Source of the DNA: Alphaproteobacteria bacterium
GTDB lineage: Bacteria; Pseudomonadota; Alphaproteobacteria; Micropepsales; Micropepsaceae
DNA length: 39,383 nucleotides
Direction of reading: 5' to 3'
Assembly: GCA_013140995.1 (NCBI GenBank)
Contig: JABFRX010000255.1
Coordinates: forward strand, 1-39,383
The notes under the pieces were generated by a model. That model made no database searches, was not told where the DNA came from, and was given only the letters and a program-made list of their open reading frames with translations. Each line of letters opens with the position of its first letter. Position 1 is the first letter of the stretch. The translations under genes and the position numbers were made by a program. Positions 1-39,383 of this stretch are shown piece after piece.

Positions 1-482
1 CACCTTGCGCTTTGTCGGAGGCCTTAAGTGCGCGGCGGTGTTGGCGCCCCTTACGAAGGTATGCACTGTCATAGGCAGCTCTGACGCCCCTTAGTTGGTC
101 GACTGCTTTCCCCGAAGTCCGCGCGCAGCCAGCGCTTTCCCCAACCGTTTCGAATCATGCAGCACGATTCGCTCATCGTCAAATAGATCGGGTGAGTAAA
201 GAATGGATTAGCGATGGTCGTTCGCGTGATCGAGTGTGTATTCGTGGTGCGTGTTAGTGAAGTAATCGCATATTGACACACACAACGAGAATCTAATTGT
301 GCAATTCTTCTCTAGGCGAATGCGCGTAATCGCACGACCAAGCGAAATGTCACTCGCCTCCGATACTATTTTTATTCCGCGCGAGAGCGATCGACTACCG
401 GCGCTTTGCGTTAATCATTTGCGATGTTGGTGCGAACAGTGCGCGTGCGTTCGACGCGCGCAAAACGATGATTTGAGTCGAA
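1..482. other. Non-coding left edge, no supported gene
   Basis: No reading frame here has a recognisable product. Short open frames run off the left edge on both strands (plus to about 93, minus from an ATG at 72), but neither is long enough or similar enough to a known family to call. The stretch from about 290 to 480 looks less GC-rich than the coding DNA. It carries several GANTC sites, the target of the alphaproteobacterial CcrM methylase. No terminator with a U-tract is visible downstream of the minus-strand gene that stops at 483. Confidence 0.5.
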
Positions 483-2000
483 TCAGCGATTGTCCGTAGA
501 CGGACGATCAAAATATTTTGGAAAAAGAGTCGAATCGACCGGTCCTTTGAGCGTGAAGAGGAAAAAAACGCGCTTCCGTTTCGAATCGAGTCGCGTTTCG
601 AGCGTTCCGATGCGCTGTGACGATGCGAATGCGTTCGTGATCGCGCGCACATCGCTCTGTCGCGTGACGAAGAGGACGTTCGCGGCCTCATCGACACGCA
701 AGCGATGCGACACTTCGTACTCGTTTCGCGCTGTTTCGCTCGGCCACATGCGCAACGGAAGCTCTCTAACGCGCGTGTAATAGAAGAGAGACGCCATATC
801 CTCGCGATCGTCGCTCATGATCGCGTCGTATGCGCCAGAGTTCGCGACGGAGACGATGGTCCGGCCTGCTTCATCCCATCCGCGCAGGCGTTTCACAGAA
901 TTTTCTTGGCCGATTGCGGCGACAAACGCGGGCGACATCGCGAGTGCGCCGAGAATGAGAGCGATCGCTGCATTCAAACAGGCGTTCGCTTTCAGCACAA
1001 AAGTGTTGCTTCGGCGCATCGCCCAGGCTGTGAAGAGTATCGTCAGTGCAACGAATGCAGGCGCAGCCCAGTTCGCGTTGGCGCGCGAAACGAACGCTTG
1101 CAGCGTCACGATCGCGAAGATCGGCAGCGTCAGTGCGAGTAGCAATGTGTCGGAACTGTCGTAACGCGGGTCGCGCCAGTTGCGGATCAAGCCCCACGCG
1201 AGAAGACCGCCTGCAATCGGGCCAGCGATGCCGAACTGCGCGGCGATGAAGCTCAACGTGTTCGTGATGTTAAAGAGTTTGGCGACGCTCCAGTTCGCGT
1301 TCGCTGCGGTGTGGCCCACCGTTGCGAAGCTATGAAGCGCGTTCCAGACGACGTTCGGCGCAAACACTGTCAATGCCGCCAGGGCTGCGATCGCACCGGC
1401 GCGAGAGAGGAGGAGCGAGCGTCCGTTCGTTGTCGGAAGGAATGCGAGCCCAAGGCCCAACACGAAGTAAAGCATCGCGTACTTGGACAAGAGACCGAAA
1501 CCGATCGCCGCGCCGAAGACGATTGCCCATTCCATGTTCGCCGCTTTGCGAAGCTCGGCGAGAGCCCACAGAGCCAGCGTCCAGAACATCAAGAGCGGTA
1601 CGTCAGTCGTGATTAAAAGCGAAGAGAAGCTGGTGCCGGGCATTAGCGTGTAGGCGACGCCGGACCAGAGGCCCACGCGCTCGTCGTAGAGCGCTTTGCC
1701 GGCGAAGAAGATGAGGAACGCTGTTATCGCGTGCATCAATGGGGCGCCGGCGCGGATGCAGGCCTCGCCGTCGCCGCAGACGCCGGTCGTGAGCCCGATG
1801 ATCCAGGCGATCATCGGCGGCTTCGAGAAGTAACCGAACGCGGGGGTGAGGCTCCACGACCAGTACTGGGCTTCGTCGGGGCCAAGGTTCAGCGGTGTCG
1901 TGACGAGGACGATCAGGCGGAACAGCGTGAGTGCGGCGACGAGCGCCGCCAGCCACGCTAGCGGCGGAAGCTTCTTCATCCACTCGGTCAGCGCGGTCAC
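483..2000 (-). CDS. Family 39 (ArnT/PMT-like) membrane glycosyltransferase
   Basis: The 505-residue product is an integral inner-membrane protein with many hydrophobic helices. The acidic GPDEAQYW motif at about residues 40-46 (D42, E43) follows the first helix, as in GT39/PMT_2 enzymes that move a sugar from a polyprenyl-phosphate donor to an acceptor outside the membrane. The last ~150 residues are hydrophilic and probably periplasmic. The start is a GTG whose bases overlap the stop of the upstream GT39 gene (GTGA), so the two are translationally coupled. The family is secure, but the sugar and acceptor (lipid A, core or protein) cannot be read from sequence. The linked GT2 and LABN genes suggest envelope lipid or LPS modification by a lipid-linked sugar. 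Confidence 0.85.
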   Translation of the reverse strand: MTALTEWMKKLPPLAWLAALVAALTLFRLIVLVTTPLNLGPDEAQYWSWSLTPAFGYFSKPPMIAWIIGLTTGVCGDGEACIRAGAPLMHAITAFLIFFAGKALYDERVGLWSGVAYTLMPGTSFSSLLITTDVPLLMFWTLALWALAELRKAANMEWAIVFGAAIGFGLLSKYAMLYFVLGLGLAFLPTTNGRSLLLSRAGAIAALAALTVFAPNVVWNALHSFATVGHTAANANWSVAKLFNITNTLSFIAAQFGIAGPIAGGLLAWGLIRNWRDPRYDSSDTLLLALTLPIFAIVTLQAFVSRANANWAAPAFVALTILFTAWAMRRSNTFVLKANACLNAAIALILGALAMSPAFVAAIGQENSVKRLRGWDEAGRTIVSVANSGAYDAIMSDDREDMASLFYYTRVRELPLRMWPSETARNEYEVSHRLRVDEAANVLFVTRQSDVRAITNAFASSQRIGTLETRLDSKRKRVFFLFTLKGPVDSTLFPKYFDRPSTDNR

Positions 2001-3700
2001 GGGCCGGTTTTGCGCAACCGGTAGAGCGTGAGCGACAGGTGGTCACCCTTCGAGTAGTTCAGACCCTTCACGTTGCCCAGGGCTTCGGCCGCGACGTTCA
2101 GCTTGCGCAGCGTTTGCTGGAACTCGGCGTCCAGGCGCTCTTCAACCAAAGCGCGCGCGTCGGCGTGCTTAGTGATGAAGTCTGCGGCTTCGGCACCGGT
2201 CGGCGAAAGCTGCATCTTCGTGCCGACTTGGAAGACGATGCTGGGTTCATTAAAGCCCGCGACCGTCGTGTTCTCAGGCTTGGCGCCCGAGCGGGCTATG
2301 AGGTCGGCCGCACGCTCGCTCAGCATAAGTTGGTCGAGGCGGGGTAAGACGGCTGCGAGCAGGATTGCTGCGAACAACGCGCCGGTCGCGACTGTGGCTG
2401 CGGTTGCATTTTCACCCTCGCCGCGAAGCAGGAACAGCACCGCAATGCCTGCGGCGCCGAGGACCGGCAGCGCTAGGATCGTCAAGAAGATGCCGCCGCC
2501 CGTACCGAACTGGCCCGGCACATAGAAGAGTGCGGCGCCGATCAGTCCGAGCGTCACCATCAGCCACGCGACCGCGCCAAGCTTGACCGGTGTGTTGTCG
2601 AGGAAGCTGCGGCTTTCGCGAACCCCGGCCATCACGGCGGCTCCGCACAGCATCGCGATCGCCGGATAGAGCGGCAATGGATAGTGGGGCAGCTTCGTCG
2701 GCGCGAGTTCCAAGATGATCCAGGCGGGAACGATCCACGCTAGGAGGAAGCGGACGGACCCTTCGCGTACGCGGGCGATCGCGTAGACGACGCCCGGGGC
2801 CAAGAACAACCAGCCGGGCCAGAAGCCCACAAGCAGCGACACGAGATAGTAGCCGGGCGGTCCCCAGTGCGATTCTTGTCCGCTGACGGCTTTTCCTAAG
2901 AAGTCTTGGCCGATCGCTTCTTGGAAGTAGGCGCCCTTGGTGACGAGACCGATCGCGACCAGCCACGGCACGTTGATCAAGATGATGATGCCGAGCGCAA
3001 ACATCGGGCGCATCGTCGAGATCCAGCCCCAGCTTCGCTCCCAGGCTGAAAGCGCGATGACAGTCAGGCCGACGAAGAACAAAATCATCGGACCCTTGAC
3101 CAGGATGCCAAGGCCCAGTGCTAGGCCGAGCAGTGCCGAGTATCGCACCATCGGTTGGGGTGAGCCTTGGCGGGCGGCCACGAAGAACTGCGCGACCAGA
3201 AGCTGGGCCGCCGTCACGCACGCGACGAGCACAGCATCGGTTTTGGCTATGTGCGCCTCACCTATCAAAAGCATCGACGAGGCGAGCAATCCCGCGCCTA
3301 TCATCGCGGTCTCTTCGTCGAACAGCCTTCGCCCTAAGCCGAAGGCGAACAGCACGGCGAAGATGCCACCTAAGACCGAAGGAATTCGGTAGACCCAGAC
3401 GGCGTTGTGGGGAGGCCCGGAAAACCAGCCTGCGGTGATCGACTGCATCCAGTAGATGCCGATCGGCTTTTTGTTGCGCGCTTCTTCTTGAAAGCGGATC
3501 TCGATGAAGTCGCCGGTCTCGAGCATCTGCTTCGTTGCTTGGGTGAAGCGTGCCTCATCACGGTCGAGCGGGGGGATCGTCGCGATCCCCGGCACGAACA
3601 TCAGAAGGCAGAGCACGACCAGCACGGCGCGCGGGTGCGCAAGCGCTAGCGACCAGGGGCTCGACGAATCATACGAAGCTGCGGAACGGCGTGTCGGCAT
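1997..3700 (-). CDS. Family 39 (ArnT-like) membrane glycosyltransferase
   Basis: The 567-residue polytopic membrane protein has the ArnT-type N-terminal signature PPLDRDEARF (D48, E49) followed by a GDF...KKPIGIYWMQ segment, the loop that binds the lipid-phosphate sugar donor in this family. About a dozen hydrophobic stretches are followed by a ~120-residue soluble tail. It is first in a two-gene minus-strand operon and overlaps the second GT39 gene by four bases. The promoter must lie in the 3701-3929 gap shared with the divergent GT2 gene. Two tandem GT39 paralogues would be consistent with two acceptor sites for the same lipid-linked sugar, but that is inference. Confidence 0.87.
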   Translation of the reverse strand: MPTRRSAASYDSSSPWSLALAHPRAVLVVLCLLMFVPGIATIPPLDRDEARFTQATKQMLETGDFIEIRFQEEARNKKPIGIYWMQSITAGWFSGPPHNAVWVYRIPSVLGGIFAVLFAFGLGRRLFDEETAMIGAGLLASSMLLIGEAHIAKTDAVLVACVTAAQLLVAQFFVAARQGSPQPMVRYSALLGLALGLGILVKGPMILFFVGLTVIALSAWERSWGWISTMRPMFALGIIILINVPWLVAIGLVTKGAYFQEAIGQDFLGKAVSGQESHWGPPGYYLVSLLVGFWPGWLFLAPGVVYAIARVREGSVRFLLAWIVPAWIILELAPTKLPHYPLPLYPAIAMLCGAAVMAGVRESRSFLDNTPVKLGAVAWLMVTLGLIGAALFYVPGQFGTGGGIFLTILALPVLGAAGIAVLFLLRGEGENATAATVATGALFAAILLAAVLPRLDQLMLSERAADLIARSGAKPENTTVAGFNEPSIVFQVGTKMQLSPTGAEAADFITKHADARALVEERLDAEFQQTLRKLNVAAEALGNVKGLNYSKGDHLSLTLYRLRKTGP

Positions 3701-3815
3701 GGGGCACGGTTAACCACTGAAAAGACGTACGGCGCAATCACGGAATGCGCGCCGCCTGCGACCAAAGGTAACGATGCAGGTCATACCTGTCATCATGGCC
3801 ATTCGTCGAGGGCTT

Positions 3816-3865
3816 GCGGGCTTTGGGGCCTAGCGGTTTGCGCCCCAGCGCTTGTATAAGCCCGC
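3816..3865 (+). repeat. Two-tier stem-loop in the GT2 leader
   Basis: An 8-bp outer stem (GCGGGCTT at 3816-3823 with AAGCCCGC at 3858-3865) encloses a 6-bp inner stem (TGGGGC at 3824-3829 with GCCCCA at 3842-3847). A 10-nt bulge lies on the 3' side. No U-tract follows, so it is not an ordinary terminator. It lies about 65 nt upstream of the preferred GT2 start. Confidence 0.45.
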
Positions 3866-3888
3866 CACCTATAAGGAGTCAGCGGCAC

Positions 3889-3933
3889 GTGTTCGACCGG
3901 TCGGCAGTCATTGGTGCTCGGGGGTGTGCGTGA
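3889..3933 (+). CDS. Possible 14-codon leader peptide before the GT2 gene
   Basis: A GTG at 3889 stands 10 nt after a good Shine-Dalgarno sequence (AGGAG at 3874-3878) and opens a 14-codon frame (product MFDRSAVIGARGCA). Its stop TGA at 3931-3933 overlaps the preferred GTG start of the glycosyltransferase at 3930 (GTGA). This ribosome site is stronger than anything directly ahead of the GT2 start, so translational coupling is plausible. The alternative is that the site is coincidental. The peptide resembles nothing known. Confidence 0.3.
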   Translation: MFDRSAVIGARGCA

Positions 3934-4667
3934 CGGCTGCGCCTGAGCTTTCGGTTGTCGTGCCGGTGATGAACGAGGTTGAGAACGCCGTTCCGTTGCT
4001 CAATGAGATCACGGCTGCACTTCGGGGCAAGGTCGCGTTCGAGATTATCTTCGTCGATGACGCCAGCGGGGATGCGACCGTTTCGTCGTTGAAGGCTGCA
4101 CAGGCGCAGTCGCCAGAGCTGCGCGTGCTGAAGCACGCGAAGAATTCGGGGCAGAGCCGGGCTGTGCGGACCGGTGTGTTGGCGGCGCGGGGCACCTTGA
4201 TCGCGACGCTCGACGGCGACGGGCAGAACGATCCGGCGGATATTCCCGGGTTGCTTGCGGCCTGGCGGTCATCGTTGGCTGGCGATCCGCCGTTGGGTTT
4301 GGTCGCCGGGCAGCGGCGCAAGCGGCAGGACAATTTTATGAAACGCATGGCGTCGCGCGTCGGCAACGGCGTCCGCCAGTGGTTGTTGCAGGACAGCACG
4401 CGCGATACCGGGTGCGGGCTTAAGCTGTTCTCCCGGGAAGCGTTCCTACGGTTACCCTATTTCGATCATCTTCATCGCTTTTTGCCTGCACTGATGCTGC
4501 GCGAGGGCTATCGGATCGCGCACGTCGACGTGAACCACAGGCCGCGCTCGCACGGGGTCTCGAAATACGGCACGCTCGACCGTTTGATGGTGTCGCTTGC
4601 GGACTTGCGGGGCGTGCGTTGGCTGCGGCGCCGTTCGCGCAACCCCGAACGGGTGGATGAGATTTAG
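3930..4667 (+). CDS. Family 2 glycosyltransferase, polyprenyl-phosphate sugar synthase type
   Basis: The product has the GT-A fold signatures of the dolichol-phosphate mannosyltransferase/ArnC group: SVVVPVMNE near the N terminus, VDDASGD (about residues 42-48), LDGDGQNDP (about 94-102, with the DxD) and DTGCGLKLFSRE. Such enzymes transfer a sugar from a nucleotide donor to undecaprenyl- or dodecaprenyl-phosphate on the cytoplasmic face, and GT39 enzymes then use the lipid-linked sugar. No C-terminal membrane helix is seen. The frame opens at a TTG at 3852, but that start lacks a ribosome site and lies inside a stem-loop. GTG 3930 (or 3924) directly precedes the conserved core and gives about 245 residues. 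It abuts the LABN gene. Rhizobial RgtE is a functional analogue, but the actual sugar is unknown. Confidence 0.85.
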   Translation: MTAAPELSVVVPVMNEVENAVPLLNEITAALRGKVAFEIIFVDDASGDATVSSLKAAQAQSPELRVLKHAKNSGQSRAVRTGVLAARGTLIATLDGDGQNDPADIPGLLAAWRSSLAGDPPLGLVAGQRRKRQDNFMKRMASRVGNGVRQWLLQDSTRDTGCGLKLFSREAFLRLPYFDHLHRFLPALMLREGYRIAHVDVNHRPRSHGVSKYGTLDRLMVSLADLRGVRWLRRRSRNPERVDEI

Positions 4668-4988
4668 ATGACCGACTGGTTCACCTGGGAGCATGTGTGG
4701 CTGCTGATCGGCTTCGCCGGTCAGGCGCTTTTCATGTCACGCTTTATTGTGCAGTGGTGGGCGAGCGAAAAAGCGGGCCGCAGCGTGGTTCCGGTGATGT
4801 TCTGGTACTTCAGCGTCGGCGGCGGAATCGTGCTGCTGGTCTACGCGCTATACAAGAAGGACCCTGTCTTCATCTCGGGCCAAGCTCTTGGCCTGATTGT
4901 TTACGCCCGCAACCTCTACCTCATATTTGCTGAAAGAGCGGCCGCGGGGCGCGAAAACGGCGAAGAACCTCCCTCCGCCACAAAATAG
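4668..4988 (+). CDS. LABN (lipid A biosynthesis N-terminal) domain membrane protein
   Basis: The 106-residue product is a small inner-membrane protein with about three hydrophobic segments. It carries the LABN pattern: WEHVWLLIGFAGQALFMSRFIVQWWASE, then SVVPVMFWYFSVGGG, then a conserved ISGQALGLIVYARNLYLI. The ATG directly follows the TAG of the GT2 gene with no gap, so the two are one transcription unit. Stand-alone LABN proteins commonly sit beside polyprenyl-phosphate glycosyltransferases (RgtF beside RgtE in Rhizobium is the closest described case) and may support transfer or flipping of the lipid-linked sugar. The family call is firm. The biochemical role is inferred from context. Confidence 0.85.
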   Translation: MTDWFTWEHVWLLIGFAGQALFMSRFIVQWWASEKAGRSVVPVMFWYFSVGGGIVLLVYALYKKDPVFISGQALGLIVYARNLYLIFAERAAAGRENGEEPPSATK

Positions 4989-5084
4989 CCACTTCCGATC
5001 ACCAGCTTGGCTTGTGCTTCTTTGGGCTGGTAAGCTTCGTCTCAAGGCCGGGGAAGGCTTTTAACTGGAGGCTACGAGGGTTTC

Positions 5085-5534
5085 ATGGGCAGAGGTTTGT
5101 CAGCGCTGAATATCATCCCGTTGTTGGTGTTTCCGCTCATTCTCTACAATTTCGTCGTGCTGACCGGGATTGCGAGCCCGGGGAATGTAAGTTCCTGGAT
5201 GGCGTCGCCGATCTTCACGGTCGGCATGTTTTCCGGGGATGCGTGGGGCGTTTCGTTCGCCGACGTTTTCATGGGACTCAGCCTACTGCTTCTTTTCGTG
5301 GAAATCGTGAAGTCGACGCGCACGGATGCGATGTCGATTATCAATCACGGGCTGTCGATGTTGCTCGCCGTCGTGTGCATCATCCAGTTCATCACGATGC
5401 AGGGCTTTTCCAACTCGGTATTCTTCATGCTTGCACTGATGACGATCTTGGACGTCATCGCAGGCTTTACGGTTACCATCGTGGCGGCGAAGCGCGACTT
5501 TGGCGCCGGGGGCGGTATCGCCGGAACGAACTGA
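5085..5534 (+). CDS. Conserved-looking four-helix membrane protein, function unknown
   Basis: The 149-residue product has four hydrophobic segments at about residues 8-28, 55-73, 86-108 and 113-135, with a short glycine-rich hydrophilic tail. I recognise no characterised family. The ATG at 5085 follows a good ribosome site (GGAG about 15 nt upstream), and the gene ends just ahead of a strong intrinsic terminator. It lies about 96 nt downstream of the LABN gene on the same strand and may be co-transcribed, but nothing in its sequence ties it to sugar transfer. It is likely real given length, membrane topology and signals. Confidence 0.7.
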   Translation: MGRGLSALNIIPLLVFPLILYNFVVLTGIASPGNVSSWMASPIFTVGMFSGDAWGVSFADVFMGLSLLLLFVEIVKSTRTDAMSIINHGLSMLLAVVCIIQFITMQGFSNSVFFMLALMTILDVIAGFTVTIVAAKRDFGAGGGIAGTN

Positions 5535-5554
5535 CGAGTATTAGCATTGCAATG

Positions 5555-5588
5555 AGGCGCGTCCCGATGGGGCGCGCCTTTTCGTTTA
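5555..5588. terminator. Intrinsic terminator between convergent genes
   Basis: AGGCGCG (5555-5561) pairs with CGCGCCT (5573-5579). A T-G pair and CCC/GGG extend the stem to 11 bp around a GAT loop, and TTTTCGTTT follows. It serves the plus-strand membrane protein ending at 5534. It reaches the end of the minus-strand small gene and may work in both directions. Confidence 0.85.
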
Positions 5589-5738
5589 CATGAACAAGAA
5601 GAAGACGAACGTCACCATGACGGCCATGTCGAAGAACTTGTTCCACACGCCTTCAAAGCCGCGGCGGCGATAGGGCTTTCGTTCGCTCGCGAACAGATCT
5701 TGTGCGAAGCGAAGTTCGCCGAGCGTGGGAAGCGACAT
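5586..5738 (-). CDS. Small single-pass membrane protein, unknown
   Basis: The 50-residue frame from an ATG at 5738 (a longer start exists at 5771) encodes a basic, soluble N-terminal part (MSLPTLGELRFAQDLFASE...) and a very hydrophobic C-terminal tail (FDMAVMVTFVFFLFM), as in a tail-anchored membrane protein. The ribosome site (AGGACT) is weak. It lies downstream of the Rieske gene on the same strand, and a strong hairpin overlaps its stop. I do not recognise a family. The clean amphipathic-to-hydrophobic layout argues against a random frame, but evidence is modest. Confidence 0.45.
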   Translation of the reverse strand: MSLPTLGELRFAQDLFASERKPYRRRGFEGVWNKFFDMAVMVTFVFFLFM

Positions 5739-5823
5739 GACCCAAAGTCCTGCCGACGCCGCCGTCTCCAAATGAGACAGGCCCGGCGCGGTTCAGGGGT
5801 CGCGTCGCAAGCGGGATGCCGTG

Positions 5824-6879
5824 TTAACTGCGCCAGCGCAGCGTCGTTTCGGTCACCGGGTTGGTAAAGGCGCGGTTGGCGGCCGTGGATTCCGCCCATT
5901 CCTTCTTGAGCCGGTGGTACCACATAGCGGGCACGTCGGCGTCTTGGATTAGCATCAAGCGCGGGTTGAACTTTAGACCCTCCTGCTGAAGCGTCACCAT
6001 GTGCCGGTCTTGACCCAAGAAGACACGTGCCACGTGTTGCGCGATGGGCCTGAACGGCGTGATCCAGGGGATGTTCCAGAAGAACGTTTGGGTGACCTCC
6101 GTTTCGGTTTCGCTCAATGGCGTGCAGGTCGTGAGGCCCACGATTTCGTTTCGGCCGGCTTTGATGTGCTCGATTCGGATGCCCGGCAGCTGAAACGAAA
6201 TCTCGGTCGTCCGGTCGCCGCCCAGGAGTTTATAGAGCGTCGAATTCGAGGATGGTTTGTGGGTCACCATCGTGAAGCCGAGGTGCGAGGGGGCGTATTT
6301 CTTCGCTTTCGCGTGGATCGACTTCGCAGAGCGCCACCACCAGGCTTTGTGCACGAAGGGCCCATGAGCCGGGTCCATAAGGCCGATGACGGCGTGATCG
6401 ATAGCACAGGGGAAGTTCTGGGCTTCGACCAAGGTCGGTTTCGCGTCCGGCATGAGCGGAAGGACTGGGGCCTCGATTTGAACGGCGGCGTTCGTGTCTT
6501 CGGGCATGTAGACCCAGATCAGGCCGTTTTTTTCAGCGACCGGGTATTTGCGGACGCTGATCTTTGCGGCCTCAACGCCTTCTTCGCCCACGAGTGAGGG
6601 GATCAATGCGCATTGGCCCGACGGCTTGAAGCGCCAGCCGTGGTAGGGGCACTCGATCGTGCCGTCGATCATCTGCCCCTTCGACAACGGTACGCCGCGA
6701 TGCGGGCAGAGATCGCGCAGCGCGAACGCTGCGCCGTCCGGCGCGCGGCCGAAGACTACCGGTTCGCCTAAGATCGTCTTGTGAACGAGCCGGTCCTGTT
6801 TCAGTGCATGTGAATGCAGCGCGAAGTACCAGAGGTTTCGCAAAAACAGGGCGGGCGGCTTGGCTTCCGGTTGGCTCAT
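5824..6879 (-). CDS. Rieske [2Fe-2S] non-heme iron oxygenase, alpha-subunit type
   Basis: The 351-residue product (ATG 6879; a longer frame starts at 6909 but lacks conserved sequence) has a Rieske domain at about residues 15-120 with CPHRG (C58, H60) and CPYHGW (C77, H80) binding the cluster. The C-terminal catalytic domain has MDPAHGPFVH, the D-x2-H-x4-H arrangement that holds the mononuclear iron. Such enzymes use electrons from a separate reductase to hydroxylate or demethylate aromatic or lipid substrates. No reductase, ferredoxin or beta subunit lies nearby, so the electron donor is encoded elsewhere and the substrate is unknown. It is divergently transcribed from the enoyl-CoA hydratase-like gene across about 90 bp. 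Confidence 0.85.
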   Translation of the reverse strand: MSQPEAKPPALFLRNLWYFALHSHALKQDRLVHKTILGEPVVFGRAPDGAAFALRDLCPHRGVPLSKGQMIDGTIECPYHGWRFKPSGQCALIPSLVGEEGVEAAKISVRKYPVAEKNGLIWVYMPEDTNAAVQIEAPVLPLMPDAKPTLVEAQNFPCAIDHAVIGLMDPAHGPFVHKAWWWRSAKSIHAKAKKYAPSHLGFTMVTHKPSSNSTLYKLLGGDRTTEISFQLPGIRIEHIKAGRNEIVGLTTCTPLSETETEVTQTFFWNIPWITPFRPIAQHVARVFLGQDRHMVTLQQEGLKFNPRLMLIQDADVPAMWYHRLKKEWAESTAANRAFTNPVTETTLRWRS

Positions 6880-6970
6880 TGCGGCCGGACAATGCCAAAG
6901 CGCGGCCACACGTGCAAAGGCGGCAAATCGCGCTAAAGTGAATGCGCTTCATCTTTGCCAGGCTTTCCCC

Positions 6971-7774
6971 ATGCACCCGCCCGACCTCGCGCATTTGACA
7001 TATGAATTGAAGGGTCACGTTGGCGTCGTCACGCTCAACCGTCCTGAAGTTCGCAACGCGCTGAACGCACGTGCTTACGCCGACCTCGAAGCCGTGTTTC
7101 GCCACATCCAATGCGACGGTGAGGTGCGGGCGGTGGTGTTGACCGGCGCCGACCCTGCGTTCTGTTCCGGCGAAGATGTGAAGCAGATGATGACGGGGCC
7201 GCAGCGTGAGCAATCCCAGGCGCGGCTTGCAGCGGTGCGGCCGCGGCTGACGCCGGCTGCGGAGGCTGTCTTGGAGTGCGACCGGCCTGTCATCGCGGCG
7301 GTCAATGGCACGGCAGTCGGGTGGGGGATGGAGCTTGCGCTCTTTGCCGATATCCGCATCGCGTCGGAGCGGGCGCAGTTCGGCGAGATTTTCGTCAAGC
7401 GCGGACTTGTCACCGATGTCGGGGGGATGATGATCTTACCGCAGCTGGTCGGGCCTTCGAAGGCGGCGGAACTGCTGTTCACGGGTGACATTATCCAAGC
7501 CGCGGAAGGCGAGCGGATCGGGCTCGTGGCCAGTGTCGTTCCGCATGGCGATCTCTTGCCTACCGCCATGGCGTTGGCGGGGCGGATTGCCGCGAATCCG
7601 CCGCTAGCCCTGCGCTACATGAAAGAGGGGTTGCGCCGCGCCTCTGTTAGGGACGCGCGGGAGTTCGGGAGCTGGGTGTCGGGAACATTGGGACGTCTGT
7701 TCCAGACGGAGGATCACCGCGAGGGCGTCGCGAGTTTCCTTGAGAAGCGTGCGCCGCAGTTCAAGGGGCGTTGA
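6971..7774 (+). CDS. Enoyl-CoA hydratase/isomerase (crotonase) family protein
   Basis: The 267-residue crotonase-fold protein starts at ATG 6971; an upstream frame from 6860 overlaps the divergent gene and is not conserved. Visible motifs are RPEVRNAL (about 24-31), the oxyanion-hole segment AFCSGEDV (about 63-70) and NGTAVGWGMELALFADIRIAS. The first catalytic Glu (GMEL) is present. The position of the second Glu of true hydratases (QPEI in rat crotonase) appears to be Phe or Val (GEIFV), with an Asp in VTDVGG as in isomerase-type members. It may therefore not be a classical hydratase. Four bases separate it from the downstream helix-turn-helix gene, suggesting one operon. The natural CoA substrate is unknown. 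Confidence 0.83.
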   Translation: MHPPDLAHLTYELKGHVGVVTLNRPEVRNALNARAYADLEAVFRHIQCDGEVRAVVLTGADPAFCSGEDVKQMMTGPQREQSQARLAAVRPRLTPAAEAVLECDRPVIAAVNGTAVGWGMELALFADIRIASERAQFGEIFVKRGLVTDVGGMMILPQLVGPSKAAELLFTGDIIQAAEGERIGLVASVVPHGDLLPTAMALAGRIAANPPLALRYMKEGLRRASVRDAREFGSWVSGTLGRLFQTEDHREGVASFLEKRAPQFKGR

Positions 7775-7777
7775 GCT

Positions 7778-8113
7778 ATGGCGCTGTTCTTCGATCAAGC
7801 TTGGTTCGATGCGCGGTTGAAGGAGCTTGGCGCTACGCGGGACGACATCGCGCGGCTGCTCAAGCTTTCAACGGATCAAGTGTCGGAGCTTTGGAAGGAT
7901 CAGCGGGAGCTTCGCGTGGCCGATGTTCAGACGCTGGCCGCCTATTTAAAGGTCGCAGCGGCGGAGGTTGCCAGCCGGGCCGGTATTTCGACCCCGGTGC
8001 CGTCCGAGCCGAAGGTGGTCGAAGAACGGCTTCAAGAAATGAACGAGAGATTGACGCGGATCGAGCGGATGATCGTTGAGTTGAAGGCGCTCGTTCTTCA
8101 GCCGCCGAAATAG
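7778..8113 (+). CDS. Small helix-turn-helix protein with C-terminal coiled coil
   Basis: The 111-residue product has an N-terminal XRE-like helix-turn-helix (LKELGATRDDIARLLKLSTD, then VSELWKDQRELRVADVQTLAAYLKV). A proline-containing linker and an amphipathic helix (ERLQEMNERLTRIERMIVELKAL, about residues 85-107) follow, the latter likely for dimerisation. It could be a DNA-binding regulator or a phage-type Cro-like protein adopted by the chromosome. The ATG lies three bases after the stop of the enoyl-CoA hydratase-like gene, so it is probably co-transcribed and may regulate that operon or its divergent Rieske neighbour. No target site is obvious. Confidence 0.7.
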   Translation: MALFFDQAWFDARLKELGATRDDIARLLKLSTDQVSELWKDQRELRVADVQTLAAYLKVAAAEVASRAGISTPVPSEPKVVEERLQEMNERLTRIERMIVELKALVLQPPK

Positions 8114-8120
8114 AAAAACT

Positions 8121-8198
8121 GCGCCGGTCACAACTCCTCAACCGAGAAGGCCGCGCTCCCTAAGCCTTGAGCGGGAGGTGGTTGCGACCGGCGCTTTT
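8121..8198 (+). terminator. Long structured terminator-like hairpin
   Basis: GCGCCGGTC (8121-8129) pairs with GACCGGCGC (8186-8194). After an A/C mismatch, CAAC pairs with GTTG and CCTC with GAGG. A central AAGGC (8147-8151) can pair with GCCTT (8164-8168). TTTT follows immediately at 8195. It begins eight bases after the stop of the helix-turn-helix gene and probably ends that operon, though it is longer and more branched than a usual terminator. Confidence 0.6.
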
Positions 8199-8392
8199 CA
8201 ACGCGTGCCGAAAACGCCGGTCGCGTCGAATTGAAACAAGACGGACGGCGGCCCCTCTCTTTCACGGGGAAACGACGCAGGGTCTGTGCCAGCGGCGATG
8301 GTTGGAATGTTTTAATCTTAACGGCGGCTTCGCCATGTCTGCGCATTTGCAGAGGTCCCTAAATTCCGGGTTTGTTAAGCGTTGCAACCTTA

Positions 8393-10159
8393 ATGTCAGT
8401 GCGGTGCGAGAAGAGGAAACCCCGCCGTTTAGAGCGGCTCGCGCGTGTTGGGGGCAATGCGGCCGTGTTTAATCGTCGTCAGGCAAATTCCGTCCAAAGG
8501 CTCGCCGAGCTCGGCGAGGAAGAGCGCCTGCGTCTGGCGCTCGCGGCCAGTGGCGACGTCGTCTACGATTGGACGCCCAGCGACGGCCGCATCGCATGGA
8601 GCAGCGATCCGAGCGCGCATCTGGGCGTGGGCGAACTCGCGCATTACGAAAGCGACGCGACATTTCACCGTTTGATCGATCACGATGCGGTGGAGGCACG
8701 CCTTCGATTGGCGCTGACGCCGCCGGCGGACGGCGGCACATTCCGCATCGAGTATCTGATGCACGGTGCCGGTGCGCCGGTTTGGGTTGAAGACTGTGGC
8801 GTTTGCCTTGTCGGCCAAAACGGTCAGACCGAGCGCGTCGTCGGCACGGTACGCAACATCACCGAGCGTAAGCAGCGCGAGGCGCATCTCGAATGGGCCG
8901 CAAGCTACGACGAGATGACGGGGCATTTGAACCGCATGCGCTTGCGCGAGCGGCTGGCCCAGAATTTGGAGATGAAGGCGGCGGCGGAACGCGAGCCCGC
9001 GGCTTACTGCGTCGCCGCGATCGATGATCTGGCGGTGATCAACGAGACCTACGGCTTCGACGTTGCGGACGAGGTTATCGTGGCAATCGGCCGCCGGCTT
9101 GCCGATGCGGTGGGGCCGAACGGCGTCGTTGGCCGCACGGCCGGTAACAAGTTCGGATTGATTTTGGAGCGTTGCACGGCCGAGAATATGGCCGAGCGCG
9201 CGGCGGCGCTGCGCGAGGTCGTGCGTGCGCGCGTTGTGCCGACGCGTGGCGGCGCGGTCAGTGTCAGCGTTTCGGTAGGTGCGGTAGCATTGCCGCAGGA
9301 AGCACGCAACAGCCAGGAAGCCATGGCGCGCGCGGAAGAGGCGCTCGACCGCGCGAAGGCGCATGGGCGCGACAACTACGCGGCCTATTCGCATTCGCCG
9401 CAGCGCGAGTCGTTGCGCAAGCGTACGGTCGCGATCGGTGATCAAATCATAACGGCGCTGTCGGAGAATCGCGTCGTTCTGGCCTATCAATCGATCGTCG
9501 ACGCGAAGACCAGCGAGGCGATTGCACACGAATGTTTGGTGCGCATTTCACGGCCCGAAGGCCAAGTGATTGCGGCCGGCGATTTCATTCCGGTGGCGGA
9601 GCAGTTGGGGCTTGTGCGCCGGCTCGACCGGCGGGTGCTTGAACTCAGCATTGCGGCGCTCAAGAAATATCGCGGTGCGCGGCTGTCGTTGAACGTGTCG
9701 GGGATGACCGCGAGCGATCGTCCTACGTTGGAAGCTTTCGTCGCCTATCTGGAGCAACACACGGACGTGGTGCCGCGGCTCATTGTCGAGCTCACCGAAA
9801 CGGCGGCGCTGATCGATATCGAAGAGAGCATGCGTTTCGTCAGCCGCGTTCGTGCGATGGGGGCCAAGGTTGCGATCGACGACTTTGGTGCGGGCTACAC
9901 GTCGTTCCGCAACCTGCAGGCGCTGAAGGTCGACATGGTCAAGATCGACGGGTCGTTCGTGAAGGGTATGGCCGACAGCCGCGACAATCAGATTTTCGTG
10001 CGCACGCTCGTCGACCTTGCGAAGAACTTCAATCTGGAAACGGTCGCGGAATGGGTTTCGGATCCGCGCGAGGTGGATATTCTGCGCGCGTTCGGCGTCG
10101 ACTACCTGCAGGGCTTCTACTTCTCTAAGCCCGAGATTCAGGAGCCCTGGACGAACTGA
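8393..10159 (+). CDS. PAS-GGDEF-EAL protein, probable c-di-GMP phosphodiesterase
   Basis: A PAS/PAC sensor region (about residues 40-155, ending NITERKQRE) is followed by a GGDEF domain whose active-site motif reads AGNKF, so diguanylate cyclase activity is unlikely. The C-terminal EAL domain keeps the residues expected for c-di-GMP hydrolysis: E of the (degenerate) ECLVR, N in LSLNVSG, E in VELTE, the IDDFGAGYTS loop, K in VKIDGSF, E in VAEWV and Q in YLQGFYFSKP. It is likely a cytosolic phosphodiesterase, with the GGDEF perhaps sensing GTP. No membrane segment is visible. The start is uncertain: TTG 8372, ATG 8393 or GTG 8465. ATG 8393 is used here although its ribosome site is weak. Confidence 0.88.
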   Translation: MSVRCEKRKPRRLERLARVGGNAAVFNRRQANSVQRLAELGEEERLRLALAASGDVVYDWTPSDGRIAWSSDPSAHLGVGELAHYESDATFHRLIDHDAVEARLRLALTPPADGGTFRIEYLMHGAGAPVWVEDCGVCLVGQNGQTERVVGTVRNITERKQREAHLEWAASYDEMTGHLNRMRLRERLAQNLEMKAAAEREPAAYCVAAIDDLAVINETYGFDVADEVIVAIGRRLADAVGPNGVVGRTAGNKFGLILERCTAENMAERAAALREVVRARVVPTRGGAVSVSVSVGAVALPQEARNSQEAMARAEEALDRAKAHGRDNYAAYSHSPQRESLRKRTVAIGDQIITALSENRVVLAYQSIVDAKTSEAIAHECLVRISRPEGQVIAAGDFIPVAEQLGLVRRLDRRVLELSIAALKKYRGARLSLNVSGMTASDRPTLEAFVAYLEQHTDVVPRLIVELTETAALIDIEESMRFVSRVRAMGAKVAIDDFGAGYTSFRNLQALKVDMVKIDGSFVKGMADSRDNQIFVRTLVDLAKNFNLETVAEWVSDPREVDILRAFGVDYLQGFYFSKPEIQEPWTN

Positions 10160-10160
10160 C

Positions 10161-10211
10161 GCACGTGCATTCGATGCGCACGTGCTTACATCCCGGCTCT
10201 TAGCCGCCGGG
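10161..10211. repeat. Two consecutive short inverted repeats
   Basis: GCACGTGC (10161-10168) is repeated as its own complement at 10178-10185, and CCCGGC (10192-10197) pairs with GCCGGG (10206-10211). They fill the gap between the EAL gene and the DUF983 gene. Only TT follows the first, so termination would be weak. The second runs into the G-rich ribosome site of the next gene. Confidence 0.35.
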
Positions 10212-10219
10212 GGCCTATC

Positions 10220-10642
10220 GTGACCGAAACCTTTCAGCAGCGCTCGGTTTGGGGCGGATTGAAGCGCGGTCTTTTCGGCCGCTGTCCGCAATGCGGCGAG
10301 GGGCAGCTGTTTCGGGCGTATCTGAAGGTTGCGTCGGCGTGTTCTTCGTGCGGGCATGCGCTGTCACAGTATCGCGCCGATGACGGGCCTGCTTATTTCA
10401 CGATTCTGATCGTGGGCCACTTGGTGGTCGGGCCGCTCTTGTTGAGCGATGCTGTTTTCACCTGGCCGTTGGCATGGTTGTTTGCGATATTCATGCCCAG
10501 CATAGTTTTGTTGTCGCTGGTACTGTTGCCGCGTGTGAAGGGTGCGTTTGTCGGCGTGCAGTGGGCGATCGGCGACCGCGGCGGGGTTCATTCCGTGGAA
10601 TCGCCGGCGGCGATACAGCCCTCTTCCAACACAGCGGTCTAA
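10220..10642 (+). CDS. DUF983 family membrane protein
   Basis: The 140-residue product begins with a zinc-ribbon-like pair of CxxC motifs (GRCPQCGEGQLF and ACSSCGHAL, about residues 22-48), followed by RADDGPAYFTILIVGH and two hydrophobic helices (about 53-75 and 77-100). This is the DUF983 layout, common in alphaproteobacteria and often near cytochrome oxidase genes, though none is present here. Its molecular role is not established. The start is a GTG with a G-rich upstream sequence. It stands alone, 60 bp after the EAL gene, and may have its own promoter. Confidence 0.85.
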   Translation: MTETFQQRSVWGGLKRGLFGRCPQCGEGQLFRAYLKVASACSSCGHALSQYRADDGPAYFTILIVGHLVVGPLLLSDAVFTWPLAWLFAIFMPSIVLLSLVLLPRVKGAFVGVQWAIGDRGGVHSVESPAAIQPSSNTAV

Positions 10643-10727
10643 GTAAGCCGCGAACAAGTAGCGCCCTGCGATTTGCTTCGATGCGCCGGCAAGCTAAAAT
10701 CCTGCGATCTGACAACAGGAGACGAAA

Positions 10728-11114
10728 GTGATCGGTTATTTGACAGTGGGTACGAACGATATCGAGCGGGCGCGCAAGTTCTTCGACGGCGTGTTTGGAG
10801 AAATCGGGGCTAAGCGCGGGTGGGATAACGACAACATGACGGGCTGGACGAGCGGCAAAGGTCCGCAGGTCATGGTCATCAAGCCGCATGACGGGAAGCC
10901 TGCGACGGTGGGGAACGGTACGATGGTGGCGCTTGCCCTCGGCTCGCCTGACGACGTCAAGAAGATGCACGCGAAGGCGACGGTGCTTGGCGGCAAAGAC
11001 GAAGGTGCCCCGGGGTTCCGTCCGGCGGAAGCGAGCAGCGGCTTCTACGGCGGTTACTTCCGCGACCTCGACGGTAACAAGTTCGTCGCGTTCTGCATGG
11101 TGCCCAAGAAGTAG
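10728..11114 (+). CDS. VOC (glyoxalase/bleomycin-resistance fold) protein
   Basis: The 128-residue product fits a single VOC domain with the paired beta-alpha-beta-beta-beta units. It has the family's opening (IGYLTVGTNDIERARKFFDGVFG) and its ending (GGYFRDLDGNKFVAFCMV). Putative metal ligands such as the terminal Glu are not clearly kept, so substrate and reaction (lyase, isomerase or simple binding) are open. GTG 10728 is preceded by AGGAGACG, a good ribosome site that fixes the start. It converges with the pentapeptide-repeat gene, only one base separating their stops. Confidence 0.82.
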   Translation: MIGYLTVGTNDIERARKFFDGVFGEIGAKRGWDNDNMTGWTSGKGPQVMVIKPHDGKPATVGNGTMVALALGSPDDVKKMHAKATVLGGKDEGAPGFRPAEASSGFYGGYFRDLDGNKFVAFCMVPKK

Positions 11115-11115
11115 G

Positions 11116-11652
11116 TTAGTACGGACACCACGGCCGTTCGATGCCGGGCGGCAGGCGCGTGTTTGCGTCGGCGCAGGCGCCGCGAAGTTGCGCAGAGGTC
11201 AGCCCCTTTGCTTTCGACAAGTCGGTGCCCTGAAGCTGGGCACCGACGAAGCGGGCGTTTGTGAAGTCGGCGCCGTCGAGTTTGGCGCCGGCGAACCACG
11301 CCCAATTGAACCATGAGCCCTTGAAGTTCGCGCCGCGCAGGTCTGCGCGTTGCATCTGCGCGCCCGAAAAGTTCGTGTAGCGGAATGTGCCATTCGACAG
11401 GTTCGCGTCGTTGAGTTGCGTGCCTGCGAGGTTCGCGCCGTCGAAGTTGCTGCCCGATAGGTTCGCTTCGTTCAAGATGGCAAGCTGGAAGAAGCGATCC
11501 TCGAAGTCGGCGCCCGAAAGATCGCAGCGAATGCACTCCTTAAAACTGTCAGATTTCTTTAAGCGCGCCATATCTTTTGGATTGGCGGCGAACGCAATGC
11601 TTGCCGCAGCAACGGCAAGAAGGACGAAAGGCAAAGACTTTGACGCGGTCAT
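11116..11652 (-). CDS. Exported pentapeptide-repeat protein
   Basis: From ATG 11652 the 178-residue product starts with a signal peptide (MTASKSLPFVLLAVAAAS..., cleavage likely after AFA at about residue 22). Tandem pentapeptide repeats of the A(D/N)LxG type follow from about residue 47 to 150 (for example LSGADF, LNEANLSGSNFDGANLAGTQL, ADLRGANF), which form a right-handed quadrilateral beta helix. Two cysteines (CIRC) lie just before the repeats and two near the C terminus (ACADA, PWCPY), suggesting disulphides in the periplasm. The function is unknown. Cytosolic relatives such as Qnr protect gyrase, but the signal peptide argues against that role. Confidence 0.83.
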   Translation of the reverse strand: MTASKSLPFVLLAVAAASIAFAANPKDMARLKKSDSFKECIRCDLSGADFEDRFFQLAILNEANLSGSNFDGANLAGTQLNDANLSNGTFRYTNFSGAQMQRADLRGANFKGSWFNWAWFAGAKLDGADFTNARFVGAQLQGTDLSKAKGLTSAQLRGACADANTRLPPGIERPWCPY

Positions 11653-11736
11653 ACTGGCTCCGGCCGGAAACAGCGTTAGCATACGCACAGCCCGTGGCCG
11701 TGGCGCAAGCGGGGGTGCCGTTAGGGGAAGGGTTAG

Positions 11737-12348
11737 CTACTTGCGGGCCGCCAGGTCGTCGATCTGGCGGCGCATCGCCTCGATCTGAGCCTTCAGATCG
11801 GCGATCTCTTCGTCGGCTTCGTGCGCGTCGCCGGTGGTGCCGTTCGCGGCATGCTCCGCGCGGGTTTCGTCCCGCGTTTTCATGATCGCGCCGAACGGCG
11901 TGAACATGCGCATCGCGCGCTCGAACATCTGCATGTTCTGGCGGGCGATCACTTCGAATTCCTTCAGCATGCCTTTGCCCCCGAAGGCGGAGGTCAGCTG
12001 TTCGCGCATGCGTTCGTGGTTCTTTGAGAACGAGTCCATGCTGAGGTTCAGGTAGCCCGGCACCAGCGCTTGCATACTGTCGCCGTAGAAGCGGATCAGT
12101 TGGCGCAGGAATTGGATCGGCAGCAGCTGCTGGCCGCCTTTGCCTTCTTCTTCAAAGATGATCTGGGTCAGGACCGAGCGGGTGATGTCTTCGCCGGACT
12201 TGGCGTCGTAGACGTTGAACTCCTGCCCGTGCTTGACCATCTCGGACAGATGATCGAGCGTCACGTAACTGGACGTCGCCGTGTTGTAGAGGCGGCGGTT
12301 TGCGTATTTCTTGATTGTGATGGGTTCGTTGATTGGGGCAGCGGTCAT
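11737..12348 (-). CDS. phaR: Polyhydroxyalkanoate synthesis repressor PhaR
   Basis: The 203-residue product carries the PHB/PHA accumulation regulator DNA-binding domain at about residues 9-70 (ITIKKYANRRLYNTATSSYVTLDHL...). The PHB_acc segment follows (ITRSVLTQIIFEEE..., RQLIRFYGDSMQALVPGYLNLSM), then a C-terminal coiled coil (EADEEIADLKAQIEAMRRQIDDLAAR). PhaR senses PHB or its granules and represses phasin and PHB-cycle genes. It is divergent from phbA with 226 bp between, and such regulators often control the neighbouring genes and themselves. The start ATG at 12348 directly precedes the conserved region. Confidence 0.93.
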   Translation of the reverse strand: MTAAPINEPITIKKYANRRLYNTATSSYVTLDHLSEMVKHGQEFNVYDAKSGEDITRSVLTQIIFEEEGKGGQQLLPIQFLRQLIRFYGDSMQALVPGYLNLSMDSFSKNHERMREQLTSAFGGKGMLKEFEVIARQNMQMFERAMRMFTPFGAIMKTRDETRAEHAANGTTGDAHEADEEIADLKAQIEAMRRQIDDLAARK

Positions 12349-12375
12349 TCGTGAGCCTCGAGATGCGGGTCGATG

Positions 12376-12402
12376 TTGCGCCGCGATCGCTTTTTGTTGC
12401 GC
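12376..12402. promoter_or_regulatory. Paired TTGCGC motifs between phaR and phbA
   Basis: TTGCGCCGC (from 12376) and TTGCGCAGC (from 12397) are direct repeats 21 bp apart, two helical turns, close to the phaR start. PhaR proteins are known to bind TGC-rich DNA, so this may be a PhaR operator. The assignment is inference. Confidence 0.3.
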
Positions 12403-12496
12403 AGCATAATACGCCAGTTCATGGGGTATTCCTATCGCGGATGCGTTAAAGCCCGCCTGACGGTGTTCAATTCTGGCTCAAAAATGGCGGAACGGC

Positions 12497-12523
12497 TTGG
12501 CTGTCGGCTATCGGCCGTGCCAA
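12497..12523. repeat. Inverted repeat in the phbA leader
   Basis: TTGGC (12497-12501) pairs with GCCAA (12519-12523), and an inner CGGC pairs with GCCG. The element lies about 50 bp before phbA, has no U-tract, and could be an operator or a leader hairpin. Confidence 0.3.
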
Positions 12524-12574
12524 TGTCAATCTTAACAGGCCTCAATCTTTTCGCCGTTTTCAGGAGACCCTCAC

Positions 12575-13750
12575 ATGACAGACGTCGCCATTGTTGCAGC
12601 TGCACGCACCGCCGTGGGTTCGTTCAACGGAGTGTTCGGCGCTTTGCCCGCGCACGAATTGGGCAAAGTCGCGATCAAAGAAGTGCTGAAGCGCGCGAAG
12701 GTGGACGCAAAGGATGTCAGCGAAGTGATCTTGGGTCAGATTTTGAGTGCGGCCCAAGGACAGAACCCGGCGCGGCAGGCGTCGATCAATGCCGGCGTTC
12801 CCGTTGAAGTGCCGGCGTGGGGCGTCAATCAGCTTTGTGGGTCGGGCTTGCGCGCGGTTGCTTTGGGTCACCAGGCGATTGTGAACGGCGACTCCGCGAT
12901 CGTTGTTGCGGGTGGGCAAGAGTCCATGTCGATGGCGCCGCATGCCGCTTACTTGCGCGCAGGGCAGAAGATGGGGCCACTCGAGTTCATCGATACGATG
13001 ATCAAGGACGGCTTGATGGACGTGTTCAACGGCTATCACATGGGCAACACGGCCGAGAACGTCGCCAAGGAATGGCAGATCACCCGCGAGAGTCAGGACC
13101 GGTTCGCCGTCGCCTCGCAGAACAAGGCGGAGGCCGCGCGCAAAGCCGGACGCTTCAAGGACGAGATCGTTGCGGTCACGATCAAGGAGAAGAAGGGCGA
13201 GAAGATCGTCGATACGGACGAATACATCCGGGATGGCGTTACCTATGACTCGATCAAGGATTTGCGCGCGGCGTTCTTGAAGGAAGGCGGCACGGTTACG
13301 GCAGCCAATGCCAGCGGCATCAACGACGGCGCGGCGGCGGTCGTTCTCATGTCGCTGAAAGAGGCCGATAAGCGTGGTTTGAAGCCGCTTGCCGTCATCA
13401 AGTCTTGGGCGCAGGCCGGCGTCGATCCGAAGATCATGGGTACGGGGCCGATCCCGGCATCGCGTGCGGCGCTGAAGAAGGCGGGTTGGTCGGCGTCCGA
13501 TCTCGACCTCATCGAAGCCAACGAGGCGTTCGCGGCGCAGGCGTGCGCGGTCAACAAGGACATGGGTTGGGACCCGGCGAGGGTGAACGTCAACGGCGGG
13601 GCGATCGCGATCGGGCATCCGATCGGCGCGTCAGGCGCGCGCGTGTTCGTGACGTTGCTGCACGAGATGCAGAAGCGCGACGCGAAGAAGGGTCTCGCCA
13701 CGCTGTGCATCGGCGGCGGCATGGGTATTGCGGTTTGCGTTGAGCGCTAA
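12575..13750 (+). CDS. phbA: Acetyl-CoA C-acetyltransferase (biosynthetic thiolase)
   Basis: The 391-residue enzyme condenses two acetyl-CoA to acetoacetyl-CoA, the first step of polyhydroxybutyrate synthesis. The catalytic residues are all visible: nucleophile C88 in NQLCGSG, H348 in IAIGHPIGASGAR and C378 in ATLCIGGGMG, matching the spacing of the Zoogloea enzyme. The length is standard. The start ATG follows AGGAGACC. It is followed after 24 bp by the acetoacetyl-CoA reductase with its own strong ribosome site, so the two form an operon. The PHB synthase is not in the window. It could also serve ketone or mevalonate metabolism, but the phaR-phbB context favours PHB. Confidence 0.95.
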   Translation: MTDVAIVAAARTAVGSFNGVFGALPAHELGKVAIKEVLKRAKVDAKDVSEVILGQILSAAQGQNPARQASINAGVPVEVPAWGVNQLCGSGLRAVALGHQAIVNGDSAIVVAGGQESMSMAPHAAYLRAGQKMGPLEFIDTMIKDGLMDVFNGYHMGNTAENVAKEWQITRESQDRFAVASQNKAEAARKAGRFKDEIVAVTIKEKKGEKIVDTDEYIRDGVTYDSIKDLRAAFLKEGGTVTAANASGINDGAAAVVLMSLKEADKRGLKPLAVIKSWAQAGVDPKIMGTGPIPASRAALKKAGWSASDLDLIEANEAFAAQACAVNKDMGWDPARVNVNGGAIAIGHPIGASGARVFVTLLHEMQKRDAKKGLATLCIGGGMGIAVCVER

Positions 13751-13774
13751 AGAGAAAAAACGGGAGGAGGAAGC

Positions 13775-14497
13775 ATGTCACGGGTAGCGATTGTCACCGG
13801 CGGTACGCGCGGGATCGGCGAGGCGGTTTCGATCGGTCTCAAAAAGGCCGGGTACAAGGTTGCTGCGAACTATGCCGGTAACGACGACCGCGCGAAGGCG
13901 TTCGCCGAAAAGCACGGCATCGCAGTTTTCAAGTGGGACGTTGCGGACTACGACGCGTGCATGAAGGGCGTGGCCGAAGTTGTCGCGAAATTCGGGCCGG
14001 TCGATATCGTCGTGAACAACGCTGGCATCACGCGCGACTCGACGCTGAAGAAGCAGTCGCGGGCGCAGTGGGACGAGGTGCTCGACACCAATCTCGGCGG
14101 TTGCTTCAACATGTGTAAAGCCGTGTGGGACGGCATGCTCGACCGCGGGTTCGGACGCATCGTCAACATCGGCTCGATCAATGGGCAGGCTGGGCAGTAC
14201 GGACAGGTGAACTACGCTGCCGCGAAGTCCGGCATTCACGGCTTTACTAAGGCGCTGGCGCAGGAAGGCGCGCCGAAGGGCATCACGGTCAACGCGATTG
14301 CACCGGGCTACATCGACACCGACATGGTGGCCGCCGTGCCGCCGAACGTGCTCGAGAAGATCGTCGCGAAGATTCCGGTCGGCCGTCTCGGCAAGGCCGA
14401 GGAGATCGCGCGCGGCGTGCTCTTCCTCGTCGCGGACGAGGGCGGGTTCGTGACCGGATCGACAATGTCGATCAACGGCGGGCAGCATATGTATTGA
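13775..14497 (+). CDS. phbB: Acetoacetyl-CoA reductase (NADPH, SDR family)
   Basis: The 240-residue short-chain dehydrogenase reduces acetoacetyl-CoA to (R)-3-hydroxybutyryl-CoA for PHB synthase. It shows the nucleotide-binding TGGTRGIGEA (about residues 8-17), NNAG (81-84) and the catalytic set S134, Y147 and K151 (NIGSINGQAGQYGQVNYAAAK). The FKWDVADYDAC and VPPNVLEKI segments are characteristic of PhbB rather than FabG. It lies directly downstream of phbA and is closed by a strong terminator at 14524. Confidence 0.94.
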   Translation: MSRVAIVTGGTRGIGEAVSIGLKKAGYKVAANYAGNDDRAKAFAEKHGIAVFKWDVADYDACMKGVAEVVAKFGPVDIVVNNAGITRDSTLKKQSRAQWDEVLDTNLGGCFNMCKAVWDGMLDRGFGRIVNIGSINGQAGQYGQVNYAAAKSGIHGFTKALAQEGAPKGITVNAIAPGYIDTDMVAAVPPNVLEKIVAKIPVGRLGKAEEIARGVLFLVADEGGFVTGSTMSINGGQHMY

Positions 14498-14523
14498 GAG
14501 GCGCCACGGTTGCCCCGCTATCG

Positions 14524-14555
14524 ACGGCGTCAGCCTCCGCTGGCGCCGTTTGTTT
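14524..14555. terminator. Intrinsic terminator after phbB
   Basis: ACGGCGTCAGC (14524-14534) pairs over 11 bp (one T-G pair) with GCTGGCGCCGT (14539-14549) around a CTCC loop. TTGTTT follows. It lies between the convergent phbB and 2OG-oxygenase genes and can serve the plus-strand operon. Confidence 0.88.
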
Positions 14556-14563
14556 ATCTAATG

Positions 14564-15118
14564 TCAGCCGCGGATGCGGCCGATCGGGTTGAACATCACG
14601 TCTGAGCGCAGCACATATTTGCGTCCGCTGATGACGGGTTTCCCCTCGTGGAAGATCTCGTGTCGAAAAATCAGCGCCGCTCCCAATTGCGGCGTAACGC
14701 TCACGTTTGGGAAGGTGGTTTCGCCGCCGGCATAGTTGGCGTTTAGGTAGATCATGAACGTGAGGAGGCTCATCTCACCGTTGTCGCGCCGGTAGGGGGC
14801 ATCCACGTGCCCGCGAAACCGTTGCGTTTGATCGTACCTGTAGAAGCGAAATCTCTCGTTTAGGCCCAGAGCCTGCTGACCGTGCATAAATGAGGGAATG
14901 TTTTCTTGTAGCTTTAGCCACAAGTCGGCGGCGAGCCGGTGATCGTCGACGATCACCCTATCGTTGTTGCGCACCGCCGTATCTTGCTTCGGCCCACGTA
15001 CAGAGTTGACCATGGCAGGTTCAAAGCCGATCCCCTCGGCTCGGTTGATATGCGTCGTACATGCGTCCGCGCTTAGGAACTCGGGTATGGTCCAAATATC
15101 TTCGCTTAGGCGTTTCAT
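14564..15118 (-). CDS. 2-oxoglutarate/Fe(II) oxygenase, prolyl 4-hydroxylase-like
   Basis: From ATG 15118 the 184-residue product is a P4Hc-type double-stranded beta-helix dioxygenase. It shows the HxD iron ligands in GHVDAPY, the distal His in IFHEG, and the Arg that binds the 2-oxoglutarate carboxylate in RKYVLRSDVMF. YAGGETTFP is typical of bacterial prolyl hydroxylases. The substrate may be a proline in a protein such as EF-Tu, but this cannot be told from sequence. A longer frame to 15154 has no conserved content. It is divergent from the DUF4908-like gene, and a perfect inverted repeat lies between them. Confidence 0.85.
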   Translation of the reverse strand: MKRLSEDIWTIPEFLSADACTTHINRAEGIGFEPAMVNSVRGPKQDTAVRNNDRVIVDDHRLAADLWLKLQENIPSFMHGQQALGLNERFRFYRYDQTQRFRGHVDAPYRRDNGEMSLLTFMIYLNANYAGGETTFPNVSVTPQLGAALIFRHEIFHEGKPVISGRKYVLRSDVMFNPIGRIRG

Positions 15119-15261
15119 CAGCGGAGTTTGTCTCGGCTGGCTTGGTGCCCGCAAGGATGCGCGCGCTTTGCCGGTAGGACATGCGCGGGTGGCAAGAATG
15201 TCTCACTTTGCGCCTGAACAATCCACGGGCGCGAGTCGGGTTTTGGTGCTCGGTAACCTGT

Positions 15262-15290
15262 GATTAACGCAAGGGACAGTTGCGTTAATC
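15262..15290. promoter_or_regulatory. Perfect 11-bp inverted repeat, candidate operator
   Basis: GATTAACGCAA (15262-15272) and its exact complement TTGCGTTAATC (15280-15290) flank a 7-nt spacer. The element sits in the 257-bp gap between the divergent 2OG-oxygenase and DUF4908-like genes. No U-tract follows on either side, so an operator for a dimeric regulator fits better than a terminator. Confidence 0.55.
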
Positions 15291-15375
15291 GAACCACATT
15301 GTTGCCATCATCACAGGCAATACCAGGCTCCAGGACAAGTGCGGGGAGAGGCTCAGCGGGCGGCCAATTGCGGCC

Positions 15376-16137
15376 GTGCCGTTCCCTCACCGTTTGTGGA
15401 GTCTGGCGTTGCAATCGATTGCGCGCATTCTGATCGTCGTTGCTGCCTTGCTGACCAGCGCAGGCGCGATGATGACGCGTGCCTACGAGCGCGAGCCGCC
15501 GCGCGTTGCGCATTATGTGTCCGAGTACGCCCGCGTCGGGTTCATTCTCGACCGGTCGGGCGAACTGGCGAAACTCAAGTTCGACGGGTCGGAAGAGATT
15601 TTGGTTCTGCGTTGGCAGCCGGCAGCGGGCGGCGATCGTCTGCTCGTGCGTGACGACGGTGAGGTCGTGCTGCGTATTTCGGGGCTTGGCGGCATGACTT
15701 TGTTCACGCCTGCGATCCGGGGCGGTGCTCCGGTTGCGCCCGATCGTGTCGTGCCGCCGCTGTTGCCACCGCCGCCTTCGATCGCGCTCGTGCGCGACAT
15801 CGCGGGGCGCATCATGATGCAGCTGCGCGCGGAGACGGGTAAGGAAATTTTCTTCGAGGCGAATTGGAATGCTGTTTCCGGCGATCCCGGTGCGCGGGGT
15901 ATCTTGTTCGACGCCATACGTAACGCGGGGACAGCGCTGTTCGATTTGGCGCGATCGGGACCGGGGCGCAATGCGCTTGCAAACTATCTCAACCGGGTTC
16001 GCTTCGTACAGTCGCGGTCCGCAAACATCGTTCTGCAAGGCGACATGCTTGTGGTGAATTTTTCGGTCGAACAGGGGCTCGCGGGCCGACCGTCGTCGTT
16101 CGCGATCCAGCGTCAGCTTCGGCAGATCTTCCGCTAA
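15376..16137 (+). CDS. Exported DUF4908-like protein, function unknown
   Basis: The 253-residue product starts at a GTG and has an N-terminal hydrophobic segment (ALQSIARILIVVAALLTSAGAMM, about residues 11-33), a signal peptide or anchor. The mature part has beta-rich stretches (HYVSEYARVGFILDRSG, KLKFDGSEEILVLRW), a proline-rich linker (PPLLPPPPS, about 132-140) and a helical C-terminal half. The YARVGFILDRSG opening is what I associate with DUF4908, an alphaproteobacterial family of unknown function. This assignment is from memory and was not checked by search. It is convergent with gloB, six bases apart. Confidence 0.7.
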   Translation: MPFPHRLWSLALQSIARILIVVAALLTSAGAMMTRAYEREPPRVAHYVSEYARVGFILDRSGELAKLKFDGSEEILVLRWQPAAGGDRLLVRDDGEVVLRISGLGGMTLFTPAIRGGAPVAPDRVVPPLLPPPPSIALVRDIAGRIMMQLRAETGKEIFFEANWNAVSGDPGARGILFDAIRNAGTALFDLARSGPGRNALANYLNRVRFVQSRSANIVLQGDMLVVNFSVEQGLAGRPSSFAIQRQLRQIFR

Positions 16138-16143
16138 GCGGGC

Positions 16144-16911
16144 CTACTTGAACACGTCTTTGCGGCGGCGGGTTTCGGCGAACACTTCGACGACGTCGGC
16201 CGACTCCAGCGCGAGTGATTTGCGCAGTTCTGCGCTCGCGGTGCGGAGGAACGGGTTCGTTTCGCGCTCGAGGCCGATCGTGGAGGGGATCGTCGGTTTG
16301 TTTTCGGCGCGCAAGCGTTCGACTTCGACCATGCGTTTTTTTAGGGCTGCGTTGCTGGGCTCGAGCGTAACGGCGAAGCGGCCGTTCGAGAGCGTGTATT
16401 CGTGGCCGCAATAGACGCGGGTGTCCGGGGGCAGTGCAGCAAGTTTCGAAAGGCTCGACCACATTTGCGCGGGCGTTCCTTCGAATAGCCGGCCGCAGCC
16501 CATCGCGAACATCGTATCCCCGGTGAACACGGCTTTGTCGGCTTCGAACCAAAAAGCGATGTGGCCCTTCGTGTGGGCGGGGATGTCGAAGATTTTGGCT
16601 TTGGCTTGGCCGAGCGACCAGGTGTCGCCTTCGCCTACTTCTTCGTCGATGCCTGGAATTCGCTCGCGATCGGCGCGCGGGCCGACGACGCGGGCGCCGG
16701 TCTTTTCCTTGAGCTCAAGATTGCCGCCGGTGTGGTCGAAGTGGTGATGGGTGTTCAGGATGTGGGTCAGCTTCAGGTCGTGCGTTTTCAATGCGGCGAA
16801 GACCGGCGCGGCCTCCGACGGATCAACGATGGCGACTTTGTTCGTCTGGGGTTCGTGTACCAGGTACGCGTAGTTGTCGCTGAGGCAGGGAACGAGATGA
16901 ATGTGCAGCAT
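16144..16911 (-). CDS. gloB: Hydroxyacylglutathione hydrolase (glyoxalase II)
   Basis: The 255-residue metallo-beta-lactamase-fold enzyme hydrolyses S-D-lactoylglutathione, completing methylglyoxal detoxification. The metal site THHHFDH (54-60) is present, with later ligands in YCGHEYT and FTGDTMFAMGCGRLFEG. The C-terminal domain contains the glutathione-binding NAALKKR and a REtNPFLR segment typical of glyoxalase II. It starts three bases after the malic enzyme stop and is probably translated from the same message. The pairing with malic enzyme has no obvious metabolic logic. Confidence 0.93.
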   Translation of the reverse strand: MLHIHLVPCLSDNYAYLVHEPQTNKVAIVDPSEAAPVFAALKTHDLKLTHILNTHHHFDHTGGNLELKEKTGARVVGPRADRERIPGIDEEVGEGDTWSLGQAKAKIFDIPAHTKGHIAFWFEADKAVFTGDTMFAMGCGRLFEGTPAQMWSSLSKLAALPPDTRVYCGHEYTLSNGRFAVTLEPSNAALKKRMVEVERLRAENKPTIPSTIGLERETNPFLRTASAELRKSLALESADVVEVFAETRRRKDVFK

Positions 16912-16914
16912 GGA

Positions 16915-19176
16915 TCAGCTCGATATGTTGTAGGCGGCGAGAGCGGCCATGTTGACGATGTCGTTCATCGTGGCGCCCAGAGGCGCGATCTGAATGGGCT
17001 TTTCGAGGCCGACGAGGAGCGGGCCGATGACCGTGGCGCCGCCGATCACCTCGGTCATCGTCGTCGAGATCGAGGCGGAGTGAATGGCCGGCATGATTAG
17101 CACGTTTGCTGGGCCTTTGAGGCGGCAGAACGGGTAGAGCGCCATGCGCTCCGGATCGAGCGCGACGTCGGCGTTCATTTCCCCGTCGTATTCGAAGTCG
17201 AGGCTGCGTTTGTCGAGCAGGTCAACGGCTTCGCGCACGCGCTGCGAGCGTTCGCCCCAGGGCTGGCCGAATGTCGAATAGGCGAGGAGCGCCACGCGCG
17301 GTTCGTGGCCGAATCTTCGGGCGACGGCGGCAGTTTGAATCGTGATGTCGACGAGTTCTTCCGGCGTCGGCATTTCGTGCACGTTCGTGTCGGCGACGAA
17401 GACAGTGCGGCCACGATCCAAGATGATCGAAACGCCGACAAGGCGTTCGCCGGGTTTTGGGTCGAGCACGTGGCGGATGTCGGCGAGCGCGACCGAGTAG
17501 TGGCGCGTTACGCCGGTCACCATCGCGTCGGCGTGGCCCGCTGCAACGACGGACGCACCGTAGATGTTCCGGTCGTAGGTCACCTGGCGCACGCAATCGC
17601 GGTAGAGCACGCCACGGCGTTGCCAACGTTTGAACAGCGCTTCCGAGTATTCTTGCGTGCGCGGGCTTTGGCGCGGGAACTGGATTTCGAGATCGCTAGT
17701 GTCTTCGAGAGCCGCGTGACGCACGGTCTCGCTAATCCGCTCCGGATCGCCGATCAGGATCGCTTTGCCGAGGCCTGAGCTCTGATAGGTGAGCGCCGCG
17801 CGGATGACGGCTTCTTCTTCGCCCTCCGCAAAGACCATACGTTTCGGCTGCATGCGCACGCGTGCCGTCACGCGCTGTACGATGGAGGCGACGGGGTCGA
17901 GGCGCGAGGCGAGTTGATTCTTGTATGCTTCGATGTCGGCGATCGGTTTGCGGGCTACGCCTGAGGCCATTGCGGCTTTCGCAACGGCGACGGGGATCGT
18001 CGAGATGAGGCGCGGGTCGAACGGCACCGGGATTATGTAGTCGGGGCCGAACTTGGGGCGCGTCGTGTGGTAGGCGGCTGCGACCTCATCCGGCACGTCT
18101 TGGCGTGCGAGTTCGGCAAGCGCGTTGGCGGCTGCGATCTTCATCTCGTCGTTGATCGTGCGCGCGCGAACGTCGAGCGCGCCGCGGAAGATGTAGGGGA
18201 AGCCGAGAACGTTGTTCACCTGGTTCGGGTAGTCGGAGCGGCCGGTCGCGACGATCGCATCTGGGCGCACGGCGATCACGTCTTCCGGCGTGATTTCGGG
18301 GTCGGGGTTCGCGCACGCGAAGACGATGGGCTTGGCCGCCATCGACTTCACCATGTCTTGAGTCACCGAGTCTTTGACGGAGAGGCCTAGCATGACGTCG
18401 CAGCCCACCATGGCTTCCGCGAGCGTGCGGGCCTTGCTGGTTACGGCGTGGGCCGACTTCCACTGGTTCATGCCTTCGGTGCGGCCTTTGTAGATCACGC
18501 CTTTAGTGTCGCAGAGGATCGCGTTTTCGTTTGGCATGCCCATAGCTTTGATGAGCTCAAGACAAGCGATCGCTGCAGCACCTGCGCCGTTCACAACCAT
18601 CTTCGCCGTCTTGATGTCGCGGCCGGTGAGGCGTAGCGCATTGACGAGGGCAGCCGCCGTGATGATCGCTGTGCCGTGCTGGTCGTCGTGGAAGACGGGG
18701 ATGTCCATCAACTCGCGCAAGCGCTGTTCGATGATGAAGCAGTCGGGTGCCTTGATGTCTTCGAGGTTGATGCCGCCAAATGTAGGCCCGAGATAGCGCA
18801 CGCAGTTTACGAACTGATCCACGTCGGCGGTGTCGACTTCGAGGTCGATCGAGTCGACGTCGGCGAAGCGCTTGAAGAGGACGGCCTTGCCTTCCATCAC
18901 CGGCTTCGATGCGAGCGGGCCTAAGTCGCCCAAACCTAAGATTGCAGTGCCGTTCGAGATGACTGCGACGAGATTGCCTTTTGCCGTGTAGTCGTAAACT
19001 GTGGACGGATCTTCGGCGATCGCAAGTACGGGAACGGCCACGCCCGGCGAATAAGCCAAGCTCAAGTGGCGCTGCGTTTCCATCGGCTTCGAGGGCACGA
19101 TTTCAAGCTTGCCAGGCTTGGGTTGGCTGTGAAAAAGAAGGGCTTCTTGATCCGAGAATGGACGTTTCTTCGACAT
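16915..19176 (-). CDS. maeB: NADP-dependent malic enzyme (MaeB type, with phosphotransacetylase-like domain)
   Basis: The 753-residue product fits the two-part MaeB architecture. An N-terminal malic enzyme domain (about residues 1-425) has [18 protein letters not shown] and a Rossmann [10 protein letters not shown]-terminal phosphate acetyl/butyryltransferase-like domain (about 430-753), usually inactive in catalysis and thought to be regulatory, ends with [16 protein letters not shown]. It converts malate to pyruvate and CO2 with NADP, supplying NADPH and pyruvate. ATG 19176 is chosen because sequence upstream of it (a frame to 19440) is intergenic in character. It is divergent from mutS and followed by gloB in the same unit. 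Confidence 0.94.
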
Positions 19177-19288
19177 GGACCTGCCGTGTTGTTCGCGCGG
19201 GGTGCGCCCGTCTCTACGCGGGCGGCTTCCTTTGAGAGTTGAATACAGGCCGTCCACAGGGTGGCACAAGGGCTCTGGCCGCCCACCC

Positions 19289-19342
19289 GAAATTTCTCCG
19301 CCTGCGGCTCCGAAATTTCGACCGCCCCGCAGCGGGGGCGGT
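19289..19342. repeat. REP-like palindromic element between maeB and mutS
   Basis: Two copies of the self-complementary GAAATTTC (19289-19296 and 19312-19319) flank a GC-rich segment with its own dyad. They are followed by ACCGCCCC (19321-19328) pairing with GGGGCGGT (19335-19342). The combination resembles the short intergenic repeats scattered through many alphaproteobacterial genomes. Its copy number here cannot be judged from one window. Confidence 0.45.
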
Positions 19343-19356
19343 ATTGTCGTTTGGTG

Positions 19357-22044
19357 ATGATCGCTGCCCCCCCACCCGAGCGCGAGGACGAACGCACGAC
19401 GCCTATGATGGCGCAGTTCCTTGCGATCAAGCGGGAGCATGCGGATTATCTGCTGTTCTACCGGATGGGCGACTTCTACGAGCTGTTCTTCGATGACGCC
19501 GTGAAGGCGTCGGCAGCGCTCGATATCGCGCTAACCAAGCGGGGCAAGCACAACGACGCCGACATCCCGATGTGCGGGGTGCCGGTGCATTCGGCGGAGA
19601 GCTATTTGCTCACGCTGATCCGCAAGGGTTTCAAAGTCGCGGTCTGCGAGCAGACGGAGGATCCCGCGGAGGCGAAGAAGCGCGGCTCCAAGTCGGTCGT
19701 GGCGCGCGCGGTCGTGCGTGTGGTGACACCGGGGACGCTGACGGAAGATCAGTTGCTGTCGGCGCGGCGGCATAACTATCTTGCGGCGCTGGCGCGGGCT
19801 GCCGGTGCTTACGCTTTGGCGTGGGCGGATATTTCGGATGGGTCGTTTCATGTGACGGCGGTCGAGCCAGCGATGCTGTTGCAGACTTTGGCGCGGATCG
19901 AACCGGCCGAGCTCTTGGTGCCAGATGCGTTGGCGACGGAGGGGCAGATCGCGCCGCTCGTGCGCGAGATGGGTGCTCGAGCGACGTTGCTCCCGGCGCT
20001 CAAGTTCGACTCGTCCGTCGGCGAGCGGCTGTTGAAGTCGCAGCTGAATGTTGCGGCGCTCGACGCATTCGGAAGTTTTTCGCGGGCCGAGATTGCGGCG
20101 GCCGGTGCGTTGTTGGGCTATTTGGAGCTGACGCAAAAGGGCAAGCTGCCCGCGCTCTCCCCGCCGCGGCAGCAGGCGCAGACTCATGTGATGGCAATGG
20201 ATGCGGCGACGCGGCGCAATCTTGAGCTTGTGCAAACGCTCTCCGGCGAGTTTCAGGGGAGTTTGCTTGCGGTTATTGACCGGACATTGACGGCGGCGGG
20301 CGGACGGGAGCTTTCCGAGCGTTTGCTGGCGCCGCTGACCGACGTCGGTGCGATCGAAGCGCGGCTCGACGGCGTCGACCATTTTGCGCGCAACACGCCT
20401 TCGCGTGAGACGACGCGGGGCGTGCTTAGGCGAATGCCGGATATGGCGCGTGCGTTGTCGCGGATTAGCGTCGATCGGGGCGGTCCGCGCGATCTGGGCG
20501 CGGTGCGCGATGCGTTGGCTCTCTCCGACGTTTTGGCTGAGGCGGTGACGCGGAATGACGGCGCGCTGTCGGCCTTGCCCCAATCGCTGGCACGGGAACT
20601 GAAGCGGCTTGAGGAAACGGGTTCCGCGGTTGGTGCGCTGTCGGCCAAGCTTGATCGCGTGCTGGGGCCTGATTTGCCGATGTTGGCGCGTGATGGCGGG
20701 TTCGTCGCGCAGGGTGCGCATGAGCGGCTCGATCAGGCACGGACGCTGCGTGACGATGCGCGGCGGGTGATCGTCGAACTTGAGGGACGGTTAAAGAATG
20801 AGACGGGAATTGCGTCGTTGAAAGTGCGGCACAACGGTGTGCTCGGCTATCACATCGAGATCACCGCGGCGAACGCGGAGAAATTGAAGACGACGGACGC
20901 CGGCCGCGCGTTCATTCACCGGCAAACGACGGCTCAAGCGCAGCGGCATACGAATGCGGAGCTGTCGGACCTTGCGTCGAAGATCGCGGATGCGGCGGGC
21001 GAGGCGATTGCGATTGAGTTACAGCTGTTCGATCAGCTGGTCGACGAGGTAAAGGCGGCGAGCGGGGCGCTTGGTGAGATCGCGGGTGTCGTGGCGCGGT
21101 TGGATGTGCTCGCGGGTCTTGGCGAGCTTGCGGTCGAGGCGGACTTTGTGCGGCCGTCGATCACGCCGGGGCTCGCGTTCAAGATCATGCGTGGTCGGCA
21201 TCCGGTGGTCGAAGCTGCCCTGAAACGCGACGCGCAGGGGTTTGTCGCGAACGATTGCGACTTGTCTGGAAACGGAGTCGGGCGGCTTTGGCTCGTCACC
21301 GGCCCCAACATGGCCGGCAAGTCGACCTTTCTTCGCCAGAACGCGCTGATTGCGATTTTGGCGCAGGCGGGGTCATTCGTGCCGGCGGCGAGTGCTGAGA
21401 TCGGCGTGGTCGATCGCCTATTCAGCCGCGTCGGCGCGGCCGACGATCTCGCGCGCGGGCGTTCGACATTTATGGTCGAGATGGTGGAGACGGCGGCGAT
21501 TTTGAACCAAGCGACGGAACGCTCGCTTGTCATTCTCGATGAGATCGGGCGCGGTACGGCGACGTTCGACGGCCTGTCGATCGCATGGGCGACGGTCGAG
21601 CGGCTGAACGGCGTCAACCGTTCGCGTGCGCTGTTCGCGACGCACTATCACGAGTTAACGGGCCTGGCGCAGCGGCTCGACGGCGTCGCAAACGTGACCG
21701 TTCGCGTGAAGGAGTGGCAGGGTGGGATCGTGTTTCTTCACGAAGTCGCGCCGGGGGCGGCCGACCGGTCTTACGGCATCCAGGTTGCGAAGCTCGCCGG
21801 GTTGCCCGCCGACGTGTTGAAACGTGCGCAAGATGTGCTCCATGCGCTGGAGCGCGGCGATAGCGGGCGGCGGGCGAAGACGATGGTCGACGAATTGCCG
21901 TTGTTTGCGGCTGCTGCGCTGTCGCAAGCTGCGCCACGCGAATCGGAGATCGAGGCGCGGCTCAAGGCTCTCAATGTCGATGAGCTGAGTGCGCGCGACG
22001 CGTTGCAGATGCTCTACGACCTCAAAGCGCTGACCAAGGAGTAG
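19357..22044 (+). CDS. mutS: DNA mismatch repair protein MutS
   Basis: The 895-residue protein recognises base mismatches and small loops and recruits MutL. The mismatch-wedge Phe-x-Glu is in GDFYELFF (F40, E42). The ATPase has Walker A GPNMAGKST (from about residue 649), Walker B VILDEIGRGTATFDG and the ATHYHEL switch. The C terminus has a short helical extension. ATG 19357 is preferred. The open frame extends to 19261 through the palindromic repeat, which is unlikely to be coding. The next gene starts three bases after the stop. Confidence 0.96.
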   Translation: MIAAPPPEREDERTTPMMAQFLAIKREHADYLLFYRMGDFYELFFDDAVKASAALDIALTKRGKHNDADIPMCGVPVHSAESYLLTLIRKGFKVAVCEQTEDPAEAKKRGSKSVVARAVVRVVTPGTLTEDQLLSARRHNYLAALARAAGAYALAWADISDGSFHVTAVEPAMLLQTLARIEPAELLVPDALATEGQIAPLVREMGARATLLPALKFDSSVGERLLKSQLNVAALDAFGSFSRAEIAAAGALLGYLELTQKGKLPALSPPRQQAQTHVMAMDAATRRNLELVQTLSGEFQGSLLAVIDRTLTAAGGRELSERLLAPLTDVGAIEARLDGVDHFARNTPSRETTRGVLRRMPDMARALSRISVDRGGPRDLGAVRDALALSDVLAEAVTRNDGALSALPQSLARELKRLEETGSAVGALSAKLDRVLGPDLPMLARDGGFVAQGAHERLDQARTLRDDARRVIVELEGRLKNETGIASLKVRHNGVLGYHIEITAANAEKLKTTDAGRAFIHRQTTAQAQRHTNAELSDLASKIADAAGEAIAIELQLFDQLVDEVKAASGALGEIAGVVARLDVLAGLGELAVEADFVRPSITPGLAFKIMRGRHPVVEAALKRDAQGFVANDCDLSGNGVGRLWLVTGPNMAGKSTFLRQNALIAILAQAGSFVPAASAEIGVVDRLFSRVGAADDLARGRSTFMVEMVETAAILNQATERSLVILDEIGRGTATFDGLSIAWATVERLNGVNRSRALFATHYHELTGLAQRLDGVANVTVRVKEWQGGIVFLHEVAPGAADRSYGIQVAKLAGLPADVLKRAQDVLHALERGDSGRRAKTMVDELPLFAAAALSQAAPRESEIEARLKALNVDELSARDALQMLYDLKALTKE

Positions 22045-22047
22045 ACG

Positions 22048-22563
22048 ATGGACGGGTTTCAGATGTCCGACTGGGTTGCCATCGTGTCGGCCGCGATCTC
22101 GGTTCTGGCGCTGATGCTGAACATCGTCATCACGTCGCGGCAGACGCGGGTCAGTGTCGAGAACTTCAAGTTTAATAACGATACGCAGTTGATGAGTTGG
22201 GCGAACCGCGTGGTCGTTGCGATGGCGGAGGCGTATCATCTGACGGGCAAGTCGGAAACCCATCCCCTGGCAACGAGCTTGTCGGCGCTGATCGATGAGG
22301 GGCGGTGGTTTTTCCCGAACATCGGGAAGAAGGAGACCGATAATGAAAAGCCTGGCGCCTATCGCGGGACGCGGCAAGCGGTGCTCGACCACATCGTTGC
22401 AGTCTACGACGCCGTCGTTGCGATGCCCAATGCCGACGATCAGGCTTGGCAACAGCAGATGAGCAGTATTCATAGGGCTCGGCGGCACTTCGTGACAGAG
22501 ATTCAGCAAGCGGTCGATCCGCGGCGGCGGGCTTGGGTGATGGATCGGTTCAGGAAGTTTTGA
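22048..22563 (+). CDS. Membrane-anchored protein of unknown function
   Basis: The 171-residue product has one N-terminal membrane segment (WVAIVSAAISVLALMLNIVIT, about residues 9-29). A soluble, largely helical part with several tryptophans follows (LMSWANRVVVAMAEAYHL, DEGRWFFPNIGKKE, DDQAWQQQMSSIHRARRHF). I recognise no family. Arginine-rich ends (RQTRV just after the helix, DPRRRAWVMDRFRKF at the C terminus) suggest a cytoplasmic body. It lies between mutS and a GFA-type gene with three-base gaps on both sides, so it is probably co-transcribed, without an obvious functional link to mismatch repair. Confidence 0.65.
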   Translation: MDGFQMSDWVAIVSAAISVLALMLNIVITSRQTRVSVENFKFNNDTQLMSWANRVVVAMAEAYHLTGKSETHPLATSLSALIDEGRWFFPNIGKKETDNEKPGAYRGTRQAVLDHIVAVYDAVVAMPNADDQAWQQQMSSIHRARRHFVTEIQQAVDPRRRAWVMDRFRKF

Positions 22564-22566
22564 GCG

Positions 22567-23043
22567 ATGGCGAAGTTTCCGGCTGAAGGTGGATGTACAT
22601 GCCGGGCGGTGCGGTATCGCATGACGACGAAGCCGTTGTTCGTGCACGGCTGTCATTGCACCTGGTGCCAGCGTGAAACGGGCTCCGCGTTCGTGCTCAA
22701 CGCGATGATTGAGACGGACAGGTTGAAGCTCTTGAGCGGGACGCCCGAGGTGGTGAAGACACCCTCGAATAGCGGCAAGGGGCAGAAGATCGTTCGTTGT
22801 CCGATGTGCCGGGTCGCCCTATGGAGCCACTATGCGGGAGCGGGTTTGAAGGCCGCGTTCGTGCGCGTGGGTGCGCTCGATGACCCGAACCTCTGTCCGC
22901 CGGATGTTCACATCTTTACGTCGACGAAGCAGAAATGGTTGGACCTGCCGGACAAGGTGCCTGTCATGAAAGGATACTATGTCCGCGAAAGGCTATGGCC
23001 TGCCGACAGTTTGAAGCGGCGCGCCGTCATGATGGGCGGGTGA
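22567..23043 (+). CDS. GFA / CENP-V fold zinc protein
   Basis: The 158-residue product has the zinc-binding cysteine pattern of the glutathione-dependent formaldehyde-activating (GFA) family: GGCTCRAVRYRM (about 8-19), GCHCTWCQRETGSAF (about 30-44) and CPMCRVALWSHY (about 78-89), with DVHIFTSTKQKWLDLP toward the end. Many family members are not proven formaldehyde enzymes, so only the fold is claimed. The gene begins three bases after the stop of the preceding membrane protein. Confidence 0.85.
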   Translation: MAKFPAEGGCTCRAVRYRMTTKPLFVHGCHCTWCQRETGSAFVLNAMIETDRLKLLSGTPEVVKTPSNSGKGQKIVRCPMCRVALWSHYAGAGLKAAFVRVGALDDPNLCPPDVHIFTSTKQKWLDLPDKVPVMKGYYVRERLWPADSLKRRAVMMGG

Positions 23044-23074
23044 CTGGCTTCCGGCGCGATGCCATAGTGGCGGC

Positions 23075-25840
23075 ATGAATCCCAAACGCGAAGCCCTTGC
23101 CGACTCGCTTGCCGCACTCGCGGGCAAGGGAAGTGCCGATTCGGTAAAGCTGAAAACGGCAGCGTTGCCTTTGCTCAAACACGCGCTGGCGGAAGGGCGT
23201 GCGCAGGCGCGGACGTATCTGGAGAGTGGCGGGACCGGTCTTGGAACGGCGAAAATGCTTTCTGCTAGTACCGATGCGCTGATCGAAGCACTCTATCGGT
23301 TTACCGTCGAGCATGTGTTCACGGCGCAGAACCCGACGGACTCCGAGCATATCGCGGTAGTCGCGGTTGGTGGCTATGGGCGCGGGACGCTCGCACCGGG
23401 TTCAGACGTCGACCTTCTGTTTCTGTTGCCGTTCAAGCAGACGGCGTGGGGCGAGTGCGTGGTCGAGTTCGTTTTGCACTTGCTTTGGGACTTAGGCCTC
23501 AAGGTCGGGCACGCGACGCGTTCGATTGACGAGTGCGTGCGCTTGGCGAAGGCCGATCATACGATCCGCACGGCGATCCTTGAGACGCGGTTTCTGTGCG
23601 GCCAGGAGAGCTTGTTCGACAGGCTCAAGGTGACGTTCGCGAAAGACGTCGTCACGGGCTCCGGCCGCAGCTTCGTGGAAGCGAAGTTGGACGAGCGCGC
23701 GCGGCGCCACAAGGGTCACGGCGAAAGCCGCTACTTGGTCGAGCCGAATGTCAAGGACGGCAAGGGCGGCTTGCGCGATCTGCACACGTTGTTCTGGATC
23801 GCGAAGTACCTCCATCGCGTCGAGGATACGTCGGAGTTGGTGAACACGGGGCTTTTTACGGTAGACGAGTTTAAGGCCTTCGCGGATGCCGAGGAGTTTC
23901 TTTGGCTCGTGCGTTGTCACATGCACTTCTTGGCGGGCAGAGCGGAAGAGCGGTTGGCGTTCGACATGCAGGTCGATGTGGCGCGGCGGTTCGGCTATCA
24001 GGACCAAGGCGGGGAGCGGGGCGTCGAGCGTTTCATGCAGCGCTACTTTTTGGTCGCCAAAACCGTTGGCGATTTGACGCGCATATTCTGCGCGGCGCTG
24101 GAAGCGCAGAACCAAAAGCCTTGGCCGGTGTTCGGCCGCATTATCACTGGCGTCGGCCGCAAGCGTGTGGACGCCGACGGGTTTTTCATTGAGCAAGGGC
24201 GTGTGAATATCGACGGGCCGGAGGTTCTGCGAAGCAATCCGGTCAGTTTCTTGCGGCTTTTTCGCATAGCGGACGACAAGGGTGCGGATATTCACCCCGA
24301 CGCGTTGAAGTATGTGACGCGTAATATCGCGCTCGTTGACGACAAACTGCGTGCCGATGGCGATGCCAACAAGATGTTCCTGGAAATCCTGGCTTCGCGG
24401 CGCGATCCGGAGCGTGTCCTTCGCATGATGAACGAAGCCGGCGTGTTCGGTGCGTTCGTGCCGGACTTCGGGCGGATCGTCGCGAAGATGCAGTTCAATA
24501 TGTATCACCACTATACGGTGGACGAGCACTTGATCCGCGCGATCGGCCATCTCGCAAAAATCGAGCGCGGCGACTACAAGGACGAGCACCCGGTCGCGAA
24601 CGAGATCATTCACAAGGTCCTGTCGCGTGAGGTGCTCTACGTCGCGATGCTGTTGCACGATATCGCGAAGGGGCGCGAGGGCGACCATTCGGAAGTTGGC
24701 GAGGAGATCGCGCTTTCACTCTGTCCGCGGCTCGGCATGACGGCGGACGAAACGGAGACGGTCGCCTGGCTCGTGCTCAATCATCTCGTGATGAGCGATG
24801 TCGCGCAGAAGCGCGACCTCTCGGACCCTAAGACCATCCGCGATTTCGTGGCTGTGGTGCAGTCGCCGGAGCGGCTTCGCTTGTTGTTGTGTTTGACGGT
24901 TGCCGACATTCGCGCGGTCGGACCCGGGGTTTGGAACGGCTGGAAGGGTCAGTTGCTCAGGCAACTCTATTGGGAGGCCGAGGCGCAAATGCTTGGCGGG
25001 TTCAGCGCGACGGCGCGCCCGCAGATGGTGGCGCAGGCGAAGGCCGCCTTGGTGCAGCGCTTGGCCGACTGGCCAGAGGCGCAGCGCGAGCGGGCCTTGG
25101 CGCGGCACTACGATCCCTATTGGCTTGCGCTCGATACGAATACGCACGAGGCGCAGGCGCGGCAGATGCATTTGGCCGAGCAAGCGGGTCAAATCGAGAG
25201 CACGTTCAGTTTGACAGCCAAGACCGACGAGTTCCGGTCGGTGACCGAGGTTTCGATTTTCACTGGCGACCATTCCGGTCTGTTTTCGCAACTCGCCGGC
25301 GCGTTTGCGATGTGCGGTGCGAACATCGTTGACGCCAAGATTTTCACGACAACCGACGGCATGGCGATCGACCTCTTCTCGATCCAGGATGCCGAGGGGC
25401 GGCCACTTGGCGACGAGCGCCGGATCGAGCGTCTGCGCGATACGGCGATGCGGGTCTTGGGCGGCGACGTCGTTCCGCGCTCCGTCATCGACGCACGGCA
25501 GGTTCGCCGGCGCGAAGAAGCGTTCCGCGTGGAACCTCGGGTGCTCGTCGATAACAGCGCGTCGGATTCGCATACCGTGATCGAGGTCAATGGTCGCGAC
25601 CGGCCGGGGCTTCTGCACGATCTCACGCGCGGCCTGCACGTGGCGGGCTTGTCGATCCATTCGGCGCAGATTGCGACCTACGGCGAGCGGGCGATCGACG
25701 TCTTCTATGTGAAGGATGGTTACGGGCGGAAAGTTACGCATCCGGCGCGCATCGAGTCGGTCAAGGCGGCGTTGCTGGAAGCGCTCGGCGATGGTGGTGT
25801 CCGGGTACCGCGGCGGGCGCGGCCGCAGGCCAAAGGTTAA
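23075..25840 (+). CDS. glnD: [Protein-PII] uridylyltransferase / uridylyl-removing enzyme
   Basis: The 921-residue bifunctional nitrogen sensor adds UMP to PII proteins when glutamine is low and removes it when high. The nucleotidyltransferase active site [19 protein letters not shown] lies at about residues 98-116. The HD hydrolase domain ([20 protein letters not shown]) is near 520-540. Two C-terminal ACT domains ([20 protein letters not shown] near 725 and [20 protein letters not shown] near 835) bind glutamine. Length and domain order are normal. No strong ribosome site precedes the ATG, but the conserved region agrees with this start. Confidence 0.96.
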
Positions 25841-25914
25841 GGGATTCCGGGCACTTGCGGGCCTCATGCGCTTCTGCGCATAACCCCGGTCGCTTTGATG
25901 ATACCTTGGACTTG

Positions 25915-26931
25915 ATGACGATGAGCGGACACCAACCCCTTGTGTTTTCGGGGATGCAGCCCACGGGCAATCTGCATCTCGGCAACTATTTGGGCGCTAT
26001 CCGGAACTGGCTCAAGCTCCAGGAGCAGTATCGCTGTCTCTATTGCATGGTCGACATGCACGCGCTCACCGTGGATTACGATCCAAAGCAGTTGGGCCAA
26101 GCGACGCGCGAGGTGATGGCGGCCTATCTCGCTAGCGGCGTCGATCCGAAGCGTTCGATTGTGTTCGCGCAAAGTCAGGTTAAGGAGCACGCGGAGCTTG
26201 CGTGGGTTTTGAACTGCGTGGCGAGGATCGGCTGGTTGAACCGGATGACGCAGTTCAAAGACAAGGCGGGCAAGAACGCTGAGAAGATGAGCGTCGGTCT
26301 CTACACCTATCCGGTGCTGATGGCCGCCGACATCCTGCTGTACCGGGCGACGCATGTGCCTGTCGGCGAAGATCAGAAGCAGCACGTGGAACTCGCGCGT
26401 GACATCGCGCAGAAGTTCAACAACGATTTGGGCGTCGCGGGCTTCTTCCCTATTCCTGAGCCTATCGTTCAGGGGCCGGCGACCAGGATCATGAGCTTGC
26501 GCGACGGTACGGCGAAGATGTCCAAGTCCGATCCGTCGGAGTATTCGCGCATCAATCTGACCGACGATGCGGACACGATCGCGACGAAGTTCAAGAAGGC
26601 CAAGACTGATCCGTTGCCTTTGCCGGAAACGGAAAAGGAACTTGAGGGCCGGCCGGAAGCCGACAATTTGGTCTCGATCTATGCGGCGTTCGCGGACAAG
26701 TCCACACAGGCGGTGCTCGACGAGTTCAAGGGCGGGCAGTTCTCGACGTTCAAAGGGGCGCTTGCCGAGCTCGTCGTCGCGAAGCTGTCGCCGATCGCGA
26801 CCGAGATGCGGCGGTTGCTTGCGGACCCCGCGGAGCTCGACCGGTTGATGCTTAGGGGTGCCGATCAGGCGCGGGCGATCGCGGCCCCGATCATGGCGGA
26901 GGTCCGGCGCGTCGTAGGGTGGGTTGCTTGA
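25915..26931 (+). CDS. trpS: Tryptophan--tRNA ligase
   Basis: The 338-residue class I aminoacyl-tRNA synthetase has the HIGH-type motif in [19 protein letters not shown] in [11 protein letters not shown], and the specificity segment [29 protein letters not shown] 25915 (or 25921) is chosen. An upstream TTG at 25855 would add about 20 residues unlike the family. The stop overlaps the start of the universal stress gene. Confidence 0.95.
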
Positions 26932-27392
26932 AGCGGCGGAAATTCCTCGTCTTCGTGGACAACTCGCCAGAGCACAAGAAGGCGCTGCGCTACGCCGCGC
27001 GGCGCGCGCAGCACACGGGCGGGATTGTTTCGCTGATGACGGTCGTGATCCCCGGTGATTTCCAGCACTGGCGCTCCGTCGAAGATGCAATGCGCGAAGA
27101 GGCGATGGAAGATGCCGAGCGTATGCTGCACGAGGCGGCAGGCGAGGTGAATCAGCTGACGGGCCTAATCCCGGAAGTGATCATTTGCGAGGGTAAGCCA
27201 CACGACGTGCTGATGGCTCTCCTTAAGGAAGACAACGAGATCTCGATTTTGGTGCTTGCCGCTTCAATCGGGCGCGAAGGGCCGGGCCCCTTGGTTTCTC
27301 TGGTTGCACAGCAGGCGCAGCTCGCCTACCCGATCCCGGTTACGATCGTGCCGGGGGGCTTGAGCGACGAGGCGATCGACGCCTTGGCTTGA
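26928..27392 (+). CDS. Universal stress protein family (UspA-like)
   Basis: The product of about 155 residues has the alpha/beta nucleotide-binding fold of UspA proteins: a first strand [12 protein letters not shown], a regularly spaced helical middle and the C-terminal glycine-rich loop segment ([18 protein letters not shown]...IPVTIVPG). The loop lacks the exact G-2x-G-9x-G(S/T) of ATP-binding members, so nucleotide binding is uncertain. The likely start is TTG 26928, which overlaps the trpS stop as TTGA with GGGTGGG upstream. GTG 26919 is the alternative. Confidence 0.83.
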
Positions 27393-27438
27393 TTTTGGGG
27401 GGCGTCCGCCCGAGATTCTTGGTACCTACGAGGTTCAC

Positions 27439-28005
27439 ATGTTCATTCAAACGGAATCGACGCCAAATCCGGCGACGTTGAAATTCTTGCCCGGGCGTAG
27501 CGTCCTTGGCGAAGGGGCTGCTGATTTTCCCACACGCGAGTCGGCGCAGAAGTCGCCGCTCGCGCGGCGCTTGTTCGATGTCGACGGCGTTGGCGGCGTG
27601 ATGTTCGGTCCGGACTTCATCACGGTCACGAAGACCACAGGCGAATGGCTGCAGCTTAAGCCCATCATATTGGGCGCGATCATGGAGCACTTTACGCAGG
27701 GGCTTCCCGTCATCGAAGGCGAAGCGGCGTCTGGGGCTCAACGCGAAGAATACGATCCTGCCGACGAAGAGATCGTCGTACAGATCAAGGAACTGCTTGA
27801 GACGCGCGTACGGCCGGCGGTCGCGCAGGACGGCGGCGATATCGTGTTTCGCGGGTTCGAGAGCAAGTCCGGGACGGTGTTCTTAAACCTGCGCGGGTCG
27901 TGCGCGGGGTGTCCATCGTCGACCGCGACGCTTAAGAACGGTATTGAGAACATGCTGCGGCACTATATTCCCGAAGTGAACGCGGTCGAGGCCGTTTCGG
28001 CTTAA
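27439..28005 (+). CDS. NfuA/Nfu1-type iron-sulfur cluster carrier
   Basis: The 188-residue product has the N-terminal Nfu domain (MFIQTESTPNPATLKFLPG, about 1-90) and the C-terminal NifU-like domain whose CAGC motif (C155, C158) holds a [4Fe-4S] cluster at the dimer interface. It delivers clusters to apo-enzymes such as lipoyl synthase and aconitase. This is the long form shared by alphaproteobacteria and mitochondria. The surrounding order with tsaB, rimI, fur and miaB (itself an Fe-S enzyme) is a conserved neighbourhood. Confidence 0.93.
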   Translation: MFIQTESTPNPATLKFLPGRSVLGEGAADFPTRESAQKSPLARRLFDVDGVGGVMFGPDFITVTKTTGEWLQLKPIILGAIMEHFTQGLPVIEGEAASGAQREEYDPADEEIVVQIKELLETRVRPAVAQDGGDIVFRGFESKSGTVFLNLRGSCAGCPSSTATLKNGIENMLRHYIPEVNAVEAVSA

Positions 28006-28018
28006 GGAGGGGGTTTCC

Positions 28019-28609
28019 TTGCATCACGCCATTTCCGACGAAGCGCTGGATCAGATGTTTCGTTCCGCCCGCTCGCAGAACAAGTGGCAGGCTAAGCCTG
28101 TCTCGCCGACGCTATTGCATGCGCTCTACGATCTGTTGCGCATGGGGCCGACGAGCGCGAACTGTTCGCCGGCGCGGTTTGTGTTCGTGACGACAGACGC
28201 GGGGCGCGAACGGCTCAAGCCGCATCTGTTGCCCTCCAACGTTTCCAAGGTGATGACGGCGCCGGTGACCGTGATCATCGGGCATGATCTCAAGTTTTAC
28301 GAAAAGCTGCCGCAGCTTTTCCCACATACGGATGCGCGCAGCTGGTTTGTGGGCAACGAGCAACTCAGCGAAACAACTGCTTTTCGAAATGGGACGTTGC
28401 AAGGTGCCTACTTGATGCTGGCGGCGCGCTCGCTGGGCCTCGATTGCGGGCCGATGTCGGGTTTCAACAACGCAGGCGTCGACGAAGCGTTCTTCCCGAA
28501 CTCGACGGTGAAGTCGAATTTCATCTGCGGGCTCGGCTACGGCGATCCGTCCGGCGTGTTTGCGCGCTCGCCGCGGCTGCCGTTCGATGAGGCCTGCCAG
28601 ATCGTATGA
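28019..28609 (+). CDS. Nitroreductase-fold protein, RutE/HadB-like malonic semialdehyde reductase
   Basis: The 196-residue flavin-binding nitroreductase-family protein carries the pattern of the RutE subgroup: FRSARSQNKWQAKPVS, LRMGPTSANCSPARFVFV, FRNGTLQGAYLMLAARSLGLDCGPMSGF and FICGLGYGD. RutE reduces malonic semialdehyde in pyrimidine breakdown, but no other rut gene is nearby. The physiological substrate here is therefore open. The start is an unusual TTG fixed by an excellent Shine-Dalgarno sequence (AAGGAGG about 8 nt upstream). The stop overlaps the tsaB start (ATGA). Confidence 0.87.
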   Translation: MHHAISDEALDQMFRSARSQNKWQAKPVSPTLLHALYDLLRMGPTSANCSPARFVFVTTDAGRERLKPHLLPSNVSKVMTAPVTVIIGHDLKFYEKLPQLFPHTDARSWFVGNEQLSETTAFRNGTLQGAYLMLAARSLGLDCGPMSGFNNAGVDEAFFPNSTVKSNFICGLGYGDPSGVFARSPRLPFDEACQIV

Positions 28610-29262
28610 GCGAGCGGTTGATCCTTGCGATCGACACGTCGTTCGGGCCAGTCGGAGCGACGCTCGCGACGATGGATGGGCGACTCATCGGACAGATTGA
28701 AGCCGACAATCCGGCTGGTACGCAGGCCGAGACCTTGCCACCGCTTGTGGCGAAGCTGTTTGAGGGACAAGACTTCAAGCGCCTATTGCGCGTGGCAGTG
28801 ACCGTCGGACCGGGGGCGTTCACGGGCGTGCGTGTGGGGTTGGCGTTTGCGAAGGGTTTGAGGCTTGCGACGGGTGCCGAGGTTATGGGCTTCTCGACGC
28901 TCGATTGTCTTGCTGCGCAGGCCGTGGCGCACAAGCCATGCGCCAACGCCGGGGCGATCATCGATGCCAAGCGCGGCGAGGTTTATGTGCAGGCGTTTTC
29001 ACATTTGTCCGAGCCGTTGAGCGAGGCGGCTGTGGCGCCGATTGCGGAGGCGTCGGCGCTGTTGCAGCGCGTGCTGAAGCCGCGGATGTTGTTGATAGGT
29101 TCGGGTGCTGCGTTGCTTGACGGGTTCGGCGACGTCGAGATCGTGCCGTTTCGGCGGATCGATACGGCATTGCTCGCGCGGCGCGCGGCGCTGGCCGACC
29201 CGGTGCGCTATCCGCCTGTGCCGGCTTACTTGCGCGCGCCCGACGCTCGATTGCCCGCATGA
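28606..29262 (+). CDS. tsaB: tRNA threonylcarbamoyladenosine synthesis protein TsaB
   Basis: The 218-residue product belongs to the ASKHA-fold partner of TsaD, needed for t6A37 in ANN-decoding tRNAs. Visible are LAIDTSFGPVGATLA (4-22 region), VTVGPGAFTGVRVGLAFAKGL and AIIDAKRGEVYVQ. It overlaps the upstream nitroreductase and downstream rimI by four bases each (ATGA), so the three are translationally coupled. Pairing of tsaB with rimI is very common in bacteria. Confidence 0.94.
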   Translation: MSERLILAIDTSFGPVGATLATMDGRLIGQIEADNPAGTQAETLPPLVAKLFEGQDFKRLLRVAVTVGPGAFTGVRVGLAFAKGLRLATGAEVMGFSTLDCLAAQAVAHKPCANAGAIIDAKRGEVYVQAFSHLSEPLSEAAVAPIAEASALLQRVLKPRMLLIGSGAALLDGFGDVEIVPFRRIDTALLARRAALADPVRYPPVPAYLRAPDARLPA

Positions 29263-29753
29263 GTTCGCGTTTCCGGATTTGGCCGGGCGGCGTGACCGAT
29301 GCGGCTCTGCTAGCCAAGTTGCATGCGCCCGCCTTCGACGACGCTTGGCCTGAGCCAGCGTTTGCTTCGCTGTTGGCACAAGCTGAGATATCCGTGTTGA
29401 TCGGTGCGCTTGGCAGTGCGGCGGCGCAGGGATTCATTCTCGTTCGAAATGCGGCAGATGAAGCGGAAGTTCTGACGTTCTGCGTTGCGGAGGAGGTGCG
29501 GCGGCATGGCCTTGGAGGCGCATTGCTTGAGGCGGCGTGTGATACCGCGCGCGAGCACGGTGCGGCGCATGTATTTCTTGAGGTGGCTGCGAACAACGCA
29601 GCGGCACTTGGCCTCTATCGGCCTTTCGGGTTCGCGGAGGTGGGGCGGCGGGCCGCTTACTATCATCGCGGGCCAGACGCTTCCGATGCGTTGGTGATGC
29701 GACGTGTTCTTAACCGTGACGGCCCGCTTCCGGTGGCCCGAGGAATGGACTAA
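29259..29753 (+). CDS. rimI: Ribosomal-protein-alanine N-acetyltransferase, GNAT family
   Basis: The 164-residue GNAT acetyltransferase has the acetyl-CoA loop VRRHGLGGALLEAA (about 85-98) and FLEVAANNAAALGLYRPFGFAEVGRRAAYY, typical of RimI. RimI acetylates the N terminus of ribosomal protein S18. Coupling to tsaB (four-base overlap) supports the assignment over other GNAT enzymes. Confidence 0.9.
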   Translation: MSSRFRIWPGGVTDAALLAKLHAPAFDDAWPEPAFASLLAQAEISVLIGALGSAAAQGFILVRNAADEAEVLTFCVAEEVRRHGLGGALLEAACDTAREHGAAHVFLEVAANNAAALGLYRPFGFAEVGRRAAYYHRGPDASDALVMRRVLNRDGPLPVARGMD

Positions 29754-29773
29754 AAGACCGGCAGAGGTGGTTG

Positions 29774-30205
29774 ATGGATCGGATTGAAAAACTCTGCATC
29801 GAGAAGGGGTTGCGGATGACCGGGCAGCGGCGCGTGATCGCGCGCGTGCTTTCGGAGTCGCACGACCATCCCGATGCGGAAGAGTTGCACCGCCGGGCGG
29901 TTGCGATCGATCCACATATTTCCATTGCGACGGTCTACCGGACAGTGAGGCTCTTGGAAGAGTCCGGCATTCTGGAGCGGCACGATTTTCGCGACGGGCG
30001 TTCGCGCTACGAAGAGATGACCGAGACGCATCACGATCATCTGATCGATGTACAGTCGGGCCGCGTGATCGAGTTTCAGAACGACCAGATCGAAGAGTTG
30101 CAGCGGCAGGTAGCCGAGAAGCTCGGCTACAAATTGGTCGACCACCGGCTTGAGCTTTATGCCGTGCCGATCGACGGGCCCGCGAAGGGTAAGGCCAAGA
30201 AGTGA
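29774..30205 (+). CDS. fur: Fur/Mur family metal-responsive repressor
   Basis: The 143-residue product has the winged helix (LRMTGQRRVIARVLSES...ISIATVYRTVRLLEESGIL) and the metal-sensing HHDHLI of Fur-family regulators. After HHDHLI it reads DVQSGRVIEF where classical Fur has a CxxC zinc site, and no such cysteines occur. This matches the alphaproteobacterial Fur/Mur clade, whose members in rhizobia respond mainly to manganese. Iron or manganese cannot be decided from sequence. ATG 29774 is preferred over TTG 29771. It overlaps plsC as GTGA. Confidence 0.9.
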   Translation: MDRIEKLCIEKGLRMTGQRRVIARVLSESHDHPDAEELHRRAVAIDPHISIATVYRTVRLLEESGILERHDFRDGRSRYEEMTETHHDHLIDVQSGRVIEFQNDQIEELQRQVAEKLGYKLVDHRLELYAVPIDGPAKGKAKK

Positions 30206-31089
30206 ATAAGGTCATCGGAACGCTCCGCGGCGTTGGGGTCGCCATCGCCTTCTTGAGCGTGACGGCTGTCTTCCTGCCGGTACAGTGGCTCGCCGTGCGG
30301 TTCGACTGGCCTTTGCGCGACCGGTTCCCCGCGCAGTATGCACGCTGGCTTTGCGCGGTTATGGGCATTCGCGTCGAGACGTTCGGGCGGCCGTGCCGGG
30401 AGCCCGGCGTTTTGCTCGCCGTCAATCACATGTCCTATCTCGATATGCCGGTTCTCGCCGGCGTCATTCCGGTGTCGTTCGTCGCGAAGGCCGAGGTCGG
30501 GAAGTGGCCGTTCTTCGGCATGATGTCGAAGCTCGTGCGCACCGTGTTCGTCGAACGCGAGAAGCGCAGCCGCGCCGGTAAGCAGCGCGACGCGATCCGC
30601 GAGCGGCTGGAAGAAGGCGGGACGGTCGTGCTGTTTCCGGAAGGCACGTCCAGCGACGGCAATCGGGTGCTTTCGTTTAAGAGTTCGCTTCTGGGCTCGG
30701 CCGACGCCATGCTGCTCGGCAGTGACGGGAAGAACCGTCGTGTGTTGGTGCAGCCGGTGTCGCTTGCCTACACGCGGCTACACGGGATTCCGATGGGCCG
30801 CGAGTTCCGGCCGTTTGTCGCCTGGTACGGAGACATGGATTTAGCGCCCCACCTCTGGGAGTTGTTTTGTCTGGGGCCAGTCGACGTGGTCGTGCACTAT
30901 CATCCACCGATGACGGTCGACCAATTCAAGTCGCGCAAGGAGCTTTCGGCCGAGTGCGAGCGGCTGGTCCGGGAGGGGGTTAGCCACGCGCTGGCTGGGC
31001 GGCCGGGCGCTTTTGGCCCGGCTTATGAGGACGAGCCGATCGAATTGCCGCCCCCGCAAGACGGTTTCCAGGCTGAGGTCGTGGCTTGA
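30202..31089 (+). CDS. plsC: 1-acyl-sn-glycerol-3-phosphate acyltransferase family
   Basis: The 295-residue membrane-associated acyltransferase has an N-terminal hydrophobic anchor (about residues 5-32), the catalytic NHMSYLD (N75-D81, NHx4D), the substrate motif FVEREKRSRAGKQ and FPEGTSSDG (about 145-153). It probably makes phosphatidic acid from lysophosphatidic acid, although some relatives acylate ornithine or other lipids. GTG start overlaps the fur stop. The gene sits between fur and miaB, a common alphaproteobacterial arrangement. Confidence 0.9.
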   Translation: MNKVIGTLRGVGVAIAFLSVTAVFLPVQWLAVRFDWPLRDRFPAQYARWLCAVMGIRVETFGRPCREPGVLLAVNHMSYLDMPVLAGVIPVSFVAKAEVGKWPFFGMMSKLVRTVFVEREKRSRAGKQRDAIRERLEEGGTVVLFPEGTSSDGNRVLSFKSSLLGSADAMLLGSDGKNRRVLVQPVSLAYTRLHGIPMGREFRPFVAWYGDMDLAPHLWELFCLGPVDVVVHYHPPMTVDQFKSRKELSAECERLVREGVSHALAGRPGAFGPAYEDEPIELPPPQDGFQAEVVA

Positions 31090-31148
31090 GTTTGCCAGGC
31101 CGTTCCCCCATAAGACCGGCCGCATTTTTCGCGCTAGACTGACGACCC

Positions 31149-32506
31149 GTGACCCGCAAGCTTTTCATCAAGACCTATGGCTGCCAGATGAACGCCTACG
31201 ATTCCGCTCGCATGGCGGACGTGATGGCGCCGCACGGCTATGCGCTGACCGATACGCCGGAGAGCGCCGATATGGTGGTGCTCAACACGTGCCATATTCG
31301 CGAGAAGGCGGCGGAGAAGGTTTACTCGGAGCTAGGACGCTTGAGAGAGCTGAAGCGGGAGCGCGCGGCCGAAGGCCGGCCCATGATCGTGGCGGTAGCT
31401 GGTTGCGTGGCGCAAGCCGAGGGTGAGGAGATGATCCGCCGCACCGATGCCGTCGATATCGTTGTCGGGCCGCAGGTCTATCACCGCCTGCCCGAGATGG
31501 TGGCGAAGCTTGCGCGGGAGGCAAAGGCGTTCGACACCGAGTTTCCCGCCGTCGATAAGTTCGACACGTTGCCTGAAACGAAGTCGGTCGATGGGCCCGC
31601 GGCGTTACTCACCGTGCAGGAGGGTTGCGACAAGTTTTGTACGTTTTGCGTCGTGCCTTATACGCGCGGCGCGGAGTATTCGCGTTCGGTCGTGCAGATC
31701 GAGGCAGAGGCGCGGCACCTTGTCGAACTTGGCGTGCGTGAGATCACACTGCTTGGTCAAAACGTCAATGCATTCCATGGCGCCGGTGATGATGGCGAGA
31801 CGTGGGGTTTGGGGCGGCTCATTCGCCGCCTGGCGCAGATCGAGGGGTTGGCACGGTTGCGCTACATGACTAGCCATCCGCGCGACATGGACGACGCGTT
31901 GATTGCCGCGCATGCGGAAGAGGCGAAACTGATGCCGTATCTGCATCTGCCTGTGCAGTCGGGATCGAATGTGGTGCTTGAGGCGATGAACCGCGGGCAT
32001 ACCGCGGACGAGTATCGCAAGCTCGTCGGGCGCATTCGTGCGGCAAGACCAGATATCGCCTTGTCGTCGGATTTTATCGTCGGGTTCCCTGGCGAGAGCG
32101 ATGCGGATTTCGAGGCAACGATGGACCTCGTTCGCGAGATCGGTTTCGCGCAGTCGTTTTCGTTCAAGTATTCGCCGCGGCCGGGAACGCCTGCGGCTGC
32201 GGCGCGGAAGCAGATTCCAGAGGACGTGAAGGGAGCGCGGCTTGAGCAGTTGCAGGCGCTCTTGAACGAGCAGGAGCAAGCATTTTTGCGACGCTGCGCG
32301 GGCCAAGAGTTCGACGTGCTGTTCGAGAAACCGGGGCGGTACGACGGTCAGTTGATTGGGCGCAGCCCGTATCTCCAATCGGTGCATGTCGCCGCGCGGG
32401 GCCAAAAGATCGGCGATATCGCACGGGTTCGTGTCGTTCAGACGATGCCGCATAGCTTGCGTGGCGAACTTATTTCTGAGGCCGTGCGCGCGGCCGAGGC
32501 GGTCGC

Positions 32507-32510
<4 letters not shown>
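31149..32510 (+). CDS. miaB: tRNA-2-methylthio-N6-dimethylallyladenosine synthase
   Basis: The 453-residue radical-SAM methylthiotransferase acts on i6A37 of tRNA. The N-terminal UPF0004 domain has its three cluster cysteines ([22 protein letters not shown]). The radical SAM CxxxCxxC is [19 protein letters not shown]-terminal TRAM domain ([23 protein letters not shown]...) binds tRNA. The start is GTG 31149, and the stop overlaps the phoH-like start as TTGA. Confidence 0.96.
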
Positions 32511-33502
<992 letters not shown>

Positions 33503-33505
33503 CTG

Positions 33506-34036
33506 ATGGTGCTCATCGTCGAAGTTCAGATCGAGACGCCAGCGTGGCGTAAGGCATGGCCGCGTGTGGTTGCGGAGACCAAAGAACTTCTGCGCGTTGC
33601 GTTGGCGGATTCCGGGGGAAAGCGCAGCCAGCTTCCGCCTTCGTCAAAGATACGGCGGACAGGCAAGCCCGGCCATGGCGAACTTAATTTTGAGGCGACG
33701 GTAGTCTTGGCCGATGACGCGAGGCTCAAGGACCTCAACGCGAGGTTCCGGAGGAAAGATAAGCCAACCAACGTGCTATCGTTTCCTGACGGCGATAATC
33801 CACCGGGTGGCGGGATTGCGCTCTCGCTTGAGACGATTTCGGCCGAAGCGGAGGCCCAAGGGAAATCGTTTGTTAACCATGCTAAACATATGATTTTGCA
33901 TGGATTTTTGCATCTGCGTGGCTATGACCACGACAGGCCTCGGGCGGCTCGCTTGATGGAGGGGCTCGAAATCGCCATCTTGGCCCGCATGGGTATCCCC
34001 AATCCGTATTTGATCGAGACGAAGACGCGTGCCTGA
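33506..34036 (+). CDS. ybeY: Endoribonuclease YbeY (rRNA maturation factor)
   Basis: The 176-residue metal-dependent RNase acts in 16S rRNA 3'-end maturation and ribosome quality control. The zinc site HGFLHLRGYDHD (about residues 132-143, H-x3-H-x5-H) and the upstream NARFRRKDKPTNVLSFP are characteristic. It starts three bases after the phoH-like gene and overlaps the corC-like gene by eight bases. Confidence 0.94.
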   Translation: MVLIVEVQIETPAWRKAWPRVVAETKELLRVALADSGGKRSQLPPSSKIRRTGKPGHGELNFEATVVLADDARLKDLNARFRRKDKPTNVLSFPDGDNPPGGGIALSLETISAEAEAQGKSFVNHAKHMILHGFLHLRGYDHDRPRAARLMEGLEIAILARMGIPNPYLIETKTRA

Positions 34037-35021
34037 CCCCCAACAGGGTGCGCCCTCGGCCGATCACAGCCCGGACACCCCAAAGCCGTCTTCTTGGCCG
34101 CAGGCGTTCGTGAGCGCCATGCGCAAGCTCGTTGGCGTCAGAGAAGACGCGACGAAGCTACGGGAAAGCTTGGAAGAGGTCATCGAGGAGAGCGAGGCCG
34201 CGAACCGGCCACTCGCGCGCGAAGAGCGCTCGATGATGCTCAACATCCTGAATTTCGGCGAACTGAAGGTCGTCGATGTGATGGTCCCGCGTGCCGATAT
34301 TATTGCAGTCGCGGAAGACACGCCGATTGCGGAGCTTGTGAAGATTTTCCGCGATGCGCAGCATTCGCGGCTGCCGATCTATCGCGATACGCTCGATAAC
34401 CCGGTCGGCATGGTGCACATAAAAGACCTAATCGGGCTTGCCATTCCAGAAGCTGAGGGCGCGCAACATCCGAAGGCGATTCAGGACATAGTGCGCGCGG
34501 TGCTGTTCGTGCCCCCGTCGATGCCGGTCGTGAATTTGCTCGTGAAAATGCAGGCGACGCGCATGCATCTGGCGCTGGTCATCGATGAATACGGCGGCAC
34601 CGATGGGTTGGTTTCGATCGAGGATTTGGTCGAACAGATCGTGGGCGACATCGAGGACGAGCACGACGACGATGCGACGAAGATGATCCTGCCGCGGGCG
34701 CCCGGCGAGTTCGACGCCAGTGCGCGCGCCGATCTTGAGGAAGTCGAGAAGGTCGTGGGGTTCCCGCTCGTCGACGAGGAAGAAGCCGAGGAAATCGATA
34801 CGCTGGCTGGCTTGGTATTCTCACTCGTCGGGCGGGTGCCGCAACGCGGCGAGATCGTGAAGCATCCGGCCGGCGTCGAGTTCGAAGTGCTGGACGCCGA
34901 TCCGCGCCGGCTCAAGCGGCTGCGCGTGCGCGTGACCAAGCCGAAGGACGACGCACCGGCGGAGCCTGCCGCCGAAGACAGCGAAGCCTCGCGCAAGCCG
35001 ATGGCCGCGGTGAATGGCTGA
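34029..35021 (+). CDS. CorC/YbeX-type CBS-domain protein
   Basis: The 330-residue soluble protein has two CBS domains (about 75-200; VMVPRADIIAVAEDTPIAELV, SRLPIYRDTLDNPVGMVHIKDLI, ALVIDEYGGTDGLVSIEDLVEQIVGDIEDEHD) and a C-terminal CorC_HlyC transporter-associated domain (about 230-310). It lacks the DUF21 membrane part of larger relatives. CorC was first linked to magnesium/cobalt efflux, and YbeX is now tied to ribosome metabolism. The ybeZ-ybeY-ybeX-lnt order here mirrors E. coli. GTG start overlaps ybeY, and the stop overlaps lnt. Confidence 0.92.
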   Translation: MPDPQQGAPSADHSPDTPKPSSWPQAFVSAMRKLVGVREDATKLRESLEEVIEESEAANRPLAREERSMMLNILNFGELKVVDVMVPRADIIAVAEDTPIAELVKIFRDAQHSRLPIYRDTLDNPVGMVHIKDLIGLAIPEAEGAQHPKAIQDIVRAVLFVPPSMPVVNLLVKMQATRMHLALVIDEYGGTDGLVSIEDLVEQIVGDIEDEHDDDATKMILPRAPGEFDASARADLEEVEKVVGFPLVDEEEAEEIDTLAGLVFSLVGRVPQRGEIVKHPAGVEFEVLDADPRRLKRLRVRVTKPKDDAPAEPAAEDSEASRKPMAAVNG

Positions 35022-36612
35022 ATCGATCGGTGATCGCCTAACAAAAATCGATTTGCCGGGACGCGTTGAAGGCGCGGCCACTTGGTTTCGCTCCTGCGTT
35101 GGGCGCGGACGACTGTTTGTTGCGGCGGGCCTTGGGGCAGTTTCCGCGTTGGCCTATGCGCCGTTCTACGCTTGGCCGCTGCTGCTCCTCACGTTCCCGG
35201 CGCTTGTTTGGCTGATCGATGGCGCCGTTTACATGCGGCGGCCGTGGGCGACCGCCGCGCAGATCGGGTGGGCGTTTGGGTTCGGATATTTTCTTGTCGG
35301 ACTTCATTGGATCGGATTTGCGTTCGTCGTCGATTCCGACAGACATGCGTGGCTCCTGCCGTTTGTGGCGGTGCTCTTTCCCGGCGGACTTGCGTTGTTC
35401 TTCGCGCTTGCTGCCGGCGTCGCGCGGCTAAGGTGGGCCGGATGGGCGCGCGTATTCGTGCTTGGGGCTGCGCTTGCTGCCGTCGAATGGCTACGTGGGC
35501 ATATCCTCACTGGCCTTCCGTGGAACCTGCCCGGCTATGTTTGGTCGGGCACGGATGCGATGTTTCAGGCGGTGTCGCTATTCGGCATTTACGGCTTGAG
35601 TTTGGTTACACTGATCGCACTGCTCGCACCTGCTACAATCGTCGATGCCAATGGTGGCCGCTCCAACGCGCGTTGGATTTTGGCGTTGGCCCCGCTGTTG
35701 TTGGCAGGGTTGTTCGTCTTCGGATGGATTCGGCTGCCGGCTGACGCGGCGCCGGTGGATGTCGATGTCACGTTGCGGATCGTGCAGCCGAATGTTGCGC
35801 AGACGGAGAAATGGAAGCCTGAGTTTTTCGAGCGGAACTGGCGCGTTCTGATCGACCAAACCGCTAAGCCCGGGATCGAGACCCGCACCGTCGTCATATG
35901 GCCGGAAGCAGCGCCGCCGCTTGCGCTTTTGGAGCATCCGGACGCGCTAAAGGCGGCGGCCATGGTGCTGCCCGACCGGACGACGCTGCTGACGGGTACG
36001 ATCAGGATTGAGCAGGGCGAGAAGCGACGATTTTTCAATAGCATGGCGGCGGTGTCCGGGAGCGGCCAGGTGCTTGCGACCTACGATAAGGCGCACCTCG
36101 TTCCGTTTGGGGAGTACCTCCCACTCTTTTGGCTATTGGAGCCACTTGGCGTTTCGCAGATCACCGGCAGCGGTCAGGGGTACACGGAGGGTTCGGGCAT
36201 CCGAACGCTAACCATTCCGAACGTGCCACCCTTTAGCCCACTGATTTGCTACGAGCTGATTTTCCCAGGCGAAGTTTCGGCTCCAAAACAACGGCCCGAA
36301 TGGTTGATGACGATGACCGACGATTCTTGGTTTGGTCCGTGGACGGGACCTTACCAACACCTTGGTATCGCGAAAATTCGCGCGGCAGAAGAAGGATTGC
36401 CCGTGGTTCGTGCAGCCAATACGGGAGTGTCCGCAGTCATCGACCCCTATGGGCGAATCACTTCGTCGCTCGGGCTCGATAGGAGCGGAATCCTGGACGC
36501 CGAACTGCCGCGTCCGTTGCCGCGCACGCTCTACTCCATCGCAGGCGATGTAATTTTTTTGCTGATGCTTCTTGCTGCAACGGGCGTTGGACTCGTTTTT
36601 TCCAAGAGCTAG
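35014..36612 (+). CDS. lnt: Apolipoprotein N-acyltransferase
   Basis: The 532-residue inner-membrane enzyme adds the third acyl chain to the N-terminal cysteine of lipoproteins. Several N-terminal membrane helices are followed by a periplasmic nitrilase domain with the catalytic triad visible as E in IWPEAAPP, K in YDKAHLVPFGEYLP and C in LICYELIFPGEV. DDSWFGPWTGPYQHLGIAKIRAAE is also conserved. A final C-terminal helix closes the protein. It is last in the phoH-ybeY-corC-lnt run. No terminator with a U-tract follows. Confidence 0.95.
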   Translation: MAESIGDRLTKIDLPGRVEGAATWFRSCVGRGRLFVAAGLGAVSALAYAPFYAWPLLLLTFPALVWLIDGAVYMRRPWATAAQIGWAFGFGYFLVGLHWIGFAFVVDSDRHAWLLPFVAVLFPGGLALFFALAAGVARLRWAGWARVFVLGAALAAVEWLRGHILTGLPWNLPGYVWSGTDAMFQAVSLFGIYGLSLVTLIALLAPATIVDANGGRSNARWILALAPLLLAGLFVFGWIRLPADAAPVDVDVTLRIVQPNVAQTEKWKPEFFERNWRVLIDQTAKPGIETRTVVIWPEAAPPLALLEHPDALKAAAMVLPDRTTLLTGTIRIEQGEKRRFFNSMAAVSGSGQVLATYDKAHLVPFGEYLPLFWLLEPLGVSQITGSGQGYTEGSGIRTLTIPNVPPFSPLICYELIFPGEVSAPKQRPEWLMTMTDDSWFGPWTGPYQHLGIAKIRAAEEGLPVVRAANTGVSAVIDPYGRITSSLGLDRSGILDAELPRPLPRTLYSIAGDVIFLLMLLAATGVGLVFSKS

Positions 36613-36625
36613 ACCATAAAGACAG

Positions 36626-36654
36626 TTGACCATTACAACCGTGTAGCGTTTAGT
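36626..36654 (+). promoter_or_regulatory. Candidate sigma70-type promoter for the rod RNA
   Basis: TTGACC (36626-36631) and TTTAGT (36649-36654) are 17 bp apart. This gives five of six matches to the -35 consensus and four of six to the -10. The expected start, about seven bases on, is near 36661, within two bases of the first paired nucleotide of the long hairpin at 36663. Confidence 0.5.
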
Positions 36655-36660
36655 GAGAAT

Positions 36661-36829
36661 CATTGAAGTCTAGGTTGGCTACTGGGGGCCGCCTGAGTGA
36701 CGGATCTGCAAAGCGCGAGGGGTCGTGCTGCGTCCGTTGGTCCCCCACAAGTTGCCGTCCTAGACCTCAAGCGGAAGTGCCTGCTTGCGTGATTGCCCCG
36801 GGGGGCAAGGCCAGCAAAAAAAGTTGGCC
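36661..36829 (+). ncRNA. Candidate structured RNA: 108-nt rod plus two hairpins
   Basis: Bases 36663-36674 pair with 36759-36770 (11 of 12). Further helices follow inward: TGGGGG (36683-36688) with CCCCCA (36742-36747), ACGGA (36700-36704) with TCCGT (36733-36737), GCA with TGC, and GCGCGA (36713-36718) with TCGTGC (36723-36728) around a GGGG loop. About 39 pairs form by hand count, with one 9-nt one-sided bulge (36691-36699). Then TTGCCC (36793-36798) pairs with GGGCAA (36803-36808). Directly abutting it, GGCCAGC (36809-36815) pairs with GTTGGCC (36823-36829) around an A7 loop. I could not match it to SRP RNA, 6S, tmRNA or a known riboswitch. It is either a free RNA or the leader of the xre gene. 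The 3' end is undefined. Confidence 0.5.
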
Positions 36830-36912
36830 ACAGACAAAGACGTTTCGTGGGGCTTGGTTGCAGTCTTGTGCTGCGGTCAGGCTGTCTTGTCAGTCGTATA
36901 GGAGTTCCCCCC

Positions 36913-37386
36913 TTGGCCAAGAAGCAACCCTCTTCAGTTGATGCACATGTCGGTAGCCGCGTCCGTCTTCGCCGGATGCTGATCGGTATGAGTCAGGAAA
37001 AGCTCGGCGAATTGCTGGGTCTGACGTTCCAACAAGTTCAGAAGTACGAAAAAGGCGCCAATCGTATCGGCGCAAGCAGACTGTTCGATATCTCGTCGAT
37101 CCTCGGCGTTCCGGTGTCGTATTTCTTCGACGACCTTCCCGCAACCGATCCTGCGTTTCGTAAGCGCGAAGGCGGGGCTGCCGCGGCGACGGATGTCGAT
37201 GCCGGTCCTTACATGATGGAATTCGTGTCGAGCGCGGAGGGTTTCCAGCTCGTGCGCGCGTTCACGAAAATCACCGACCCGCGTGTGCGTAAGCGGATGC
37301 TGGAATTGGTGAAATCGCTGACGGGCGAAGAAGAAGTCTATCCCGATTTCCGGGTCGTGGAATTGCGGGAAGCGCAACGCGCTTAA
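36913..37386 (+). CDS. XRE-family (Cro/CI helix-turn-helix) transcriptional regulator
   Basis: The 157-residue product has an N-terminal helix-turn-helix (VGSRVRLRRMLIGMSQEKLGELL, LTFQQVQKYEKGANRIGASRLFDISSILGVPVSYFFDDL, about residues 11-75). A C-terminal helical part follows (GFQLVRAFTKITDPRVRKRMLELVKSL). This is the small alphaproteobacterial regulator type regularly found just before metK. The start is a TTG placed by AGGAG at 36900-36904, eight bases upstream. The longer frame to 36793 runs through the structured leader and is not coding. A strong terminator follows. Its target genes are unknown. Confidence 0.92.
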   Translation: MAKKQPSSVDAHVGSRVRLRRMLIGMSQEKLGELLGLTFQQVQKYEKGANRIGASRLFDISSILGVPVSYFFDDLPATDPAFRKREGGAAAATDVDAGPYMMEFVSSAEGFQLVRAFTKITDPRVRKRMLELVKSLTGEEEVYPDFRVVELREAQRA

Positions 37387-37408
37387 ATTCGTCACCCCTG
37401 ACTGATGA

Positions 37409-37891
<483 letters not shown>

Positions 37892-37915
37892 CGTAACCCG
37901 CCATCCCTGACAGAA

Positions 37916-37957
37916 AGCCGCGCTTTTCGCGACCTGCGAAGGTGCGGCTCTTTTTTT
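37916..37957 (+). terminator. Hairpin with U-tract immediately ahead of metK
   Basis: AGCCGC (37916-37921) pairs with GCGGCT (37944-37949), and an inner TTCGC (37926-37930) pairs with GCGAA (37936-37940). CTTTTTTT follows. It could end the RND remnant's old transcript, but only about 15 nt separate the U-tract from the metK ATG, so it may instead act on metK expression. Confidence 0.65.
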
Positions 37958-37972
37958 GGCGAGCTTCGATAC

Positions 37973-39142
37973 ATGTCCCGCAAAAACTATCTCTTCACCA
38001 GCGAATCGGTTTCCGAAGGTCACCCGGACAAGGTCTGCGACCGCATATCGGATTCGATCGTGGATCTGATGTTGGGGCATATGCCCGAATCGCGCATTGC
38101 GCTTGAGACGCTCGCCACGACGAACCGCGTCGTGTTGGCCGGTGAGGTTCGCGGGCCCGAAAGCGTCGGCCACGATCAGATGATCGAAGCGGCACGCCAG
38201 TCGATCAAGGCCATCGGTTACGAGCAAGAGGGTTTCGATTGGCGGTCGGCGCGGATCGAGTGCTTGGTGCACGCGCAGTCCGAAGATATTGCCGTCGGCG
38301 TCGATGCCGCGGGCAACAAGGACGAGGGTGCGGGCGACCAGGGCATCATGTTCGGCTATGCCTGCCGCGAGACCGACGAGTTGATGCCTGCGCCGATTTT
38401 GCTTTCGCACAAGATTCTGAAATTGATGGCCGATGCACGGCATTCGGGGAAACAGAAGGAGCTGCTGCCGGACGCGAAGAGCCAAGTCACTTTGCAATAC
38501 GAAAACGGCAAGCCGGTTCGTGCGACGAAGATCGTCGTTTCGACGCAGCATATCGATGGGCTCGATGCGCGCGACATCCGCGCGGTTGTGAAGCCCTACA
38601 TCGAAGCCGCGATTCCGGCCGGGTGGATGTGTCCGGAGGATGGTCTCTTCGTGAACCCGACGGGACGGTTTGTGATCGGCGGTCCTGACGGCGACACCGG
38701 CCTCACAGGGCGCAAGATTATTGTGGACACGTACGGTGGTGCCGCGCCGCATGGCGGCGGCGCGTTTTCCGGTAAGGACCCGACGAAGGTCGATCGTTCT
38801 GCGGCTTATGTCGCGCGCTATCTCGCGAAGAACGTTGTCGCGGCGGGTTTGGCGGAGCGCTGCACGATTCAGATTTCCTACGCGATCGGCGTGGCCGATC
38901 CGATGTCGTTCTACGTTGATCTGCACGACACGGGGCGCGTCGACGAGGCGAAGCTTGAGAAGGCGCTGCCGGAGATGGTGAGCCTGAAGCCGCGCGGTAT
39001 TCGCGAGCATCTGAAGCTGAACCGGCCGATTTATGCGCGAACGGCGGCGTATGGACATTTCGGCCGCGCGCCGGAAGCCGACGGAGGGTTCTCGTGGGAA
39101 CGCACGGACCTCGTGCCGCAACTCAAGAGCCGCTTCGCCTGA
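37973..39142 (+). CDS. metK: S-adenosylmethionine synthase
   Basis: The 389-residue enzyme makes SAM from methionine and ATP. Signatures include [18 protein letters not shown] (about 14-31), [12 protein letters not shown] (about 122-133) and the P-loop-like [23 protein letters not shown], with normal length. Relatives in many phyla have similar size, but DGFFIEQ-type insertions are absent and [16 protein letters not shown] fits the alphaproteobacterial type. Only about 15 nt separate a terminator-like U-tract from the ATG, so its promoter must either lie upstream with read-through or be extremely close. The downstream trmB start lies inside its 3' end. Confidence 0.96.
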
Positions 39143-39366
39143 CCGAAGCCGGACGGCGGCGCAGCGAACTCTACGGCCGCCGCCTCGGGCGGCCGCTGAG
39201 CGCATCGCAGCAAAATCTCGTCGAGACGCTGTTGCCGAGGATCGGTTTGCCTGAAGGCGCGATCGATCTGCGCGCGCTGTTTCCGAATGCAAAAGCGTTC
39301 GCACTTGAGGTCGGTTTCGGTGGTGGCGAGCATCTTGCCGCTCAAGCAAGTGCGCATCCGATATAG
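39094..39366 (+). CDS. trmB: tRNA (guanine-N7-)-methyltransferase, 5' part, broken at the window edge
   Basis: From GTG 39094 (GGAGGG upstream, overlapping metK by 49 bases) about 90 residues read like the start of TrmB, which makes m7G46 in t[32 protein letters not shown] and the SAM-binding [20 protein letters not shown]. The frame then hits TAG at 39364 where a ~230-residue enzyme should continue. The last 32 bases form a fold-back. Read on the reverse complement in the same codon phase they give [10 protein letters not shown], which is what TrmB should read next. The gene is therefore probably intact in the organism and disrupted here by an edge artefact or small inversion. Confidence 0.8.
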
Positions 39367-39383
39367 CCTGTGCCGGGATGCGC
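39352..39383. repeat. Terminal inverted repeat (fold-back) at the window end
   Basis: GCGCATCC (39352-39359) and GGATGCGC (39376-39383) are exact complements separated by 16 bases, and the second arm is the very end of the sequence. The segment between makes coding sense for trmB only when inverted. Confidence 0.8.

Follow-up and report, generated by a model that had tools for sequence, protein, structure and literature searches.

A structured RNA between lnt and xre in one genus of the Micropepsaceae, a candidate leader of the xre message

What kind of element is the long RNA rod predicted between the genes lnt and xre in an alphaproteobacterium of the family Micropepsaceae: a stand-alone RNA, a leader of the xre message, or a DNA-level signal whose folding is incidental? 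The rod lies in a stretch of 39,383 nucleotides (contig JABFRX010000255.1), the whole of which we call the window. The lnt-xre gap occupies 36613-36912 and measures 300 bp, as the initial annotation had stated, and the features that we distinguish in and around it are the following, with positions in the window:

35014-36612: lnt, the gene 5' of the gap
36625-36639, plus strand: GTTG-N7-CAAC inverted repeat overlapping the -35, a possible operator; 9 of 11 genus members keep both half-sites
36626-36654, plus strand: promoter TTGACC-N17-TTTAGT (TTAAGT or TTTAGT in relatives), conserved in the genus
36657-36661, no strand assigned: GAATC, a GANTC site, where transcription is predicted to begin; 8 of 11 genus members have it
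36663-36770, plus strand: the rod, with lower stem P1, G-run stem P2 (36683-36688 with 36742-36747), an asymmetric bulge, inner stem P3 and a tip hairpin; marked by its folding z-score and by covariation
36713-36728, plus strand: tip hairpin P4 with a G-rich loop; in a hand-parsed alignment 4 of the 4 innermost pairs show double changes and 44/44 cells are standard
36800-36809, plus strand: GGG(G0-3)CAAR motif, which may pair with the xre C-run or else with a local CCCC just 5' of the C-run; GGGCAA identical in 11/11
36809-36829, plus strand: hairpin with an A7 loop; double changes in 5 of 7 pairs, 98.7% of cells paired (n=11)
36833-36888, plus strand: third stem domain of the leader; columns 57-60 with 95-98 of alignment A3 (described below) have double changes in 3 of 4 pairs and 90.9% of cells paired
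36889-36912, plus strand: GTCAGTCG (found in 9/11), the Shine-Dalgarno sequence AGGAG (36900-36904) and a C6 run (36907-36912)
36913-37386, plus strand: xre, the gene 3' of the leader, an HTH_3 regulator with a TTG start (Pfam HTH_3, E 1.8e-11)

The initial annotation had described a rod of about 39 pairs with a single 9-nt bulge and had named RNA folding as a check. On folding, the 108-nt rod (36663-36770) reaches -54.3 kcal/mol with a z-score of -4.70, and none of 200 shuffles is equally stable. It has 40 pairs, so that the rod itself stands, while the single bulge was a simplification of a minimum-free-energy structure with a main 5' bulge of 8 nt, small internal loops and a 4-nt 3' bulge. 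The region 36661-36829 folds with z -4.12, and the entire gap with z -3.01 on the plus strand (1 of 100 shuffles equally stable) and z -1.35 on the minus strand (11 of 100). Three small hairpins follow the rod rather than the two first reported; the abutting of the final two and the A7 loop of the last had been read correctly. At gathering score no family of Rfam release 15 matched anywhere in the window; at E up to 10 the sole match over 36500-37000 was TLS-PK5 (E 2.5), which is weak and unrelated, and at E up to 1 the sequences of nine relatives (L113 left out) gave no match. The earlier view that the rod falls outside known RNA families agrees with these searches.

To delimit the element we examined 96 genomes of the window's family, 11 of its own genus and 85 others. 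A tree of Lnt and Xre pieces from 103 loci groups the loci of this family with Rhizomicrobium, in keeping with a probable placement in the Micropepsaceae. Most of the gap was matched by DNA search in 8 of the 11 genus genomes (the window's included) and the promoter only in two more; anchoring on xre recovered it in all 11, each of which has the rod tip hairpin and carries the element immediately upstream of xre and in the same direction. Elsewhere in the family the lnt-xre gap is smaller: 18 of 19 loci have 65-171 nt and G008 has 232 nt, measured to the first aligned Xre residue. Among the 73 named loci with an lnt match it ranges from 67 to 596 nt. We built covariance models of the rod from 6 sequences (R1) and of the 3' half from all 11 (R2). 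R1 found 9 of the 11 genus members (L120 and L121 were missed) and none of the 85 other family genomes, and R2 found all 11 and one of the 85, G054 (E 0.0077), where the match shares a contig with xre but lies 31 kb away and is treated as chance. In class samples of 385 genomes, R1 matched one genome (L156) and R2 two (L158, L159) besides the window's own; as their E values of 0.003-0.008 are about what chance would give among 384 genomes, and these loci of ~3.1 kb have no lnt or xre match, we treat them likewise instead of as wider homologues. No convincing copy of the rod was recovered among the 85 other family genomes, and by these searches the leader RNA is restricted to one genus.

Isolated rod cores form the P2 stem and the tip hairpin in 11/11 genus members. 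With longer flanks the minimum-free-energy structure retains the tip hairpin in 11/11 and P2 in 8/11 (absent in L116, L117 and L120), and in the 86-96 nt core of L116 P2 appears in the centroid and not in the minimum-free-energy structure. The 11 cores of this length all have negative but uneven z-scores, from -4.29 to -0.27, those of L116, L117, L119 and L120 falling between -1.31 and -0.27; the window's own core of 94 nt, shorter than the full rod, scores -1.76. In a covariance-model alignment of nine of the 11 sequences (A8, without L120 and L121), 90.4% of cells are paired, versus 41.6-52.8% for slid partners, and 6 of 19 pairs show double changes, with a covariation score reached by 1 of 500 shuffles; the number of further pair types, reached by 215 of 500, is not in excess of shuffles. 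A hand-parsed alignment of all 11 has the four innermost tip pairs and three inner P3 pairs standard in 76/77 cells, and none of 2000 column shuffles did as well. The tip pairs take up to four forms (C-G, G-C, U-A, A-U) while the loop remains G-rich, being GGGG in 8/11 and GAGGG in 3/11 (L117, L120, L121) by the hand parse. P2 is nearly invariant across the genus, with a strongly conserved 5' side, and the bulge of the rod is not conserved. The 3' half was analyzed in a MAFFT alignment of the 11 sequences (A3) with a structure from RNAalifold on that same alignment: 97.1% of cells are paired, 8 of 16 pairs show double changes and the covariation score is attained by none of 500 shuffles, although these pair counts, like those of the rod parse, lean towards structure because both structures were derived from the sequences tested. 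Here too the number of further pair types shows no excess (reached by 101 of 500 shuffles). Conservation with compensatory changes in relatives, proposed at the outset as a test of the rod, is found by the shuffle tests on A3 and the hand parse (11 genomes) and on A8 (nine genomes), and the leader RNA structure is, judging by these substitutions, under selection.

The promoter had been called from the window by its TTGACC (36626-36631), 17-nt spacer and TTTAGT (36649-36654), with a predicted start at the rod, and the relatives uphold this call. TTGACC is identical in 11/11 genus members, the -10 is kept in 10/11, and the promoter is the best conserved stretch, with a mean column identity of 87%. 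A generic sigma-70 scan of the window did not list it, since that scan demands an A at position 2 of the -10 hexamer, which is missing here. The exception, L118 (genome G091), retains TTGACC and the tip hairpin, but neither the conserved -10 nor the whole of the spacer motif. The GAATC at the predicted start fits GANTC, the CcrM-type methylation site. The GTTG-N7-CAAC repeat occurs once exactly in the 4.04-Mb genome, with three further copies at two mismatches (reversed control, 1); an inverted-repeat search of 36600-36660 with a minimum length of 8 found nothing. Xre might repress its own promoter through this repeat, but as its half-sites are the words of the PraR palindrome in opposite order, such autoregulation is offered only as a suggestion.

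Transcription from this promoter is predicted to begin near 36661 and to continue into xre. In the part of the window scanned (36400-37100), the plus strand has no terminator-like site from 36661 to xre. Its sole such site, at 36537-36550, falls within lnt and precedes the promoter. Taken as 36537-36560, this hairpin in the 3' end of the lnt coding sequence carries a run of seven Ts. The 3' flank of the A7 hairpin is ACAGACAAAG, with no U-run. Given that no terminator-like site intervenes in the window and that the conserved structure extends from the rod up to the xre ribosome-binding site, a transcript from 36661 would make up the 5' portion of the xre message, with ~250 nt before the TTG. 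A stand-alone small RNA gene, which the placing of the promoter had first suggested, should end in a 3' terminator of its own; with no terminator-like site between rod and xre, and with conserved structure running on, we do not favour that reading. Across the genus, computation recovers a conserved promoter, a covarying rod tip and A7 hairpin, a G-rich tip loop, an invariant GGGCAA and, in 11/11 members, a C-run before the TTG. We lean, with somewhat better than even confidence, towards the feature being the 5' part of a ~250-nt leader of the xre mRNA, which would act in cis on xre. We count against this reading that L118 keeps the structure with a lost -10 and that P2 is near-invariant.

If the leader acts in cis, the unusual start site of xre offers a candidate point of action. 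Runs of C4 to C9 lie immediately 5' of the xre TTG in 11/11 genus members; of 99 loci outside the genus, inspected by eye and with only approximate starts for matches that set in within the protein, three (L038, L136, L139) have C4 abutting the start and none has C5 or a longer run there. The pattern AGGAG-N0-4-C5-NTG has two sites in the 4.04-Mb genome, that of xre included (reversed control, 0). RNAalifold pairs GGGGC with the end of the Shine-Dalgarno sequence and the C-run, a pairing possible in 100% of the cells with letters (n=11); this helix barely varies among the 11 sequences, and covariation therefore cannot test it. In single-sequence ensembles the mean G-run:C-run pairing probability is above 0.5 in 6/11 (L111 0.95, L113 0.95, L116 0.83, L114 0.80, L112 0.75, L117 0.52), 0.39 in L115 and at most 0.04 in L118-L121. 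The lengths of the two runs correlate across related genomes (rho 0.72, p 0.012, phylogeny not corrected). Compared with dinucleotide-shuffled versions (40 for each of 11 leaders, nested single-sequence model), the native leaders do not lower the accessibility of the xre start region (Wilcoxon p 0.70), so that sequestration of the ribosome-binding site beyond chance is unsupported. Our working model, to which we give a little less than an even chance, is that the leader sets xre translation: the G-run (GGGGGGCAAG) or the tip loop would pair with the C-run adjoining the start codon until a signal frees the C-run. A bolder form, in which the rod is a sensor, the G-rich tip and the GGGCAA run compete for the C-run, and a new signal-responsive class of RNA adds control atop promoter autorepression, seems to us rather improbable.

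Other readings draw on the same observations. A trans-acting small RNA, with 36661-36829 processed from the leader or ending there and the G-rich tip loop pairing with C-rich sites in other messages, would be in keeping with the predicted start at the rod, with the compactness and stability of the latter and with a tip loop that stays G-rich while its stem varies; yet its 3' end has no terminator-like site, the conserved structure runs on to the ribosome-binding site, the element stands directly before xre in all 11 genomes, and the Shine-Dalgarno-C5-start pattern is rare in the genome, making this option unlikely. A new riboswitch or protein-binding leader would be a special case of the cis-acting leader, with the rod as sensor and the G-run and C-run as expression platform. 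The varying tip stem around a loop that stays G-rich, the fixed GGGCAA and the strongly conserved 5' side of P2 speak for it, whereas its confinement to one genus, the want of Rfam matches both in the window and in nine relatives, the unconserved bulge and the failure to see a multi-helix ligand core make it quite doubtful.

That only the DNA matters, as promoter and operators, with incidental RNA folding, could draw on the promoter being the best conserved stretch, on the ordinary accessibility of the start region and on the four rod cores (L116, L117, L119, L120) that are little better than shuffles; ~50-170 nt beyond the predicted start, the rod tip and the A7 hairpin both show compensatory changes, which leave this very improbable. 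A 6S-like decoy, which the initial annotation had also entertained, shares the rod with an internal bulge, but no Rfam 6S match appears at E up to 10, the bulge is one-sided where 6S RNA has a central bubble, and the rod lies directly upstream of xre; we give that idea almost no credence. An upstream open reading frame was considered as well. An SD-like GAGGG(G) with an NTG at the tip is present in 6/11 and absent in 5/11; stops interrupt every frame in 7/11 leaders, a stop-free frame existing in L111 (the window), L116, L120 and L121. The window's 92-aa frame at 36663-36941 was rejected because the open frame is not conserved, and a leader peptide was rejected in general since no such frame is conserved across the 11. 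The cis-acting leader of xre is the reading that we prefer.

Of the 96 family genomes, 92 have an Xre homologue. Among 80 named alphaproteobacterial loci, xre is preceded by an lnt match in 73 and accompanied by metK in 51, the latter count being limited by flank length. By its synteny and by the accounts in PMC4327974, PMC3188799, PMC4149787 and PMC5527310, xre looks like a member of the PraR/PhrR group. The regulatory leader first envisaged for xre and metK together remains the best-fitting option for xre and fits metK poorly: between xre and metK the window has terminator-like sites at 37407-37434 and 37934-37947 (shuffles average 0.8) and L112 has one (shuffles 0.5), and since these pattern matches intervene, metK is probably not co-controlled by the leader. 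The xre-metK gap (37387-37972) is 586 bp in the window versus ~80 bp in L112, and the nine relatives tested align only with its end, from about base 493 onwards. The extra stretch encodes the C-terminal piece of an RND transporter (ORF 37484-37891, covering 930-1021 of the 1021 positions of Pfam ACR_tran), also carries a terminator-like hairpin, and is either an insertion remnant or an assembly join.

Taken as a whole, the element is real, structurally conserved and genus-specific, is best read as a leader RNA, and is a candidate for a new family of a known general kind: it has no match in Rfam release 15, is supported by covariation and sits on a regulator gene. Confined to one genus and accompanied by an unusual C-run start site, it makes a small, directly testable case. 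Were the sensor reading true, the genus would gain RNA-level control of a PraR/PhrR-type regulator, on top of autorepression at the promoter. Rhizobial relatives of xre have roles in stress survival (PMC3188799), in the control of R-bodies (PMC5527310) and in attachment and biofilm formation (PMC4149787).

Among known systems, the leader resembles 6S RNA in its long rod, and differs in context and bulge and in giving no covariance-model match. The open-licence literature matches listed include no report of an lnt-xre RNA, nor of a structured leader for the PraR, PhrR or CrdR genes. Like those rhizobial genes (PMC4149787, PMC5527310, PMC4327974, PMC3188799), the gene here encodes an XRE-family regulator; these papers describe praR as autoregulated in R. 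leguminosarum (PMC4149787) and phrR as responding to low pH and other stresses (PMC4327974), and give the PraR SELEX palindrome as CAAC-N5-GTTG (PMC5527310), the half-sites of which stand in the opposite order in the GTTG-N7-CAAC found here. The SAM/SAH riboswitch of Rhodobacterales, which according to PMC2864571 adjoins metK on its 5' side, likewise belongs to an alphaproteobacterial metK neighbourhood, whereas the present leader precedes xre and is parted from metK by terminator-like sites. The SAM-II riboswitch of Sinorhizobium metA, described in PMC9373788 as a structured 5' leader acting at the translation start, has a known ligand and another architecture, unlike the xre leader with neither ligand nor Rfam match assigned and with only candidate action at the ribosome-binding site; what the two have in common is a structured 5' UTR set beside the Shine-Dalgarno sequence in an alphaproteobacterium.
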